DNA of 64,000 nt from Rhodothermales bacterium (GTDB lineage: Bacteria > Bacteroidota > Rhodothermia > Rhodothermales > JANQRZ01): the NCBI GenBank assembly GCA_039944855.1, contig JBDUXZ010000037.1:124001-188000 (forward strand). Reading direction: 5' to 3'. A model generated the notes under the pieces. The model searched no databases, was not told the DNA's origin, and saw only the letters and a list, made by a program, of their open reading frames with translations. Each line of letters starts with the position of its first letter. The first letter of the stretch is position 1. A program made the position numbers and the translations under genes. Below are positions 1 through 64,000 of the stretch, piece by piece.

Positions 1-1
1 G

Positions 2-388
2 TTCGTAACCGATCCTAATGAGGTGCCAAACCTCATTCAGGACCTTGGGCAACTACCACCTAGAGAGTTTCAACCGCACCCTGAGTCTTTAGCCATAGCA
101 GAACAAGGGCGAAAGCAGAGAGAGAAGGACCTCCGTGAGCGCCAGAACTGGCCTGAACTAGAGCGAGACCTGCCAGCTTCGAAGCCAGACCTCAAGCGCC
201 TGTTCAGCCATGTTAGATCTGCTATCAGCTCAGAGGGCTGCGACCACACGCTCAGGCACACTCTCTCTTGCTCAGCAGCTAATAATTTGCCTGAACAACC
301 CTTAGTCACGTGGCTTCAGCACGGAGGCGGATACTGCGACTGCGAGGTGATCGCCAACGTCGCTGAAATGTGGGAATGGCGGCTGTGA
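2..388 (+). CDS. DUF2695 family protein, 5' end cut by window edge
   Basis: The reading frame is open to the window edge, so the gene probably starts upstream; the first start codon inside the window is a GTG at 23. The C-terminal half matches what I know of the DUF2695 family: a GCDHTLRHT motif followed by WLQHGGGYCDCEVIANV near the end. The Cys/His pattern suggests metal binding, but no function is known to me for the family. The middle is a charged, probably helical segment rich in Arg, Glu and Lys. The gene is the first of a same-strand series of small orphan genes in a lower-GC island, and it is followed by an intergenic tract whose sequence recurs twice further right. Confidence 0.75.
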   Translation, partial: FVTDPNEVPNLIQDLGQLPPREFQPHPESLAIAEQGRKQREKDLRERQNWPELERDLPASKPDLKRLFSHVRSAISSEGCDHTLRHTLSCSAANNLPEQPLVTWLQHGGGYCDCEVIANVAEMWEWRL

Positions 389-460
389 CAAGGCTGCGCC
401 ACGTGGGCATAGCCAGCCTCCCCACCCGCCTTAGGGCACTACAGCCTTGCCTCTTTCCAC

Positions 461-500
461 CGCCAGCGTCTACGTTGCCTCATCCAACCGCTTCGATACC
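461..500 (+). repeat. Intergenic repeat copy 1 (attC-like candidate)
   Basis: This stretch starts CGCCAGCGTCTACGTTGCC and aligns with 2059-2090 and more weakly with 3704-3735, each in the gap before a plus-strand gene. Around copy 1, ACAAGG just after the upstream stop (about 388-393) can pair with CCTTGT at 521-526, and GCGGCTTAA at 505-513 resembles the inner box of integron attC sites. The pairing is imperfect and the whole unit (about 147 bases) is long for an attC, so a shared regulatory element is also possible. Confidence 0.4.
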
Positions 501-543
501 CGGTGCGGCTTAAGTGCCACCTTGTTATACCGCCCTCCGACCT

Positions 544-1230
544 GTGTACACTGATTCCCCGTTGAGGCCAGGTGTTCTGATCGTTGACGACGATGCCATC
601 GTCCGTTCAGTCTGGGCGAAGTTGCTAGAGGATAATGGCTTTTCGACGGTCGAAGCGAAAGACGGAATTGAAGCAATCGAAAAGCTGTCTGCAGCACAGG
701 AAGGCATCCACGTGATTTTGCTAGATCGCATGATGCCCAGGATGACCGGGGACGAATTCCTTAAGCACATTATCAATACTCACCGCTGCCACGTATCGGT
801 TATTATGATAACAGCTTACGATTCAGAAGAAAGCAAGCTTAAGTTCTATGGCCTGCGGTCTGAATACGTAATTCCGCACCGATATATTCCGAAGCCATCA
901 AATTGGGAAAGCCTTTTGTCGAACGTTAGAAGCTCTGCCGATTCGGCAATAGATAGACGTAATAACACAAGCAATTCAGAAATGTCTCGAATGCGAGATG
1001 ATATCCAGAGGCTACACGAGAATACCTTAGCCATGCAGAGATTACTAGCAGAGCTTCCTACAAAGACACAAGTTGAGGGTATACGTGCTGAGATGGCGAA
1101 GCATAATAGAAGCTTTCTGTCAGAGATTGGAATGGATTTGATTAGGGCGCTTGTCATAGCCGCTGCAATAGTTGCTATTCTCTCCTTAGGATTGCCAGAT
1201 CTGATTCAGAGACTTATTGGGGCGGTATAG
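544..1230 (+). CDS. Receiver-domain protein with C-terminal membrane segment
   Basis: Residues 10-130 form a two-component receiver domain: the LIVDDD acidic pair, the phospho-acceptor Asp in VILLDRMMP, Thr in VIMITAYD and Lys in YIPKPSNW are all present. No DNA-binding or enzymatic output domain follows. Instead there is a helical linker (about 140-195) and one hydrophobic segment near the end (DLIRALVIAAAIVAILSLG). The protein would therefore be tethered to the inner membrane by its tail. I chose the GTG at 544; a TTG at 562 is equally plausible, and an earlier GTG at 514 lies inside the putative recombination site. No histidine kinase is adjacent. The family of the tail is not recognised. 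Confidence 0.8.
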   Translation: MYTDSPLRPGVLIVDDDAIVRSVWAKLLEDNGFSTVEAKDGIEAIEKLSAAQEGIHVILLDRMMPRMTGDEFLKHIINTHRCHVSVIMITAYDSEESKLKFYGLRSEYVIPHRYIPKPSNWESLLSNVRSSADSAIDRRNNTSNSEMSRMRDDIQRLHENTLAMQRLLAELPTKTQVEGIRAEMAKHNRSFLSEIGMDLIRALVIAAAIVAILSLGLPDLIQRLIGAV

Positions 1231-1306
1231 TCTGTTGAGATCGAGTGGCATTCCGCCGCTCCAGGAGTACCAGCCCATTGCTGCATAGGATCATGTGGGT
1301 ACTTGC

Positions 1307-1636
1307 ATGTTGAACCGTGGCGCCCTCATCGTCCGCCCCGCGCAACCGTACCTCGATTGGGCCGCCAGCTTGGACGACTCCGGCATCCTACCGGACCCCC
1401 ACGACGAGGTGACCATCTACTTGGTCCCGGAATACGAAGACGACCTAGAAGCAGATAAGGTGCTCAAGCGGGTGTACGCCGAAGTCTTCGAGCGCGAGCT
1501 GTTCGGGTGGTGCACCGACGAATCCCTCTGGCCAAAGCGCCGGACCCTCGCCCTCTTCAAGGCGTGGTTCACCGTCGAGATGCACTCCATCGTAGAGGAT
1601 CTAAGCAACGCTCCCCTAGTCGATGACGACATCTAG
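1307..1636 (+). CDS. Hypothetical protein, 109 aa
   Basis: The protein begins MLNRGALIVRPAQPYLDW and resembles small orphan proteins of unknown function that start with a similar 'R-A-x-V-x-P-x-Q-P-[FY]-x-D-W' segment; I know no experimentally supported role. It is acidic, without a signal peptide or membrane helix, and ends in DDDI. The ATG at 1307 is preferred over a GTG at 1295 because the conserved-looking segment begins there. It sits 76 bases after the receiver-domain gene, on the same strand. A long non-coding gap follows. Confidence 0.65.
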   Translation: MLNRGALIVRPAQPYLDWAASLDDSGILPDPHDEVTIYLVPEYEDDLEADKVLKRVYAEVFERELFGWCTDESLWPKRRTLALFKAWFTVEMHSIVEDLSNAPLVDDDI

Positions 1637-2198
1637 ATGGGCAGCAGATGGGTATGGAAGCCTCAGCTAGGTTGTGACGTAGCTGCAACGGGAATCAACT
1701 GATTGACTCAGGATTAACGCAAGCTATTTATCCCATTATCGTGACAGTCGGATTTACGTGCCCCACCGGATTTGGCCAACAAGAGGGGTATAAATCGTCC
1801 TTTTTAGCTTACTAATCCACATTCTCGATCACCGGCCGTTGCTCTTCACACAAACCCAACGACCATAAAGAGAAGATACATAGATAGATGACAAACCACT
1901 AGAGAAGAATATATAGATCGAGTAAGGAGGCTAGACAGACGACACAGTCTAAGAAGACAGACTACGACAAGCATCTATAAGAGACAACTAAGCAGACTAA
2001 TAGAGCTGTTTTTTTCACACGCTGACCTTTTATCGCCGCATTCCCGCTAGAGCACGTTCGCCAGCGTCTATGTTTTCTAAACCAACCGCTCCGTCTCGTG
2101 CTGCATCTGAGTGACGGAATGTTATGTTAGGCCGCTTCAGAGACGGTATAAAAATACAATCACGTCTAAGCTACGGCACTTGGCAATCAGCAATAGAG
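1637..2198. other. Non-coding gap with purine-rich tract
   Basis: No credible gene is seen in this 560-base gap. About 1861-2005 is extremely A/G rich (roughly half A, few T) and full of TAG/TAA triplets, ending in a run of seven T at about 2006-2012. The right part (2059-2132) contains the second copy of the shared intergenic repeat and a GTTAGGC heptamer at 2126-2132, which has the form of an integron R' core box. Confidence 0.6.
2059..2132 (+). repeat. Intergenic repeat copy 2 (attC-like candidate)
   Basis: CGCCAGCGTCTATG at 2059 matches copy 1 at 461, and CCAACCGCT recurs at the same spacing in both. The copy ends near a GTTAGGC heptamer that would fit the GTTRRRY recombination core. The partner RYYYAAC box at the left end was not found, so this is only a candidate recombination site. 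Confidence 0.35.
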
Positions 2199-3641
2199 AT
2201 GGAACCTGACGACACGACGCCCACCACCTCCGTAACTCGGGCCGATATCCAAGCTATCAGTCCTTTCACCCAAGGACTGAACACATTCCTTGTTAGCCAC
2301 GGCCTACCCACAGACAACGTGCTTGTCAGTGTAGAGGAGAGACGCAGGGTCATTGGAAACATCGGGGACGCTCTGACTAGGCTGGACACCGACCAGCGAG
2401 GACGTGCCCTTTACGTCTCCAAATTCACTGCTGCCGTAGCTGCAGGGCTTTTTGATGCAGCCCTCACCTACCTGTGGGATGAGACGGTCCAAGAATTACG
2501 GCGCCGAATCGCGCACTACGACCTCTCGTATTTCTTCGATGTTGCTGTAAAGAGTCCGGACAAACGGAAAAGACTTCGGACAGCCGACGACCTCGACAAG
2601 ATCGACGACGCCGAGCTACTCGAAGGAGCTCGAGAGATTGGCCTGATCTCAAATGTGGGCTACCGTCAACTAGATCACATCCGATACATCAGGAATTGGG
2701 CCAGCGCTGCTCACCCAAACCAGCATGAGTTGACCGGTCTCCAGCTAGTAGCATGGCTCGAGACATGCATCTTGGAAGTTGTGGCGCTCCCGCTCTCTGT
2801 TGTCGTCGTACAGGTCAAGCAACTGCTTGTTAACGTTAAGGCGTCTGCCTTAGACGAAACTAGAGCGAATCAAGCTGGCGCGTTCTTCGCCGATCTAGAT
2901 AGAGAGCGCGCGGAGAGCTTGGCGAGTGGATTCTTCGGCATCTACGTCGATCCTGATTCGACAGAACAGACGAGACAGAACGTCCGGTTCCTACTGCCTA
3001 GGCTCTGGCCATTGCTGAATGACGACGCAAGGAGACAGCTTGGCGTTCGCTATGCGCAGCACGTAGCCAATGGCGACGAACAGCCAGCTACCCTTGCAAG
3101 AGCCTTTCTTGACGTAGTCGACGCGGCAACGTACATCCCCGATCCAATTCGGGCCGCAGAAATCCAAGAGGCGCTTCAGGACCTGCTCCGCGTGCACAGA
3201 GCCAACCTCAACAACTTCTACAACGAGCCTGCTTTCGCAAAGAGGCTTAGCGCGGTAGCGGGGGCCACCGGTTCTATCCCTGATGCCGTTGAGCCGGAGT
3301 ACGTTCGCGCCCTTGTGGAGGTGTTTCTTACAAACGGCCACGGAATCGCTTGGAATGCTGAACCAATCTACAAGGCACTGATTGAGCAGCTCACTCCACA
3401 GCAAGCAGCACGAGCTCTCATCTCCTTCACGGATCAAACGATAGCTACGAAACTCCAGCGCCAACTCAGCCGGACCAAGTTTGCAGAGTTGCTTACCCTC
3501 ATTGAGAACAAGCTTGCGTCTCCCATAGCGCGAGAACTGCTCGCCGCTGTACGGGCTTTCACGGGCCCATTTGAGAAAATGGGCAACGATTCAACTGTTC
3601 AGCGCCGTGTCGCCGTGCTTAGGGAAGTATTGGGGTTATGA
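2199..3641 (+). CDS. Large HEPN-motif protein, candidate defence effector
   Basis: This 480-residue cytoplasmic protein has no signal peptide and is predicted by eye to be almost wholly helical. About residues 185-200 contain RNWASAAH, an Arg-Asn-x5-His arrangement that fits the Rx4-6H active site of HEPN ribonucleases. The preceding segment (YRQLDHIRYIRNW) is typical of the second helix of such domains. The C-terminal 250 residues are helical repeats that I do not recognise. The ATG at 2199 is chosen because an upstream in-frame ATG at 2124 overlaps the putative recombination core. It lies just upstream of the SIR2-APAZ/Argonaute operon, which fits an abortive-infection role, but this is inference. 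Confidence 0.65.
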   Translation: MEPDDTTPTTSVTRADIQAISPFTQGLNTFLVSHGLPTDNVLVSVEERRRVIGNIGDALTRLDTDQRGRALYVSKFTAAVAAGLFDAALTYLWDETVQELRRRIAHYDLSYFFDVAVKSPDKRKRLRTADDLDKIDDAELLEGAREIGLISNVGYRQLDHIRYIRNWASAAHPNQHELTGLQLVAWLETCILEVVALPLSVVVVQVKQLLVNVKASALDETRANQAGAFFADLDRERAESLASGFFGIYVDPDSTEQTRQNVRFLLPRLWPLLNDDARRQLGVRYAQHVANGDEQPATLARAFLDVVDAATYIPDPIRAAEIQEALQDLLRVHRANLNNFYNEPAFAKRLSAVAGATGSIPDAVEPEYVRALVEVFLTNGHGIAWNAEPIYKALIEQLTPQQAARALISFTDQTIATKLQRQLSRTKFAELLTLIENKLASPIARELLAAVRAFTGPFEKMGNDSTVQRRVAVLREVLGL

Positions 3642-3703
3642 CGCCCAACGCCCCTGCCGCTTCACGCCTGTAGCATGCTGAGGCGTCCTTGCTTCGTCCG
3701 AGC

Positions 3704-3735
3704 GTCGGCGTCTACTTTGCATGCTCTACCGACTG
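3704..3735 (+). repeat. Intergenic repeat copy 3 (divergent)
   Basis: GTCGGCGTCTACTTTGC at 3704 aligns with the core of the repeats at 461 and 2059, and CTACCGACTG follows at the position of CCAACCGCT. A GCCCAAC box at 3643-3649, directly after the upstream stop codon, has the RYYYAAC form expected at the left end of an attC site. No matching right-hand core was found. Confidence 0.3.
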
Positions 3736-3858
3736 TGCGCATGGGGCGGCTGAACATCGATCCGTACGGCCCCCGCATCTCGCTCTGTTGAAGCAGGCCA
3801 TGATTCGATAAGGTGGCTCCTTGTAGTCTAGCTTTTCGCATCGCCAATCTCAGACAGC

Positions 3859-5589
3859 ATGGATGTTGCTTCTTTTTTGAGGACGTTCTCCGTTCGGTCG
3901 GAACGGATCATGTGGTTTCTCGGAGCGGGCGCTTCCCTCTCGGCAGGAATACCGACTGCGTGGAACATGATATGGGAGTTCAAGCGGGCGCTCTTCTGCT
4001 CGGAGCAGCGCGTTCCGATCTCTCACGTCGAGAATCTTAACGACGAGCGGGTCAGGCTCCGTATCCAATCGTACCTCGATGATCGAGGGGACTGTCCCAC
4101 CCAAAATGCCCCCGATGAGTACTCCTTCTACTTCGAGCGGGTGTATCCAAGCGCAGGGGACCGTCAGCATTACATCGACCAGTTGGTCAGGAAAGGGTCG
4201 CCTTCATACGGACACATTGTTCTCGCTTCTCTCCTCCGTACTGGCCGGTCTAACGTGGTCTGGACTACCAATTTTGACCGGGTACTTGAGGACGCTATCC
4301 TTCCCTTACTCGAAAGCAGCGGCGATCTCGTCGTTGCGGATCTCGCTCATACAGCACTCGGAACGGAGGCTCTTAGGAAGCACAACTATCCTCTGTACGT
4401 CAAGCTCCACGGGGACTTCCAGTCGAAGGAGCTAAAGAATATTGCAGACGAGTTGCAGAGTCAGGACGCGACCCACCGCAGGAACCTGATTCAGGCGTGC
4501 GGCGGACGGGGGCTTGCCGTTGTCGGTTTCAGCGGCCGGGACAACTCCATCATGGACACCCTTGAGGAAGCAATTGACGATGGTCACGGCTACCCTGACG
4601 GGCTTTTCTGGTTCTCGAAAACAGGGGCACCGGTCTTCAGTCGAGTGACACAATTAATTGAGAAGGCGCGTTCTGCGGGGATCGAGGCCTACCTCATTGA
4701 GTCGGAAACGTTCGATGAATTGATGGGCGACCTGTTAGTCTTAGAAGACAAGAAGGATTGGTCGGAGAAGGTGTTGAAGCGGCTCGACAGCCAACGCCCC
4801 CGGTTGTCAAATGCTCTGGTTCCTTCATGGGAGGGGACGTGGCCTGTCCTTCGCTTCAACGCTCTCCGCGTGGAGGCTTGGCCCGCGACCTGTCGCTTGA
4901 TCAAGTGCGGAGTTGGCGGTCAGAAGGAGGTTTACGAGGCCATCGAGGCGACAGGAGCTGAAGTCGTTGCTGTTCGACGGCGGGTCGGAGTGCTCGTCTT
5001 CGGGAGCGACTCCGAGGTTGACAAAGCATTCGGGAGCTACAAAATCGACCACCGCGACCTCTATACAATCCAAGACCACCACCTCAAAGACTCGTACCAA
5101 GAGCATGACCTTCTTTACCAAGCCTTAGCCCAAGCCATTGGACGAGAACTGCCAGTGTACGTGCGTCGGAAGGGGCGGAGAAGATTTATTGTCGCTGACC
5201 CTGCGGCTCAGAATGAACCGTCGTACCGGCCCCTCAAAAAGACTGCACGCTCACTTGGGGGGCAGGTGCCAGGTACTAAGGTGAGGTGGGCGCACGCTGT
5301 CCGAATCCGTCTCGACTACAAGAGTGACAGGTTGTGGCTCCTTCTAGAACCAACGCTCTGGTTCGAATCCCCCGGTGACGCTGCACTGGCAGACAGAGCC
5401 AAGGAGTTTAGGCGTGATAAGCTCGCAAAGCTCTACAACAGCCAATTCAACGACCTAATCGTCGGCTGGGCCTTCCTGCTCTGCGGGGGGAGAGGCACAT
5501 CCAAGATCCAGGCATTCGGCATCGCTGATGGGGTAGATGCCTCGTTCTTAATCACTTCCATCACTGCATTTAGCCACCGCACGGCATGA
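3859..5589 (+). CDS. SIR2-APAZ protein of a short prokaryotic Argonaute (SPARSA) system
   Basis: The N-terminal half (about 15-270) is a SIR2-type NADase. The nucleotide-binding GAGAS is at 22-26, catalytic Asn138 lies in WTTNFD, catalytic His184 in KLHGD, and GFSGRDNS is at 223-230. The C-terminal half (about 300-576) has the APAZ pattern, including LWLLLEPTLWFE and the KLYNSQFNDLIVGWAF segment, which in related systems replaces the Argonaute N-PAZ lobe and docks onto the pAgo. Known relatives deplete NAD+ and kill the cell after guide-directed sensing of invading plasmid or phage nucleic acid. The stop overlaps the next gene in an ATGA, so the two are translationally coupled. GC is lower than in the 3' two-thirds of the window. 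Confidence 0.93.
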   Translation: MDVASFLRTFSVRSERIMWFLGAGASLSAGIPTAWNMIWEFKRALFCSEQRVPISHVENLNDERVRLRIQSYLDDRGDCPTQNAPDEYSFYFERVYPSAGDRQHYIDQLVRKGSPSYGHIVLASLLRTGRSNVVWTTNFDRVLEDAILPLLESSGDLVVADLAHTALGTEALRKHNYPLYVKLHGDFQSKELKNIADELQSQDATHRRNLIQACGGRGLAVVGFSGRDNSIMDTLEEAIDDGHGYPDGLFWFSKTGAPVFSRVTQLIEKARSAGIEAYLIESETFDELMGDLLVLEDKKDWSEKVLKRLDSQRPRLSNALVPSWEGTWPVLRFNALRVEAWPATCRLIKCGVGGQKEVYEAIEATGAEVVAVRRRVGVLVFGSDSEVDKAFGSYKIDHRDLYTIQDHHLKDSYQEHDLLYQALAQAIGRELPVYVRRKGRRRFIVADPAAQNEPSYRPLKKTARSLGGQVPGTKVRWAHAVRIRLDYKSDRLWLLLEPTLWFESPGDAALADRAKEFRRDKLAKLYNSQFNDLIVGWAFLLCGGRGTSKIQAFGIADGVDASFLITSITAFSHRTA

Positions 5590-7037
5590 GCGAGACAACT
5601 GCATCTTCTTTTGCCTTACCCGCCCACGGACTGCTTGGGGAGCCCGAATTGCTGTTTCACCCCGACCGGGGCAACGATACCGATATCCACCCTCTCAACG
5701 GCCTGCTCCGGTACGGCCCTTACAGCCGCTCCCTGATCAATGGCGTCTTGGACCCCATCCGGGTCGGTCTAGTCGTGCCTCCCCATACGCGTGGGGTTAT
5801 TAAGCACCTGCTGGAGGAGTTGGAATCACCGCAGAGACCACAGGAGAGACAGAAATACCTGCCTCCCTACCCCGGCTTTGCCAAAATCTTCGGGCTCCGA
5901 ATTGTGCCTGCTTCATCTTCCACATGGATACAGCTCCCCGACGACATCGATAGTAGGATCATCGATGCTGAGAAACCGCACCTCGTGCTGGCTGAGGAAT
6001 TGACGAAGTCGATTAAGGCCATATGGAACAATGGTAGACAGGAGTGCGACGTTCTCCTGATCTACCTCCCCGACCGGTGGCATACCGCGTTCTATGGACC
6101 AGAGGGCGATGACTTTGACCTCCACGACCATGTGAAGGCAGTGGCGGCGCAACTCAAGGTGCCGACGCAAATCATCCAAGAAGAGAGCGCGCTGACTTAC
6201 AGGTGCCGCGCAAGCGTTATGTGGAGGCTGGGGCTTGCCCTGTACTGCAAAGCCGGCGGTGTGCCGTGGAAGCTAGCAGGGTCGGCACCCGAGGCCGCAT
6301 ATATCGGCCTTAGCTACGCCGTAAGGCCAAAGAAGTCCAAGGGGGCGCGGTTCGTCACATGTTGCAGTCAAGTTTTCGACTCCGACGGAGCAGGGTTAGA
6401 GTTCCTGACTTACGACACTGACGAGGCCTATGTCGAACGACGGAACCCGTACTTGACTAGGAACGAGATGATGAGAGTGATGGCAAGGAGCCTCAGCCTC
6501 TATCAACACCGCCACGGTGGAAGAAGTCCTAAAAGGATCGTCGTACACAAAACGACCGAATTCAAGGATGACGAGGTTGAAGGGTGTTTTGACGCCTTCA
6601 GGGCAACCGGCGAGGTTGACCTCGTCCAAGTGATAAAGAGCGCTGCATGGAAGGGCGTGCTCATTGATGAACCGACGAGCGGCCGCAGGGGGCAGCCCGC
6701 TCGGTTCCCGTGCCGAAGGGGATCGTTTTTGCCTCTGACGGGGCGTGATGCGCTGTTGTGGACCCAAGGGAACGTCCCCGAGGCTGCAAGAGGAAGGGAC
6801 TACTACAAAGAGGGCAAGGGAATCCCTACACCACTGCTACTACGGCGATTCGCGGGTCATGGAGCATGGGATGAGACCTGTAGGGCCACACTTGGTTTAA
6901 CGAAGATGAACTGGAACAACGACAGTCTGTACGACCGGCTCCCCGTGACGCTGGAGTATTCCGATGCTCTTGCTAGCGTGATCAAGCGTTTCCCTGCTGC
7001 GTCAAATGGACTGTACCAGTTTCGGTACTTCATGTAG
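5586..7037 (+). CDS. Short prokaryotic Argonaute (MID-PIWI), catalytically inactive
   Basis: At 483 residues this has the size of short pAgos, which consist only of MID and PIWI lobes. The MID region includes CDVLLIYLPD (154-163) and the guide 5'-end pocket segment around TYRCRASVMWRLGLALYCKAGG. The PIWI lobe follows with AYIGLSYAV (238-246), where catalytic Argonautes have an Asp and this one has Ser. No DEDX tetrad is evident, so it should bind guide and target but not cut. The C-terminus ends in YQFRYFM, an aromatic hydrophobic tail usual for the family. It starts inside the stop of the SIR2-APAZ gene. Together they form a SPARSA-type abortive-infection module. Confidence 0.93.
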   Translation: MSETTASSFALPAHGLLGEPELLFHPDRGNDTDIHPLNGLLRYGPYSRSLINGVLDPIRVGLVVPPHTRGVIKHLLEELESPQRPQERQKYLPPYPGFAKIFGLRIVPASSSTWIQLPDDIDSRIIDAEKPHLVLAEELTKSIKAIWNNGRQECDVLLIYLPDRWHTAFYGPEGDDFDLHDHVKAVAAQLKVPTQIIQEESALTYRCRASVMWRLGLALYCKAGGVPWKLAGSAPEAAYIGLSYAVRPKKSKGARFVTCCSQVFDSDGAGLEFLTYDTDEAYVERRNPYLTRNEMMRVMARSLSLYQHRHGGRSPKRIVVHKTTEFKDDEVEGCFDAFRATGEVDLVQVIKSAAWKGVLIDEPTSGRRGQPARFPCRRGSFLPLTGRDALLWTQGNVPEAARGRDYYKEGKGIPTPLLLRRFAGHGAWDETCRATLGLTKMNWNNDSLYDRLPVTLEYSDALASVIKRFPAASNGLYQFRYFM

Positions 7038-7056
7038 TATGTACTTCATGTAGTAT
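7025..7056 (+). repeat. Perfect 16-bp tandem duplication at the Argonaute stop codon
   Basis: GTACTTCATGTAGTAT occurs twice head to tail (7025-7040 and 7041-7056). The first copy contains the last codons and stop of the Argonaute gene; the second repeats them out of context. It looks like the scar of a local rearrangement that joined the operon to the truncated nuclease gene on its right. Confidence 0.85.
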
Positions 7057-7514
7057 TTGGCACTACTTATCAAACCCACCACCGTTCTTGGCAGTCTTAC
7101 TCACACTTCAAGCTCAAGGGTGCGCTCCCGCTCCAATTCGACGAAGTGACGACGCGAACAATCGAGTACATCGACGTGCTCTGGCTGCAGAAGAACGCCA
7201 TCGTAGCTGCCTTCGAGGTGGAGAGCACGACGTCCATCTACTCCGGCCTTCTCAGGATGTCGGACCTCATCTCGATGCAGCCGAACCTCAGCATTCCCTT
7301 GTACCTCGTCGCGTCGGATGACCGGCGAAACAAGGTGTTCGAGGAGGTCAACCACCCGACCTTCTCCCGCCTCGCTCCCCCTTTGGTCGATGTCTGTCGC
7401 TACATCGCGTTCGAGACGCTGAAGGACCGGTTAGCGGCCGCTGGCGACTTCATCAAGTACCTGAAGCCGGAGTTCCTACAAGAGCTGTCCGAAGAGTGCG
7501 CACTTGAGGAATGA
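7038..7514 (+). pseudogene. 5'-truncated PD-(D/E)xK-like nuclease fragment
   Basis: The frame is open directly from the Argonaute stop but has no good start; a GTG at 7146 would give only 122 residues. Sequence similarity to coding DNA begins upstream of that GTG (FKLKGALPLQFDEVTTRT), so the N-terminal part appears lost. The remaining protein carries IDVLWL followed by AAFEVESTTSIYSGLLRMSDL. This resembles the C-terminal domain of restriction-like proteins, with a possible Asp...Glu-x-Glu variant of the PD-(D/E)xK core. I infer a decayed restriction or defence gene whose 5' part was removed when the present junction formed. It may still be expressed as a short protein. Confidence 0.6.
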
Positions 7515-7574
7515 CGGTTGTTCATGTGCTGCGACCGCCCGGGTCACCGCGACACGCGCGTGCTGGCAAATCGG

Positions 7575-9350
7575 TCATGACACCTCCAACCGCGTCGGAA
7601 TCCCCCGCTTCCCGGCCTCTTCCGCCACTAGTTGCTGCAGGTTGGCCACCACCGTCTTCCGGTGCCTTTCTTCTTTGAACCACAAGGAAAAGCCGTCGTG
7701 CTGCCACAACACGATCCGCCACAACGGCCGGGCCTTCTTCGCCTCGTCGATAGCGGCGTAGATGACCGGCGCGAGGATGGCCATTTCTTCCGCTTGCGCA
7801 GCTTGTGCCAAGGCGCTACGAGCCGCTGCCTTACGCTGATCTATGGTACGGCCCTCCACCTTGATCCAACGACCGAAGCAGTCCGTGAGCCCGCCGTCGG
7901 AAAGCACGCGCTCGAACACCCCCTTCCGAGCTTCTAGTAGCGCGGCGATCAAGGGGTGTTGCAATAACAGCCGCCCGGCCTCCTTCGGCTTCATCCCGAA
8001 CACCTCCTCGATGACGCGACGGTGTTTGTCGGCGTCGGCGTCGAACTCCTTCCCGAAACGGCCAAGATTCCGCTTCCCCATCCCGTAGCTCAACCCATAG
8101 ACGACGGCCTTGAGCGCGTCCTTCACTCGCTCGTACAACCCCCTCGCCTTGATATCCGCCACGTCGCCGCCGAGATGCTGGATGAGGTCGGGCCAAACAG
8201 AATAGTTCGGATCTCGCAGCGTCTCGATCACGCTTTGCACGTTCCAGCGCACGGCGTTGATAGCAAGTTGGGCGTTCGAGAGATCTAGCTCGATCCACCC
8301 GGCCAGCGAAGCCCAATACTTTCGGACCTCCGACTGCAGCATGGCGATGTTCAGTCCATACGGAGACAGCCGGACCGTTTTGGGCGACGTGTGGTAGAGC
8401 GGCTTGGGGTCGAGCAACATCGCTTGGCACACGCCGATGGCGTACCTGCGGGATGCCGGTTCGCCCGCGAACGTCGCTTTGATGAACGCCTCCACCTTCT
8501 TGATGAAGTCGGGCTTTAGGAGCGCCGCAAACGGCCGCAGCGGCAGCGTAAGAACTAGGTAGTACAACAGGCGGCGAGCGATTTCGGGCACGTCAGAACG
8601 GGCCTCAGCCTCCTCTACGAACGCCTTCGCTTCCTTTGCGGACTTCGCTCGGGTGGCTTTTCGCGTAGCGGGTTCGCCGGTGCGTAATTCGACGAGCGGC
8701 TCCATGATCCCGACGTCCCGTTCACGTCGCAGCGCCGCCTTAATGGATTTCGGCACCTTCAGATAGAGGCAGTACGTGCAGTGCGATCCCGCCCGGTAGT
8801 CGCTGAACTTCACGGTGATGGCGCCGCCCGACCCCTCCTTCACAATGTCGGCGAACTCTTCGAGGTAGCGTATGTGGGGGAAGTTTCCGTTTTTAGCCCG
8901 CTCCCGCTCCTCCTCCCCCGCCATGTCGGCACTGAGGTAAGACGGTGTAGGCACGGGATGTTTGAGCACGCCGAGCACGCCGTCGTTCCTTCGATTCCCG
9001 GAATCGAGCAGGTAGGTCAGCTTGAGGGCGAAGTCCCCATGTTCGCGTAGCTGAGGACACACCTCGCACAACGTTTCGTAGTAATTCGCTGTTGCCGTCT
9101 TCCTGTATCGGACGTACCCCCGCTTACCCTTGGCGTGGGGCGGCAGCGCAAGGCTCGCGAGACGGCGATCCTCGAACTCGCGCAGCCACGCCACCCGACG
9201 AGCCATTGCCCGACGCCTGTTGTGAGGAGAAGCAAGAGCCGCCAAACTCGCTGATGGCCCCGCACTCTTACCCTGAACGGCCCGCCCCTTCTTTAGTCGC
9301 ACATGACGACGTTTTTTGTAGCACAATTGCGTGACACTCTCGTTATCCAT
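7575..9350 (-). CDS. Stand-alone family-A polymerase-like protein of an integrative element
   Basis: This 591-residue protein (counted from the ATG at 9350) has the three palm motifs of family-A polymerases. Motif A is IELDLSNAQLAI (Asp356), motif B is KAVVYGLSYGMGK (about 414-426) and motif C is WQHDGFSL (His-Asp 551-552). A segment like the Q-helix before motif C is also present. No 3'-5' or 5'-3' exonuclease domain is visible. In motif A the Glu usual in DNA Pol I (DYSQIEL) is replaced by Gln. The N-terminal region is basic and has two CxxC pairs (CEVC 95-98, CTYC 191-194) that could form a zinc site. A 73-residue in-frame extension upstream (to 9569) is less likely to be translated. Whether it copies DNA or RNA, or primes itself, cannot be told from sequence. 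It is encoded near a tyrosine integrase. Confidence 0.8.
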   Translation of the reverse strand: MDNESVTQLCYKKRRHVRLKKGRAVQGKSAGPSASLAALASPHNRRRAMARRVAWLREFEDRRLASLALPPHAKGKRGYVRYRKTATANYYETLCEVCPQLREHGDFALKLTYLLDSGNRRNDGVLGVLKHPVPTPSYLSADMAGEEERERAKNGNFPHIRYLEEFADIVKEGSGGAITVKFSDYRAGSHCTYCLYLKVPKSIKAALRRERDVGIMEPLVELRTGEPATRKATRAKSAKEAKAFVEEAEARSDVPEIARRLLYYLVLTLPLRPFAALLKPDFIKKVEAFIKATFAGEPASRRYAIGVCQAMLLDPKPLYHTSPKTVRLSPYGLNIAMLQSEVRKYWASLAGWIELDLSNAQLAINAVRWNVQSVIETLRDPNYSVWPDLIQHLGGDVADIKARGLYERVKDALKAVVYGLSYGMGKRNLGRFGKEFDADADKHRRVIEEVFGMKPKEAGRLLLQHPLIAALLEARKGVFERVLSDGGLTDCFGRWIKVEGRTIDQRKAAARSALAQAAQAEEMAILAPVIYAAIDEAKKARPLWRIVLWQHDGFSLWFKEERHRKTVVANLQQLVAEEAGKRGIPTRLEVS

Positions 9351-9712
9351 GACGGTGATCTTGAACGTGGTAACGGGATGTCGGTGACGGCCTTGACTTC
9401 CGTTCGACGTTGACCGTGCGTCGGCGCTGGTCTTCGCTACCACATTGGTTCCGTGCGCGGCTGGCGCTATCTCGCGGCGTGGTGTTCTCTTACTGGCTGT
9501 AGATCGTGGTAGAGGATTGGCGTTGGCACGCTGGAAGCTGAAGTGTGTGCTTGGCGGGGAAGCGAGCACATAGGGCAGCGTGCTCCGAGAAACGGCTTAG
9601 GCGACCGGCCTCACGCAAGCGTCCTCGTTCGCTCACCAGAGGCCGGGGGAGCCCGCGCGGTTCCGGATTCGAAACCACGCGTGACTCCCCCGTCCAATCC
9701 GCAAGCGCTCGT

Positions 9713-10360
9713 TTAATTCGGCGGGAACCCGTCGATGAGGTTTTGGATGAGCCGCCCGAGCCGCCGGTACTTACGGATAAGGAAGGCGAGATATAGGCCC
9801 GCCGGCTCCTCGTCGCCGTCGGTGATCCGGCGTGCCCATCCGGCGAGACCACCGTCAAAGGCGTCGAAATACATCTCGCGGAAGTCCGCGCAGTCCAGCT
9901 CAAGCTTCAGAACGCGGGCTGGTGCCGTACCGTCGAGACCCGCCCACCGCAGCATCTTCGCGGCGGCGTAGTGGGCCCACCTGTCGCGCGAAGAAAGCGG
10001 GTGGTGATTGTCGAAGTTCTCGCCGTCGTCGGTCGAAGGTGCGTTTGCCAGAACGACGGCCCTGCGATCCAACACTTTCGCGTAGGTCTCAACGTAGACC
10101 CCAGCGTTGTCTGCGTCGAAGCCGTCGGCGTCTACGATCCGCTTGAGAAGGGCATCCCGCTCGATGGCGCGACGTCGATCAAGCTCGTCCATCTTTTCGA
10201 GCTCCCACAAAAGCCCGGCCGGTTCGGCATTGAACGCCGCCCGGGCGCCTGCCTCGTCGAACTCGACCGAACGTGGCCGTGACTGCTCGCGGATGGCCCG
10301 AAGAAGCGCGGTCGCGAGGTCGCGATCGTTGCCGTCCGGTAGTGCTTGTAAATCGTGCAT
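9713..10360 (-). CDS. Hypothetical protein of the integrative element, 215 aa
   Basis: I do not recognise this protein. From the ATG at 10360 (MHDLQALPDGND) it is soluble and mostly helical, with an acidic N-terminal half. It has an aromatic-rich C-terminal half ending in YLAFLIRKYRRLGRLIQNLIDGF, a basic amphipathic stretch that could contact nucleic acid or membrane. An upstream in-frame start at 10483 would add 41 residues of low-quality sequence. It lies between the polymerase-like gene and the integrase on the same strand, so it is probably part of the same mobile element, perhaps an accessory replication protein, but there is no direct evidence. Confidence 0.6.
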   Translation of the reverse strand: MHDLQALPDGNDRDLATALLRAIREQSRPRSVEFDEAGARAAFNAEPAGLLWELEKMDELDRRRAIERDALLKRIVDADGFDADNAGVYVETYAKVLDRRAVVLANAPSTDDGENFDNHHPLSSRDRWAHYAAAKMLRWAGLDGTAPARVLKLELDCADFREMYFDAFDGGLAGWARRITDGDEEPAGLYLAFLIRKYRRLGRLIQNLIDGFPPN

Positions 10361-10666
10361 GGTGATAGAAGGATTGGAGAGCAGCGCGGGCTGCGGGGGC
10401 AGTGCGGTGGTGGCCGCATCACACTCAGTGCGCAGGCTGCTCAGGGTAAGGGAAAGGTGCGGAGTCCACTTTGGCTCGCGCACGTGCTTGGTAGCGCCCT
10501 TCCCAACCGTTTACAGAAGTCGCCATATAGGTGCGTATTATGTCTTCCGATTTATAGGTGCCATTTTGAGCCAAAAACCGCACTTTTGAAGGCACGACGG
10601 GGAGCGCTACGAGGTTGTCACCGGCCAGCAACTGGACGCCGAGCGCCCGAATGGGCTGGGAGGTAG
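10361..10666. other. Non-coding gap with paired TATAGGTGC repeats
   Basis: No gene is seen here on either strand, apart from a possible N-terminal extension of the leftward hypothetical gene. The local sequence around 10520-10575 is AT-rich for this genome and contains TATAGGTGC twice, at 10526-10534 and 10553-10561 (27 bases apart). This could be a promoter/operator region for the leftward genes. Confidence 0.35.
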
Positions 10667-10801
10667 ATGAGCGTGGCCGACTGGTTCACCTACGGAGACG
10701 CAGGTTGGCCCACGATTACGATCAAGGTTCGCCGCCAAAACGAGCGCCGCCATCCAGCGGGAACCGGACGGCGGCGTAGCCTGCGAGATCGGATTGCTTA
10801 A
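10667..10801 (+). CDS. Possible 44-residue small protein
   Basis: An ATG at 10667 is preceded by GGGAGGTAG, one of the best Shine-Dalgarno matches in the window, and opens a 44-codon frame ending in TAA at 10801. The product starts MSVADWFTYGDAGWPTITIK and is strongly basic in its second half. An in-frame TAG directly precedes the ATG, so no longer form exists. It is antisense to the surrounding island genes and lies between the hypothetical gene and the integrase. It could be a small regulator or excisionase-like protein, but it could also be chance. Confidence 0.35.
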   Translation: MSVADWFTYGDAGWPTITIKVRRQNERRHPAGTGRRRSLRDRIA

Positions 10802-11012
10802 GTGAATTCGCCGTTTTTAGCTCGACGGCGAGGCTTTATGCTATAGAGTTGATTGCGAGAACTCTGGGACGATCACGGCGCCCTCGACGGGTAGGGTTGC
10901 CGGGGGGGTGGACTGGGCCGTGACCCTGTTAATCTCGACCGATGTCGGCAGCATCTCTGATGAGCGTTCGAGCATCGCTGATGGTGGCGAAGCCCTCAGG
11001 ATGCAATTCCGT

Positions 11013-12101
11013 TCATGCGAACACGTCATCAAGCTCGCTCTTAAGGTGCTCGTTGGCCATGTGCACATAGAGCATGCTCGTGCTCACGTCAGCGTGCCGC
11101 GCCGCTTCCTTTATCACGTACAGCGGCTTACCGGCTTCGGCGAGCTTGGTGCAGAAGCCGTGACGCAACCCGTGGAACGTGATCCTCCGATTGATCCCGG
11201 CGAGCTTCCTCGCCGCCGTAAACGCCTTCGACGCACGCTCCACGAAAGGGCGCACCGTTCGATTGCGGCTCCCGTTGCCGGGGGGTGTGAACACGTAATC
11301 CTCCGTCCCGCCCCTCTTAACCATGTCGAGCACGGCGACGGCGCGGGCGTTGAGCGGGATCGTCTGCTCCTTGCCGTTCTTCTGGACGTGGATCGTGATG
11401 AGCCGCTTGTCGAAGTCGAGGTGGCCCCAACGTAGCCGCGCCAGTTCGCTCGCCCGCATGCCGGTGCAGAACGCGAACAGCATGAGCGGTATCCGCCAAA
11501 CGAGATCCCCTTCTTGGATGTACCCCTTTTCGTGCTTCTCCTGATAATCCATGATGACCGCGATGCAGACGGCCTGCAGTTCGTCCTCCGTTACCGATTT
11601 GGGGAGCTTGTGGGGCTTACGAGGGGGCTCCACGCCTTCGAGAGGGTTCGCCTCTATCATCTTCTCCTTGTGCATCCACCGAACGAACACCCGAAGGTGA
11701 CGGAGATATGTGATCTTGCTCGTCGCGTTTAGATTTCTAGATGCGAGGAAGGTCTGGACGTGAGAAGGGCGCAGCGCTTCGGGGTTCGCGACACTGTCCA
11801 CGCTTTCGACGAAGCTGCTCACAACGAAACGATACATCTGTTGTGTGCTGCCGCTCAGGTTGCTTTTCGCATCGAAGAACGCGTCAGCGGCTTCGGCTAG
11901 ATTCGTTCTCTCCGGCCGCTGCGGTCGTTGATCCCAAGGGTCATACCGCCCTCTGGCATGATCTACTTCGAGCGCTGCTAGAGCCGCCGTTGCCGCGCGT
12001 TTATTCCCCGTACGCAGGGGGACGTACTTCCTTTTCGGTTGCCGCGTGGGGTCGTAGAACACGGCGTAGTACAGCTGCCCCTTCTTTTGTAGCGTTGCCA
12101 T
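11013..12101 (-). CDS. Tyrosine recombinase / integrase
   Basis: The 362-residue protein has an N-terminal Arm/SAM-like domain (about 1-150) and a C-terminal catalytic domain. The visible catalytic residues are Arg in CTGMRASELARLRW, His-x-x-Arg in HGLRHGF, His in AARHADVS and the nucleophile Tyr in STSMLYVHM. The start at 12101 (MATLQKKGQLYYAVFYD) is favoured over 12128 because a purine-rich GAGAGGGAAG precedes it. It is the last gene before tRNA-Arg(ACG), whose 3' end faces it. This is the usual layout of tRNA-targeting integrative elements, so this enzyme probably inserted at least the right part of the island. Confidence 0.92.
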   Translation of the reverse strand: MATLQKKGQLYYAVFYDPTRQPKRKYVPLRTGNKRAATAALAALEVDHARGRYDPWDQRPQRPERTNLAEAADAFFDAKSNLSGSTQQMYRFVVSSFVESVDSVANPEALRPSHVQTFLASRNLNATSKITYLRHLRVFVRWMHKEKMIEANPLEGVEPPRKPHKLPKSVTEDELQAVCIAVIMDYQEKHEKGYIQEGDLVWRIPLMLFAFCTGMRASELARLRWGHLDFDKRLITIHVQKNGKEQTIPLNARAVAVLDMVKRGGTEDYVFTPPGNGSRNRTVRPFVERASKAFTAARKLAGINRRITFHGLRHGFCTKLAEAGKPLYVIKEAARHADVSTSMLYVHMANEHLKSELDDVFA

Positions 12102-12197
12102 CGCGCTTCCCTCTCGATCTGAGGTCACGCGGAGATGCGCATGCTATCTACCACCCCAAGACTTCCGCATATCTTCCGCAAGAAGCGGAGCGGCATG

Positions 12198-12222
12198 GCC
12201 CGTAGCTCAGCTGGATAGAGCG
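12198..12222 (+). repeat. Orphan tRNA 5'-half fragment, inverted relative to tRNA-Arg
   Basis: These 25 bases are identical to the 5' acceptor/D-arm part of the intact tRNA-Arg gene but lie on the opposite strand; the reverse-complement copy is at 12344-12368. After 12222 the sequence no longer resembles a tRNA. It lies about 100 bases from the integrase start, so it may be a remnant of an attachment site or of a second tRNA gene destroyed by insertion. Confidence 0.8.
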
Positions 12223-12245
12223 GATGACCGTTGCTCGGCACAACG

Positions 12246-12288
12246 AAAAAGGCCCCAGAGGTAGCTCAGTGAGCCGTTCTGGGGCCTT
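12246..12288 (-). terminator. Intrinsic terminator of tRNA-Arg
   Basis: The arms GGCCCCAGA (12251-12259) and TCTGGGGCC (12278-12286) form a perfect 9-bp stem, with an inner GCTCA/TGAGC pairing. On the minus strand the stem is followed by five T. It lies just downstream of tRNA-Arg. The loop contains GTAGCTCAGT, itself like a tRNA D-arm. Confidence 0.75.
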
Positions 12289-12296
12289 AGTATCTG

Positions 12297-12370
<74 letters not shown>

Positions 12371-12444
12371 GGGTCCTGCAGGGCTGCCAAGATACGGACG
12401 TCACGCCCCTCGCCAAATGAAGAAAGCGTAGGGCCGGCGGAGTC

Positions 12445-13320
12445 TTAGGGTCCCGTGCACGTCCCGCGCGCCCGGAAGCCCGCCTGCCGCACGACGTCGA
12501 ACGCCGGCGTCACCGACACGTCCACGACGTAGCCCGCCCCGACGAACCCGAACCCGTCCTCCACGTTCGTCAGCGCGTTGGGGTCGACGAGCACCTCGGG
12601 GTCGTAGGTCCCCCCCCGCGGCACCCAGTCCTCGCTGGAGACAACGGCGCGGAGGCGGAAGTCGAGGAGCGCCACGTTGTTGCTCGGCGCGAGTTCGTCG
12701 AGCACCCGCCGCGCGTCGGCGAGGAAGTCCGTCGGCACCTTCCAGCCGAACTCGAACGGCTCCGCCGGTCGGCTCACCGGAACCACCTGCGTCAGCACGT
12801 TGCAGTCGGGATCGGCGAGGATGAAGACGGCCTCGGCCTGGTTGAGACGCGGCGCGGCGGGCCACAGCGCAGAGACGACGAAGGCTCCGATCGGCCGCTC
12901 GGACGGCTGCGCCAGCGCCTCCACGAACGGCGGCACCGTCACCTCCGCGCGCGAGACGGCCCCGTCGGCGCGGCGGGCTTCGATGCGGTACCGGTCCCGG
13001 TAGGCCGGGCTGAAGTCCGCGTGGTAGATCGTGCCGAAGCGGCCGTCGCCGAACAGCACGAGCGAGTCGGTCCACACGACCTGCTCGCCCGTCATGAGGT
13101 TCGTCGACACCACCTCGGCGCCGACGAGGGCGGGCTCGCGCGGGTTGATGTCGGGCTCGAACGGGACCACGCGGAGCGTCTGCCGCTCCACGGTCGGGTC
13201 GAGCACGCCGTAGAGCGTGTAGGGCTTGTCGGCGTCGAACGTGGGCTCGACGGAATCGGCGCAGCCCACAGCGACGAGGGCGAAGAAGAGGGCGAGAAAC
13301 GAGGGTCGGAACGGAGGCAT
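12445..13320 (-). CDS. DUF4249-type outer-membrane lipoprotein
   Basis: The signal peptide ends in a lipobox (AVGC), giving a 291-residue lipoprotein. The sequence follows the DUF4249 pattern seen in Bacteroidota and Rhodothermia: an N-terminal beta domain (YTLYGVLDPTVERQTLRV), a central YRIEARRADG strand set and a C-terminal NVEDGFGFVGAGY segment. The gene begins 17 bases after the end of a TonB-dependent receptor gene on the same strand, a pairing typical for this family. It probably works with the receptor in substrate capture at the outer membrane; the substrate is unknown. The true start is the ATG at 13320; the longer open frame upstream is a shadow of the receptor gene. Confidence 0.85.
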   Translation of the reverse strand: MPPFRPSFLALFFALVAVGCADSVEPTFDADKPYTLYGVLDPTVERQTLRVVPFEPDINPREPALVGAEVVSTNLMTGEQVVWTDSLVLFGDGRFGTIYHADFSPAYRDRYRIEARRADGAVSRAEVTVPPFVEALAQPSERPIGAFVVSALWPAAPRLNQAEAVFILADPDCNVLTQVVPVSRPAEPFEFGWKVPTDFLADARRVLDELAPSNNVALLDFRLRAVVSSEDWVPRGGTYDPEVLVDPNALTNVEDGFGFVGAGYVVDVSVTPAFDVVRQAGFRARGTCTGP

Positions 13321-13337
13321 AGGGAAGCGGCGCCGCG

Positions 13338-15617
13338 TCAGTTGAAGGCGGCCTTGAGGCCGAACGTGGGCACGACGGGGAGTTGGTCCACGCGCTGGAG
13401 CGTGAACACGTCGTAGGCGAACAGATTCCGCCGGTCGTATGCGTTGATGAGCCCGGCCTGCGCCGTGAGGCTCAGCCGGTTCAGCTCGAACGTCCGCTCC
13501 ACCGACACGTCGAGCCGGTGGTAGGTAGGGAGCTCGGCGTTGAACGGGCGGTCGTAGACCACGCGCGGCGTGCCGTTCTCGGAGTAGGGGTCGAACACGC
13601 CGTCCATCAGCACGAACACGTCGAAGCCGAGCGGGCTGCTGAAGGGGAGCCCGCTGCCGAACTGCCACCGCGCCGAGAGGTCGAACCCGGCGACGTCGAC
13701 GGAGACGAGGGCGTTGACCTGGTGCCGACGGTCGTGCGAGGGCCGGTACTCGATCGTCTCCTCGCCGAACCACGTCTCGTAGCGCTCGCTCGACGCGGCG
13801 TAGTTCACCGACGCGAGGCCGTAGTTAGCGAACCCGTAGAACCGCCCGGCGCGGACCTCGACGCGGGCGTCCATCCCCTTCACGTCGCCCTCGGCCGACT
13901 GGAGCCGCGTCGTGAGGCGAGGGAACGCCGTGAACTCGCCGACCGAGAGGTTCGCGAGGTCTTTGTAATAGCCCTCGACGGCGACGTCGAGCCACGGCGT
14001 CGGGGTGACGCGGTAGCCGGCGATCGCGTGGATGGCCTGCGGCGTCTGCCCCTCGGGCGCGATCGTCCACGCTGTGAAGATGCTCGTCGCATCGCGCCGG
14101 TCCGCCACGCCGACGACGGGCTGGTTGTAGAGCCCCGCGGCGCCACTTAGCTGGTGCGGCCCGGCCTGCCACTTCACGCGCCCGCGCGGCTCGAGGAACG
14201 TCTGGCCCTGGTTCGGAAGCGTGGTCAGCCGGAGCCCGAACGCCACGTCGAGCCCCCCGCCGATGCGGAACTCAGGCATGAGGTACGCGCCCGCCTCCGT
14301 CACGTGGTCGCGCTCCGTCTCCAGGTTCTGGAACGCCCCGCCGAGCGCGCTCTCGACGGTCGTCGTCCGCAGGAAGACGCCGGCTTGGAGGTCGGCCACG
14401 CGGAGGTACTGCGTCATGTTGACCTCGGTGCCGAACTGCTCGATGTCGGACATCCGCGGCGGCGGGTCGGTGAACTGCGGGTCGCGCGGGCCGAGCTCGG
14501 TCGAGAAGCGCGAGCCGGTGAGGAGGACCTCGGCGAGGATCGGCAGCCGCGTGGGCACGAAGACGTAGCGCCCGCCGAAGGCCGTGTTCTCCCACCGCAC
14601 CTCGTCGGGCCGCGGCGCGGCGAGGTTGCCGACGACGCCGCGGTCCCACGTGTGGAGCGCGGTGACGGAGAGCTGCCCGCTCTGCGCCACGTCCACGTGG
14701 AGCTTCCCGAACACGTCGCCGAAGTCGTAGGGCAACTCTTGGTCGACGAGTTGGGAGGCGCCCTGCTCGATGACCGAGATCCGGCCCGAGCCGAGGAACG
14801 AGGCCCGGTCCGGCACGAGCGGCCCCTCGATCGTCACCGCGCTGACGAAGGGCGCGACGGAGGCGGAGGCGTTGAACCGCCGCTTGTTGCCGCTGCGCGT
14901 CGCCACGTCGAGCACGGACGAGAGCTGGCCGCCGAAGCGGGCGTCGTAGCCGCCGGCGTAGAGGTCGGCGCGGTTGAGGATGTCGGAGGGGAAGGCGGAG
15001 TAGAAGCCGAGGACGTGGAACGGCTGGTAGAGCGTGATCCCGTCGATGAGCACCTGGTTCTGGCTGGGCTCGCCGCCGCGGATGAAGAGCTGGCCGCCGC
15101 GGTCGCCCGTGCTCACGATGCCGGGGACGGTCGAGAGGTAGCTCGCGAGGTCGCCCGAGACGTCGGGCGTGGGGACGAGCTCGATGTCCTGCACGCGGAT
15201 GCTCTGGAGGCCTGCCGTCACGTTCGCCGCGCCCGAGGTCCGCTCGGACTCGACGGTGACGGCGTCGAGCTCGGTCTGCCCCGTCGTCAGCCGGATGTCG
15301 AGCTGGAGCACCTCGCCGGGTTCGAGCGCGAGGGAGTCCACGTAGGGGTCGTAGCCGAGGTACGTCGCGCGGAGCACGTGCCGCCCCGGCGGCACGGCCG
15401 GGAGGTAGTAGAAGCCGTTGACGTCGGTGGCCGTGCCGCGCAGCTCGCCCGCCGCGTCCTCCACGACGACGTTCACGCCCGGCAGCGCCTGCCCGTCGTC
15501 GTCGTCGGTGACGAACCCGCGGAGGGCGGCGGTCTGCGCGAGCGCCGAGGGCGCCGCGACGGCGAGGAGGGCCGCCACGAGCAGGGCGCGGATCGGGTCG
15601 AACGGCTGCTTCCGCAT
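13338..15617 (-). CDS. TonB-dependent receptor with carboxypeptidase-like N-domain
   Basis: This 759-residue protein has a signal peptide ending SALAQ. A carboxypeptidase-regulatory-like beta-sandwich follows (about 30-115), then a plug domain (about 130-240, with LFIRGGEPSQNQVLIDGI). An outer-membrane barrel fills the rest and closes with an aromatic C-terminus (GLKAAFN). There is no SusD partner; instead a DUF4249 lipoprotein follows 17 bases downstream. This suggests uptake or surface processing of something other than the classic SusCD glycans. The 214-base gap before the divergent fasciclin gene includes an AT-rich patch around 15736-15760 that may hold the promoters. Confidence 0.92.
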   Translation of the reverse strand: MRKQPFDPIRALLVAALLAVAAPSALAQTAALRGFVTDDDDGQALPGVNVVVEDAAGELRGTATDVNGFYYLPAVPPGRHVLRATYLGYDPYVDSLALEPGEVLQLDIRLTTGQTELDAVTVESERTSGAANVTAGLQSIRVQDIELVPTPDVSGDLASYLSTVPGIVSTGDRGGQLFIRGGEPSQNQVLIDGITLYQPFHVLGFYSAFPSDILNRADLYAGGYDARFGGQLSSVLDVATRSGNKRRFNASASVAPFVSAVTIEGPLVPDRASFLGSGRISVIEQGASQLVDQELPYDFGDVFGKLHVDVAQSGQLSVTALHTWDRGVVGNLAAPRPDEVRWENTAFGGRYVFVPTRLPILAEVLLTGSRFSTELGPRDPQFTDPPPRMSDIEQFGTEVNMTQYLRVADLQAGVFLRTTTVESALGGAFQNLETERDHVTEAGAYLMPEFRIGGGLDVAFGLRLTTLPNQGQTFLEPRGRVKWQAGPHQLSGAAGLYNQPVVGVADRRDATSIFTAWTIAPEGQTPQAIHAIAGYRVTPTPWLDVAVEGYYKDLANLSVGEFTAFPRLTTRLQSAEGDVKGMDARVEVRAGRFYGFANYGLASVNYAASSERYETWFGEETIEYRPSHDRRHQVNALVSVDVAGFDLSARWQFGSGLPFSSPLGFDVFVLMDGVFDPYSENGTPRVVYDRPFNAELPTYHRLDVSVERTFELNRLSLTAQAGLINAYDRRNLFAYDVFTLQRVDQLPVVPTFGLKAAFN

Positions 15618-15831
15618 CGGGGAGGGGTGGAGCGAGCGAGAGGAAAGGGGGACGCGCGAGCGCGCGGGGCGCGGTCTTTTCGGAGCGCCGGGAAACTACG
15701 CCGAGACGGCGAAAAGGTCAGGCCGCGGCTGGTTCAAATATTCCGCCCTTTTTTCGGAGGGCCGCATGGCTTAACCTCCCGGCTGCATTCGCCCGCCCGA
15801 ACACGCTCCCCCCACCTCCGCTCCCCACCCG

Positions 15832-17652
15832 ATGTCCGGCTCCCCCCTCTCTCGGCGCACGCCCCGCTCCCGGTGGGCGCTCCTCCTCGCGTGCCTCCTC
15901 CTCGCGCCGAGCGCCTTCCTCCTCCCCGGCTGCGGCGACGACCCCACCGGACCCGGGCCCGGCGGCGACGACGTCCTCGAGCTCCTCTTCGCCACCGAAG
16001 ACCTCCAGCTCCTCGGCGGCATCATCGGCGAGCTCGGCCTCGACGTCGTGCTCCGCACCGAGCCCGACCTCACGTTTTTCGCCCCCACCGACGAGGCCCT
16101 ACTCAGCCTCGGCCCGGAGATGCTCGCCCGCCTCAACAACCCGAGCAACGCCGACGTCCTGCGGAAGCTCGTCCGCCGCCACCTCGTCCGTGGTCGCTTC
16201 CGCGCCGCCGACCTCACCGACGGCACCGTCCTGACGCCGCTCGAAGGTCCACCGCTCACCGTTCGCGTCGTGGACGAGGCCATCACCGTCAGCGGGGCGC
16301 TCGTGACGGAGACGGACTTCGCCGCCGGCAACGGCGTCGTGCACCAGATCGACGAGGTCGTGCGGGACCACCTCACGATCGCTGAGCGGCTGCGGGTGAC
16401 GCCGCTGATCACGACGTTCGCGAGCGCCTTAGCGACGGCGGACCTCACGGGGCTCGTGTCGTCGGGCCAGCCGTACACCCTCCTCATCCCCATCAACAGC
16501 GGCTTCGCCGACCTCGGTACGGCGGAGCTGCAGTACCTCCTCGCCACGCCCAACCGCGGCGTCCTGCAGAAGGTGCTCCGCCACCACATCCTCCCCGGCC
16601 GTGTGCGGGCCGACGCGTTCACCGACGGCGCCACGCTCGCGCCCCTCGGCGGCCTCCCCCTGCAGGTCGAGGTCGACACCGAGGACAACATCGTCTACGT
16701 CGGCGGGGCCCGCGTGATCGTGCCGGAGGTGGAGACGGCCGACGGTCTGATCTACCTCCTCGATTCCGTCGTGCTCGGCCACCTCACCCTCGCCGAGCGG
16801 ATGCAGGTCGCCCCGCGGCTCACCACGTCGTACGCGATCCTCCGCGACGCCGGCCTCCTCTCCCGCCTCAACGGCTCCGACCCCTACAGCCTGTTCTCGG
16901 CCACGGACGCCGCCTGGGCCCCGCTCGGCCTCCCGCTCCTCGACGCCCTCCAGGACCGGCCCGACCTCCTGCTCAAAACGGCCCAGCACCAGATCGTGCC
17001 CGGCCGCGTCGAGCGCGACGCCCTCTTTCAAGGGGGCACGCTGAAGACGCTCGGCGGCTACGACCTCCCCGTCCGTGTCCGCAGCGAGGTCGGCGGGCCG
17101 CAGGTCCTCGTCGGCGACCGCGGCGTCGTCGACTTCCCGCCGCTGGAGGCGACGGGCGGGCTCCTCTACGAGATCGCCCCCTTCAACATCCCGCCTGACG
17201 TGGACCTCGAGGAGCGCGCCGTCTTCGCGGGCCTCTACCGGTTCCTCAACCTGATCGTGCGCGGCAACCTCACCTCGACGCTCGAGTCCGAGGGGCCGTT
17301 CACCGTCTTCGCCCCCATCGACGAGGTCCTCGCGGCGAACCCGATCCCGAACGGCTCCATCCCGGGCGTCATGCGCTACCATATTGTGCCGGGCACCTAC
17401 GAGGTGGGCGACCTCCCACCGGTCATCCAAGACTCGCTGTTTTTCCGCCTCCCCACACTGCAGGGATCGGACATCAAAGTCTATCCCACCGACCGGGGCG
17501 TCCAGTTGAACTGCACCGAAGAGAACGTCTTCGATCCGGAAACAGGCCAGATGGTGGGGGTCAACCTCGTGGACTGCGCCCCCCTGACCTTCGTCAACCT
17601 CCGGGCGCGCAACGGCATCATCCACCTCCTCAACGGCGTGCTCAGGCCGTGA
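15832..17652 (+). CDS. Four-domain fasciclin (FAS1) lipoprotein
   Basis: A signal peptide with lipobox (LLPGCGDD) is followed by a short Gly/Pro linker and four FAS1 repeats at roughly 45-185, 190-320, 325-455 and 465-606. The diagnostic H1/H2-type pieces are visible (LTFFAPTDEAL, YTLLIPINSGF, YSLFSATDAAW, FTVFAPIDEVL). FAS1 proteins mediate adhesion or surface assembly. Domains 1-3 are regular, while domain 4 has an insertion with two Cys (NCTEENVF, VDCAPLT) that could form a disulfide. Its 3' end overlaps the end of thiD on the other strand by 11 bases. A GC-rich antisense frame covers it but has no family features. Confidence 0.92.
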   Translation: MSGSPLSRRTPRSRWALLLACLLLAPSAFLLPGCGDDPTGPGPGGDDVLELLFATEDLQLLGGIIGELGLDVVLRTEPDLTFFAPTDEALLSLGPEMLARLNNPSNADVLRKLVRRHLVRGRFRAADLTDGTVLTPLEGPPLTVRVVDEAITVSGALVTETDFAAGNGVVHQIDEVVRDHLTIAERLRVTPLITTFASALATADLTGLVSSGQPYTLLIPINSGFADLGTAELQYLLATPNRGVLQKVLRHHILPGRVRADAFTDGATLAPLGGLPLQVEVDTEDNIVYVGGARVIVPEVETADGLIYLLDSVVLGHLTLAERMQVAPRLTTSYAILRDAGLLSRLNGSDPYSLFSATDAAWAPLGLPLLDALQDRPDLLLKTAQHQIVPGRVERDALFQGGTLKTLGGYDLPVRVRSEVGGPQVLVGDRGVVDFPPLEATGGLLYEIAPFNIPPDVDLEERAVFAGLYRFLNLIVRGNLTSTLESEGPFTVFAPIDEVLAANPIPNGSIPGVMRYHIVPGTYEVGDLPPVIQDSLFFRLPTLQGSDIKVYPTDRGVQLNCTEENVFDPETGQMVGVNLVDCAPLTFVNLRARNGIIHLLNGVLRP

Positions 17653-18487
17653 GCGGTGGCCGGTCTGCGAGGAAGTAGAAGTGGTTCGTCGGCCCGTGGC
17701 CGCCGCCGATGGCGAGGCCGTGACGGATGGCCTCGGTGACGTACGCTTTCGCCGCGCGGACGGCGTCGGCGAGCGCTTCGCCACGAGCGAGGCGAGCCGC
17801 GATCGCGGAGGCATACGTGCATCCCGTCCCGTGCGTGTGCGGCGTGTCGATCCGCTCGGAGCGGAAGGCGTGGACCTCGGCGCCGTCGAATAGGACGTCT
17901 ACGGCGTCGGCCTCGCCGTCGAGGTGGCCGCCTTTGACGAGGACGGCCTGCGGGCCGAGCGCGTGGATAGCGCGCGCCGCCGCCTCGGCATCCGCCCGCG
18001 TGCGGATCTCCCCACCGACGAGCCGCTCGGCCTCGTGCACGTTCGGCGTGACGAGCGCGGCGAGCGGGAACAGGTCGCCCTTCATCGCCTCGACGGCGTC
18101 GGGCTGCAAGAGTGCGAACCCGCTCTTCGAGATCATCACGGGGTCGACGACGAGCGGCGCGAAATCGTGCTCCCGCACCTTCCGTGCGACAAGCCCGATG
18201 ATAGCGGCCGAGGACAGCATTCCGGTCTTGACCGCACCGAACGTGAAGTCGTCCGCGACGGCGTCGAGTTGAGCTTCGATGATGTCGAGCGGGAGGTCGA
18301 AGGCAGCGGTGACGGCTCGCGTGTTCTGCGCAGTGACGGCGGTGATGACGCTCGCGGCGAAGACGCCGTTCGCTTCCATCGCTTTGATGTCGGCCTGGAT
18401 ACCGGCGCCGCCGCCGGAGTCGCTGCCGGCGATCGTGAGGGCGAGGGGTTTGGCGTTGGGGGTCGGGACTCGGGGGTCGGGGGTCAT
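17642..18487 (-). CDS. thiD: Hydroxymethylpyrimidine (phosphate) kinase
   Basis: The protein phosphorylates HMP and HMP-P in thiamine synthesis. It has the ribokinase-fold signature [20 protein letters not shown] at the start and DPVMISKSG near 120. The anion-hole/catalytic [17 protein letters not shown] is near 215-230. It is the last gene of the leftward thi operon and overlaps the stop of the preceding gene by 4 bases (18484-18487). The first ten codons ([10 protein letters not shown]) are encoded by a degenerate 7-base repeat running from the start codon into the gene, so the biologically conserved protein begins at about residue 12. Length 281 is slightly longer than usual for ThiD because of this extension. 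Confidence 0.95.
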
Positions 18488-19140
18488 GGCTGTAGCTCGG
18501 CGAGATAGCGGGCGGTGGCGGCAGCGGGGTCGGGGGCGTGGAGGATGCCGGAGAGGGCGGCGACGCCATACGCCCCGGCGTCGAGGCAGTCCGCGACACG
18601 GTCCGGCGTGATGCCACCGAGGGCGTAGACCGGCGTATTGGGCACGGCACGGCAGCAGGCCGCGAGCGCGTCGAGCCCCACGCCGACGTGGTTGGGCTTG
18701 CTCGTCGTCGGAAAGATCGGGCTGAACAGCACGGCACAGGCACCCTGCTGGGCGGCGGCGCGAGCCTCGTCCACCGTGTGCGCGGAATAACTCAGCAGGG
18801 CCTCGGGCTGCCCTCGCCTCGCTTCAGCCACGGACGGCCCCCGTGCGCCGACGTGCAGCCCGAGACCGAGCGCCCCAGCGACCCCGATGTGGGTGTTGAC
18901 AGAGACCGCCGTCTTCGGCCGCACCGCCCGTACCTCCTCCATGAGCGCCCGGGCTGACCAGGCGAAGGCCTCATCGGAGGCTTCGTGATCGCGGAGGTGC
19001 AGCCAGAGCCGACCGACCCGAACCGCTTCGATCACGCACCGCTGCACCGCCTCGTCAGTAAACCCGTCGGCGATGAGCATGAGGCGCGGCAATACGGCTC
19101 CTGTAACGTCTACCGTCCACCGTCCACCCTCAACTGACAT
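18484..19140 (-). CDS. ThiE/TenI-family protein (thiamine-phosphate synthase or thiazole tautomerase)
   Basis: This is a TIM-barrel protein of the ThiE/TenI family, between thiG and thiD. The family pieces present are [42 protein letters not shown] and [11 protein letters not shown]. Several positions differ from classic ThiE. The Lys of QLRDK is His, the VND motif reads VNT, and the end reads ALSGI as in TenI rather than VVSAI. It could thus be a TenI-type thiazole tautomerase, or the only ThiE of the cell with relaxed motifs. The start at 19140 overlaps thiG by 11 bases; residues 2-15 come from a 7-base repeat array. An upstream ATG at 19170 lies within thiG. Confidence 0.8.
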
Positions 19141-19951
19141 CGATCCGCCCGTCCATCGGCGACGAGGCATTCGCGTAGAGGCGGCGCGGGATGCGCCCGG
19201 CGCGATACGCGAGCCGCCCGGCCTCGACGGCGTGGCGGACGGCGGCGGCCATTAGCACGGGGTGCTCGGCCCCGGAGATCGCCGTGTTGAGGAGCACGCC
19301 GTCGTAGCCGAGTTCGAGCGCCCGCGCCGCGTCGCTCGCCGTGCCAAGTCCGGCGTCGACGATGAGCGGCGTGTCGGGCAGCGTCTCGCGGATGATCCGC
19401 AGCGTGTACGGATTGACGAGCCCCATCCCGCTGCCGATCGGCGCGGCGAGCGGCATCACGGCAGCGCAGCCGAGGTCGGCGAGCTTGCGGCAGGTGATGG
19501 GGTCGTCGTTGCAGTAGGCGAGGACGTGGAAGCCGTCATCGACGAGGGTCTTCGCCGCCTTCAGCAGTTGTTCGACGTCGGGGTAAAGCGTCTCGTCGTC
19601 GCCGATAACTTCGAGCTTGACGAGGTCGGTGCCGAGGGCCTCGCGGGCAAGCCCGGCGGTGAGCACGGCTTCGCGGGCGGTGTAGCACCCGGCCGTGTTC
19701 GGGAGGATCTCGTAGCCGCGCGCCCGGAGTAGGCCGAGCACGCTCTCCCCTTCCGTCTCGCGCAGGTTCACGCGGCGGATCGAGACGGTGACGAGTTCGG
19801 CCCCGGACGCCTCGACGGCGTCGAGCATGACCTGCGGGCTCGGGTAGCGGCTCGTCCCGATGAGCACGCGCGAGCGGAGTTCGAGCGGGCCGATCCGCAG
19901 GAGGTCGTCCGTGGTCTGGGCACCGGGCTCCGTAGTCGTTATCTCAGCCAT
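19130..19951 (-). CDS. thiG: Thiazole synthase
   Basis: ThiG condenses deoxyxylulose 5-phosphate, dehydroglycine and ThiS-thiocarboxylate into the thiamine thiazole. The 273-residue sequence contains [12 protein letters not shown], the Schiff-base lysine in [22 protein letters not shown] and [18 protein letters not shown], all typical. It sits 3 bases after thiS, as expected for partners that form a complex. The downstream gene overlaps its 3' end. No departure from the family was noticed. Confidence 0.96.
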
Positions 19952-19954
19952 GCC

Positions 19955-20179
19955 TCATCCGCCCTGTGTCGCAGTGATGATCTCGATTTCATCGCCCGTT
20001 TCCACCGGCGTCGCGGGCCACTCAGCGCGGCGGACGACGGCGCCATTCCGCGCGACGGCGATGCCGGGCTGCTCCGGGTCGAGGTCGAGGCGATGCAGCA
20101 GGGCGGGCAGGGTGAGGCCGGTCGGGACCTCGCGGGCGTCGCCGTTGACGGTGATCGGGACGAGGGTGGCGGTGGACAT
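19955..20179 (-). CDS. thiS: Sulfur carrier protein ThiS
   Basis: This 74-residue ubiquitin-like carrier ends in the required Gly-Gly (ITATQGG) and has the usual VARNGAVVRRAEW and DEIEIITA strands. It donates sulfur as a C-terminal thiocarboxylate to ThiG. The start is the ATG at 20179, downstream of thiO; a longer open frame runs back into the thiO 3' end but lacks family similarity. Spacing to thiG is 3 bases. No adenylyltransferase (ThiF) is encoded in the window, so activation must come from elsewhere. Confidence 0.93.
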   Translation of the reverse strand: MSTATLVPITVNGDAREVPTGLTLPALLHRLDLDPEQPGIAVARNGAVVRRAEWPATPVETGDEIEIITATQGG

Positions 20180-20231
20180 CGGGGGGAGGGTCAGCGGAGG
20201 GAGACGCGGCGGATCGCGGCGCGCCGAGACG

Positions 20232-21386
20232 CTACACGTTGTGCCGTTGCGGGGAGAACGGGGCCAGCCAATCGGAGGTTTCGAACGCCGAAGCGCTGGG
20301 CCGGTCGAGCGACGCATCGAGTGAGGCCGCGAGTTCGTCGGCGGTGACGGGGGCGAGGAGGATGCCGTGGCGGTAGTGGCCCGTCGCGAGCACGACGCCG
20401 GGCGCCCCGCTCGGTCCGAGGAGCGGCGCGTGATCCCGGCTCGCCGGCCGCACGCCCGCCCACGTCTCGATCACTTCGAGCTCTTCGACACCCGGCACGA
20501 CCTCGACCGCGCCTTCGAGCAGCCGGTAGAGCCCGCCCGCCGTGACGCGTAGGTCGAACCCCATCTCCTCACTCGTCGCCCCGATCACGAGCCGGCCGTC
20601 GGACTTCGGCGCGAGGTAGGCGTCGGGGCCGCGCACGACGTGGCGCAGCTCGAACGGCCGATCCATCCGCAGCGACAGCATTTGCCCTTTCACCGGGCGG
20701 ACCGGCGGCGCCGGCTCCAACCCGTCGATCTCCCGCAACCACGCTCCCGCCGCGAGCACGACGACGGCCGCCTCGATCCGCTCGCCCGCGTCGGTAACGA
20801 CGGCGGGCCGCTCGCCCGGCTCGACGGCCCGCACCGTCACGCCCTCGCGCAGCGTCGCACTCGGCGCGCGCTCGACGGCTAGGCGCAGCGCCTCGACGAC
20901 GCGGCGGTTGTCGACCTGATGGTCCTCCGGCGAGTGAATCGCGGCGGCGAGCTTCGGAGAGAGGAACGGCTCGATTTCGAGGGCTTCGCTCCCCGTCAGC
21001 CATTCGACGGGCACGTCGTGGGACTGCTGAAAGCGGTAGAGTCGGCGGAGCGCCTCGGCTGCGTCCCGGTCGTCGGCGACGACGAGCGTGCCGTCGTCGC
21101 GGTAGCCGACGTCGTGGCCGCTCGCCGCTTCGAGCGCGCGGGCGAAGGCGGGCCACCGGCGCAGGCTCTCACGCCCGAGGCGGTATAATGCCACCTCCTC
21201 GAACCGGATCTCGACGGCGGGCGCGAGCATCCCGGCGGCGGCGTACGACGTGCCGCGTCCGGCCCGCCCGCGCTCGACGATCGTCACGGTCCGGCCGCGC
21301 TGCGCCAGTCGCCACCCGAGCGCGAGCCCGATGATGCCGCCGCCGACGATGACGACGTCGGTTGAGGGTTGAGGGGTGGAGGTCAT
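20232..21386 (-). CDS. thiO: Glycine oxidase ThiO
   Basis: This FAD-dependent amine oxidase makes dehydroglycine (iminoacetate) for thiazole synthesis. The dinucleotide fold VVIVGGGIIGLALGWRLAQRG is at about 10-30, SYAAAGMLAP follows, and VRPVKGQMLSL plus the C-terminal TGHYRHGILLAPVTA match the ThiO branch of the DAO family. Presence of ThiO rather than ThiH means aerobic, oxygen-dependent thiazole synthesis. The ATG at 21386 is used; the codons just after it (TSTPQPST) are encoded by a degenerate heptad repeat. Only 64 bases separate it from a divergent oxidoreductase gene, so both share one promoter region. No TPP riboswitch is visible there. Confidence 0.94.
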   Translation of the reverse strand: MTSTPQPSTDVVIVGGGIIGLALGWRLAQRGRTVTIVERGRAGRGTSYAAAGMLAPAVEIRFEEVALYRLGRESLRRWPAFARALEAASGHDVGYRDDGTLVVADDRDAAEALRRLYRFQQSHDVPVEWLTGSEALEIEPFLSPKLAAAIHSPEDHQVDNRRVVEALRLAVERAPSATLREGVTVRAVEPGERPAVVTDAGERIEAAVVVLAAGAWLREIDGLEPAPPVRPVKGQMLSLRMDRPFELRHVVRGPDAYLAPKSDGRLVIGATSEEMGFDLRVTAGGLYRLLEGAVEVVPGVEELEVIETWAGVRPASRDHAPLLGPSGAPGVVLATGHYRHGILLAPVTADELAASLDASLDRPSASAFETSDWLAPFSPQRHNV

Positions 21387-21450
21387 GGGGCTCATTGTAC
21401 CCACGGCCGCCGTTTCCATCCGCGAACAACTGACAAAGGACTACGGACTC

Positions 21451-22515
21451 GTGACAGAACACCTCATCGTCGGCGGCGGGCTAGCCGGGGCGTGCGCCGC
21501 GCTCTGGCTGAGCGAGCACGGCTCGGTCACAGTGCTCGAAGCCGAGCGTCCGGCGGCGGGCGCGTCCGGCGCGGCGGCGGGCCTCGTCAACCCCTTCATG
21601 GCGCACCGGGCGAATCCGGCGTGGCGCTTCGAGGACGCGCTCGCCGCACTCCACGCGACGCTCGACCGCGCCGGGGCCGCCGACCTCTTCCGCGCCACCG
21701 GCCTCCTCCGCCCCGCCCGCGACGCGAAACAGGCGCGCACCTTTCGCGACCGTGCCGACGCCCTCCCGGACTACGCCGCGTGGCAGTCGGCCGACGCGCT
21801 CGCGGCGCAGTATCCCGACGTCGCGGCGCAGCACGGCGGGCTGTGGATCCCGGCCGGTGGCGCCGTCGATCTCGGCGCGCTCGTCGAAACGCTGCTGCAC
21901 GCGGCGACGGCGCGGGGCGCGACGGTCCGCTCCGGCGTGCGCGTCGTGGCGTGGGGCGAAGAGGAAACGCAGGCGTGGGTCGAGACGGCGGAGGGCGAGC
22001 GGATCACGGCGCGGCACGTCGTGCTCGCTCTCGGCGACGGCTTCCGCCACGTGCCCGAACTGGCCGCGCTGCCCCTCCACCGGATCAAAGGGCAGACGAT
22101 CCGCATCGCCCGACCCGACGGCCTCGGCCCGCTGCCGTCGCTCTCCGGCTTCGGCTACGTCGCGCCGGACGGGGACACGCTCGTCGTCGGCAGTTCGTAC
22201 GAGCACGACTTCGACGACCTCGAGCCCAGCGCGGCCGAGTCGGAGCGGCTCGTGGCCCAGTCGGCGCGGATGGTGCCCGCCCTCGCCGGGGCGCGCGTGC
22301 TGGAGGCGCGGGCGGGCGTCCGCGTGACGGTGCCGCGCACGCACTCGCCGCAGCGGCTCCCGCTCCTCGGCCCGCTCCCCGGACGGCGGCGCGTGTGGGT
22401 CTTCACCGGGCTCGGCTCGAAGGGGCTCCTCACCGCCCCGCTCCTCGCCCGGGATCTCCCCGCGTGGCTCGACGCCCCCGCACAGATCCCGGCCGAGGTA
22501 CGTGCGCCGCGCTGA
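21451..22515 (+). CDS. FAD-dependent oxidoreductase, DAO/MnmC-like
   Basis: The GTG at 21451 opens a 354-residue protein with the FAD-binding [20 protein letters not shown] at the start and [19 protein letters not shown] after it. The substrate-domain motif [13 protein letters not shown] and the C-terminal [20 protein letters not shown] follow. This set resembles the oxidase domain of MnmC and related D-amino-acid-oxidase family proteins more than ThiO. It could oxidise a modified glycine or tRNA side-chain adduct. It is divergent from thiO, and its start is overlapped by 7-base repeats. An earlier ATG at 21376 would overlap thiO on the other strand, so I prefer 21451. Confidence 0.82.
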
Positions 22516-22528
22516 ACGCCGCCCTCCG

Positions 22529-22536
22529 TATATTCC
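22529..22536 (+). promoter_or_regulatory. Candidate promoter -7 element of fructose-bisphosphate aldolase
   Basis: TATATTCC stands out in a GC-rich gap 44 bases before the ATG at 22580. Similar TATnTT(A/C)C octamers precede other genes here (28377, 49215). It may be the local version of the Bacteroidota/Rhodothermia -7 box. Confidence 0.35.
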
Positions 22537-22579
22537 ACAGGCCCCGCCTCTACCGCCCCTCCGACCTTTCTGCACTGCC

Positions 22580-23659
<1,080 letters not shown>

Positions 23660-23681
23660 CCGGGTCGTGACTTTTCGCCCG

Positions 23682-23713
23682 AGGGCGGCTTCCTTTCGGG
23701 GAGGCCGCCCTTT
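23682..23713 (+). terminator. Terminator after the aldolase gene
   Basis: AGGGCGGCTTCC (about 23682-23693) pairs with GGAGGCCGCCCT (about 23699-23710), separated by a short TTTCGG-like loop and followed by TTT. Confidence 0.7.
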
Positions 23714-23732
23714 CCGTTTCGGCGCACCCGCG

Positions 23733-24524
23733 TCACCCCTCCGGCTTTACGAATACCAAAAAATGTTGCCGGGGCAGGAAGTCTTTCGTCTCGACGTGTC
23801 GCAGCCCGACGGCCTCTAGTTCGAGCCGGACCTGCGCCTCGGTCATCTTGTGCAGCTCTTTGATCGGGATCGACGGGTCTTCGCCTCGGTACTCGACGAG
23901 GACGACGCGCCCGCCGGGGCGGAGCGACCGGACGATCCCCTCCATCATCTCGCGCGGGTGCGAGAACTCGTGGTAGGCGTCCACGATGAGCGTGAGGTCT
24001 ACGGACGCCTCGGGCAGGTTCGGGTCGCTGATCGTGCCCTGCACGGCCTCGACGTTGTCGGCCCCCTCGCGTGCGGCCCGCTCGTCGATGATGGCCAGCA
24101 TCTCGGGCTGGATGTCGACGGCGTAGACCCCGCCCTCGGGCACGCGGCCGGCGATGCGGAAAGTGAAGTAGCCCGTGCCCGCGCCGATGTCCGCGACCAC
24201 GTCGTCGGGCGCGAGGTCGAGCGAGTCCACGACGGCGCCGGGGCGTTCGAGTTCTGCGCGCTCGGCGCGCTCGAGCCAGGCGGCGCCTCGGTGGCCCATC
24301 ACGTGGGATATCTCGCGGCCGAGGTAAAGCTTGCCCGTGCCGTCGCGGCTCGGCGTCTGATAGGTGTAGACGCTCGTGTCCGCCGCCGCGCCGCCTGCCG
24401 CCCGCACCGACGCCGCGGCCGAGTCGGAGATCGGCGGGCGGGCCGCCTCGCCCGTCGAGGGTCCGCCGCAGCCCACGGCAAAAGGCAAGACAATGAGGAG
24501 GGCGAGGGGAACGAATCGGTTCAT
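23733..24524 (-). CDS. Lipoprotein with class I methyltransferase fold
   Basis: The N-terminus (MNRFVPLALLIVLPFAVGCGG) is a clear lipoprotein signal with an AVGC lipobox, followed by a Ser/Ala-rich linker to about residue 50. The rest is a Rossmann SAM-methyltransferase domain with motif I VADIGAGTGYFTFRIA, the acidic VYAVDIQPEM and a motif resembling LTLIVDAYHEF. SAM is not normally available outside the cytoplasm, so either the protein acts before export, remains inside, or binds another ligand. Similar exported methyltransferase-like proteins occur in other Bacteroidota and Planctomycetes. It is flanked by convergent and same-strand genes without an obvious pathway link. Confidence 0.85.
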   Translation of the reverse strand: MNRFVPLALLIVLPFAVGCGGPSTGEAARPPISDSAAASVRAAGGAAADTSVYTYQTPSRDGTGKLYLGREISHVMGHRGAAWLERAERAELERPGAVVDSLDLAPDDVVADIGAGTGYFTFRIAGRVPEGGVYAVDIQPEMLAIIDERAAREGADNVEAVQGTISDPNLPEASVDLTLIVDAYHEFSHPREMMEGIVRSLRPGGRVVLVEYRGEDPSIPIKELHKMTEAQVRLELEAVGLRHVETKDFLPRQHFLVFVKPEG

Positions 24525-24651
24525 CGGGGTCCCGTAGGGGCGCAGCGCTGCTGCGACCGCGTTCGTGTCAAAGCAGCGGTTTCTAGATCATACGCCGCCG
24601 GCCGCGCCCGGATCGCCACGGGTGGTTCGGCGTGCCCTCACGCTAGCCACG

Positions 24652-25542
24652 TCACGCGCCGGGCCGGGTGAGCGGGATCGACGTCGCGCCGGGCCGGCGG
24701 ATCTCGTCGGGCAGCGGCATCCCGGTCAGCGTGCCCTCCGCCGCGTAGGGTGAGCGGAGTTCGACGGGCGCCCGCTCCCCGCTCGCCTTCCGCGAGCGGA
24801 TGTTGAGGAACTCGACGAGGAGCGAGAACGCCATCGCCGTGTAGATGTAGCCCTTCGGGATGTGCTGCCCGAGGCCCTCGGCCACGAGGTTCACGCCGAT
24901 CAGGATGAGGAACGCGAGCGCCAGCATCTTCACCGTCGGGTGGTGGTGGACGAAGTCCGAGATCGGCGTGGCGAAGGCCATCATCACGCCGACGGCGATC
25001 ACGACGGCGATGATCATCACCATGATCTCATCGGCCATCCCGACGGCCGTGATGACGGAGTCGAGCGAGAACACGATGTCGAGGATGGCGATCTGGATGA
25101 GGACGCCGGTGAACGAGACGCCCTTCCCCTTCTCCGTCGCGTGGTGGGCGTCGCCTTCGAGCTTGCCGTGGATCTCGTGCGTGCTCTTCGCCACGAGGAA
25201 CGCCCCGCCGATCAGCAAGATTAGGTCGCGGCCTGAGATCACCCATGGGAGGTCACCCCGCTCGCCGCCGTGCACCTCGCCGCCCATGATCCCTTCGAGG
25301 AAGCCGAGTTCGAAGAGCGGCGCCGTCAGCCCCATCACCCACGAGATCGAGAGGAGGAGGAGGATCCGCATCCCCATCGCAATCCCGAGGCCGATCGTGC
25401 GGGCGCGCGGCTGCTGGTCTTCGGGGAGCCGACCCGAGAGGATCGAGATAAAGATGATGTTGTCGATGCCGAGGACGATCTCGAGGGCAGTCAGCGTGCC
25501 GAGGGCGACCCAGGCTTCGGGGGAAGCGATCCAGTCGAACAT
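24652..25542 (-). CDS. TerC-family integral membrane protein
   Basis: This 296-residue, seven-helix protein has the two TerC signature acidic motifs, EIVLGIDNIIFISIL in the first helix and LDIVFSLDSVITAVG near the middle. Those Asp/Asn residues lie within the membrane and are thought to bind metal ions. TerC proteins act in metal export, manganese loading of secreted proteins or tellurium resistance. A charged His/Glu-containing loop (HATEKGKG) precedes the central motif. The gene is alone; the neighbour upstream on the other strand is divergent, with a 200-base gap that contains palindromic repeats. Confidence 0.9.
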   Translation of the reverse strand: MFDWIASPEAWVALGTLTALEIVLGIDNIIFISILSGRLPEDQQPRARTIGLGIAMGMRILLLLSISWVMGLTAPLFELGFLEGIMGGEVHGGERGDLPWVISGRDLILLIGGAFLVAKSTHEIHGKLEGDAHHATEKGKGVSFTGVLIQIAILDIVFSLDSVITAVGMADEIMVMIIAVVIAVGVMMAFATPISDFVHHHPTVKMLALAFLILIGVNLVAEGLGQHIPKGYIYTAMAFSLLVEFLNIRSRKASGERAPVELRSPYAAEGTLTGMPLPDEIRRPGATSIPLTRPGA

Positions 25543-25651
25543 GAGGGGCGGGGATGGGGGGAGAAGTGCGAGCGCGCCCGGTTATATTAGCGACGCCCGC
25601 CCTTTTGATCCGGCCTTTCTTTGCGCCGGTCCCGCCCCGACGGATCATCCC

Positions 25652-25730
25652 GTAGAGACGCCCCGGCGGGGCGTATCTGCCCTCATTCCCAGCATCCCGC
25701 TCGTACAGACGCAGCACGCTGCGTCTCTAC
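25652..25730. repeat. Pair of 'GTAGAGACG' palindromic repeats
   Basis: Two hairpins lie side by side. GTAGAGACGCCCC (25652-25664) pairs with GGGGCGTATCTGC (25668-25680), and GTACAGACGCAGC (25703-25715) pairs with GCTGCGTCTCTAC (25717-25730). The shared GTAGAGACG ends identify members of a dispersed palindromic family. They fall in the leader of the downstream ATPase gene. Confidence 0.75.
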
Positions 25731-25743
25731 CTCTACTTCCAGC

Positions 25744-27543
25744 ATGGCGCAGACCCAAGCCCCTCCCGCCGGCAACGGCGCGGCCGACACCCTCGAGACC
25801 TACATCGCGCACTACCCCGAGTGGGCCAAAACGCTGGCCCGCCGCTACTTCACGAAGACGATCAACCAGTTCGTCCTCCACGGCAACGTCCGCGACCTCG
25901 TCCCGACCGAGACGGCCGACGGCGGGCGCGACTTCGTCCCCCTCCGCGAGTTCCTCGCGGGCGACCTCTTCGCCGGGCGCGACATCGTCCTCTTCTACGA
26001 CCGCTCCTCCGGCATCCACTTCGGCGACAAAGCCAGCCAAGCCGACTTCAACCGCGCGCTCTCGGGCTACGACACCATCTTCGGCACCGAGTACGCGCAG
26101 AAGCTCCCGAAGGACCCCGTCCGCGTCTTCTCCGTCCTCGACAACTACTTCCGCCTCCGCATCGCCGACGGCAAGCGGATCGCCTGCATCCTCGACTACG
26201 CCGAGACGATCGTCCCGATGGCCGAGGCCGCGAGCTACTCGTCCGAGGACCGCAACGCCCTCGTCTTCCTCCAGCGCTGGAGCCATGACCCCCACCTCCT
26301 CCGCGCCGACTTCACGCTCGTCCTCGTCGCGGAAAACCTCAACGACCTCAACCGGCAGCTCGTCCAGAGCCCGTACACCGAGGAGATCCAGATCGACATC
26401 CCCGAGGAGGCGGACCGGCTCGCGTTCGTGAAGTGGATGCTGCGCAACGGCCGCGCCGAGACGTTCAAGAAGCTAAGCGACGTCAGCCAGTCGGCCCTCG
26501 CGAACAGCACGGCCGGGCTCGGCTACGTCCAGCTCCGCACCGTCCTCGCGGACGTCCTCGAGAACGGCCGCCGCCTCACGTACGAGCGGCTCACCGAGCG
26601 GAAGAAGGAGCTGATCGAGGCCGAGGCGTACGGCCTCCTCGAGTTCGTCCACACCGACTTCACGCTCGACCTCGTCGCCGGGCACGCCGAGGCGAAGGAG
26701 CACCTCCGCGACGCGTCGCGCGCCATCAAACAGGGCCGCTCCGACGTGATGCCGATGGGCTACCTCATCGCGGGGCCTGTCGGCACGGGCAAGACGTTCC
26801 TCATCACCTGCTTCGCCGGCGACATCGGGATCCCGATGGTGAAGCTGAAGAACTTCCGCAGCCAGTGGCAGGGCGTCACCGAGGGCAACCTCGAGAAGAT
26901 CCTCAACCTGCTGCGCGCGATGAACCCCGTCGCGGTGATGATCGACGAGGCCGACGCCGCGCTCGGCGACCGGAGCGCATCCGGCGACAGCGGCGTCTCC
27001 AGCCGCGTCTTCGGCCAGATCGCCCAGGCGATGAGCGACACGCGCTATCGCGGCCGGATCATCTGGTTCCTCGTCACCGCCCGCCCCGACCTCATGCCGG
27101 TCGACCTCAAGCGGCAGGGCCGCGCCGAGGAGCACCTCGCCCTGTTCTACCCTTCCACGCGGGAATCGCGCGAAGAACTCCTCCGCGTGATGATGAAGCG
27201 GACGGGCGTGCAGCTCCCGATGGAGGAGGTCCCGGATGCCCTCCTCAACGGCGAGCGCACGCTCAGCGGCGCCGACATGGAGGCCCTCTTTACGCGCGCC
27301 AAGTTCCGCGCCGCCGCGCAGACCGACGGCCGCAAGAAGCCAGAGGTCACCGCCGCCATCCTCGCCGACGTCGTCAACGACTTCATCCCGCCGACGTACC
27401 CGTTGCAGGTGGAGCTCCAAGCCCTTTCCGCCGTGCTCGAATGCACGAGCCGGGCGATGCTTCCGGAGAAGTATCGGCAACTCGAACGCGAGCAGATCGT
27501 CCGCCGCGTCGAGGAGCTGAAGGCGCTCATCGGCGACCGATAA
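25744..27543 (+). CDS. AAA+ ATPase with degenerate N-terminal ATPase-like half
   Basis: The C-terminal half (about 320-599) is a functional-looking AAA+ module: Walker A GPVGTGKTF, Walker B VAVMIDEADAAL, sensor-like IWFLVTARPDLMP and an arginine-rich RQGRAEEH loop. The N-terminal half keeps an ATPase-like beta pattern (IACILDYAETIV, LVLVAENLNDL) but has no Walker A, so it is probably structural. The region FVLHGNVRDLV at about 40-50 is a conserved-looking opening seen in related two-domain ATPases of cyanobacteria and Bacteroidota. I do not know a defined role; remodelling of a protein complex is the usual expectation. The ATG at 25744 follows two palindromic repeats, and a terminator follows the gene. 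Confidence 0.85.
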   Translation: MAQTQAPPAGNGAADTLETYIAHYPEWAKTLARRYFTKTINQFVLHGNVRDLVPTETADGGRDFVPLREFLAGDLFAGRDIVLFYDRSSGIHFGDKASQADFNRALSGYDTIFGTEYAQKLPKDPVRVFSVLDNYFRLRIADGKRIACILDYAETIVPMAEAASYSSEDRNALVFLQRWSHDPHLLRADFTLVLVAENLNDLNRQLVQSPYTEEIQIDIPEEADRLAFVKWMLRNGRAETFKKLSDVSQSALANSTAGLGYVQLRTVLADVLENGRRLTYERLTERKKELIEAEAYGLLEFVHTDFTLDLVAGHAEAKEHLRDASRAIKQGRSDVMPMGYLIAGPVGTGKTFLITCFAGDIGIPMVKLKNFRSQWQGVTEGNLEKILNLLRAMNPVAVMIDEADAALGDRSASGDSGVSSRVFGQIAQAMSDTRYRGRIIWFLVTARPDLMPVDLKRQGRAEEHLALFYPSTRESREELLRVMMKRTGVQLPMEEVPDALLNGERTLSGADMEALFTRAKFRAAAQTDGRKKPEVTAAILADVVNDFIPPTYPLQVELQALSAVLECTSRAMLPEKYRQLEREQIVRRVEELKALIGDR

Positions 27544-27550
27544 ACGCGCG

Positions 27551-27584
27551 CGTGCTCGGCCGTCACGTCGGGCGGCCGAGCACG
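27551..27584. terminator. Bidirectional terminator hairpin
   Basis: CGTGCTCGGCCG and CGGCCGAGCACG form a perfect 12-bp stem with a 10-base loop between the convergent ATPase and antitoxin genes. T-tracts are weak on both sides. Confidence 0.6.
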
Positions 27585-27603
27585 CAACGTCGTGATCCGA
27601 CCG

Positions 27604-27798
27604 CTACTTCTTCTTTTTGTCCCGAGCGTCGAGCAGTTCGACGTAGAGTTCGTACGAGATCAGCACTGCGTACGGATCGTTGTTTTTCTGGATGAGAATG
27701 CCGCTCTTCATCTTCTTCGCCTGCTCGACGAGCCCCGACGTGTCCGAGCGGAGTTCCGTGACGGTGGCGACGGCTTCGATGCCATACGTGCTATACAT
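27604..27798 (-). CDS. Solitary Phd/YefM-type antitoxin-like protein
   Basis: The 64-residue protein shows the Phd/YefM DNA-binding fold: an N-terminal strand-helix segment (VATVTELRSDTSGLVEQAKK) followed by GILIQKNNDPYAVLISYELY. In complete modules a toxin-neutralising tail follows; here the tail is short, basic (DARDKKKK) and ends at once. No toxin gene is next to it in either direction. It is thus either a decayed module or an antitoxin-derived regulator. Confidence 0.75.
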   Translation of the reverse strand: MYSTYGIEAVATVTELRSDTSGLVEQAKKMKSGILIQKNNDPYAVLISYELYVELLDARDKKKK

Positions 27799-27976
27799 AC
27801 CTTGACCGATGTTGGAGGGATGGGGGCCGCCACCCCTCTCGGAACGACGACGTGACCCGGGCTAGTTTGCGACTTCCAATGTAGCATTTTTTGCCCACCT
27901 GTTCCACCCATCGTAGCGCCCCGTTTACCGGACATCCTCGGACCGCCTCTCTCCTCCCCTCCTTTCGCCCCCGTCC

Positions 27977-28273
27977 ATGTTTCTCTGCAAAGTCACCGGC
28001 ACCGTCGTTTCGACGCAGAAGAGCGAGCGGTTCCGCCGAGCGAAGATGCTGATCGTCCACCGCGTCGACACCGCCGGCGGGCTCGTCGGCTCGCGCGACA
28101 TGCTCGCGCTCGACCCGAAGTTCGACGCGGGCGTCGGGGACTTCGTGCTCGTGGCGAAGGAGGGCGCCGTCGTGGCGCAGCTCCTGGACGGCGGGGACGA
28201 GGACGCCGCGAGCGGTACTCCGGCGAACGTCATCATCATCGCCGTCGTGGACGACTGGGCGCTCGCGGGATGA
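27977..28273 (+). CDS. EutN/CcmL-type microcompartment vertex protein (orphan)
   Basis: The sequence MFLCKVTGTVVSTQKSE is the hallmark opening of EutN/CcmL proteins, which form pentamers that cap the vertices of bacterial microcompartments. The second beta block follows as MLIVHRV and VGSRDMLALD, then GVGDFVLVAKEGA and NVIIIAVVDDW. At 98 residues it is full-length. No hexameric shell (BMC-domain) gene or cargo enzyme is nearby; the following gene is dihydrolipoyl dehydrogenase and is probably transcribed with it or just after. Solitary EutN-like proteins do occur, and their role is unknown to me. Confidence 0.88.
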   Translation: MFLCKVTGTVVSTQKSERFRRAKMLIVHRVDTAGGLVGSRDMLALDPKFDAGVGDFVLVAKEGAVVAQLLDGGDEDAASGTPANVIIIAVVDDWALAG

Positions 28274-28376
28274 GCGCTCGCGTACCCCTCCACGTGCACG
28301 TGTGAAGTTTGAGCAGGATCGGGTGCCGGCCGCGAACCCGCTCGGTCGCTCTCCGCTACAAACGCAGCGCGCCGCC

Positions 28377-28384
28377 TATCTTCC
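28377..28384 (+). promoter_or_regulatory. Candidate promoter -7 element of lpdA
   Basis: TATCTTCC lies 32 bases before the lpdA ATG and resembles the octamers at 22529 and 49215. Confidence 0.3.
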
Positions 28385-28415
28385 GACGCGACTCCTCACC
28401 CAAGACTCTGGCACT

Positions 28416-29867
28416 ATGGCTACTCCTTCCTACGACGTCGTCGTGATCGGCTCCGGGCCGGGCGGCTACGAGACCGCGATCCGCGCCACCCACTTCGGCC
28501 TCAAGACCGCCATCATCGAGAAAGACAAGCTCGGCGGCGTCTGCCTCAACATCGGCTGCATCCCGACGAAGGCCCTCATCAAGAGCGCCCAAGTGGCCGA
28601 GCAGCTGAGCCACCTCAGCGACTACGGCTTGAGCTTCGGCGGCGACGGCGCACCGACCGTCGAGCCTGACTTCGCGGCCGTCGTGCAACGCTCGCGCGGC
28701 GTGGCAGACAAGATGAACAAGGGCGTCGCGTTCCTCATGAAGAAGAACAAGATCGACGTGATCATGGGGAAGGCCACGCTCAAGGGCGGCGGCAAGATCG
28801 CCGTCGAGCCGTCGGAGACGATGGACGGCGAGAAGGTCGGCGAGAAGCAGGAGATCACGGCGAAGCACATCATCGTTGCCACGGGGGCTCGCGCCCGCGA
28901 GATCCCGCCGCTCCCCATCGACGGGAAGAAGGTGATCTCGTACAAGGAAGCCATGCTCCAGACGGAGAAGCCGAAGTCGCTGCTCGTCGTCGGTGCCGGC
29001 GCGATCGGCGTCGAGTTCGCGTACGTCTATCACCACATGGGGACGGAGGTCACGATCGTCGAGGTGCAGGACCGACTCGTGCCCGTCGAGGACAAGGACG
29101 TCTCGAAGGAGCTGGAGCGGGCCTACAAAAAGATGGGCGTTAAGGTGATGACCGGCGTCCAGCTCGAAGGCGTCAACACGAAGGGCAAGAAGGTCAAGGC
29201 CACGATCAAAACGAAGAAGGGCGAGGAGACGCTCGAGTTCGACCAGGTACTCTCGGCCGTCGGTGTCGCGGGCAACGTCGAAGGCATCGGGCTCGACGAG
29301 GTCGGCGTCGCGTACGAGCGCGGTGCGATCAAGGTCGACGAGTTCTACCGCACGAACGTCCCTGGCATCTACGCGATCGGCGACGTCGTCGGCGGGCCGT
29401 GGCTCGCCCACGTCGCCAGCCACGAGGGGATCGTCTGCGTCGAGAACATCGCCTACGTCGAGGAGAAGTCCGACACGAAGCCGCACCCGATCGACTACAA
29501 CAACGTCCCCGGCTGCACGTACTGCCAGCCGCAGATCGCGTCCGTCGGCTACACCGAAGAGGCCGCGAAGGAGGCGGGCTACGAGGTGAAGGTCGGAAAA
29601 TTCCCGTTCTCGGCTTCGGGCAAGGCATCGGCGATCGGCGACACGACGGGCTTCGTGAAGGTGATCTACGACGCGAAGTACGGCGAGTGGCTCGGCTGCC
29701 ACATCATCGGCCACGAGGCGACGGAGATGATCGCCGAGGCCGTGACGGCCCGCGCGCTCGAGACGACGGGCCACGAGGTGATGGAGGCGATGCACCCGCA
29801 CCCGACGCTCTCCGAGGCTGTGATGGAAGCGACGAGGGCCGCCTACGGTCAGTCGATCAACATCTAA
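28416..29867 (+). CDS. lpdA: Dihydrolipoyl dehydrogenase
   Basis: This is the E3 flavoprotein of 2-oxo acid dehydrogenase and glycine-cleavage complexes; it reoxidises dihydrolipoamide with NAD+. The FAD fold VVVIGSGPGGYETAIRA, the redox-active disulfide in GGVCLNIGCIPTKALIK, the NAD-binding VVGAGAIGVEFAYVYHHMG and the C-terminal His-Glu dyad region HPHPTLSEAVMEA are all intact. The start at 28416 places the FAD motif at the usual position; the open frame continues upstream to 28302 without similarity. A strong hairpin follows the stop. No E1 or E2 gene is in the window. Confidence 0.95.
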   Translation: MATPSYDVVVIGSGPGGYETAIRATHFGLKTAIIEKDKLGGVCLNIGCIPTKALIKSAQVAEQLSHLSDYGLSFGGDGAPTVEPDFAAVVQRSRGVADKMNKGVAFLMKKNKIDVIMGKATLKGGGKIAVEPSETMDGEKVGEKQEITAKHIIVATGARAREIPPLPIDGKKVISYKEAMLQTEKPKSLLVVGAGAIGVEFAYVYHHMGTEVTIVEVQDRLVPVEDKDVSKELERAYKKMGVKVMTGVQLEGVNTKGKKVKATIKTKKGEETLEFDQVLSAVGVAGNVEGIGLDEVGVAYERGAIKVDEFYRTNVPGIYAIGDVVGGPWLAHVASHEGIVCVENIAYVEEKSDTKPHPIDYNNVPGCTYCQPQIASVGYTEEAAKEAGYEVKVGKFPFSASGKASAIGDTTGFVKVIYDAKYGEWLGCHIIGHEATEMIAEAVTARALETTGHEVMEAMHPHPTLSEAVMEATRAAYGQSINI

Positions 29868-29902
29868 CAGGCCGCAGCAGGAACCACGAGATCAGAAGGA
29901 GC

Positions 29903-29936
29903 GAGCCCCCGATGCCGAGCGCGGCGTCGGGGGCTC
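29903..29936 (+). terminator. Hairpin after lpdA
   Basis: GAGCCCCCGATGCC pairs with GGCGTCGGGGGCTC around a short loop, 35 bases after the lpdA stop. It lacks a T-run, so it may act as an RNA stabiliser or a factor-dependent terminator. Confidence 0.55.
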
Positions 29937-30085
29937 GTCCGTTCGGGGCCGTTACCAACCGACGATGCTGCCTCGGAACAGGCAGTCCCTGAGGGTCGGG
30001 AGGATCGGCCCGAGCCCGGCGTCCGAACCTGGCAGGGTTTCCCTCGTGCAACTCGTTCCCCTCTCTTCTCCCAGCCCCTCTCCCG

Positions 30086-30589
30086 ATGAAAACCGAAGCC
30101 ACGCACAACGAGCAGATCGAGCACCTCGCCGCGCTCATCGGCGACATCGACATCTGCATGCTCACCACGATCGACGACGACGGCAAGCCGTGGAGCCGAC
30201 CGATGGGCACGCAGCACCTCACCTTCGACGGCGACCTCTGGTTCTTCACCCGCGACGACTCTGAGAAGGTCACCCACATCCGCCACCGCCCCGGCGTCGG
30301 TGTCGCGTTCGCGAAGCCAAGCGAGCAGGAATACGTCACGATGGCCGGCCACGCCGCCGTCATCGACGACCGGGAGAAGGCGGAGGAGCTGTGGAGCGAG
30401 CCGCTCGCGACGTGGTTTCCCGAGGGCCTCGACGATCCCCACCTCCGGCTCATCAAAGTCGAGATCGAACGGGCCGAGTACTGGGACTCCCCGTCCAGCT
30501 TCATCGTCTACGCGTTCGGCTACGCGAAGGCGAAGCTCACCGGCGAGCCGCCGCACAGCCTCGGCGAGCACGCGAAGGTCACCCTCTGA
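30086..30589 (+). CDS. Pyridoxamine 5'-phosphate oxidase-fold general stress protein
   Basis: The 167-residue protein matches the FMN/F420-binding split-barrel 'general stress protein 26' group. Recognisable pieces are ICMLTTIDDDGKPWSRPM, LWFFTRDDSEKV, YVTMAGHAAVIDDREK and the C-terminal IVYAFGYAKAKLTGE. Such proteins bind flavin and are induced by stress; the true substrate is unknown and they usually do not make PLP. The gene stands alone and is followed by a GC-rich hairpin. Confidence 0.88.
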   Translation: MKTEATHNEQIEHLAALIGDIDICMLTTIDDDGKPWSRPMGTQHLTFDGDLWFFTRDDSEKVTHIRHRPGVGVAFAKPSEQEYVTMAGHAAVIDDREKAEELWSEPLATWFPEGLDDPHLRLIKVEIERAEYWDSPSSFIVYAFGYAKAKLTGEPPHSLGEHAKVTL

Positions 30590-30599
30590 CTGAACAGGA

Positions 30600-30640
30600 C
30601 TGCGCCCCGCCCTGGGCACGACGCCGAGGGCAGGGCGCAG
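30600..30640. terminator. GC-rich hairpin between convergent genes
   Basis: CTGCGCCCCGCCCT pairs with AGGGCAGGGCGCAG with one mismatch, between the stops of the flavin-fold gene and the DUF3047 gene. It is probably a shared terminator. Confidence 0.55.
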
Positions 30641-30659
30641 CGTTCTTCCCGCTAGCGGG

Positions 30660-31376
30660 TTACTCGCTCTTGAGGACGATGTCGCCGTAGTACGACGTCG
30701 CCGTGGCGCCGGTGTCGTCGGTGTCCGTCATCACGGCGATGCCGGAGATGGCGGGCGGCTCTTCGCCGAAGGCCCGCCGGTAGTCGTCGTAGAGGTTGCG
30801 CCGCTCGGTCCGCCACACCCCGACGTTCTCCGCCCCGCTCTCGACGGGTACCATCATTACCCAGTCGGTGTAGGGGTTGGCGACCATGTCGGTCTCGCCG
30901 GGGTGGTTCGCCCAGATGTAGCTAAGGGCGCGGAGCGGGACGTCGCCACCGCTGATGGCTTTGGCAGCCTCGTACTTCATTCGCTCGCTGAGGGAGAGCT
31001 CGCTCGGATCGTAGGCGAACGTGACGTAAATCCGGGCGGCGTAGTCGTCGCCGCCCCGCCGGTCGACGGCGCCGTCTTCGATCACGTTTTCGGCTTTCCA
31101 GCGCCATTCGAGCACCGGATACCGCTTCGCGTCGAGGTTCACGCGGCGCACGAGTCCGGAGGCCGCGTCCTGCGCCTTCGCCCGGATCACCACCTGACTG
31201 CCCTCGCGGACGAGGGTGTACGAGCTGGGCGCCGTGCGCCCGAGTTTCATCGGCTCCCAGTCGGCGGGGAGATGCCCGGGATCGCCCTGGGAGAAGGCCC
31301 CGATGCGGATCGTGCCGGCGCTCCATCCGGCAACGCAAAGCAGGACGGAAGCGAGGATACAGAGTCGGATACGCAT
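30660..31376 (-). CDS. DUF3047 exported protein
   Basis: A signal peptide (MRIRLCILASVLLCVAGW) precedes a beta-sandwich domain of the DUF3047 type. Family pieces include LEWRWKAENVI, DDYAARIYVTFAYDP, LSYIWANHPGE and GIAVMTDTDDTGATATSYYGDI. The domain is thought to be periplasmic, and its function is not established. The start is the ATG at 31376; the open frame extends 43 codons further without signal-like sequence. It stands alone between convergent and same-strand genes. Confidence 0.88.
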   Translation of the reverse strand: MRIRLCILASVLLCVAGWSAGTIRIGAFSQGDPGHLPADWEPMKLGRTAPSSYTLVREGSQVVIRAKAQDAASGLVRRVNLDAKRYPVLEWRWKAENVIEDGAVDRRGGDDYAARIYVTFAYDPSELSLSERMKYEAAKAISGGDVPLRALSYIWANHPGETDMVANPYTDWVMMVPVESGAENVGVWRTERRNLYDDYRRAFGEEPPAISGIAVMTDTDDTGATATSYYGDIVLKSE

Positions 31377-31539
31377 GGGGGAACGGTGAGGATCGGAAGT
31401 CCCCCCGGAGCCACAAGCGCGCTCCGAGGGCAGTCCCGATTCCAACCGGAGCACGGTCGCCTCGTTCAACCACTCCGTGCTCACCCTCCGCTCAATTCCT
31501 GCCACCTCCTGCTCAGCCGATGGTCATTCCCGCCCGCCC

Positions 31540-32742
31540 TCAGCGTGCGAGCGTCACCCGCCGCGTCTCACTCGACGAGCCTGTGGCGAGGCGGACGAAG
31601 TACACCCCGCTCGGCAGGCCCTTCGCGACCAGCACCGCTTCGTGCTCTCCCGCTCCCTGCACGCCGTCGGCCAGTACCGCCACCGCGCGGCCGAGCACGT
31701 CGTACACGGCGAGCGTCACGAGGCCGGACTCGGCGAGGTTATAGCGCAGCGTCGTCGCCGTGGCGAACGGGTTCGGGTGCGCCGCGCTGAGGCGGAGTCG
31801 AGCGGGCGCCGCGCCGTCCTCGGCGTCCGTCGTGCCCGAGCCAAAGGCGATGATGGTGCCCGCATCTCCGACGGCCCAGCCCTGCGTCGCGCTGACGAAC
31901 GAGATGCCGCTGAGGTCGACGCCGGTCGGGGTGGGCTGAAGCTGCCACGTCGCGCCGCCATCGGTGGTGTGCCATACCTGACCGGCGTCGTCGGCCGTCC
32001 AGCCGGTGGACTCGTCGAGGAAGGAGAGCGCGTCGCCGCCGGCGTTGCCGTTGGAGATGTTCGTCCACGTCGCGCCGCCGTTCGTCGTTTTGAGCACGGT
32101 GTCGCCGCTGCCGACGATATATCCGATCTCGGGCGAGAGCATTTGGATCGCTTTCAAATCGTTGGCGGTACCGCTCGCCTGCGCGCCCCACGTCGCGCCG
32201 CCATTGCTGCTGAAGCGGATCTCCCCGCCGCGGCCGACGGCCCACAGCAGGTTAGTGCCGACGGCCTCGACACCCTCGGTGCGCTCGACGGCGCCCGTCG
32301 AGAAGGCCGTCCACGTCAGGCCGCCGTCGCTGGAGCGGGCACCCGATGCCTCGCGGCCGGCGGCGAAGACGAACGTCTCGGTGCCCCACGCCACGCCGCG
32401 CAGGTCCTCGGCTCCCGTGCCGATGGGAGCGAACGCGGCCCCATTCGTCGTCCGGTAGACCACGCCGTCGTCGGTGACGACGATGCCGACGCCGCTCCCG
32501 TTGAACGCGATCCCTTCGAGATCGAAGCCGGGGAAGCTCTGGGTCGCCCACGTCTGTCCGCCGTCGGCGGTGGTCAAGAGCGTGCCGCCGTCGCTGCCGA
32601 CGTACGCCGTCTGCGTATCGACGGCGAACACGGCGTTGAGGTCGGCGGCGGTCGGGGCGGATTGGAGCGTCCACGTCTGAGCGAGCGCGCTGGGAGCGAT
32701 GCAGACGAAGGCGAGGAGCGAGACGTAGCGAAGAGCGAGCAT
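31540..32742 (-). CDS. Secreted Ycf48/BNR-type beta-propeller with T9SS sorting domain
   Basis: After a signal peptide ending SALAQ, residues 20-315 consist of repeated strands with Asp-box-like motifs (TTADGGQTWA, RSSDGGLTWTAF, FSSNGGATWGA, KTTNGGATWTNI, HTTDGGATWQL). This is the pattern of Ycf48-like and BNR propellers. The last 85 residues are a T9SS type A sorting domain: HPNPFATATTLRYNL, VYDVLGRAVAVL, GLPSGVYFVRL and the terminal RRVTLAR. It is therefore expected to be exported through the outer membrane and processed at the surface. Its binding partner is unknown. Confidence 0.88.
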   Translation of the reverse strand: MLALRYVSLLAFVCIAPSALAQTWTLQSAPTAADLNAVFAVDTQTAYVGSDGGTLLTTADGGQTWATQSFPGFDLEGIAFNGSGVGIVVTDDGVVYRTTNGAAFAPIGTGAEDLRGVAWGTETFVFAAGREASGARSSDGGLTWTAFSTGAVERTEGVEAVGTNLLWAVGRGGEIRFSSNGGATWGAQASGTANDLKAIQMLSPEIGYIVGSGDTVLKTTNGGATWTNISNGNAGGDALSFLDESTGWTADDAGQVWHTTDGGATWQLQPTPTGVDLSGISFVSATQGWAVGDAGTIIAFGSGTTDAEDGAAPARLRLSAAHPNPFATATTLRYNLAESGLVTLAVYDVLGRAVAVLADGVQGAGEHEAVLVAKGLPSGVYFVRLATGSSSETRRVTLAR

Positions 32743-32908
32743 GGTCTTGGCGTTTAGAGGAGGAGGATGCGGCGCCTCTTCGCTTCCGCGCAGCCTCTGC
32801 ACAGCCGCGTGCAGACGATGCGCAACCGGTGGAGAAACCGACGCATAGGGCACTGCCGAGGCGTTTCGCGTGCCTCGCCCTTCGTATTCCAAACCCCGTG
32901 CCGCCTCG

Positions 32909-33709
32909 CTACAGCCCGACCCGAATCCGCAAGCCGACCTCGCCCCCGCCGATGGTCGGCCCCACCGTGAACGCCCGTTCCGCCGGCCCGCCGAAGACGA
33001 GCGCGTCGACCGCCGCGTACGTCCACACCGCCGCCGCGCCGAGGACGAACGCGCTCCGCGCCTGGTGCCACGTGTTGAACGTGTCGTAGCGGTCGGCGAT
33101 CTCGGCGGGGTCGGTCGCGCCGAGGTAATCGTCCTCGGCCTGGCTGCGGAGGACGTGCGCCGTCACGGCTCCGGCCGCCGTCGCGCCCCAGAGCCCGACG
33201 AGGGTCCACCCCTTCGCCCGCTCGCCTTTGTAGAGCTGGCCCCAGCCCGGCACGGCGAGGGAGCGCACCGTCGCCGCCGGGCGCGGGTCGCGGACGCGGA
33301 CGTAGCGGACGACGGGCTCCCTCTGGATGGCCCCGCCGTCCGCCGCGAGCCCGGCCCGGATGTCGTCGAAGAACTCCAGCGTTTTGGGCGAGACGAGGAG
33401 CGGGTCCAGCGTCAGCCTCGGGTCGAGGGATAGCGCGGCCTCGAACTGCGTGCGGGCTTCGAGCGGCTCGTTCCGAGCGTAGAGGATCAGCCCGAGCGCG
33501 GTGTGCACCTCCACGAGTTGGTCGGCGGAGAAGGCGTCGAAGCTGGCGAGGGCTTCGCGGGCGCGGCGCTCGGCGGTGTCGTAGTCCAGCCGCTCGTACG
33601 CATCGCGCATCGCTGCGAGCAGACCCGACGGGTCCCCCGACTGCGCGGCGACGGGCACGGCCCACAGCGTCCCGATCAGTCCCAGCACGACTCCGACGCT
33701 ACGCAGCAT
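32909..33709 (-). CDS. DUF5683-type exported TPR/membrane protein
   Basis: A signal peptide ends at AVPVAAQS. Residues 25-110 form a tetratricopeptide-like helical region (LDYDTAERRAREALASF, ARTQFEAALSLDPR). The C-terminal half contains the PGWGQLYKGERAKGW signature of DUF5683, followed by two hydrophobic segments (LVGLWGATAAGAV, AVWTYAAVDAL). This combination is usual in Bacteroidota and Rhodothermia envelope proteins of unknown role. It ends 200 bases before the propeller gene and begins 6 bases after the Kelch gene stop on the same strand, so the two are probably co-transcribed. Confidence 0.85.
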   Translation of the reverse strand: MLRSVGVVLGLIGTLWAVPVAAQSGDPSGLLAAMRDAYERLDYDTAERRAREALASFDAFSADQLVEVHTALGLILYARNEPLEARTQFEAALSLDPRLTLDPLLVSPKTLEFFDDIRAGLAADGGAIQREPVVRYVRVRDPRPAATVRSLAVPGWGQLYKGERAKGWTLVGLWGATAAGAVTAHVLRSQAEDDYLGATDPAEIADRYDTFNTWHQARSAFVLGAAAVWTYAAVDALVFGGPAERAFTVGPTIGGGEVGLRIRVGL

Positions 33710-33714
33710 GGGGA

Positions 33715-34944
33715 TCAGCGCAAGAGAGTGAGCTTCGTGACGGCGTGCCCGACGGCCCCCGTGAGACGGGCGACGTACACGCCGGGCGCCAGCCGTCGGC
33801 CGTCGTCGGCCGTGCCGTCCCAAGCGACGCGATGCTCGCCCGCCGTCAGCACGCCGTCCACAAGCACCGCGACTTGCCGACCGCGCACATCGTAGACGGT
33901 GAGCGTGACGGCGCCCGCCCGGTCGAGCCGAAGGGGGAGCGTCGTCGTCCCGGCGAAGGGGTTGGGATACGCGGCGCCGAGGTCGAACGCGGTCGGCGTT
34001 GTGTCGTCCTCGTCGTCCACCGAGAGGAGGTAGCGCTCCATCGTGCCGAGGACGTTCCCGTTCGCGTCGCGTCCGCCGACGACGTAGATCGTCCCGTCGA
34101 TGACGGCGGCGACGGCCCCTTCGCGCGCCGTGTTGAGCGAGGCGACGGGGGTCCACGTGTTCGAGGCGATGTCGTAGCGCGTCACCGTCGCGAGCACGGT
34201 ACCGCTCGGGTCGACTCCGCCAATGGCGAAGAGCGCGCCGTCCGTACCGGCGAGGGCGAGACCGCCGCGCGGCGAGGGCAACGGGGCGAGGGCCTCGGCC
34301 CCGGCTCCCACCGCGTACCGTTCGAGCAGATCGAGCGGGCCGAACTGGCTCAGCCCGCCGGCGAGGTACGCCACCCCGCCCACGTTCGCGACGCCGAAGT
34401 AGGCCCGCGGGGGGTCGAGGACCCAAGGGGCGTAGAGGTACCAATCGTCGCCGTCGTAGACCTCGGTGCCGGCCTGCGGGCCGCCCCCCCCGCTCACCCC
34501 GCCGAGGGCGTAGACCGACCCGTTCAGCACGACCGCCCCATGCCCGGCCCGATCCCGCTCCATGTGCTCGAACGATTCCCAGTCGTTCTCGCCGACGACG
34601 TACACCTCGACATCGTCGGTGATCTCCCCGCCGTCCTCGTAGCCTCCCATCAGTACGATCTGCCCGTTGTAGGCCGCCGCCGCCGCCGCGTAGCGCTCGT
34701 CCCGCAGCGAAGCCACTGTCTCCCACTCGCTCCCATCGAACCGCTCGACGCGGCCGAGGGGCGTGCCCGCCACGTTGCGCCCGCCGATGACGTAGAGATC
34801 GCCGCCGAGGACCGAGACGGCGGCCTCCGCGCGTGGCGTCGGCATCGGGGGCCCGGCCACCCACGACTGCGCGTGCGCGGCCGGCGCGGCGAACCCTGTC
34901 GAGAGCCCGAGGAAGAGGAGGATAAAACGGGAGAGCGTGTGCAT
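33715..34944 (-). CDS. Secreted Kelch-repeat protein with T9SS sorting domain
   Basis: A signal peptide (ends AAHAQS) is followed by six Kelch-type blades between about residues 25 and 310. Characteristic pieces are LYVIGGRNVAGTPLGRVERF, IVLMGGYEDGGEI, VYALGGVSGGGGPQ, AYLAGGLSQFG, LFAIGGVDPSGT and IYVVGGRDANGN. The C-terminus is a type A sorting domain (AYPNPFAGTTTLPLRL, VYDVRGRQVAVL, LAPGVYVARL). The protein should be secreted to the cell surface. It lies directly upstream of the DUF5683 gene. The start at 34944 gives a proper signal peptide; the longer frame to 35013 does not. Confidence 0.9.
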   Translation of the reverse strand: MHTLSRFILLFLGLSTGFAAPAAHAQSWVAGPPMPTPRAEAAVSVLGGDLYVIGGRNVAGTPLGRVERFDGSEWETVASLRDERYAAAAAAYNGQIVLMGGYEDGGEITDDVEVYVVGENDWESFEHMERDRAGHGAVVLNGSVYALGGVSGGGGPQAGTEVYDGDDWYLYAPWVLDPPRAYFGVANVGGVAYLAGGLSQFGPLDLLERYAVGAGAEALAPLPSPRGGLALAGTDGALFAIGGVDPSGTVLATVTRYDIASNTWTPVASLNTAREGAVAAVIDGTIYVVGGRDANGNVLGTMERYLLSVDDEDDTTPTAFDLGAAYPNPFAGTTTLPLRLDRAGAVTLTVYDVRGRQVAVLVDGVLTAGEHRVAWDGTADDGRRLAPGVYVARLTGAVGHAVTKLTLLR

Positions 34945-35026
34945 GGAATCGTCGGCTGTGCAGAGAGTGCACGGTCCGCCCCGGAAGATGGCGACGTAGC
35001 CGGGGTATTGCAAGCGGTATGCCGCG

Positions 35027-36805
35027 CTACGGGCGGCCCTCCGCGAGGTTCACCCGCAGCGTCCGCGACTCGCCCGCCGCGATCCGCAGCGAGATCTCCC
35101 GCGTCCCGAGCGCGGGGTGTGTAAACGTCAGCCGGTGCTCGCCCGGCGTGAGGATGAGCGGGCGCTGCTGCGGCGGCACCGTGTCCCACACGCGCCCGTC
35201 CACCGCGACCTCCGCCCACGGGCTCACGACGAGTTCCACCCGCCCCACGAGTTGCCATAGCGAGACAGCCAGCCGCTCCTCCTCCCCCGCACCGACCTCC
35301 ACGCGAACCGTGTGCGTCGGAAACTCGGGGTTCTCGAACGTCACCGTGTGCGTCCCCGCCGGGAGCGTGAGCGCCGCGAGGGGCGTTGTCCCCCGTAGCT
35401 CGCCGTCGATGCGGACGCGGGCCCACGGCTCGGCCGCCACGCGAAGGGTGCCGGGGAGCGGCTCGGACGTGGTCTCGGCGTTCGGCTCCGTGGAAGCGAC
35501 GAGCGATTCATCCGAGCGCTCAGCGACGGGCTCCGTCTCCTGCGCGACGGCGGGATTGAGAACGCCGGCTTCGGGGATCGCGTCGGGTAGCACGTCGGCG
35601 GGCGACGAGGCGGCCTGCTCGGCCTCGTCCCTCGCCAGCGTTCCGTCGGGGGCTATCGACGCCTCATCCGGCAGCGGAGGTACGTCGGCGTCCGCTGAGT
35701 CGGGCACCGCCGCCACGATGGGAGCCGGAGGCGACACCTCCTGCGATGCGTCGTCGCGCGACAGCGGGCCCGTGAGCACCGTCGCGAGGCCGAGCGCGGC
35801 CGCCGCGAGCACGCCGGCGGCCACGCCCCACCACATGCGGCGACGCGGCGCCTCGACGCGCTCCACAACGACAGGCTGAGCCGGCACAGCCGATGGCTCA
35901 GCAGGTGACTCAGCGGGCAGTTCCGCGACTGGTTGCGGCGGGACGTAGCTGCTCGGGTCGCGGAGAAACGCGGCGAGGTCGGCCGCGTCGGCAGGGTGTT
36001 GCGTGCGGATCGGCCCGAGCGCGTCGAGCAAGGCGGACGCGGTCTGTGGTCGGTGCTGCGGGTCTTTGGCGAGCAACCGTCCCGCGAGGTCGGCGAGCGC
36101 CGTCGGGATGCGGGGATCGACGATGAGAGCCGCCGCGGAATCGTGGTGCAGGACGGCGTCGAGCGTGGCGCCGTCGGTGTCGCGGGCGAAGGCGGGGCGG
36201 CCGGTGAGCATCTCGGCGAGGAGTGCGCCAAGAGCGAAGAGGTCGGCAGCGCGGCCGGGCGGATCGCCGCGCACGACTTCGGGCGCGAGGTAAGCGAGCG
36301 TCCCGCGCACCTCGGCCGGGGCGCCCTCCTCCCCCGACGGCGCGAGCGAGGCCAGCCCGAAGTCGGTCAGCTTCACCGCGCCGTCCTCCGAGACGAGGAG
36401 GTTGGCGGGCTTGAGGTCGCGGTGGAGGATGCCCTCAGCGTGGACGGCGTCGAGCCCGCGCGCCGCCTCTGCGAGCACGTACGCCGCAAGCGCCGCCGGG
36501 AGGGCACCGCGCGCGACGAGCGCCCGCAGATCGAGCCCCTCGACGAACTCGGCCACGAGGTACGCCCCGAGCCCGTCCCGCCCCGCATTGAGCACGGCGA
36601 CGACGTTGGGGTGGCGAACCCGCGCCGCGAGCCGCGCCTCGTCCTCGAACCGCGCGATGAGGGCCTCGTCCTCGCCTCCCTCCGGCCGCACGACTTTCAG
36701 CAGGACGAACCGGCCCGGATCACGCTGATAGCCCTTGTAGACGACTGTCGCCCGGCCGCGCGCGAGCTCGGCAAACGGCTGGATGCCGCCGATCGGTTCG
36801 GGCAT
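35027..36805 (-). CDS. Membrane Ser/Thr protein kinase with PEGA domains
   Basis: Residues 1-270 are a Hanks-type kinase: VLLKVVRP with the ATP-anchoring Lys, catalytic loop HRDLKPANLL, LTDFGLAS and APEVVRGD. The glycine loop is weak (ARGRATVVYKG). A Pro/Glu-rich juxtamembrane stretch and one transmembrane helix (MWWGVAAGVLAAAALGLATV, about 325-345) follow. A low-complexity linker leads to two PEGA-type beta domains (about 455-592, with VRIDGELRGTTPL and VAVDGRVWDTVPPQQ). The PEGA part would lie outside the membrane and sense or bind envelope ligands. The gene follows a sigma-54 activator and lipoprotein on the same strand, hinting at a common signalling unit. Confidence 0.92.
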   Translation of the reverse strand: MPEPIGGIQPFAELARGRATVVYKGYQRDPGRFVLLKVVRPEGGEDEALIARFEDEARLAARVRHPNVVAVLNAGRDGLGAYLVAEFVEGLDLRALVARGALPAALAAYVLAEAARGLDAVHAEGILHRDLKPANLLVSEDGAVKLTDFGLASLAPSGEEGAPAEVRGTLAYLAPEVVRGDPPGRAADLFALGALLAEMLTGRPAFARDTDGATLDAVLHHDSAAALIVDPRIPTALADLAGRLLAKDPQHRPQTASALLDALGPIRTQHPADAADLAAFLRDPSSYVPPQPVAELPAESPAEPSAVPAQPVVVERVEAPRRRMWWGVAAGVLAAAALGLATVLTGPLSRDDASQEVSPPAPIVAAVPDSADADVPPLPDEASIAPDGTLARDEAEQAASSPADVLPDAIPEAGVLNPAVAQETEPVAERSDESLVASTEPNAETTSEPLPGTLRVAAEPWARVRIDGELRGTTPLAALTLPAGTHTVTFENPEFPTHTVRVEVGAGEEERLAVSLWQLVGRVELVVSPWAEVAVDGRVWDTVPPQQRPLILTPGEHRLTFTHPALGTREISLRIAAGESRTLRVNLAEGRP

Positions 36806-36889
36806 GGGGGCAGAGGGAAAGCGGGCGGAAAGGAGCCATAAAGTACGCGTATTCCGTCCGTTGCCCTCACCGCCGTCGCCTGCCGCGGC

Positions 36890-38419
36890 CTATTCCTCAC
36901 GCCACTCTTTCAGCTTGTAGTGGAGCCACCGGCGCGACACGTCGAGCGCACGGGCTGTCGCCGATACGTTCCCGTCGTACTCCTCGAGGGCGCGCTCCAC
37001 GACGCGCCGCTCGACCTCCTTCAGCGGGAGGCCGGGCTCGAACACGGTCTCGGCGGGCTCGCTCTCCGGGAGCCGGAGGTCGTCTTTCTCGATCATCTCT
37101 CCGCGTGCGAGCACGACCGCGCGCTCGACGGTGTTCTCCAGTTCGCGGACGTTGCCCGGCCACCGATGCCGCTTGAGCGCGTCGAGCGCCTCGGGCGTGA
37201 AGCCTCGGATGCGCGCGCGCGAGCCGGTGGCGAACTGGTCGAGGAAGTGGTGCGCCAGCAGGGGCAGATCGCCGTGGCGGTGGCGGAGCGGCGGCAGCTC
37301 GATCTGGATCGTGTTGAGGCGGTAGTAGAGGTCCTCGCGGAACTCGCCGTCCTTGATGAGCACAGGCAGCGAGCGATTCGTCGCCGCGAGCACGCGCACG
37401 TCGACGCGCCGCACCTCGGTGTCGCCGACGCGCTTGATCTCGCCGAGTTGGAGGACGCGGAGGAGCGCCGTCTGCAGCTTCGTGCTGAGATCGCCCACCT
37501 CGTCGAGGAAGATCGTCCCGCCATCGGCGGTTTCGAAGAGACCTTTCTTGTCGGCCGTCGCCCCGGTGAACGCGCCTTTCCGGTGGCCGAAGAGTTCGGA
37601 CTCCAGGAGGTCGTCGGGGAGCGCGCCGCAGAAAATGGCGACGAACGGCTTCGCTTTTCGGTCGCCGTTGTAGTGGATGGCGCGGGCGATCAGCTCCTTC
37701 CCCGTCCCGCTCTCGCCCTCGACGAGGACCGTCGCGTCGGTGTCGAGCACGCGGCCGACGGTCTCGAACACCTCGCGCATGCGCGGGCTCTGGCCGATGA
37801 TCTCGTCGAAGCCGTGGACGCGCTGCACCTCTTGCCGGAGGTGGCGGTTCTCCTCGCGGAGGGTCTGCACGCGGTGCGCGTTCTCGATGGCAACGGCGGC
37901 CTGGTGCGCGAAGGCCTTGAGGAACGGGAGGTTGTCGCGCGTGAACCGCCCGCGCTGCGTGACCGAGTCGAGGTAGATCGCACCGATCTGTCGGCTCCGG
38001 AGCCGGAGCGGGACGCAGGCAATGGACTGGATCTTTTGGAGCACGACGCTCTCGGAGGCGCTGTACCGCTCGTCAGTGGCGGCCTCGTAGACGAGCACCG
38101 GCTCGCCCGTCCGCAGCACCTCATCCACGACGCTCGTCGAGAGCGCCTTCACGCCGTCGAGTTGGTCGTCGGTGAAGTTGCGGCTGGCGCCGACGGCGAA
38201 GGGGCTCGTCCCGCTCTCGGCACCGTCCGCGTCTTCGAGGAGCACGAAGCCGCGCTCGGCCTCCAGCGTCTGCATCGCAATCTCGAGGACGGTCTCGAGC
38301 AGGGCATCGGGCTCCTGCATGGAGTTGATGAGCGCGGCGATCTCGGAGAGCGCTTCGAGCGAGGTCTGTGCCCCGCTGGGTGCAGGCGGACGGTCGGCCG
38401 GAGGAGCGGAAGAAGGCAT
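36890..38419 (-). CDS. Sigma-54-dependent transcriptional activator with GAF domain
   Basis: The 509-residue protein has a GAF sensor domain (about 25-180) and a short coiled coil (NAHRVQTLREENRHLRQEVQ). The sigma-54 AAA+ domain (about 195-430) has Walker A GESGTGKE, the sigma-54 contact GAFTGA and Walker B GGTIFLDEVGDL. A C-terminal Fis-type helix-turn-helix follows (NVSATARALDVSRRWLHYKL). It would activate RpoN promoters in response to a small ligand or a kinase signal. It has no receiver domain; the neighbouring Ser/Thr kinase is a possible upstream partner. Possible targets are not visible. Confidence 0.95.
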   Translation of the reverse strand: MPSSAPPADRPPAPSGAQTSLEALSEIAALINSMQEPDALLETVLEIAMQTLEAERGFVLLEDADGAESGTSPFAVGASRNFTDDQLDGVKALSTSVVDEVLRTGEPVLVYEAATDERYSASESVVLQKIQSIACVPLRLRSRQIGAIYLDSVTQRGRFTRDNLPFLKAFAHQAAVAIENAHRVQTLREENRHLRQEVQRVHGFDEIIGQSPRMREVFETVGRVLDTDATVLVEGESGTGKELIARAIHYNGDRKAKPFVAIFCGALPDDLLESELFGHRKGAFTGATADKKGLFETADGGTIFLDEVGDLSTKLQTALLRVLQLGEIKRVGDTEVRRVDVRVLAATNRSLPVLIKDGEFREDLYYRLNTIQIELPPLRHRHGDLPLLAHHFLDQFATGSRARIRGFTPEALDALKRHRWPGNVRELENTVERAVVLARGEMIEKDDLRLPESEPAETVFEPGLPLKEVERRVVERALEEYDGNVSATARALDVSRRWLHYKLKEWREE

Positions 38420-38481
38420 GGGCGAAGCGAGAGAGCGGGGAAGCGCGGCGAGCGGAGAGAACTACAAGAGTGATGCCGGAG

Positions 38482-39501
38482 CTAGGGCACACGGAACCCG
38501 GCCTCGCGCGACCGACTCCGGTTGCCGAAGGCGTCGACCACCCAGACCGTCCAGTAGTAGTCGCCCGGCTCCAGCTCTGTCGTGACGGGCACCGACGTCA
38601 CGCTCGGATCGAGGTCGCGGTGTGTCTCGGCCTCGATGAGGTTCGGAATGCCGGCGGCGTCGACGAGGAACAGGTCCACGCGGTACGTGAACGCAAACGG
38701 GAGTTGCGCCGGCCGCCACACGAGCGTCGGCGTGTTCGTCTCGATGAACACGAACCCCTGCGGGCTCAGCGTCTGCGGCGAGAGCTCGATGATGCGGACG
38801 AGGCTCATCGGCGGGCCGAGGCTCGCGTTGCCGGAGGCGTCGCGGACCTCGATGCGCAGGGTTTGCCCGAGCAGGGCCTCGACGCCGGGCGCCGGCAGGT
38901 CGTCCGCACCGAGTGTGGCAGTGAACCGGTCCCCTGTCCGCGTCAGCTCGGCGGAGAAGCCGAGGTCCGGGACGACGAGCGCGGCCCCGTCGATGTCTTC
39001 AGGCCGGTCCGGGTCGTCGGCCATCGCTTCGACCTCGAGCTGGAAGACGGGCTCGTCCGGCACCCAGCGCACGATGTGCACGGTGCGCAGGCTTTGCTCA
39101 GTCACGACGGGGAGCGCGTCGAGCCGGATCGTCGTCTCGGCCGCCGCGCCGGGCGCGACGGCGACGGTGTCGGACGCTTCACGAAACCCCTCCCGCTCTG
39201 CGACGACAGCGTAGGGCCCCGTCGGCACCCCGCCGAGGGCGAACTGCCCGTCGGCGTCGGTCCGCGTCGCCAGCTCTGGACGCCCCGCCGCGCCGATGGG
39301 CACGAGGCGCACGCGGATGTCGGCCCGGCCCGGGAACGGCGGATAGAGCCCCGTAACCCGCCCCGACACCGTCCCCTCATCCCGGAAATCGTCCGAGAGC
39401 GGATCGAGCGGATTCGTGCGAGCGGCGTCCCCGCAGCCCGACCCGGCGGCGAGGCCGAGCACGGCGGCGAGCACGAGGAGGAGTCGGAACCGAGGGAGCA
39501 A
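38482..39501 (-). CDS. Lipoprotein with carboxypeptidase-regulatory-like domain
   Basis: The signal peptide carries a lipobox (AAGSGCGD). Residues 40-130 form a carboxypeptidase-regulatory-like (transthyretin-like) beta-sandwich with the usual RTDADGQFALGGVPTGPYAVVA. The rest contains Ig-like strands (LRIEVRDASGN, YRVDLFLVDAAG, DYYWTVWVVDAFGNRS). The function is not known; such lipoproteins are surface or periplasmic binding modules. It starts near the divergent cytochrome-b-like gene, with a short AT-rich promoter region (TTAATATAG at about 39540) between them. It is followed on its own strand by the sigma-54 activator. Confidence 0.85.
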   Translation of the reverse strand: MLPRFRLLLVLAAVLGLAAGSGCGDAARTNPLDPLSDDFRDEGTVSGRVTGLYPPFPGRADIRVRLVPIGAAGRPELATRTDADGQFALGGVPTGPYAVVAEREGFREASDTVAVAPGAAAETTIRLDALPVVTEQSLRTVHIVRWVPDEPVFQLEVEAMADDPDRPEDIDGAALVVPDLGFSAELTRTGDRFTATLGADDLPAPGVEALLGQTLRIEVRDASGNASLGPPMSLVRIIELSPQTLSPQGFVFIETNTPTLVWRPAQLPFAFTYRVDLFLVDAAGIPNLIEAETHRDLDPSVTSVPVTTELEPGDYYWTVWVVDAFGNRSRSREAGFRVP

Positions 39502-39662
39502 AGCGGGAGCGAAAGGGGGGCGCGGGAACGGCGAGACTGTTAATATAGAGCCTCTGCGAGGCTACAAGCGCCGTGCCGCCCCTGATCGCACGGGAGCCGA
39601 CGGCGGATGAGCGGCGCTGTGGAACACCCTTTGCAGAAGCGTGCGGCTGACCCCGCCCTCGC

Positions 39663-40562
39663 ATGTCCACCACCACCCTCTCTCCCCCTTCCTCTCGATT
39701 GGCCCAGCGGATCTACCAGATCGGGCTCGCCACGACGTGGCTCGTCGTGGCCGGCGCCTTCCTCTTCTGGGGGCTCGACTACTACGTCCTCCCCCTCGCC
39801 GAGCGGCCCTACGCCGACGGCCACGACCTCTTCAAGCCGACGGGACTCGTCGGCAACCGGCTCGCGATCGCGGGGACGCTGATGCTGACCTTCGGCGTGG
39901 CGTCGTACTCGACGCGGAAGCGGTGGGAGCGGCTGCAGACGTGGGGCAAGCTGCGGCACTGGCTCTCGTTCCACATCTTCCTCTGCACGCTCGGGCCGTT
40001 CCTGATCACGCTCCACACGTCGTTCAAAGTCGGCGGGCTCGTGTCGATCGCGTTCTGGAGCATGGTGCTCGTCGTGGCGAGCGGGCTCGTCGGGCGCTAC
40101 GTCTACGTCCGCATCCCGAAGACGCTCAACGGCCGCTTCCGCTCGATGCAGGAGATTGAGGCCCGGCAGAACGAACTGCTGGCCGAACTGGCTGCGACGG
40201 GTGCTCTCGCCGAAGACGACCTCGCGAACCTCCGCACGGCGCAGCCCGCCACGCCGCGCGGGCTCCTCCACGCCCTCGCTCTCGCCGTTCGCTTCGACTG
40301 GGAGAGCCGGCGGGAGACGCGGCGGCTCGACGGCTTGCTCCGCGAGCGCGGCGTCGAGGCCGAGACGCGACACCGGCTCGTGGACGAGGCGCGCGAGCAC
40401 CGGAAGCTGGCCCAGCAGCGCGTGCTGCTCCAGCCCTTCGGCCGGCTGTTCCGCTACTGGCACACGTTCCACCTCCCGCTCGCGATTGTGATGTTTCTGA
40501 TCCTCGCCCTCCACATCGGCGTCGCCGTGGCCTTCGGCTATGCGTGGACGCCCGCGCCGTGA
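39663..40562 (+). CDS. Cytochrome-b-like membrane protein of the electron-transfer locus
   Basis: The 299-residue protein has about five membrane helices: 18-41, 60-80, 100-122, 128-152 and 268-292. Histidines sit at heme-ligand-like positions within or at the edge of the third helix (RHWLSFHIFLCTLGPFLITLHTSF) and the last helix (WHTFHLPLAIVMFLILALHIG). A charged cytoplasmic domain of roughly 110 residues separates helix 4 from helix 5. This matches a di-heme b-type cytochrome that could exchange electrons with the quinone pool. It is the first gene of a unidirectional locus with two giant multiheme cytochromes and an outer-membrane barrel, so it is the likely inner-membrane entry point. The exact family is uncertain. 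Confidence 0.75.
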   Translation: MSTTTLSPPSSRLAQRIYQIGLATTWLVVAGAFLFWGLDYYVLPLAERPYADGHDLFKPTGLVGNRLAIAGTLMLTFGVASYSTRKRWERLQTWGKLRHWLSFHIFLCTLGPFLITLHTSFKVGGLVSIAFWSMVLVVASGLVGRYVYVRIPKTLNGRFRSMQEIEARQNELLAELAATGALAEDDLANLRTAQPATPRGLLHALALAVRFDWESRRETRRLDGLLRERGVEAETRHRLVDEAREHRKLAQQRVLLQPFGRLFRYWHTFHLPLAIVMFLILALHIGVAVAFGYAWTPAP

Positions 40563-40614
40563 TGCGTGAGATCAGTCCTGACCGCCACATTCATTCCCTT
40601 CGATTCCGACTCGC

Positions 40615-41310
40615 ATGAAAAAGCTTACGTCCAATCCGACCCTCGTGCTGCTCGCCGCAGGCTTCGGCCTGTTCGCCGTGCTCGCGTTCGCGCAGAAGTC
40701 TGCGTCGCCCGAACCGTCGTCGTCTCCCCTGCGAGCCGTGGCGGAGGTCGCCCCACCGCCGTCGGCGGACAACGTGGACCCGAGCTTCCACGCCCGGCTG
40801 ATGGCGCTGCGCGAGCAGCTCACGACGACGCCGGACGACACGACCGCGCTGCTGCAGGCCGCGCGGCTCGAACAGGACGCCCACCAGCTCCCCGCCGCCG
40901 CCGAGCACTACGAGCGCTACCTCGCCCTCCGCCCGCAGGCGCATCAGGTCTGGCTCGACCTCGCGAACGTGCTCGCCGGGGACGGCCGCTGGGACGAGGC
41001 TCAGCGCGCCTCCGAGTCGATGCTGGAGCACTACCCCGACGATCCTTCGGCGATGTACAACCTCGGCGCGATCCACGCGAATCAGGGCCGCCCCGACGAG
41101 GCTCGCCGGTGGTGGACGTCTGTTCAGGGCGGTGCCGACGCCTCGCTCGCTGAGCGGGCGACGAGTTCGCTCGGCCAGCTCGCCGGAGTCGCCACTGCCT
41201 CGACGAATCCTCGCCCCGCGACGTCGGGCGCGTCGCGCGCCAATCCTCATGCTGCGCTGCCGATGCAGCCGGTCGTCGCACGCCGCGTGAGCGGGCTCGG
41301 CGCGGAGTGA
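40615..41310 (+). CDS. Membrane-anchored TPR protein, possible cytochrome maturation helper
   Basis: An N-terminal signal anchor (PTLVLLAAGFGLFAVLAFAQ) is followed by three tetratricopeptide repeats between about 55 and 180 (TALLQAARLEQDAHQLPAAAEHYERYL, VWLDLANVLAGDGRWDEAQRA, AMYNLGAIHANQGRPDEARRW). Similar periplasmic TPR proteins (CcmH/NrfG-like) hold apocytochromes for heme attachment. The next gene encodes a 23-heme protein and starts inside this gene's stop codon (GTGA at 41307-41310). A dedicated assembly role is therefore plausible but not shown. Confidence 0.8.
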   Translation: MKKLTSNPTLVLLAAGFGLFAVLAFAQKSASPEPSSSPLRAVAEVAPPPSADNVDPSFHARLMALREQLTTTPDDTTALLQAARLEQDAHQLPAAAEHYERYLALRPQAHQVWLDLANVLAGDGRWDEAQRASESMLEHYPDDPSAMYNLGAIHANQGRPDEARRWWTSVQGGADASLAERATSSLGQLAGVATASTNPRPATSGASRANPHAALPMQPVVARRVSGLGAE

Positions 41311-43256
41311 CGGCACGGGCTCCATATCGCCCCGACGCGGCGTGGGCGACCGGCCGGTCGCCCCTACGGTGGATCGTGGTCCTGCTCGCGTTGTGCGGCG
41401 GGCCGGCGCAGGCGCAGCTCATCGCGCCGGGCAAGCTGACCGCCGCGCACGCCCGCTTCGAGGGCCTCTCGAACTGCACGAACTGCCACGCCCTCGGCCA
41501 GCGCGGGATCGAGCCGCAGAAATGTCTCGCCTGCCACACGCCCCTGCGGGCGCGCATCCGCCGCGACGAGGGCTTCCACGCCACCGTCGACCGCGACTGC
41601 GGGACGTGCCACAAAGACCACTTCGGCCGCGACTTCGACCCCGTCCGCTTCGACACCGACGCCTTCGACCACCGCAAAACAGGCTACCCGCTCCTCGGCG
41701 AGCACGCGGGCGCAGACTGCCAGAGCTGCCACCAGCCCCAGTTCATCACCGCCGCCGACGTGCGCGCGTTCAAGCTCGCCGCCGGACGGCTCGACGAGAC
41801 GTACCTCGGCCTCGCCGACGACTGCGCGACGTGCCACCGCCGCGAGAACCCGCACGGATCAGATTTCAGCGTCGACTGCCAGTCCTGCCACACCCCACGC
41901 GGGTGGGAGCAGGTCAGCGACTTCGACCACACCTCGACCGGCTTCGCGCTCATCGGCCAGCACCGCACGCTCGATTGCACGTCGTGCCACGGCCAGACGG
42001 CGAGCGGGACGATCCAATTCGCCGACGCCGAGCCCGCGTGTGCGAGCTGCCACCGTCCCGATAGCCCCCATGGCACGCAGTTCCGCGGCCAGGACTGCGC
42101 GACCTGCCACACCGCGCAGACGTGGGACGAGGCCCCGAACTTCAACCACGCCCGCGCCGACTTCCCGCTCACCGGCCGGCATCTCCGCGTCGCCTGTTCC
42201 AGTTGTCACGCCACCTCCGGCGGGCGGACGCAGTTCGAGGGCGTCGCCCACGAGACGTGCCAGTCGTGCCACGAGGACCAGCACGACGGCACGCTCGGCA
42301 GCGACTGCGCGACGTGCCACACCACGGCCGGGTGGCAGCAGATGGGCCGCACCTTCGCCGACGACCGCTTCGACCACGCCGCCGCGACGGGCTTCGCACT
42401 CGTCGGTGCCCACGCCGAGGCCGCGTGTGCCGCCTGCCACGCCACGCGGGGCGACGACCCCGACTTCCACATCACGTTCGCGGGCGACCCACGCGGTGCG
42501 AGCTTCCCCCCCGTCGTCGCCGACGACTGCCTGAGCTGCCACACCGACTACCACGACGGCGCGTTCGCCGACCTCCCCGGCGGGCCGCTCTGCGCGAGCT
42601 GCCACGAGCAGGACGACTGGCTCCCGACCTCGTTCGGCATCGAGCGCCACAACGCCGAGACCGGCTTCGCCCTCGAAGGCGGGCACCTCGCCACGCCGTG
42701 CTTCGCCTGCCACGGCGGGCAGGACGAGCCGGCGCACTTCGAGTTCGTGACGACGGCCTGCGAAGGCTGCCACGCCGACGAGAACCCGCACGAGGATCAG
42801 TTCGCCGACGAGACCGGCGCGACCGTCTGCGGCAACTGCCACACCCCGAGCCAGTGGGACCTCGCCGACTTCGACCACGCCACGACCGGCTTCGCCCTCA
42901 CTGGCCGCCACGACGCGCTCGACTGCCAGTCCTGCCACACGCCGACGACCTCCAGCGACGGCCGCACCGTCCACGCCTTCACCGGCCTCGACCCCGAATG
43001 TGCGACGTGCCACGCCGACGACGACCCGCACCAGGGCCAGTTCGCCGACGCCTCGTGCGCGACGTGCCACGACACGCAGGCGTTTACGATTGCCGCCTTC
43101 GACCACGAGCAGACCGACTTCCCTCTTGCCGGGGCGCACGAGGCCGTCGCGTGCGGATCGTGCCACCGCACCGAAGCTGCGCCTGACGGGACGCCGTTCG
43201 TCCGGTTCCAACCCCTCGGCACCGACTGCGCCGACTGCCACGGAGGGGACGGATGA
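41307..43256 (+). CDS. 23-heme c-type cytochrome
   Basis: I count 23 CxxCH heme-attachment motifs in 649 residues after a signal peptide (LRWIVVLLALCGGPAQAQ). The spacing follows a doubled CxxCH pattern with intervening F-x-H...TGF-A-L-x-G-x-H segments, in which the extra His residues are likely distal ligands. The protein is periplasmic or surface-exposed and should carry electrons over several nanometres. The start is a GTG overlapping the preceding stop, and its own stop overlaps the ATG of the next cytochrome, so the locus is translationally coupled. It matches no named cytochrome that I know at this length and heme number. Confidence 0.92.
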   Translation: MTARAPYRPDAAWATGRSPLRWIVVLLALCGGPAQAQLIAPGKLTAAHARFEGLSNCTNCHALGQRGIEPQKCLACHTPLRARIRRDEGFHATVDRDCGTCHKDHFGRDFDPVRFDTDAFDHRKTGYPLLGEHAGADCQSCHQPQFITAADVRAFKLAAGRLDETYLGLADDCATCHRRENPHGSDFSVDCQSCHTPRGWEQVSDFDHTSTGFALIGQHRTLDCTSCHGQTASGTIQFADAEPACASCHRPDSPHGTQFRGQDCATCHTAQTWDEAPNFNHARADFPLTGRHLRVACSSCHATSGGRTQFEGVAHETCQSCHEDQHDGTLGSDCATCHTTAGWQQMGRTFADDRFDHAAATGFALVGAHAEAACAACHATRGDDPDFHITFAGDPRGASFPPVVADDCLSCHTDYHDGAFADLPGGPLCASCHEQDDWLPTSFGIERHNAETGFALEGGHLATPCFACHGGQDEPAHFEFVTTACEGCHADENPHEDQFADETGATVCGNCHTPSQWDLADFDHATTGFALTGRHDALDCQSCHTPTTSSDGRTVHAFTGLDPECATCHADDDPHQGQFADASCATCHDTQAFTIAAFDHEQTDFPLAGAHEAVACGSCHRTEAAPDGTPFVRFQPLGTDCADCHGGDG

Positions 43257-46117
43257 CCGACGTTACCTCCAAAGAGTGTTATCCGTTCGCCCCCCTCGGA
43301 GGGGGGCAGCGAGGTCCGCTTGCGGGACGAGCGGGGGGGCCGCCACGCCGTCTCCGTGCGCCGAGGACCCCCACCTGCCCTCCCCCTCGGAGGGGGAGGG
43401 ACGCAATCCTGAATCTGTTCGCCGGAGCCGTAGCGCTCGTGATTGGGCTGTGCGCCTCGGTGCCGAGTGCCGCTGCCGTCCCCGTTGACTCGCTCCTCTA
43501 CTTCGAACTCCTCCCGGCCCGCACCGTCGGAGTTGCCCTCGCGGCGAGCCCGGTTCCCCGCCTCGCCAATCCACACGGCGACATCTCCATTCCGTGTGAG
43601 GCCTGCCACACCCCGGACGCGTGGACGCCGCTGCGTGATGACATCGACTTCGACCACAGCGAGCAGACCCGGTTCGCGATGACCGGCAAGCACACCCTCG
43701 CCGAGTGCGGCTCCTGTCACCTCGAACTTCGCTTCGACCAGCCCGACCTCACCGCCGACGAGTGCGCCTCCTGCCACCTCGACGTCCACCGGGGCCAGCT
43801 CGGCGACGAGTGCCAGACGTGCCACAACACGCAGGATTTCCAGCTCACGAACGGCGCGCTCATCCACGCGCAGACCTCGTTCCCGCTCACCGGCTCGCAC
43901 CTCCAGATCTCGTGCGAGACGTGCCACACCGACGCCCCCGACGGCCTCTTCGCCCCGCTCGATACCGACTGCTTCGCCTGCCACGCTGTCGATTACCAGA
44001 CCGCCGCAAGCATCGACCACGTCGCCGCCGGGTTCTCGACGGACTGCGAGCAGTGCCACAGCACGCTCGCCTTCTCCGCCGCCGGTGGCTTCAACCACGT
44101 CGTCGTCTCCGACGGCTTCGCGCTCGTCGGGACGCACGCCGAGATCGCGTGTGAGTCGTGCCACACCGTGCCCGGCTTCGAACCCATCTTCGACGCCGCG
44201 GATCAGAACGACTGTTTCGCCTGCCACCAGACCGACTACGAACGGACGACGAGCATCGACCACGTCGCCGCCGGCTTCCCGACCGAGTGCCAGCAGTGCC
44301 ACAGCGTGACAGTGTGGGAGAATGCGACGTTCGAGCACGTCGCCGTGTCGGAGGGCTTCGCGCTCGTCGGCGCGCACGCCAGCCTGCCGTGCTCGTCGTG
44401 CCACGTCGGGCCCGACTTCGACGTGCCGACCGACCCGGCCGGGCAAAACGACTGCTTTGCCTGCCACGCGTCCGAGCACGAAGTCGAGCACCCCGGCTTC
44501 CCCACCGACTGCTTGCAATGTCACAACGTGAATACGTGGGAGGACGCCGACTTCGAGCATGCCGCCGTCGCCGACGGCTTCGCCCTCGTCGGTGCACACG
44601 CCACGCTCGACTGCGCCTCCTGCCACGTCGGAGCGGAGTTCGACACGATTTTCGATCCCGACGGGCAGAACGATTGCCTCGCCTGTCATGCTGCCGAGCA
44701 TCAGGAAGAGCACCCGTCGTTCCCGACGAACTGCCTCGAATGCCACAACGTCAACACGTGGGACGATGCGGACTTCCAGCACACGGCCGTATCGGGCGGC
44801 TTCGCGCTCGTCGGCGCGCATGCCTCGCTAGACTGTGCTTCGTGTCACATCGGCCCAGACTTCGAGCCCATCTTCGACGCGAGCGGCCAGAACGATTGCT
44901 TCGCCTGTCATGCCTCCGAACATCAGGAAGAGCATCCCGGCTTCCCGACGGAATGCCTCCAGTGCCACACGGTCGATACGTGGGACGACGCCGACTTCGA
45001 CCACGTCGCCGCGTCGGAAGGCTTCGCGCTCGTCGGGGCGCACGCGACGCTCGCCTGCGCGTCGTGCCACGTCGGCCCCGACTTCGAGCCCATTTTCGAT
45101 GCCGAGGGGCAGAACGAGTGCTTCGCCTGCCATGCCCCGGAGCACGAAGAGGAGCACCCGGCCTTCCCCACCGACTGCCTCCAATGTCACAGCGTCAATA
45201 CGTGGGACGACGCGACCTTCGACCATGCCGTCGTCACTGGCGGGTTCGCCCTCGTCGGAGCACACGCGACCATCGCGTGCTCCTCCTGCCATATCGGGCC
45301 GGACTTCGAAGTCATTTTTGAAGCCGACGGCCAGAACGACTGTTTCGCCTGTCACGCTCCCGAGCATGAGGAGGAACACCCTGCGTTTCCCACCGACTGC
45401 TTGCAATGCCACAGCGTCGACACGTGGGACGACGCCACGTTCGATCACGCCGTCGTCACGGGGGGCTTCGCGCTCGTAGGCGCGCATGAGACCTTGCCCT
45501 GTTCGTCCTGCCATGTGGGTCCCGACTTCGAGGTCATCTTCGACGCGGACAATCAGAACGACTGCTTCGCGTGCCACGCGCCGGAGCATCAGGAAGAGCA
45601 CCCGGCCTTTCCCACCGACTGTCTCCAGTGCCACAATGTGAACTCATGGGAAGGCGCTGTCTTCAACCACAACACGGCGACCGACTTCGACCTCGTCGGC
45701 GCACACGTCAGCCTGCCGTGCTCCTCGTGCCACGTCGGCCCCGACTTCGACCTGATCTTCGAGCCCTTGAACCAGAACGACTGCTTCGCCTGCCACCAGG
45801 CCGAGCACGAAGACGAGCACCCGAGCTTCCCGACGAACTGCCTCCAGTGTCACACGGTCGATACGTGGGACGGCGCCGAGTTCGACCACGATCCGTTCTT
45901 CCCGATCTACTCTGGCCGGCACGAAGGCGAGTGGGATAGCTGCCAGACCTGTCACAATCAAGGCACCTTCGCCACGTTCACGTGCCTCGTCTGCCACGAG
46001 CACAACCGCGAAGACATGGACGACGACCACGACGAGGTCGGCGGCTACGTCTACGAAAGCAACGCCTGCCTCGCCTGCCATCCCGACGGCGACGATCTCG
46101 GAGGGACGTTCAAATGA
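43253..46117 (+). CDS. 34-heme c-type cytochrome built from tandem three-heme repeats
   Basis: I count 34 CxxCH motifs in 954 residues. From about residue 270 to 870 the protein is a tandem array of eight units of about 74 residues. Each unit contains GFALVGAHA, CxSCHxGPDF, QNDCFACH, EHxxEHPxFPT and CLQCHxVxTW, so three hemes per unit. The signal peptide core (NLFAGAVALVIGLCASVPSA) starts only at residue 54. The first 50 residues are encoded by a palindromic repeat element (43289-43400). Genes overlap at both ends: ATGA with the 23-heme gene and ATGA with the barrel gene. It probably forms a long heme wire linked to the outer-membrane barrel. Confidence 0.92.
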   Translation: MTDVTSKECYPFAPLGGGQRGPLAGRAGGPPRRLRAPRTPTCPPPRRGRDAILNLFAGAVALVIGLCASVPSAAAVPVDSLLYFELLPARTVGVALAASPVPRLANPHGDISIPCEACHTPDAWTPLRDDIDFDHSEQTRFAMTGKHTLAECGSCHLELRFDQPDLTADECASCHLDVHRGQLGDECQTCHNTQDFQLTNGALIHAQTSFPLTGSHLQISCETCHTDAPDGLFAPLDTDCFACHAVDYQTAASIDHVAAGFSTDCEQCHSTLAFSAAGGFNHVVVSDGFALVGTHAEIACESCHTVPGFEPIFDAADQNDCFACHQTDYERTTSIDHVAAGFPTECQQCHSVTVWENATFEHVAVSEGFALVGAHASLPCSSCHVGPDFDVPTDPAGQNDCFACHASEHEVEHPGFPTDCLQCHNVNTWEDADFEHAAVADGFALVGAHATLDCASCHVGAEFDTIFDPDGQNDCLACHAAEHQEEHPSFPTNCLECHNVNTWDDADFQHTAVSGGFALVGAHASLDCASCHIGPDFEPIFDASGQNDCFACHASEHQEEHPGFPTECLQCHTVDTWDDADFDHVAASEGFALVGAHATLACASCHVGPDFEPIFDAEGQNECFACHAPEHEEEHPAFPTDCLQCHSVNTWDDATFDHAVVTGGFALVGAHATIACSSCHIGPDFEVIFEADGQNDCFACHAPEHEEEHPAFPTDCLQCHSVDTWDDATFDHAVVTGGFALVGAHETLPCSSCHVGPDFEVIFDADNQNDCFACHAPEHQEEHPAFPTDCLQCHNVNSWEGAVFNHNTATDFDLVGAHVSLPCSSCHVGPDFDLIFEPLNQNDCFACHQAEHEDEHPSFPTNCLQCHTVDTWDGAEFDHDPFFPIYSGRHEGEWDSCQTCHNQGTFATFTCLVCHEHNREDMDDDHDEVGGYVYESNACLACHPDGDDLGGTFK
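43289..43400. repeat. REP-like palindromic element inside the 34-heme cytochrome gene start
   Basis: The element is bounded on both sides by the quasi-palindrome CCCCCTCGGAGGGGG (hairpins 43289-43307 and 43378-43400). Between them lies a third hairpin, GTCCGCTTGCGGGAC. A related element with the same order (CCCTCG...AGGGGG-CAGC, stem-loop, GCGGGGGG) is at 55657-55724. It is translated as part of the cytochrome N-terminus. Confidence 0.75.
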
Positions 46118-47724
46118 GGCAGACGGGGCTGTACGTGTTATTCACCTTCCTCGCGCTGCTGCCGTGGACGAGCGTCCAGGCGCAGGATGAAGCGAGGATC
46201 GACGTGCGCGTCGAGCACATCGCGGGGGAAAACGCGTACCTCGACGCGGGCACCGAGCGCGGCATCGCGGCTGACGACACGCTCGACGTGTGGCGGGGCG
46301 ACGTACAGCTCGGCCGGCTCCGCGTCGTGAGCGCGACGGTCACGCGCGCCGTCGTCACGTTCGCGGGCGAGCCGTTCCCGATCACGCGCGGCCAGTCGCT
46401 CACTGTGGTGCGAACGGCGGTCACCACCCCAGCTGAGCCTGTGCTCGTCGGCGAGCCGGATGCGCCCGCGCCGGCCGACCGAACGTCCATCTTCGACCAG
46501 CCTACGGCGCCGTTGCCAAGCAGCACGAGGGCCGAGCCCATCCGGCTCACCGGCCGGCTTCAGGTCGGCACGAGCGCGCTATGGTCGAGCACATCGCCCC
46601 TCGTCGGCGACGGCGCGGCAACGACGCGCTCCTTCGCAACGCCGTTCGTCGGCCTGCGCGGGCGTGTCACCGGGCTGCCGGGCGGCCTGCTCGTCAACCT
46701 CAACGGCCGCGCGTCGTACCGCTACCGCTCCGACGGCAACTTCGATGAGCCGACCGATCTCCGGCTCTATCACGCCAGCGTCGAGAAGAGATTTTCCATG
46801 GTGCAGGTCGAGGCCGGGCGCTTTTTCAACGAGCATGACCGGTTCTCGGGCTACCTCGACGGCGCCCGTGTGCACGTCGGCTCGGCCGTCGCCGGCGTCG
46901 GCATCACGGCCGGATTGGAGCCCGACCGCGCCGACGGGATCTTCGCCTCCGACCTCCCGAAGTACACCGTCTACGGCCACTACCGGATCAGCCCGAAGCC
47001 GCTCCGCGTCGAGGTATCGGCCGTCGCCGGGCAGGTGCTGCCGCAGACCGAAGGGCTGACGAGCCGGACGTTCGCCGGCGGCACGGCGAGGGCCTCGGGC
47101 AACGGGTTCTCGCTCTCGGCCGACGTGCTCGTGGACCGCGACCCCGCCGACGACGCCCTCGCCCTCTCGCGCTTTCTCGTGCGCGGCTCGTGGTCCGTCC
47201 TCCCCCGGCTCCGGCTGCGTGCGCGCTACTACCACCGGCGGCCGTACATCCTCTTCGAGACGATTCAGGTGCTGCGCGACGCGAGCGATCGTCTCGGCGG
47301 CGGCCTCTCGTACACGCTCGGCGGGCGGACCTTCGGCGGCACCGTCCTCCGCGCCGACCTCTCCCGCTCGACGCGCACCGGCGACGAGGCGAGCCTCACG
47401 TATTCCGGCGGCGTCTACGTTCCGCGCCTACCCGGTCTCGGCGTCGGGCTCAACGCGACGGGGAGCGTGTGGACGCGCGACGGGCAGCAGTCGCTCTACG
47501 CGCTCGCGTCCGTCACGCGCTCGCTCGGGCGGGCGTACGTCAGCCTCGGCTACCAATTCCAGCAGACGCCGCTCCTCACCGAGTCGCTCACGACGCACGG
47601 GATCGAGGGCACGCTGCAGATCCCGCTCATGGACAACGTCTCGGCGACGGTCCAAGTCAACGGCAGCTTCGGCGAGACGATCTCGAACGCCCGCCTCTAC
47701 ACTGGCCTCTGGTGGCGCTTGTGA
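46114..47724 (+). CDS. Outer-membrane beta-barrel partner of the multiheme cytochromes
   Basis: A signal peptide (ends SVQAQDE) is followed by a small periplasmic beta domain (30-110, LDAGTERGIAADDTLDVWR) and a Pro/Ala linker. From about 160 to the end there are alternating amphipathic strands typical of an outer-membrane barrel (VNLNGRASYRYRS, VQVEAGRFFNE, VYGHYRISPKPLRVEVSA, LRARYYHRRPYI). The protein finishes with an aromatic C-terminus (LYTGLWWRL). Its ATG overlaps the stop of the 34-heme gene. By analogy with porin-cytochrome conduits, it would let the cytochrome chain cross the outer membrane, though there is no sequence similarity to MtrB that I can recognise. Confidence 0.82.
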   Translation: MRQTGLYVLFTFLALLPWTSVQAQDEARIDVRVEHIAGENAYLDAGTERGIAADDTLDVWRGDVQLGRLRVVSATVTRAVVTFAGEPFPITRGQSLTVVRTAVTTPAEPVLVGEPDAPAPADRTSIFDQPTAPLPSSTRAEPIRLTGRLQVGTSALWSSTSPLVGDGAATTRSFATPFVGLRGRVTGLPGGLLVNLNGRASYRYRSDGNFDEPTDLRLYHASVEKRFSMVQVEAGRFFNEHDRFSGYLDGARVHVGSAVAGVGITAGLEPDRADGIFASDLPKYTVYGHYRISPKPLRVEVSAVAGQVLPQTEGLTSRTFAGGTARASGNGFSLSADVLVDRDPADDALALSRFLVRGSWSVLPRLRLRARYYHRRPYILFETIQVLRDASDRLGGGLSYTLGGRTFGGTVLRADLSRSTRTGDEASLTYSGGVYVPRLPGLGVGLNATGSVWTRDGQQSLYALASVTRSLGRAYVSLGYQFQQTPLLTESLTTHGIEGTLQIPLMDNVSATVQVNGSFGETISNARLYTGLWWRL

Positions 47725-47808
47725 ACGACGAATGACGAGGTACGAATGACGAACGCTTCGTTCGCCGCTCCCTCGTAACTCGTCGTTCGCAGCTCGACAC
47801 TCGAACTC
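47725..47808. repeat. Heptad and palindromic repeat before the FeS/FAD gene
   Basis: This gap is built of degenerate 7-base units: GAATGAC-like units on the left and CTCG-containing units (TAACTCG, CAGCTCG) on the right. The units run straight up to the ATG at 47809. The two halves are inverted relative to each other around GAACGCTTCGTTC. No gene fits here. Confidence 0.75.
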
Positions 47809-49119
47809 ATGGACCTCCTCATCATCCTCGCTGTCGCGTTCGTGCTCACCGCTGTGGCGGTGGTGCCGTTCTTGCGGAAGCGTCGGGGGCACGAGCGCCG
47901 CGCCGAGCGGGCCGAGCAGAAGGCCGAGGAGTACGGGCTCCACGTCCCCGCCTCACTCCACCCCGTCGTCGACCTCTCGAAGTGCCTCGGGTGCGGGGCC
48001 TGCACCGCCGTCTGTCCCGAGGGCGACGTGCTCGGCCTCATCGGCGGGCAGGCGCAGCCGATCCAGCCCGCGCGATGCGTCGGCCACGGCCTCTGCCAGC
48101 GCTCCTGCCCCACCGACGCCATCTCGCTCGTCTTCGGGACCGCCGAGCGCGGTGTCGACATCCCGCGCATCCAGGGCAACTTCGAGACGAACGTGCCCGG
48201 CCTCTACATCGTCGGCGAGCTCGGCGGGATGGGGCTTGTGCGCAACGCCTTCGAGCAGGGGCGGCAGTGCATCGAGGGCATCGTCGCCGAGAAACGAGCG
48301 AAGCCGGACGGCGCGCTCGACGTGCTCATCGTCGGGAGCGGGCCGGCGGGGCTCTCGGCCTCCGTCAACGCCGCGCACCACGGGCTCGACTTCGTCACCG
48401 TCGACAAGGAGCCCGACCTCGGCGGGACCGTCCGCCATTACCCGCGCCGCAAGCTCGTGATGACGAGCCCGATCACGGTCCCCGGCTACGGCAAGATCGA
48501 CGCGCGGGAGATCCAGAAAGAAGACCTCGTGTCGCGGTGGAACGACCTCGCCGAACACGCCGGGCTGACGATCAACACGGGCGAGACCGTCTCCGCCATC
48601 ACCCCGACCGACGGCGATTGCTTCACGGTCGAGACGAACGCGCGGTCGTACCACACGCGGCGCGTCGTGCTCGCGATCGGGCGGCGCGGCATCCCCCGGA
48701 AGCTCGGGATTCCCGGCGAGGAGGGCGACCACGTCTACTACAGCCTCGCCGAGCCCGAGCACTTCGCCGGGCAGCGCGTCGTGATCGTCGGCGGCGGCGA
48801 CTCGGCCGTCGAGGCGGCGATGATGCTCGCCGACGTGGGGGCGACGGTCCGCCTCTCGTACCGCAAGTCCACCCTCTCGCGCATCAAGCCCGGCAACCAC
48901 GACCGCATCGAAGCCGCGATTGCTGACGGCCGCGTCGAGCCGCTGTGGGAGACGGAGCTCGCGCGGATCGAGCCCGACGCCGTCGTCTACACCGACGCCG
49001 ACGGGAACGAGCACACGCTCCCGAACGACGAGGTCTTCATCTTCATCGGCGGCGAGCTTCCGAAGAAGTTTCTCGAAGCGTGCGGGATCAAGATGGACAC
49101 GAAGTTCGGCCGCCCCTGA
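47809..49119 (+). CDS. Membrane-anchored 4Fe-4S ferredoxin/FAD-NAD(P) oxidoreductase
   Basis: One N-terminal membrane helix (LLIILAVAFVLTAVAVVPF) and a short coil lead to a di-cluster ferredoxin domain (about 55-110), with CLGCGACTAVCPEG and CVGHGLCQRSCPTD. The flavoprotein part starts at about 165 with VLIVGSGPAGLSASVNAAHHG and has a second nucleotide fold VVIVGGGDSAVEAAMMLADVG. It resembles the thioredoxin-reductase-like flavoprotein fold without a CxxC redox pair in the usual place. It would connect NAD(P)H, FeS clusters and the membrane, supplying or accepting electrons for the multiheme module just upstream, on the same strand. Confidence 0.88.
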   Translation: MDLLIILAVAFVLTAVAVVPFLRKRRGHERRAERAEQKAEEYGLHVPASLHPVVDLSKCLGCGACTAVCPEGDVLGLIGGQAQPIQPARCVGHGLCQRSCPTDAISLVFGTAERGVDIPRIQGNFETNVPGLYIVGELGGMGLVRNAFEQGRQCIEGIVAEKRAKPDGALDVLIVGSGPAGLSASVNAAHHGLDFVTVDKEPDLGGTVRHYPRRKLVMTSPITVPGYGKIDAREIQKEDLVSRWNDLAEHAGLTINTGETVSAITPTDGDCFTVETNARSYHTRRVVLAIGRRGIPRKLGIPGEEGDHVYYSLAEPEHFAGQRVVIVGGGDSAVEAAMMLADVGATVRLSYRKSTLSRIKPGNHDRIEAAIADGRVEPLWETELARIEPDAVVYTDADGNEHTLPNDEVFIFIGGELPKKFLEACGIKMDTKFGRP

Positions 49120-49214
49120 CCGGCCCCGTGCCCCACGGTTACGCTGCGAGAAGAATGGCCGAAGGGGGACGATGAGCGACCGCCTGCGCGTTAGCCCCTC
49201 CTCGCCTGTCGCCG

Positions 49215-49222
49215 TATGTTAC
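49215..49222 (+). promoter_or_regulatory. Candidate promoter -7 element of the DUF411 gene
   Basis: TATGTTAC lies 23 bases before the ATG at 49245, in a GC-rich gap, and resembles the octamers upstream of fbaB and lpdA. Confidence 0.3.
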
Positions 49223-49244
49223 CGCAAACCCAACCCCCGTTCCC

Positions 49245-49697
49245 ATGCGCGCGCTCCGTCTCCCCGTCCTCCTCTCCGCCGTCGTGCTCCTCGCCCTCTC
49301 GGGCTGCCGCAGCGAGGCCCAGACGCCGACGGTGACCGTCTACAAATCGCCGACGTGCGGGTGCTGCGTGCTGTGGGCCGACCACATGACCGCGTCCGGC
49401 TTCACCGTCGAAAGCGTCGACGTGGCGAGCATGGACGACGTGAAGGCCCGCCTCGGCGTGCCGAACACGCTCGCCTCCTGCCACACCGCCGTCGTCGGCG
49501 ACTACGTGGTCGAGGGCCACGTCCCGGCCGAGGACGTGGAGCGCTTGCTAGCCGAGCAGCCCGACGCCGCCGGCCTCGCCGTGCCGGGGATGCCGATTGG
49601 CTCGCCGGGGATGGAGGTCGAGGGCCGACCGGCCGACAGCTACGACGTGTTCCTCTTCACACGGGACGGCCGCGCGAGCGTGTTCTCGCACCACTGA
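49245..49697 (+). CDS. DUF411 lipoprotein, putative copper-binding
   Basis: A lipobox signal (LALSGCRSE) precedes the DUF411 domain. The diagnostic YKSPTCGCCVLWADHM has a CxCC metal site, followed by LASCHTAVVGDYVVEGHVPAED and the terminal LPGMPxGSPGME-type segment (VPGMPIGSPGMEVEG). DUF411 proteins are small periplasmic metal-binding proteins linked to copper handling. It follows the FeS/FAD gene by 125 bases with its own promoter-like box. A CopA exporter gene is encoded about 6 kb further right. Confidence 0.92.
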   Translation: MRALRLPVLLSAVVLLALSGCRSEAQTPTVTVYKSPTCGCCVLWADHMTASGFTVESVDVASMDDVKARLGVPNTLASCHTAVVGDYVVEGHVPAEDVERLLAEQPDAAGLAVPGMPIGSPGMEVEGRPADSYDVFLFTRDGRASVFSHH

Positions 49698-49754
49698 CCG
49701 TCACTACTTCTCCCGAATATCTGGTTATGTGCCTCGGGGCACCTTGTCGTCAAC

Positions 49755-50543
49755 ATGAACAGGATTCTGCTGCTCGCCACCGCCGCCGCGCTCACCTGCT
49801 CCGCTACCGCTACGGCGCAGCATGCAGACTCGCTCAACGGCGCCGCAAAGGTGCTGCTTGAGCGAGAAGACTACGTGGCTGCTGTGCCCGCTCTTCGGGA
49901 GGCAGCAGAAGCCGGACATCCTGAAGCTCAGTACAACCTCGGGTGGGCACTGATCGAGGGCGCTGGTACTGTCGCCGATCCGGTTGAGGCGAACCGATGG
50001 TTGCGGAGCGCGGCGGAGCAAGGGTGGGTAGACGCGCAGTTCAAGCTCGGCTACAGCTACGCGCTCGGCCGAGGTACAGAGCAGAACATGACCAAAGCGT
50101 TCCGGTGGTTCGAGACGGCAGCGGAGAACGGCGATGCCGAGGCACAGTTCTTCATCATTGGCATGCTGATGGAAGGTCAGGGCGTGGAGGTGGACCTCGG
50201 CCGAGCGCTGGAGTGGGCCGAGCGTTTAGCCGTACAGGAGACCCCGGAGGATCTCCGTATCAGCGGAACTATCACTAACGCCCGCCTGAACCTCGCCCGG
50301 ATGTATCTCAATGGCGAGCGCGGCGTGGAGCGCGACCCGTTGGAGGCTTACATGTGGCTGCTCATTGCAAACGAGAACAAGATTGACCTCTCGGTGCTGG
50401 TCCAGCAGCAGATGATCCGGGATGTCCAAGCGCTGCAAGAAGAACTAGAGTCTGCAGAGCAGGAGCAGGCTCGACAAGAAGCAGTAACCATGCTCGGGCG
50501 ACCCCTCACCAACCTCGTCAACCTACACGAACAGGAGATATAA
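49755..50543 (+). CDS. Exported Sel1-repeat protein
   Basis: A signal peptide (MNRILLLATAAALTCSATATAQ) is followed by four Sel1-like helical repeats (GHPEAQYNLGWALIEGAG, GWVDAQFKLGYSYALGRG, GDAEAQFFIIGMLMEGQG, ARLNLARMYLNGERG). A helical, Gln/Glu-rich tail follows. Sel1 proteins are adaptors in envelope signalling or complex assembly. The base composition is less GC-rich than that of its neighbours. The gene appears to stand alone, about 60 bases before the next gene. Confidence 0.88.
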   Translation: MNRILLLATAAALTCSATATAQHADSLNGAAKVLLEREDYVAAVPALREAAEAGHPEAQYNLGWALIEGAGTVADPVEANRWLRSAAEQGWVDAQFKLGYSYALGRGTEQNMTKAFRWFETAAENGDAEAQFFIIGMLMEGQGVEVDLGRALEWAERLAVQETPEDLRISGTITNARLNLARMYLNGERGVERDPLEAYMWLLIANENKIDLSVLVQQQMIRDVQALQEELESAEQEQARQEAVTMLGRPLTNLVNLHEQEI

Positions 50544-50601
50544 CCGCTTTGGATGAGCCGGATTGATAGGTGATGGATCCGACCCGGTCTGTACCCAACC
50601 C

Positions 50602-53600
50602 ATGGTAAGAGCTTCCGAAGAAGAGGCTGGCGTAGCTTCCCCGCCTTCGCCCGCTGCCCTGCTCCCTGTGCCCTCTCTCGCCGACGCCCGCCCTCGCTTT
50701 TCCCCCGCCGACGTCGAGCAGATCGTCTGTGACCGCTACGGGCTCGCGGCGACGGCCTCGCCCCTCCCGAGCGACCGCGACCAGAACTTTTTGCTGCGGC
50801 GCGACGGCAAACCTGTCGCGGTGCTGAAGGTCGCGAGCGCGGCCGAAGATCGGGGGATGCTGGAGATGCAGGCAGCGATGATGGCGCGGCTCGAAGCCTG
50901 CGGCGTGCCTGCGCCCCGCGTCCGGCCGAGCAGGGAGGGCGAGCGCCTCCTCTCGGTCGAAGCGGACGGGCGGACGCACCTCGCGTGGCTGGTGTCGTAC
51001 CTCCCCGGCGTCCCGCTCGCCGAGGTCAGCCCGCACAGCCCCGGCCTGCTCCGGTCGCTCGGCCACACGCTCGGCCGGCTCGGCGCGTGTCTCGCCGACT
51101 TCGACCACGCCGCCGCGCACCGGACGTTCGACTGGGACCTGCGGCACGCGCCGACCGTCATCCGCCGCCACCTCGGGCACGTACGCGATGCCGAGCGGCG
51201 GGCGCTCGTCGGGCGCTTCCTCGACCGGTTCGAGCGGGACACGGCGATGCTCCTCTCCCGCCTCCGCACGAGCGTCATCCACGGCGATGCGAACGATTTC
51301 AACGTGCTCGTCGGCCCGCCAACGACGGCCGAGCGCGAGGTCGTCGGGCTGATCGACTTCGGCGACGTGGTGCACTCGTACACCGTCGCTGACCCCGCGA
51401 TTGCGGCGGCGTACGCGATGCTCGACAAGCCGGACCCGGTCGCGGCGGCGGCGCACGTCGCGGCGGGCTACCACGCGGCGCACCCTCTCACCGAGGCCGA
51501 GATCGAAGCCCTCTTCCCGCTCGTGACGATGCGACTCTGCGTGAGCGTGGCGATGTCGGCGTTCCGGCAGACGGCCGAGCCGGACGACGCGTACCTCACG
51601 ATCAGCGAGCGGCCGGCGTGGGACCTGCTCGAACGGCTCGACGCTGTCCCTCCACAGTGGGCACACCTCCGCCTCCGCGCGGCGTGCGGGTTCGAGCCGA
51701 GTCCGTCGTCGCCCGCCGTCGTCGCGTGGCTGCGGGCGCACGCGGACGAGATCGCGCCCGTCGTCGCGCCCGACCCGAGCCGGTCGCCCGTCGTCGTGTT
51801 CGACTTCAGCGTGGGCAGCACGGACTGGAGCACGGCCGCGCTCTCGACGCCGATGCTCGCCGCCGACGTGCTGACCGAGCGGATGCGGGCGGCGGGCGCC
51901 AAGGTCGGCGTGGGCCGCTACGACGAGGCGCGGCTGGTCTATTCCGGCGCGCAGTTCCGCACGTCGGGCGGCCCGCCGCGCACGATCCACATCGGCATGG
52001 ACCTGTTCCAACCGGCCGGCGCGCCCCTCTTCGCCCCGCTCGACGGCGTCGTGCACAGCTTCGCCGACAATGACCTCCCGCTCGACTACGGCCCGACGAT
52101 CATCCTCGAACACCGGCCCGACGACTGCCCGCCATTCTTCACGCTCTACGGCCACCTCAGCGCCGATTCGCTCGACGGGCTCGAAGATGGGCAAGCGGTG
52201 CGGAAGGGCGAGCGCTTCGCCGCGCTCGGCGCGCCCGACGAGAACGGCGGCTGGGCGCCGCACCTCCACTTCCAACTCATCACCGACCTCCTCGGTGCGC
52301 GCGGCGACTTCCCCGGCGTCGGCGGGGCCGACGAGCGGGACGTGTGGCGGAGCCTCTGCCCGGACCCGAACCTCCTGCTTCGCATCCCCGCCGAGGCATT
52401 CCCCCCGCGCGAGCCCACGCACGACGCGATCCTCGACGCGCGGCGGGAGCGGCTCGGCCCGTCGCTCAGCGTGTCGTACCGACAGCCGCTCCACATCGTG
52501 CGCGGGGCCGGGACGTACCTCTACGACGCCGACGGGCGAGCCTACCTCGACTGCGTCAACAACGTCTGCCACGTCGGGCATGCGCACCCGCGCGTCGTCG
52601 CGGCGGCGGCCGAGCAGATGGCGACGCTGAACACGAATACGCGTTACCTCCACCCAACTATCGTCGCCTATGCCGAGCGGCTGACAGCGCTGCTGCCGGA
52701 CCCGCTCTCGGTCTGCTTCTTCGTCAACAGCGGCAGCGAAGCGAACGACCTCGCCCTCCGCCTCGCCCGGACGCACACCGCCGCGCAGGGCGTCGTCGCG
52801 CTCGACGGCGCGTACCACGGCCATACCGCCGCGCTCATCGACGTGAGCCCGTACAAGCACGACGGCCCCGGTGGCGCGGGCGCTCCGCCCCACGTCCGCA
52901 TCGCCCCGATGCCGGACGTGTATCGTGGGCTGCATCGTGATTCCGATGCGAGTGCACGCTACGCGGAGCACGTTGCCGACGCTGTCGCCGAGCTGCAGCC
53001 CCGGCACGGCGTCGCCGCGTTCATCGCCGAGTCGGTGCTGAGCTGCGGCGGGCAGATCGTGCTGCCAGACGGCTTTCTCGCCGAGGCGTACCGGCACGTG
53101 CGGGCCGCCGGTGGCGTCTGCATCGCCGACGAAGTGCAGGTCGGGTTCGGCCGCGTCGGCAGTCACTTCTGGGGATTCGAGACGCAGGGCGTCGTGCCCG
53201 ACATCGTCACGCTTGGCAAACCGATCGGGAACGGGCACCCGCTCGCAGCGGTCGTGACGACACCCGAAATCGCGGCCTCGTTCGCGAACGGGATGGAGTA
53301 TTTCAACACGTTCGGCGGGAATCCCGTCTCGTGCGCCGTCGGCCTCGCCGTGCTCGACGTGCTCCGCGACGAGGGCTTGCAGGCCCGCGCCCTCCGCGTC
53401 GGTAGTTACCTGAAAGACCGGCTCGACGCGCTCCGCGACCGCCACGCCATCGTCGGCGACGTGCGCGGGCTCGGGCTGTTTCTCGGGATCGAACTCGTGC
53501 TCGGCCGTGACACGCGCGCGCCGGCTCCCGCGCAGGCGACGTACCTCGTCGAGCGAATGCGCGAGCACGGCGTCCTCCTCAGCACGGACGGCCCACTCCA

Positions 53601-53706
53601 CAACGTCATCAAGATCAAGCCGCCGCTCCCCTTCGGCGAGGCCGAGGCCGACCGCCTCGCCGACACGCTCGACCGCGTGCTCGGCGAGGATTTCCTCCGT
53701 GCGTGA
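50602..53706 (+). CDS. Kinase-M23-class III aminotransferase fusion (possible hydroxylysine/amino-alcohol phosphate lyase)
   Basis: Three domains are fused in about 1034 residues. Residues 20-330 are an APH/choline-kinase-like domain with the Brenner motif [13 protein letters not shown] and [10 protein letters not shown]. Residues 400-590 are an M23 peptidase fold with HIGMD and PHLHFQL metal positions. Residues 600-1034 are a class III PLP aminotransferase fold with [17 protein letters not shown] and the PLP lysine in [11 protein letters not shown]. In animals, hydroxylysine kinase (APH family) and the phospho-lyases of 5-phosphohydroxylysine and phosphoethanolamine (class III fold) act in sequence. 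The fusion may therefore phosphorylate an amino alcohol and then eliminate phosphate. The role of the M23 insert is unclear. The start at 50602 rather than 50563 is a judgement. Confidence 0.88.
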
Positions 53707-53736
53707 CCGGCATCTCGGCACGCGCATGAAGGAAAC

Positions 53737-53841
53737 CGTCATCTCGACCGAGCGCAGACACGCAGGTCGGAGCGAGCGGAGAGATCTCCCCTCGCGATAG
53801 GCTGTGACGTGGGAGATCCCTCGGCTGCGCTCGGGATGACA
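53737..53841. repeat. Inverted pair of 'GTCATCCCGAGC' intergenic repeats
   Basis: The left arm begins GTCATCTCGACCGAGCGCAG and includes GAGAGATCTCCC. The right arm, GGGAGATCCCTCGG followed by CTGCGCTCGGGATGAC, is its imperfect reverse complement. This is a member of a repeat type dispersed in the intergenic regions of many bacterial genomes. Confidence 0.75.
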
Positions 53842-53878
53842 TGGTTGAGGTTATGCTGTGCACTGATAGACGACACAG

Positions 53879-53915
53879 AAAAGCCCGACTGCCGTGGTGG
53901 AAGCAGCCGGGCTCG
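53879..53915 (-). terminator. Terminator of the Arg/Asp-rich gene
   Basis: On the minus strand, AGCCCGGCTGC pairs with GCAGTCGGGCT, followed by TTTTCTGTGT, 20 bases past the stop codon. Confidence 0.75.
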
Positions 53916-53934
53916 TGGTGGATCGGTGCGCTGG

Positions 53935-54612
53935 TCAGCGCAAGCTGTTGACGAGCACGAGGTCGACGCGCCCGTCGGCGTCATAGTCGGTCAACTCGGC
54001 GAGCGGCCCACGGCTGTCGCGGAGTTGGAGCACGCGGACGTCGCGGGAAGGCCGCACCCACCGGCCGACGATGGGGCCGCTCGCGACGCTCCCGAGGTCG
54101 CGCATCGTGGACCGGCCGAGAACCTCGCCGAGCACGCGCTGATCGAGCGTGGCGCGGCGGCGGTCCCGATCACTGCGCGGGGTGCCGAAGATGATGTCTT
54201 CGATCGTACGTCGCTCCCATCGGGCTTCGCGGCGGTCGATGCGGCGATCGACGCGCCGGTTGATCCGGCGGTCGTAGCGCGGTGTGGCGAAGCCTTTCTC
54301 GTAGCACCAGCGCATGCCCTTCGTCGGATGGCCCTGCCCGTTGCGGCAGAACTTCGGCCCCTTGTCGTTCCGCCGGTCGTCGCGGCGTTCGTACCGGTCG
54401 TCGTAGCGGTCGTCGCGGCGTTCGTAGCGGTCGTCGCGGGCGTCACGCCGGTTATCGCGCCGGTCGGGCGCGGAGCGGATGCTGCCGTCGGCGCGGTCGG
54501 AGCCGGCGGCCCAGCCCCACCACCCGTCGTCGGTGCGGGACTGCGCGTGGGATTCGGAGGGGAAAGCGGCGAAGACGAAGGCCGCGGCGAGTAGAACGCT
54601 CAGTCGGTGCAT
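53935..54612 (-). CDS. Exported Arg/Asp-rich low-complexity protein
   Basis: A signal peptide (MHRLSVLLAAAFVFAAFPS) is followed by a strongly charged low-complexity region (about 50-90) of RDDRY/ERRDDRY repeats and a second Arg-rich patch (RRINRRVDRRIDRRE). A Cys pair lies between them (FCRNGQGHPTKGMRWC). The C-terminal 90 residues look folded, with VLGEVLGRSTMRDLGSVASG and an Asp-rich, calcium-like loop DYDADGRVDLVLV at the end. I do not recognise the family. The DNA of the charged region is itself repetitive, so length variation between strains is expected. The ATG at 54612 gives the signal peptide. Confidence 0.75.
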   Translation of the reverse strand: MHRLSVLLAAAFVFAAFPSESHAQSRTDDGWWGWAAGSDRADGSIRSAPDRRDNRRDARDDRYERRDDRYDDRYERRDDRRNDKGPKFCRNGQGHPTKGMRWCYEKGFATPRYDRRINRRVDRRIDRREARWERRTIEDIIFGTPRSDRDRRRATLDQRVLGEVLGRSTMRDLGSVASGPIVGRWVRPSRDVRVLQLRDSRGPLAELTDYDADGRVDLVLVNSLR

Positions 54613-54745
54613 GGCGGGAGTCGGTTGGGGTGGGAGCCAGCGAGCATGCAACCCGTGGTCCAACAGGAGAGGGAGGGCTTTCGCGCGGGACCGGGCTGCG
54701 ATTCGTACCAAATACTAGACAACCCTGAACGGGCGGAAGGCCGGG

Positions 54746-55546
54746 TTAGCGGCGGGCGCGGGCGCGGATACTGGCGTACTGTCCGTCGTTCGTCGTGAGG
54801 CCGCGGGTCGGATACTTCCGCGCCTCGCGGCGGACATCCCGGATCCGGTCTTCCGTGAGCGGGTGCGTCGAGAAGAACTGCTCGACGGAGCCCGGGCTGC
54901 GCTGCCGGTCGGCGATGAGCTTCTGGAACATCGTCGCCATGCCCTCCGGGTTGTAGCCGGCGCGGGCCATGTAGCGGACGCCGAGTTGGTCGGCCTCGCG
55001 CTCCGCGTCACGGGAGAACTTGGCGATCGCGCCGCCGCCCGCGATTTGAGCGGCGATCTGCCCCGCCAAGCCCGGATCCTGACCGAGCAGGATGGCCGCG
55101 CCCGCGTTCAGTCCGTAGGCGCTCGTGAGCCGCTCCGTACCGTGGCGTTCGACGCCGTGCGCGATCTCGTGCGCGATCACGCCGGCCAATTCCGCCGTGT
55201 TGTCAGCCGCCGCGATCAGCCCGGTGTGGACATAAACGAGGCCGCCGGGCACGTTGAACGCGTTGATCGCATCGTCCTCGACGACGTGGAAGCGCCACGG
55301 CAGGTTCGCGAACTCCGTCTGCGCGACGATGCGCTGGCCGAGTTGGTCGACGTACCGGTTCAGCGTCCGGTCGTTCGAGAGGCGGACCTGCTGCGCCACG
55401 TCGCGCTCGAGCTGCTCGCCCATCTGCCACTCCTCTTCGAGCGAGACGAGGTTGAAGTCATTGAGCCCGAGCGAGGCACAGCCGGCGAGCGGGAGGCTGA
55501 CGAGCGCCAGCAGGAGGAAGAGAGAAGGGATAGAAAGGCGTCGCAT
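54746..55546 (-). CDS. M48-family metalloprotease lipoprotein
   Basis: The lipobox (SLPLAGCASL) marks an envelope lipoprotein of 266 residues. The M48 catalytic motif HEIAHGVERH lies near residue 125, and the third zinc ligand is in SRDAEREADQLGVRYM. FSTHPLTEDRI near the end is the conserved C-terminal motif. Such proteases (BepA/LoiP-like) act in outer-membrane protein quality control. It is transcribed leftwards and separated from the copper ATPase genes by a palindromic repeat. The ATG at 55546 is favoured, nine codons inside a longer frame. Confidence 0.92.
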   Translation of the reverse strand: MRRLSIPSLFLLLALVSLPLAGCASLGLNDFNLVSLEEEWQMGEQLERDVAQQVRLSNDRTLNRYVDQLGQRIVAQTEFANLPWRFHVVEDDAINAFNVPGGLVYVHTGLIAAADNTAELAGVIAHEIAHGVERHGTERLTSAYGLNAGAAILLGQDPGLAGQIAAQIAGGGAIAKFSRDAEREADQLGVRYMARAGYNPEGMATMFQKLIADRQRSPGSVEQFFSTHPLTEDRIRDVRREARKYPTRGLTTNDGQYASIRARARR

Positions 55547-55656
55547 GGGGAGAGAGGTTGGTGGTGGATGCACCGAGCATGCAAACCCCTTGCCGTTCCT
55601 CGACCCCCTGCCGCGCTTGCCGTCGCTTCGCTCCTAGCTTCGCGCGGCGGTCCCTG

Positions 55657-55724
55657 CCCTCGTCAAGGGGGACAGCTTTTCGCGTCGGGGAGCGCAGCGA
55701 CCACGCGAAAAGCGGGGGGTCCGC
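55657..55724. repeat. REP-like palindromic element
   Basis: GCTTTTCGCGT (55675-55685) and ACGCGAAAAGC (55703-55713) form a perfect 11-bp stem, flanked by CCCTCGTCAAGGGGGACA and GCGGGGGGTCC. The layout is shared with the element at 43289-43400. It sits directly after the copper ATPase micro-gene and could also end its transcript. Confidence 0.7.
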
Positions 55725-55826
55725 TCATGGCTCGTCGGTCGGCTCTTCGTAGAGCCAGAAGTACCACACGACCCACGCCGCCGCAGCGACACCGACGAGC
55801 GTGACGATCCAAGCAGTAGTGTCCAT
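55725..55826 (-). CDS. 33-residue single-helix membrane protein of the copA operon
   Basis: An ATG at 55826, three bases past the copA stop, opens a 33-codon frame. The product consists of a short N-terminus, one hydrophobic helix (WIVTLVGVAAAAWVVWYFWL) and an acidic tail (YEEPTDEP). Small one-helix proteins next to heavy-metal or cytochrome-oxidase-type P-ATPases (compare CcoS/FixS with CcoI) are known. The position and the Trp-rich helix make a companion of the CopA ATPase likely. The family assignment is inference. Confidence 0.7.
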   Translation of the reverse strand: MDTTAWIVTLVGVAAAAWVVWYFWLYEEPTDEP

Positions 55827-55829
55827 CGG

Positions 55830-58313
55830 TCAGGGCGCGCCGAGTTGGAAGCGGCGCAGGCGCAGGCTGTTGGTGACGACGGAGACGGACGAGAGCGCCA
55901 TCGCCGCCGAGGCGAAGATCGGCGAGAGGAGGAGGCCGAAGAAGGGGTAGAGCACGCCCGCCGCGAGCGGGATGCCGATGACGTTGTAGACGAACGCGAA
56001 GAAGAGGTTCTGCTTGATCGTCCGCAGCGTGCGCCCGGAGAGCCGGAACGCATCGGCGACGGCGCCGAGGCTGTCGCGCATCAGCGTCACGTCGCTCGCT
56101 TCGATGGCGATGTCGGTCCCCGCGCCCATCGCCACGCCGACATCCGCGGCGGCGAGCGCGGGCGCGTCGTTGATCCCGTCACCTACCATCGCTACGACGC
56201 GGCCCTCGCGCTGATACCGCCGCACGACCTCGGCTTTGTCGGCCGGGCGGACGTTCGCCTCGACGCGCTCGATTCCGACCTCGGCCGCCACGGCGCGGGC
56301 CGACGCCTCGGCGTCGCCCGTCACCATCACGACCTCCAGCCCGAGATCGCGAAGTGCCTGAACAGCGGCCTTCGACGTGGCCCGCACGGTGTCGGCGACG
56401 GCGAGCACGCCCGCGGCCGACCCGTCCACGGCGACGCGGACGACGGTTTTGCCCGACGCAGCGAGGTCGGCGTCGAACCCGTCGAGACTGGCTTGCTCGA
56501 TGCCGTGCTCGGACAGGAAATCGCGGTTGCCGATGAGAACGGCCCGGCCGCCGACCGTCGCATCGATGCCGAGCCCGGTCTGCGATTGGAACGCTTCGAC
56601 GGCGGGCAGCGCGAGCCCGCGCGCTTCGGCCTCGGCCACAACGGCTGCGCCGATGGGGTGCTCGCTGCGCGACTCGGCGGCGGCCGCGAGCGCGAGCAGG
56701 TCGGTCTCGCGCCAATCGCCGACGGGCACGACATCGGTCAAGCGCGGCTCGCCCTCGGTTAGCGTCCCCGTCTTGTCGAGCAGGACGACCTCGACGGCGC
56801 GGACACGCTCGACGGCGTCGCCGCCTTTGAGCAGGATGCCGTGCTCGGCCGCCTTCCCCGTCGCCACGACAATCGCGGTCGGCGTGGCGAGGCCGAGCGC
56901 GCAGGGGCACGCGATGATGAGCACGCTGACGAACGTGAGGAGCGCGTACGCGAGGCGCGGCTCCGGCCCGAAGTCGAACCAGACGACGAACGTGGCGATC
57001 GCGATGAGGAGGACGGTGGGGACGAAGATGCCCGCCACGGTGTCGGCGAGGCGCTGGATCGGCGCTTTGCGGCCCTGCGCTTCGCGGACGAGCCGGACGA
57101 TCTGCGCGAGCGTCGTGCTCTGGCCCGTCCGGCTGACGCGGAAGGTGAACGCGCCTGTGCGGTTGACCGTCGCCCCGATCACCGCATCGCCGGGCCGTTT
57201 CTCGACCGGCAGCGGCTCGCCCGTGAGCATGCTCTCGTCCACGGCCGAGGCCCCGTCGATGAGCGTCCCGTCGAGCGGCACGCGCTCGCCCGGCCGCACG
57301 ACGACGACCTCGCCGACGGCGACTTCGGCGACGGGCACCTCGACCTCGCGGCCGTCGCGGACGACGCGGGCCGTGTCGGGTTGCAGCCCGATCAGCTTGC
57401 GGACGGCGGCACCCGTCTGCCCTTTCGCCCGCTCTTCAAGGGCGCGGCCCGCGAGGATGAGCGTGATGATGACGGCGGCGGCCTCGAAGTACACGTCCGG
57501 CATCCGGCCCGTCGCCGCCATCCACACGCCGGGGACGAGCGTCGCGGCGACGCTGTAGCCATACGCCGTCCCGACGCCGAGCGCGACGAGCGTGTTCATG
57601 TCGGCGGCGTGGTGGCGGAACGCGCGCCACGCCCCCGTGAAGAACCCCGACCCGGCCCAGAGCACGACGGGCGTCGTGAGCGCGAGCATCAGCCAGCGCA
57701 TGCCGGGGAAGTCGAGCGCGCCGTGCGCCATCGAGAGGACGACGACGGGGAGCGAGAGCAGCGCCGCGCCGATCAGCTTCCGCTTCGTCGCGCGGTAGCG
57801 GGCGGCGCGCTCGCGCTCGACGGCGTCCTCGTCCGCGTGCTCGACCTCGGCGCCGCGCGCGACGAGCCCGGCATCTTCGAGCAGGCGGACGAGCGCGTTC
57901 GGGTCGGCAACGCCGGGGACGTAATGCAGTTCAGCCACCGCAGGATCGGCGTCGGCGTCGACTTCGCTGCGGAGGAAGCCGTTCGACCGGGACAGCACCG
58001 CTTCGATGTCCGCTTCTGTCGGTGGATTCGCGGCCTCGGCGAGCGGGACGACGAGCGACTCCGTGCGGATGCCGTAGCCCGTCCGCTCGACCGTCGCCGC
58101 GAGCCGGTCGATGCCGACCTCGTCCGCGTCGTACTCGACGAGGGCCTCGCCCGTGGCGTAGTTCACGCTCGCCGAGCGGACGCCGGCCTCTCGGCCGAGC
58201 TTCTTCTCGATCCGCACGGCGCAGGCCGCGCACTCCATCCCCTCGACGGGGAGGGCGACGCGGGTCGGGCCGTCGGTGTTCGTGGCAGGGATCTGCTGAA
58301 CGGGAGGTTCCAT
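55830..58313 (-). CDS. copA: Copper-translocating P1B-type ATPase
   Basis: The 827-residue pump has an N-terminal heavy-metal domain with [10 protein letters not shown] and a second domain-like region without Cys (about 95-165). Eight membrane helices follow. The phosphatase motif region is [15 protein letters not shown], the transport motif is [12 protein letters not shown], the phosphorylation site is DKTGTLTEG, the HP motif is in [10 protein letters not shown] and the hinge is [17 protein letters not shown]. The CPC motif and GMxCxxC indicate Cu(I) export. The Met-start at 58313 is chosen to place the metal domain at residue 20. A 33-residue membrane protein follows at once. No copper regulator is next to it. 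Confidence 0.95.
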
Positions 58314-58386
58314 CGCGGTCGGTCGAAGGTGCCCGGGTCTAACCCTCGGTCGCACGCTCCGATCCCGGCCCGCCAAGCGTTCACAC

Positions 58387-58420
58387 AAAACCCCACCCGC
58401 GTTACGGCGCGGGCGGGGTT
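58387..58420 (-). terminator. Terminator of the DUF5666 gene
   Basis: On the minus strand AACCCCGCCCGCG pairs with CGCGGGTGGGGTT, followed by TTGTGTG, about 40 bases past the stop. Confidence 0.7.
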
Positions 58421-58461
58421 GGCTGACGCGGGGCGAGGCCGGAGCCGTCGCCGGGGAGGCG

Positions 58462-60408
58462 CTACCGCGTCAGCACGGTCTTGCGGACGACGCGCCCTGC
58501 GCCCTCCACATCGAGCGTCACGAAGTAGACACCGTTGGAGAGGCCCGAGGCATCGAGCGTCTCGGTGTGCGTGCCCGCCGCACGCGAGGCGTCGGCGAGG
58601 CGGCGGACTTCGCGGCCACGCACGTCAAGTACCGTCAGCGTCACGTGGGCCGAGCGGTCGAGCGTATAGCGCACGGTCGCCTGCGCCGCGAACGGGTTGG
58701 GGTAGACGGCGTCGAATTCGAAGCCGAGCGGCGCGGCATTGCCCTCACTCGCCACCGGGTTCTGAACGCCGAGCACGACGACGCGGGAGGCGACGAGCGT
58801 GGCCTGCGCGCCGGGCGCGCCGGACACCCGCACGGCCTGGCCGCTTGCGAGAGCGCCGGGGTCGAACACGGCCCCGGACTCATCCACGAACAGCACGTCG
58901 GCGGCGTAGTCTACGCGGAGGCCGGGGAGTCCAAACGTGGCCGTCCCCGTCGTCGCGACACGGCCGGCGGCGCGGCCGGAAGGCTCGACCTCGATCCGCG
59001 TCGCGCGGCGGACGCCGCCCTCGGCCACGAAGGCGTCGACATCGACGCGCTGGCCGGGCACGAGGTCGGCGAGCGTGATCGGGGCATCGCCGGGGCCGAC
59101 GATGACGGTCGCTTCGTCCACGAGGAAGGCGATCCCGATCACGTCCACGGTCGACGTCCCGACGGAAGTCACGGCGGCCTGGAGCCGGATCAGGTTCGCC
59201 GGGTCGTCGTCGCGCTCGATGCGGAGCGCGGTAAGGCTGCCGTCGGCTTCGAGCCGGGCGTCCACCTCCACCACGTCGCCCGCGGCGAGGTCGCCGAGCG
59301 CGATGGGCTCGTCGTCGAGCCCGAGGATGGGCGTCGTCGGGAGGACGAGGAACGCCCGGCCGAGCACGACGATCATCTCGTCGCCGACGGAGCCGAGCGC
59401 CGCCTTCAGCTCGACCTCGTCGTCGTTGTTCATGCCGTCCTCTACCTCGATCCGCGTGGCGACGAGGGCGCCGCCCGCATTCGTCCCGTGGACCTCTACG
59501 ACGAGCCCGATCGTCAGTTCGGAGAACAGGATCGGCTCGTCCTCGTCGCCCCGGATGACGGTGGCATCGGTCACGGCGAAGGTCAGGCCGAGCACGGTGA
59601 TGGTGGCATCGCCCAGGTCTTCGATGGCCCCCTCGACTTCGATCTCGTCGTCGTCGAAGTCCTCCACCTCGATCTCCCTGGCGACGAGCGTGCCGTCCGC
59701 CGCGTAGAACCCCTCGACCTCGACGAGCTGCCCGACCGCGAGGTCGGCGAACGTCAGTTCGATGTCGTCGCCCTCGATCTCGGTGTCGTCCGTGACGGAG
59801 AACGTGAAGCCGCCGACGGTGAGCGAAGCGTCGCCGAGCGCTTCGATCGTGCCTTCGACGTCGACCTCCTGCTCGTCGGATTCGTCCACCTCGATCTCGT
59901 CGGCGACGAGGGCGCCCGAGGCGTCGTAATGGCCTTCGACTTCAGCGAACTGCCCGACGGCAAGGTCCTCGAAGCTGATGTCTCCGTCGTCGCCCTCGAT
60001 CTCCGTGGCGCCGGTGATGAGGAAGAACAGGCCGCTGACCGTCAGGCCGTCGTCTGCGAGCGCCGTGATGAGGCCTTCGACTTCGACCTCGTCTCCTCCA
60101 TCATCGTCGTCTTCGACCTCGATCTCTTCCGCGACGAGCGTGCCGTCGGCGGTGTAAAAGCCTTCGACCTCGACGAACTGCCCGACGGCGAGGTCCTCGA
60201 AGCCGACGTCGCCGTCGCCGCCGTCGATCTCCGTGGCGGCGGTGACGAGGAACGTGAAGCCGCCGACGGTGAGCGTCTCGTCGCCGAGTGCTTCGATGAC
60301 GCCCTCGACCTCGACTTCATCGTCGTCGGCACGGGCCGGCGGGGCGGACAGAACGCTGAGCCCGAAGAGGGTCAGCAGGAGCAGGGAGCGTAACCGTGGG
60401 GAGTACAT
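58462..60408 (-). CDS. Secreted protein with seven DUF5666 repeats and T9SS sorting domain
   Basis: A signal peptide (ends APPARADDD) is followed by seven units of about 74 residues of the DUF5666 type. Each unit runs through VEVEGxIEALGD, [11 protein letters not shown], TEIxGDD, LAVGQxVEVEG and ADGTLVAxEIEVED. The first four units are close copies joined by Asp/Glu-rich linkers; units 5-7 diverge. The tail is a type A sorting domain ([46 protein letters not shown]). It is strongly acidic and probably a surface protein; its ligand is unknown. The frame continues open upstream to 60966, but the ATG at 60408 begins a proper signal peptide, and the upstream stretch lacks conserved features. Confidence 0.9.
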
Positions 60409-60980
60409 AGCAGGAGGGGGTTGGTGGAGACCGGACGACGGCCCGGAAGAGTTAGCGTCACGGAGGTCTTTTGCAAGGGCGATGCCGAGTCGGCTCGTCT
60501 CCTCCCAAAACCGCCCACAAAAGCCCATTTCGCCTCTATTCGTTCCAACGAGCACCCGCCCTCGGCCCCTCCCCTGCGGCGCTGCGCACGGCCTGCACAA
60601 AGCCTGCACACGTCCTGCGCACCCGGTGCCCCCGCCTCCCGGGCGTGTTCCGGCGCTCGGACGCAGGCTCTGCTCTTCCTTTCTCATCATATTCCTACCG
60701 ATGAATTCTATGAACACCCGCATCCAGCAGCCGCGGGAGTCCTCCTCTCCCGGTGCCCAAAAGGCATTCGCGCCGCCGTCGCTCGATCGGCTCGGCATGT
60801 TCGGGTTTGCACGGATCGTCTCTTGACGAACCCACCGCCGGATATTAGCCTGTGTGCCGCTGGTACGCCCCGCGTAGCACCGATGCCGCTCGGGGTGGTG
60901 GGCAGGGCATAGCAGATTGGCCTGACGCCTAAAGGTGTGGCTCCTACATTGATACCCCCGGCTCACTCTCCTCTCCCTTC
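60409..60980. other. Non-coding gap with 11-base phased repeats
   Basis: No convincing gene is seen in this 570-base gap between divergent surface-protein genes. It contains three direct repeats of CCTGC(A/G)CA spaced by 11 bases (60592-60624). A promoter-like TACATTGA is at 60945-60952, about 30 bases before the delta-60 gene. Confidence 0.5.
60592..60624. repeat. Three 11-bp phased direct repeats
   Basis: CCTGCACAAAG, CCTGCACACGT and CCTGCGCACCC follow one another without gaps, one per helical turn. They could be an operator for a regulator of one or both flanking secreted-protein genes. Confidence 0.5.
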
Positions 60981-63683
60981 ATGCGCCTCGCCGCTGCCCT
61001 CCTCGCTTTCCTCTTCACCGAGGTCGCTGCCCAACCCGGCACGCTCGACGCCTCCTTCGGTGACGGAGGCATCGTCACCACGAACGTCGGCGCTTCCTTC
61101 TACCAGGTTGGACGCGACGTCGTCACCCAGCCCGACGGGAAGATCGTCGTGGCCGCCGTGTTGGAGACGTCCTCGGCCGAGGGCAGGGTCCTCGTCCGCT
61201 ACCTCCCCGACGGCACACTCGACCCCGACTTCGGTGACGGCGGCGTCGCGCTCCTGCCCCCCGGCGATCTCGACTTCTCGCTCTCCCTCGCCCTCCATCC
61301 CGACGGGGCCCTCATCGCGGTCTACTCGGGCCCGCCCTTCGTCGTCGCCCGCATCCTCCCCAACGGCACACCCGATCCCTCTTTCGGTGAGAACGGCGTC
61401 GTGTCCACCCACATCGGGGAGAGCGGCGGCATCGCCTCCGGGGTCGTCGTCCAACCCGATGGCCGCATCCTCGTTGCCGGTCGCGCACGCGACGATGGCT
61501 CGCGCTACGTCGCTGTCGTCCGCTATCTCCCCGACGGCGGGCTCGACCCCGCCTTCGGCGACGGCGGCGTAGCCACTTTTTCCAGCGCGCCCTTTGGCGA
61601 CGGGGTCGCCGCCGCGCTGGTCCTGCAAGAGGATGGGAAGATCGTCCTAGCCGGATTCACCGGCGACTCCCCTCGGCAGGTCGCCGTGCTTCGTCTCTCC
61701 CCGAGCGGCCTCCTCGATGGGGGCTTCGGCGCGGGCGGCCTCGCCGTGGCTTCAATCGGATCGGAGGCCGTAGCAGAGGCCGTCGCGATCCAGAGCGACG
61801 GCCGAATCGTCGCCGCAGGCTACGCGCGCGAAGCGGAGCAGCCCGCTGACTTCGCCGTCGTCCGTTTCCTGCCGGACGGAGCGCTGGACGCTGCCTTCGG
61901 TGAGGGGGGCACCGTCGTCACTGCGCTCAGCGGGGGCACCGATCTCGCGCAGGACGTGCTCGTGCAGCCCGACGGGAAGCTTGTGGCTGCGGGCTACACC
62001 AGCAACGAGCCCGGGCAGTCCACCGAGCAGCGCTTCGCCCTCGTTCGCTTCCTCTCCGACGGCACCCCCGATCCCGCCTTCGGCGGCGACGGCATCGTTA
62101 CCGAGCCCGGTGGCGCAGAGGACGACATCTACGTCCAGGCGTGCGGTCTCACTCTCGGCGTGGACGACCGCCTCATCGCTGCCGGGATGAGCGGGAGCGC
62201 CGTTGTCGTAGCGCGTTTCGAGCCTGATGGTACGCTCGACGCCGACTTCGGCGAGGACGGAGTCGTGCGGAGCACTGGCCTCGGGCCGGGCGACGACCAC
62301 GCCCGGACCCTCCTGATCCAGCCCGACGGAAAGCTGATCGTGGTTGGGCATGCCGACACCCATGACGACGGACTTTCGCCGAGGTCCTCCATCATTGTAG
62401 CACGCTACGAGGAGACCGGGGCGCTCGACGCCACCTTCGGCGCCGAGGGCACGACCGCCACCCGCACGCCCGGCCCCCTCTCCTACGTGGCCGACGCCGT
62501 GCTACAGCCCGACGGCAGGGTCGTCGTTGGGGGCTCCACCCATCGAGCGGGCGCGTCCGGGCTCGACTTCGTTCTGGCCCGCTACCTCCCCGACGGCACG
62601 CCCGATCCCGATTTCGGTGAGGGCGGAGTCGTCGCGCCGCCCATCGCACCGAACGTCTTCTCCAGCGCCGTGCTTCGAACCGACGATGGCCGGCTCATTG
62701 TCGTCGGCTATGCGGCATACGATGTCCTCCTGGCCCGCTACCTCCCCAATGGTGGCCTCGACGCCTCCTTCGGTAGCGGGGGCGTGCTCTCCGCCGATCT
62801 CGGCGGGTTGGAGCAAGTCGGGGACGCCGCGCTCCAGCCCGACGGGAAGATCATTGTCGTGGGACGACGCCTTGATTCCTGTTGCCCATACGAAGGCCTC
62901 GCTCTCTTCGTCGCTCGTTTAGAACCCAACGGCTCACTCGATGCGTCCTTCGGCGAGGATGGGGTGGTGATTCTGCCGGAAAAGGGGGCCTCGGCTGTAG
63001 CCTTGCAAGGGGATGGTCGGATCATCGTGGGGGGATGGAGCAACGGGTTCGCCGTCTTCGGGTTCAGCCCCAACGGGGCACTCGAGTGGAGTCGGACCGT
63101 GGGAGCGGGGTCGTCGGCCAGAGCCGTGGCCGTGCAGCCCGACGGCCGCATCGTGGCAACGGGGAGCACCAGTGACGGCGCGCTGATAACGGCCCGCCTC
63201 CTCCCCGGCGGCACGTTAGACACCGCCTTCGGCACCGGCGGCTACATCATCACCGCCACTGGCACGGGCGCGTACTACGATGCCCCTGCTGATGTCGCCG
63301 TCCACCCGAATGAGCGGATCGTCGTGACTGGGAGTACGTGGAGCGAGCTCGACTACGACCTCGTGCTCCTCGCCTATGAGGCGGGCGAGTTCGTGGCCGC
63401 CGAGTCCCCCGTAGCGATCGGAGACGCCGCCCGCCTGTCTGTGTGGCCGAACCCCGCATGGGGTGCTGCCACGGTCGCCATCACCGCGGCGCAGCGCGGC
63501 GTCGTTCGTGTGACGGTTTACGACGTGCTCGGCCGCCGCGTCGCCCTCCTCCACGACGGCCCGCTCCCGGCGGGGGAGCACCGGATCGCCCTCGATGGCT
63601 CCGACCTCCCGAGCGGGATTTACCTCGTCCGTGCCACCTTCGGCGGCCTCCATCTCACCCGCCGAGTAACGATAGCGCGGTGA
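60981..63683 (+). CDS. Secreted delta-60 repeat (beta-propeller-like) protein with T9SS sorting domain
   Basis: After a signal peptide (MRLAAALLAFLFTEVAAQPG) the protein consists of about fourteen delta-60 repeats. Each has the pattern LDASFGDGG, VxxQPDGKIVVAG and ARYLPDGTLDPxFG, from residue 20 to about 800. The C-terminal 85 residues form a type A sorting domain (VWPNPAWGAATVAI, VYDVLGRRVALLHDG, DLPSGIYLVRATF, RRVTIAR). Delta-60 proteins are secreted and probably form propeller or solenoid structures with binding functions. It is divergent from the DUF5666 surface protein. The 900-residue length is usual for the group. Confidence 0.9.
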   Translation: MRLAAALLAFLFTEVAAQPGTLDASFGDGGIVTTNVGASFYQVGRDVVTQPDGKIVVAAVLETSSAEGRVLVRYLPDGTLDPDFGDGGVALLPPGDLDFSLSLALHPDGALIAVYSGPPFVVARILPNGTPDPSFGENGVVSTHIGESGGIASGVVVQPDGRILVAGRARDDGSRYVAVVRYLPDGGLDPAFGDGGVATFSSAPFGDGVAAALVLQEDGKIVLAGFTGDSPRQVAVLRLSPSGLLDGGFGAGGLAVASIGSEAVAEAVAIQSDGRIVAAGYAREAEQPADFAVVRFLPDGALDAAFGEGGTVVTALSGGTDLAQDVLVQPDGKLVAAGYTSNEPGQSTEQRFALVRFLSDGTPDPAFGGDGIVTEPGGAEDDIYVQACGLTLGVDDRLIAAGMSGSAVVVARFEPDGTLDADFGEDGVVRSTGLGPGDDHARTLLIQPDGKLIVVGHADTHDDGLSPRSSIIVARYEETGALDATFGAEGTTATRTPGPLSYVADAVLQPDGRVVVGGSTHRAGASGLDFVLARYLPDGTPDPDFGEGGVVAPPIAPNVFSSAVLRTDDGRLIVVGYAAYDVLLARYLPNGGLDASFGSGGVLSADLGGLEQVGDAALQPDGKIIVVGRRLDSCCPYEGLALFVARLEPNGSLDASFGEDGVVILPEKGASAVALQGDGRIIVGGWSNGFAVFGFSPNGALEWSRTVGAGSSARAVAVQPDGRIVATGSTSDGALITARLLPGGTLDTAFGTGGYIITATGTGAYYDAPADVAVHPNERIVVTGSTWSELDYDLVLLAYEAGEFVAAESPVAIGDAARLSVWPNPAWGAATVAITAAQRGVVRVTVYDVLGRRVALLHDGPLPAGEHRIALDGSDLPSGIYLVRATFGGLHLTRRVTIAR

Positions 63684-63793
63684 ACACGACCTCCGTCGGG
63701 CTGCTGGAAGGGCACGCATCGTCGCCCAGTGCGGTATTCTCCAGGCCATCGGTAGCTAGACCGCCACCGCTGGACTACGCACGCGCCCCAACG

Positions 63794-63832
63794 AAAAAGC
63801 CGGGCCCGATCCATGAGGACCCGGCCCGGCTT
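63794..63832 (-). terminator. Terminator of tRNA-Ser
   Basis: AAGCCGGGCC and GGCCCGGCTT form a 10-bp stem; on the minus strand five T follow. It lies directly downstream of tRNA-Ser. Confidence 0.8.
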
Positions 63833-63834
63833 GG

Positions 63835-63921
63835 CGGAGGAGGAGGGATTCGAACCCTCGGTACCCAGAAGGGCACTCCGGTTTTCGAGACCGGCCCGTT
63901 CGACCACTCCGGCACCCCTCC
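63835..63921 (-). tRNA. tRNA-Ser (CGA)
   Basis: On the minus strand the acceptor GGAGGGG pairs with CTCCTCC with one G-T pair. The anticodon arm CCGGT-CTCGAAA-ACCGG gives anticodon CGA. A long variable arm (AGTGCCCTTCTGGGTACC) and the T-arm GGGTTCGAATCCC identify a class II serine tRNA. Discriminator G is followed by an encoded CCA (63832-63834). Confidence 0.95.
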
Positions 63922-64000
63922 GCTGCAAAAATACGCTGGCTCGGTAGCGGAGCGCAAGAAGGCTTGTTTAAGATGAGCGCTCAGCGCGCCACGAGCGCGA

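Follow-up and report, generated by a model that had tools for sequence, protein, structure and literature searches.

A TV-Pol-like family-A polymerase on compact tRNA-integrating elements with defence cargo in the Rhodothermales

Background

Pipolins are integrative elements with a self-primed family-B polymerase (PolB), and the element described here resembles them in being an integrative element with its own polymerase, which, however, belongs to family A, a PolB gene being absent. Closer counterparts are found amongst family-A enzymes. TV-Pols have been described on mobile elements bearing integrases or resolvases and were proposed to be the primase-polymerases of these elements (Iyer, Abhiman and Aravind 2008, PMC2579912), and CCPol of SCCmec is, together with its partner MP, a proven primase (Bebel 2020, PMC7581432; Rice 2023, PMC10061031). 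CCPol keeps the residues Glu710 and Phe762 of DNA polymerase I (Pol I) and uses dNTPs (PMC7581432), and without MP it only extends primers (PMC10061031). In the light of these two systems, the suggestion made in a sequence-only reading of the present locus that such elements may constitute an undescribed class is not supported. Finally, deletion of the AEP primase-polymerase of a Thermus element left replication of that element unaffected, so that element-borne primase-polymerases need not replicate their element, and the mobile Thermus enzyme restricts the uptake of DNA in a manner similar to Argonaute (PMC7693054).

The element and its gene content

The stretch of DNA analysed (the window, 64,000 nucleotides, G000:C37:124001-188000) comes from a Rhodothermales bacterium and contains, at positions 1-12347, part of a tRNA-targeting integrative element delimited by its att repeats and set off by its G + C content. 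The element extends leftwards to C37:116609 (window position -7391) and measures 19.7 kb between two copies of a perfect 52-bp direct repeat, of which the left one is located at C37:116609-116660 (window -7391 to -7340) and the right one (12296-12347) forms the 3' half of the integration target, an intact tRNA-Arg (ACG) gene (12296-12370, minus strand, identified by ARAGORN). Its G + C content is 56.5%, while the host DNA within the window has 69.7%. Next to the tRNA lies, as already recognised in the sequence-only reading, a tyrosine integrase of 371 aa (11013-12128, minus strand; PF00589, E = 6e-30; PHROG integrase, E = 5.5e-55). The element bounds given there (7575-12101), in contrast, were too narrow, the respective 4.5 kb amounting to less than the right-hand quarter of the element.

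The left part of the element comprises, in this order, a DUF932 gene, a HIRAN-like gene, small genes, a response-regulator gene, a 505-aa gene and the cargo, a short prokaryotic Argonaute defence system made up of a SIR2-APAZ subunit (3859-5589, plus strand; PADLOC SIR2-PNTD1-PNTD2, E = 2e-176; PF13289) and the short Argonaute itself (5586-7037, plus strand; PADLOC pAgo_I, E = 4e-186; PF02171). This pair had been taken for a neighbour of the element but resides inside its att boundaries. The right part carries on the opposite strand the polymerase gene, a 215-aa open reading frame (9713-10360, minus strand) and the integrase, followed by the intact tRNA. The 215-aa frame has a coding-like G + C content by codon position. 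However, it has no Pfam or PHROG match and no homologue among 114 genomes of the order, and this lack of homologues counts against it as a conserved partner or single-stranded DNA-binding protein (SSB). A Pfam scan of the element genes in the window and in the smallest related elements revealed neither relaxase nor type IV secretion genes, helicases were absent from the scanned window genes as well as from the related elements of 6.1 and 6.6 kb, and no convincing iterons or origin were found between integrase and polymerase.

The polymerase and its residues

The polymerase gene (7575-9350, minus strand) encodes a stand-alone protein of 591 aa that motifs, AlphaFold, Foldseek, profile comparison and a phylogenetic tree characterise as a TV-Pol-like family-A polymerase. 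Its ATG start was preferred over an upstream GTG start because the resulting extension (to 9569) lacks the G + C pattern of coding sequence, with 0.58/0.63/0.60 at the three codon positions versus 0.64/0.44/0.76 in the polymerase gene. The profile search that had been recommended gives for Pfam DNA_pol_A only an E-value of 0.0017, which does not reach the Pfam cut-off, while a profile of 13 polymerase homologues leads to Taq Pol I with E = 0.0014. In line with the structural expectation, the AlphaFold model (pLDDT 83.6) matches KlenTaq and Bst Pol I in Foldseek (E about 1e-8, probability 1.0, about 405 columns), although the rmsd is high and global TM-scores reach only about 0.36; the likeness is therefore one of fold, with shifted subdomains. 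According to the model it is the C-terminal half that has the Pol I fold; with Pol I the family further shares the pair of catalytic Asp residues, the fingers Lys and the hairpin Arg, whereas it differs in having Gln or His for Glu710, Tyr for Phe762 and HDG for HDE, and in lacking the exonuclease domains, none of which was found in the 591-aa protein, as had been claimed for it. Since a complete Pol I of the host is encoded elsewhere (G000:C29), the element polymerase is not the repair polymerase of the host.

An N-terminal alpha/beta domain is predicted for residues ~75-285 (8496-9128, minus strand), and in the model the order of its helices and strands resembles a winged helix. Its identity is tentative, as all Foldseek matches of this domain are sub-threshold, including the Rep initiators 8ac8 (probability 0.54) and RepE54 (1rep, probability 0.35) as well as PadR; that it might bind an origin would be a guess from this outline. 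The two CxxC pairs noted at the N-terminus do exist, but among the 13 homologues both occur in the window protein only, and a zinc-binding N-terminus was accordingly rejected as a trait of the family.

The three family-A motifs seen in the sequence-only reading (D356-LSNAQ, K410xxxK414...Y418...YG423 and QHDG with D552) could be placed by alignment. Motif A (ELDLSNAQLA, 8262-8291, minus strand) contains the catalytic D356 and, at the place of Glu710 in Pol I, Q361; motif B in the fingers (8082-8123, minus strand) comprises K410, K414, Y418, Y422 and G423; and motif C (WQHDG, 7692-7706, minus strand) contains the catalytic D552 and a Gly at the place of Glu883. Over 13 family sequences, one of them truncated and lacking motif C, the catalytic residues are intact, namely R327, the arginine of the beta-hairpin (8370-8372, minus strand), D356 and K414 in 13/13 each and D552 in 12/12. 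Invariant in the 13 sequences are the hairpin Arg, the motif-A Asp, the fingers Lys and Gly, and Q519/E522. Motif C reads HDG in nine sequences, YDG in one and YDE in two, and is missing in the truncated one.

The Gln that had been pointed out at the motif-A Glu is a family trait: the Glu710 position is occupied by Gln in ten homologues, by His in three and by Glu in none, and the Phe762 position by Tyr in 12 of the 13. With both residues replaced, the choice between dNTPs and NTPs could, judging from these alignments, go either way. It might even be argued that the enzyme is an RNA polymerase or a synthase of RNA primers rather than a DNA polymerase, given that the replaced residues are those that exclude ribonucleotides, that motif C is HDG, and that the dNTP-using CCPol keeps both residues (PMC7581432). 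We consider this quite improbable, as the nearest structural relatives are DNA polymerases. Moreover, T7 DNA polymerase also has a Tyr at the place of Phe762.

Relationship to TV-Pols and PolA-SSB primases

For the placement of the family, five TV-Pols (from Microcystis phage LMM01, two Polaromonas plasmids, a Calothrix plasmid and a member of the same order) were compared with a diverse PolA set from E. coli, the host, T7 and other phages. By our own identification, based on motifs and transposase neighbours, MAP_030 of LMM01 is probably the TV-Pol meant in PMC2579912. In hhalign the family profile scored E = 6.7e-16 against the TV-Pols and 1.2e-13 against the diverse PolA set, a narrow margin, while the control profiles, obtained from TV-Pol by reversal and by shuffling and from Pol I by reversal, all gave E >= 0.55. 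The strong TV-Pol kinship that appears when the profile of the host Pol I alone serves for comparison (E = 5.7e-6) is overstated, as the diverse PolA set narrows the gap. Because this gap is narrow (1e-13 versus 7e-16), the argument is carried by the tree and the motif signature. In the tree, which is unrooted, has long branches and includes nine of the 13 family sequences (four were missed by the motif search) and the five TV-Pols, family and TV-Pols are split from PolA with support values of 100/100, and within this group the family (93/96) and the TV-Pols (96/93) separate. The Gln/His in motif A and the HDG of motif C are common to the family and the TV-Pols compared. Tree and motifs thus place the window family beside the TV-Pols, as a lineage of its own.

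Further likenesses to TV-Pols are the minimal family-A core without nuclease, the beta-hairpin Arg (13/13), the two catalytic Asp residues and the residence on mobile elements, those of TV-Pols having lambda-type integrases and the present family a tyrosine integrase at 8 of 16 loci. In contrast, the fingers read K-x3-K in the family and R-x3-K in TV-Pols, K410 being present in 11/13 sequences where TV-Pols have the Arg of RxxxK, and the N-terminus is modelled as alpha/beta but is all-helical in a subset of TV-Pols, with N-terminal profiles of the two matching at E = 0.02, which is not significant. In addition, no D5 helicase was found with the family, and its hosts form a narrow set. TV-Pols show neither fusion nor linkage to nuclease domains; in the family no such fusion was seen, but an RNase_T gene adjoins one copy (L036) and an RNase H gene lies near another (L038).

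With the PolA-SSB primases, of which CCPol-MP is the example, the family shares the element-encoded family-A polymerase and the frequent presence of conflict genes such as restriction-modification (R-M) systems. However, an all-against-all comparison of the polymerase loci yielded no small conserved neighbour that could be an SSB-like partner, and neither helicase nor serine recombinase typical of those elements was found with the family, the smallest elements being without helicase. SCCmec-type elements use a large serine recombinase and insert at rlmH or ssrA, whereas the present elements use a tyrosine recombinase and tRNA sites (one copy lies by tmRNA), and CCPol keeps Glu710 and Phe762, both of which are replaced here.

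Related elements and their defence cargo

Polymerase homologues repeatedly lie by tyrosine integrases: at 8 of 16 loci a related integrase is found within 8 kb, against 2% expected from the share of these genomes lying that near to one of 62 integrase matches (P ~3e-10, binomial, with the loci treated as independent for simplicity). Relatives of the window integrase adjoin the polymerase at seven loci besides the window. Integrases of this type are not exclusive to the polymerase, as they also occur in other elements lacking it, and integrase and polymerase distances are not correlated (r = 0.11 and p = 0.28 in a Mantel test of low power), suggesting that the two are not strictly co-inherited; co-evolution was therefore rejected.

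Six elements, the window element included, have both att repeats in tRNA genes, with sizes of 19.7 kb (Arg, window), about 19 kb (Cys), 14.7, 6.1 and 9.4 kb (Leu) and 6.6 kb (Lys). Each of them holds a different defence system or candidate, while integrase and polymerase stay: besides the SIR2/pAgo pair in the window, these are a type I R-M system at tRNA-Cys (L026, att 43 bp), a C5 methylase (L028, att 29 bp), PARIS AriAB (L031, att 37 bp) and AbiJ_NTD4/PDC-S32 (L035, att 35 bp), all three at tRNA-Leu, and an Mrr type IV enzyme at tRNA-Lys (L040, att 53 bp). The C5 methylase is the weakest candidate, as it stands alone with no nuclease identified beside it. What can be clearly assigned in the two smallest elements is the integrase, the polymerase and a single defence gene (PARIS AriAB in L031, Mrr in L040). 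At the site in G068 that is orthologous to L035, the left flank, tRNA-Leu and right flank are the same, and 4.1 kb of other DNA replace the element. Three further loci adjoin tRNA-Phe, tRNA-Thr or tmRNA with one element end seen each, one of them (L037) carrying a type IIG enzyme. Other polymerase copies adjoin ParA-type genes on plasmid-like contigs, of which L030 has a type I R-M system, and two BrxC proteins of BREX are encoded at L032; on the plasmid-like contig G024:C2 (39.8 kb) the polymerase gene runs off both ends, as if the molecule were circular. The defence specialisation of these elements is a pattern and not a measured enrichment over other islands.

This company of defence genes, together with the Argonaute-like restriction of DNA uptake by the Thermus enzyme (PMC7693054), could indicate that the polymerase is itself part of defence, e.g., by supplying DNA to Argonaute or as an abortive-infection polymerase. 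Such a function is highly improbable, because the polymerase stays while the defence system differs in each element, because most of its partners (type I R-M, Mrr, PARIS and AbiJ) are not known to require a polymerase, and because the gene also sits with ParA on plasmid-like contigs.

Possible role of the polymerase

The polymerase is probably the replication protein of compact tRNA-integrating elements and related plasmids in the order. This reading is the most economical one: in the two smallest elements no second gene is clearly concerned with replication, the catalytic residues are intact, copies recur on plasmid-like contigs, and the host Pol I is a separate gene. Comparable arguments led to the proposal that TV-Pols are primase-polymerases (PMC2579912), and CCPol-MP does prime DNA synthesis (PMC7581432). 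Polymerase activity and priming are inferred, self-priming being plausible. Against a role in replication speak the lack of iterons between integrase and polymerase, the sub-threshold assignment of the N-terminal domain, the Thermus deletion and the uncorrelated distances. Replication might proceed as follows: the integrase would excise the element as a circle, the winged-helix-like domain of the polymerase may recognise the element origin, and the Pol I-type palm and fingers would prime and/or start DNA synthesis there, whereupon the circle would be copied, the host replisome completing the work, and would then reintegrate or be transferred. In the plasmid-like relatives the same polymerase would serve as replication protein beside ParA, and the element would pay its way by its defence system, in the window SIR2/short Argonaute.

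Alternatively, the enzyme might be an ordinary primer-dependent polymerase that fills gaps, takes part in repair or serves in synthesis following excision and integration, with the host providing the primers and replication not being started by it. The Pol I-like fold would fit this, as would the restriction of CCPol without MP to primer extension (PMC10061031) and the lack of conservation of the 215-aa gene, which leaves no obvious partner. However, this alternative is unlikely: apart from the polymerase gene, nothing in the 6.1- and 6.6-kb elements is clearly a replication gene, further copies lie on plasmid-like contigs with ParA, and an enzyme for repair would be redundant beside the Pol I of the host. 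The replication reading can also be taken further: a winged-helix origin binder fused to a self-priming, possibly ribonucleotide-using family-A polymerase might on its own replicate islands of 6-20 kb in tRNA genes, and plasmids, specialised in moving defence, with neither helicase nor SSB partner; in this full form the proposal is doubtful.

Elements of down to 6.1 kb, which consist of little more than integrase, polymerase and a single defence gene, offer a clean natural context for TV-Pol-type polymerases. They make it possible to test directly, in non-pathogens and in the absence of helicase and SSB partners, the 2008 proposal that TV-Pols prime and copy their own elements, and with the sugar-selection residues replaced, the use of ribonucleotides becomes a sharp question. 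The elements also represent an additional vehicle moving SIR2/Argonaute, PARIS, BREX and restriction systems, and the polymerase could be used as a marker in the search for new defence genes. The open-access literature searched, which leaves most subscription papers and preprints outside, yielded no description of the lineage, of integrase-polymerase-defence elements or of family-A polymerases in the mobilome of the order, an absence that counts only weakly towards novelty; while element-borne polymerases of this kind are known, the branch and the very small layout look new.

Distribution

Polymerase homologues were found at 16 loci, plus a fragment, in 13 of the 114 genomes of the order, to which they are confined within 296 sampled genomes of the phylum. 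A search of 50,697 phage records gave no match, 64 pattern candidates in viral contigs included no relative, and a phage origin of the polymerase was rejected. As far as the contexts can be resolved, the homologues keep to integrases and att repeats or to plasmid-like contigs and not to ordinary chromosomal surroundings; one locus (L027) lies on a short contig. That the element is mobile and encodes a family-A polymerase of its own, as the sequence-only reading had it, is borne out by att repeats, integrase, low G + C content and the Pol I fold, the homologues not being mainly non-mobile, the palm/fingers fold being present in the model, and kinship with a phage polymerase in a prophage not having emerged. 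A scan of genome contigs with one family peptide (A2) returned two loci, both already known, and one plasmid record, pDEIPE01 of Deinococcus peraridilitoris, contains a full-length member (249 bits to the family profile).

Further genes and sites of the tRNA-Arg island

In the part of the island carrying the SIR2/Argonaute pair, this pair is immediately preceded by the gene for a 505-aa protein (window 2124-3641), which returned no match in either Pfam or PADLOC and is a candidate for a third defence gene at this site. Also located inside the element is a gene coding for a protein with a response-regulator receiver domain (window 514-1230) and a hydrophobic helix at its C-terminal end. The left part of the element encodes a 237-aa protein with a weak likeness to HIRAN (L002:13982-14695, minus strand), in which MDSNGKRDS-like repeats are arranged in tandem.

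The interval between the tyrosine integrase and tRNA-Arg (window 12198-12288) harbours an inverted copy of the 5' part of the tRNA as well as a GGCCCCAGA hairpin flanked by T/A runs, and the hairpin region is probably a two-way terminator. Close relatives of the integrase reside on other islands of the same genomes that lack the family-A polymerase (loci L098, L102, L104, L105 and L106).

Genes in the neighbourhood of polymerase homologues

In one element, a gene for an RNase_T/DnaQ-like exonuclease (L036:17527-18201) is placed between the integrase and the polymerase, and another polymerase copy is adjoined by an RNase H gene (L038:7736-8659). The polymerase of the G024 element lies next to a gene for an incomplete, intein-containing protein of DnaE type (L028:4987-8427; domains DNA_pol3_alpha, finger, HHH and LAGLIDADG), a homologue of which is found at L063:4625-7774.

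With respect to plasmids, a 55-kb plasmid-like contig carries a polymerase copy with two BrxC-like BREX proteins nearby (L032:2150-9919). TV-Pols are encoded on two small Polaromonas plasmids (L097:5287-6792 and L108:37-1653), where they adjoin RepA and ParA and are annotated as hypothetical or as Clp protease N-terminal domain proteins.
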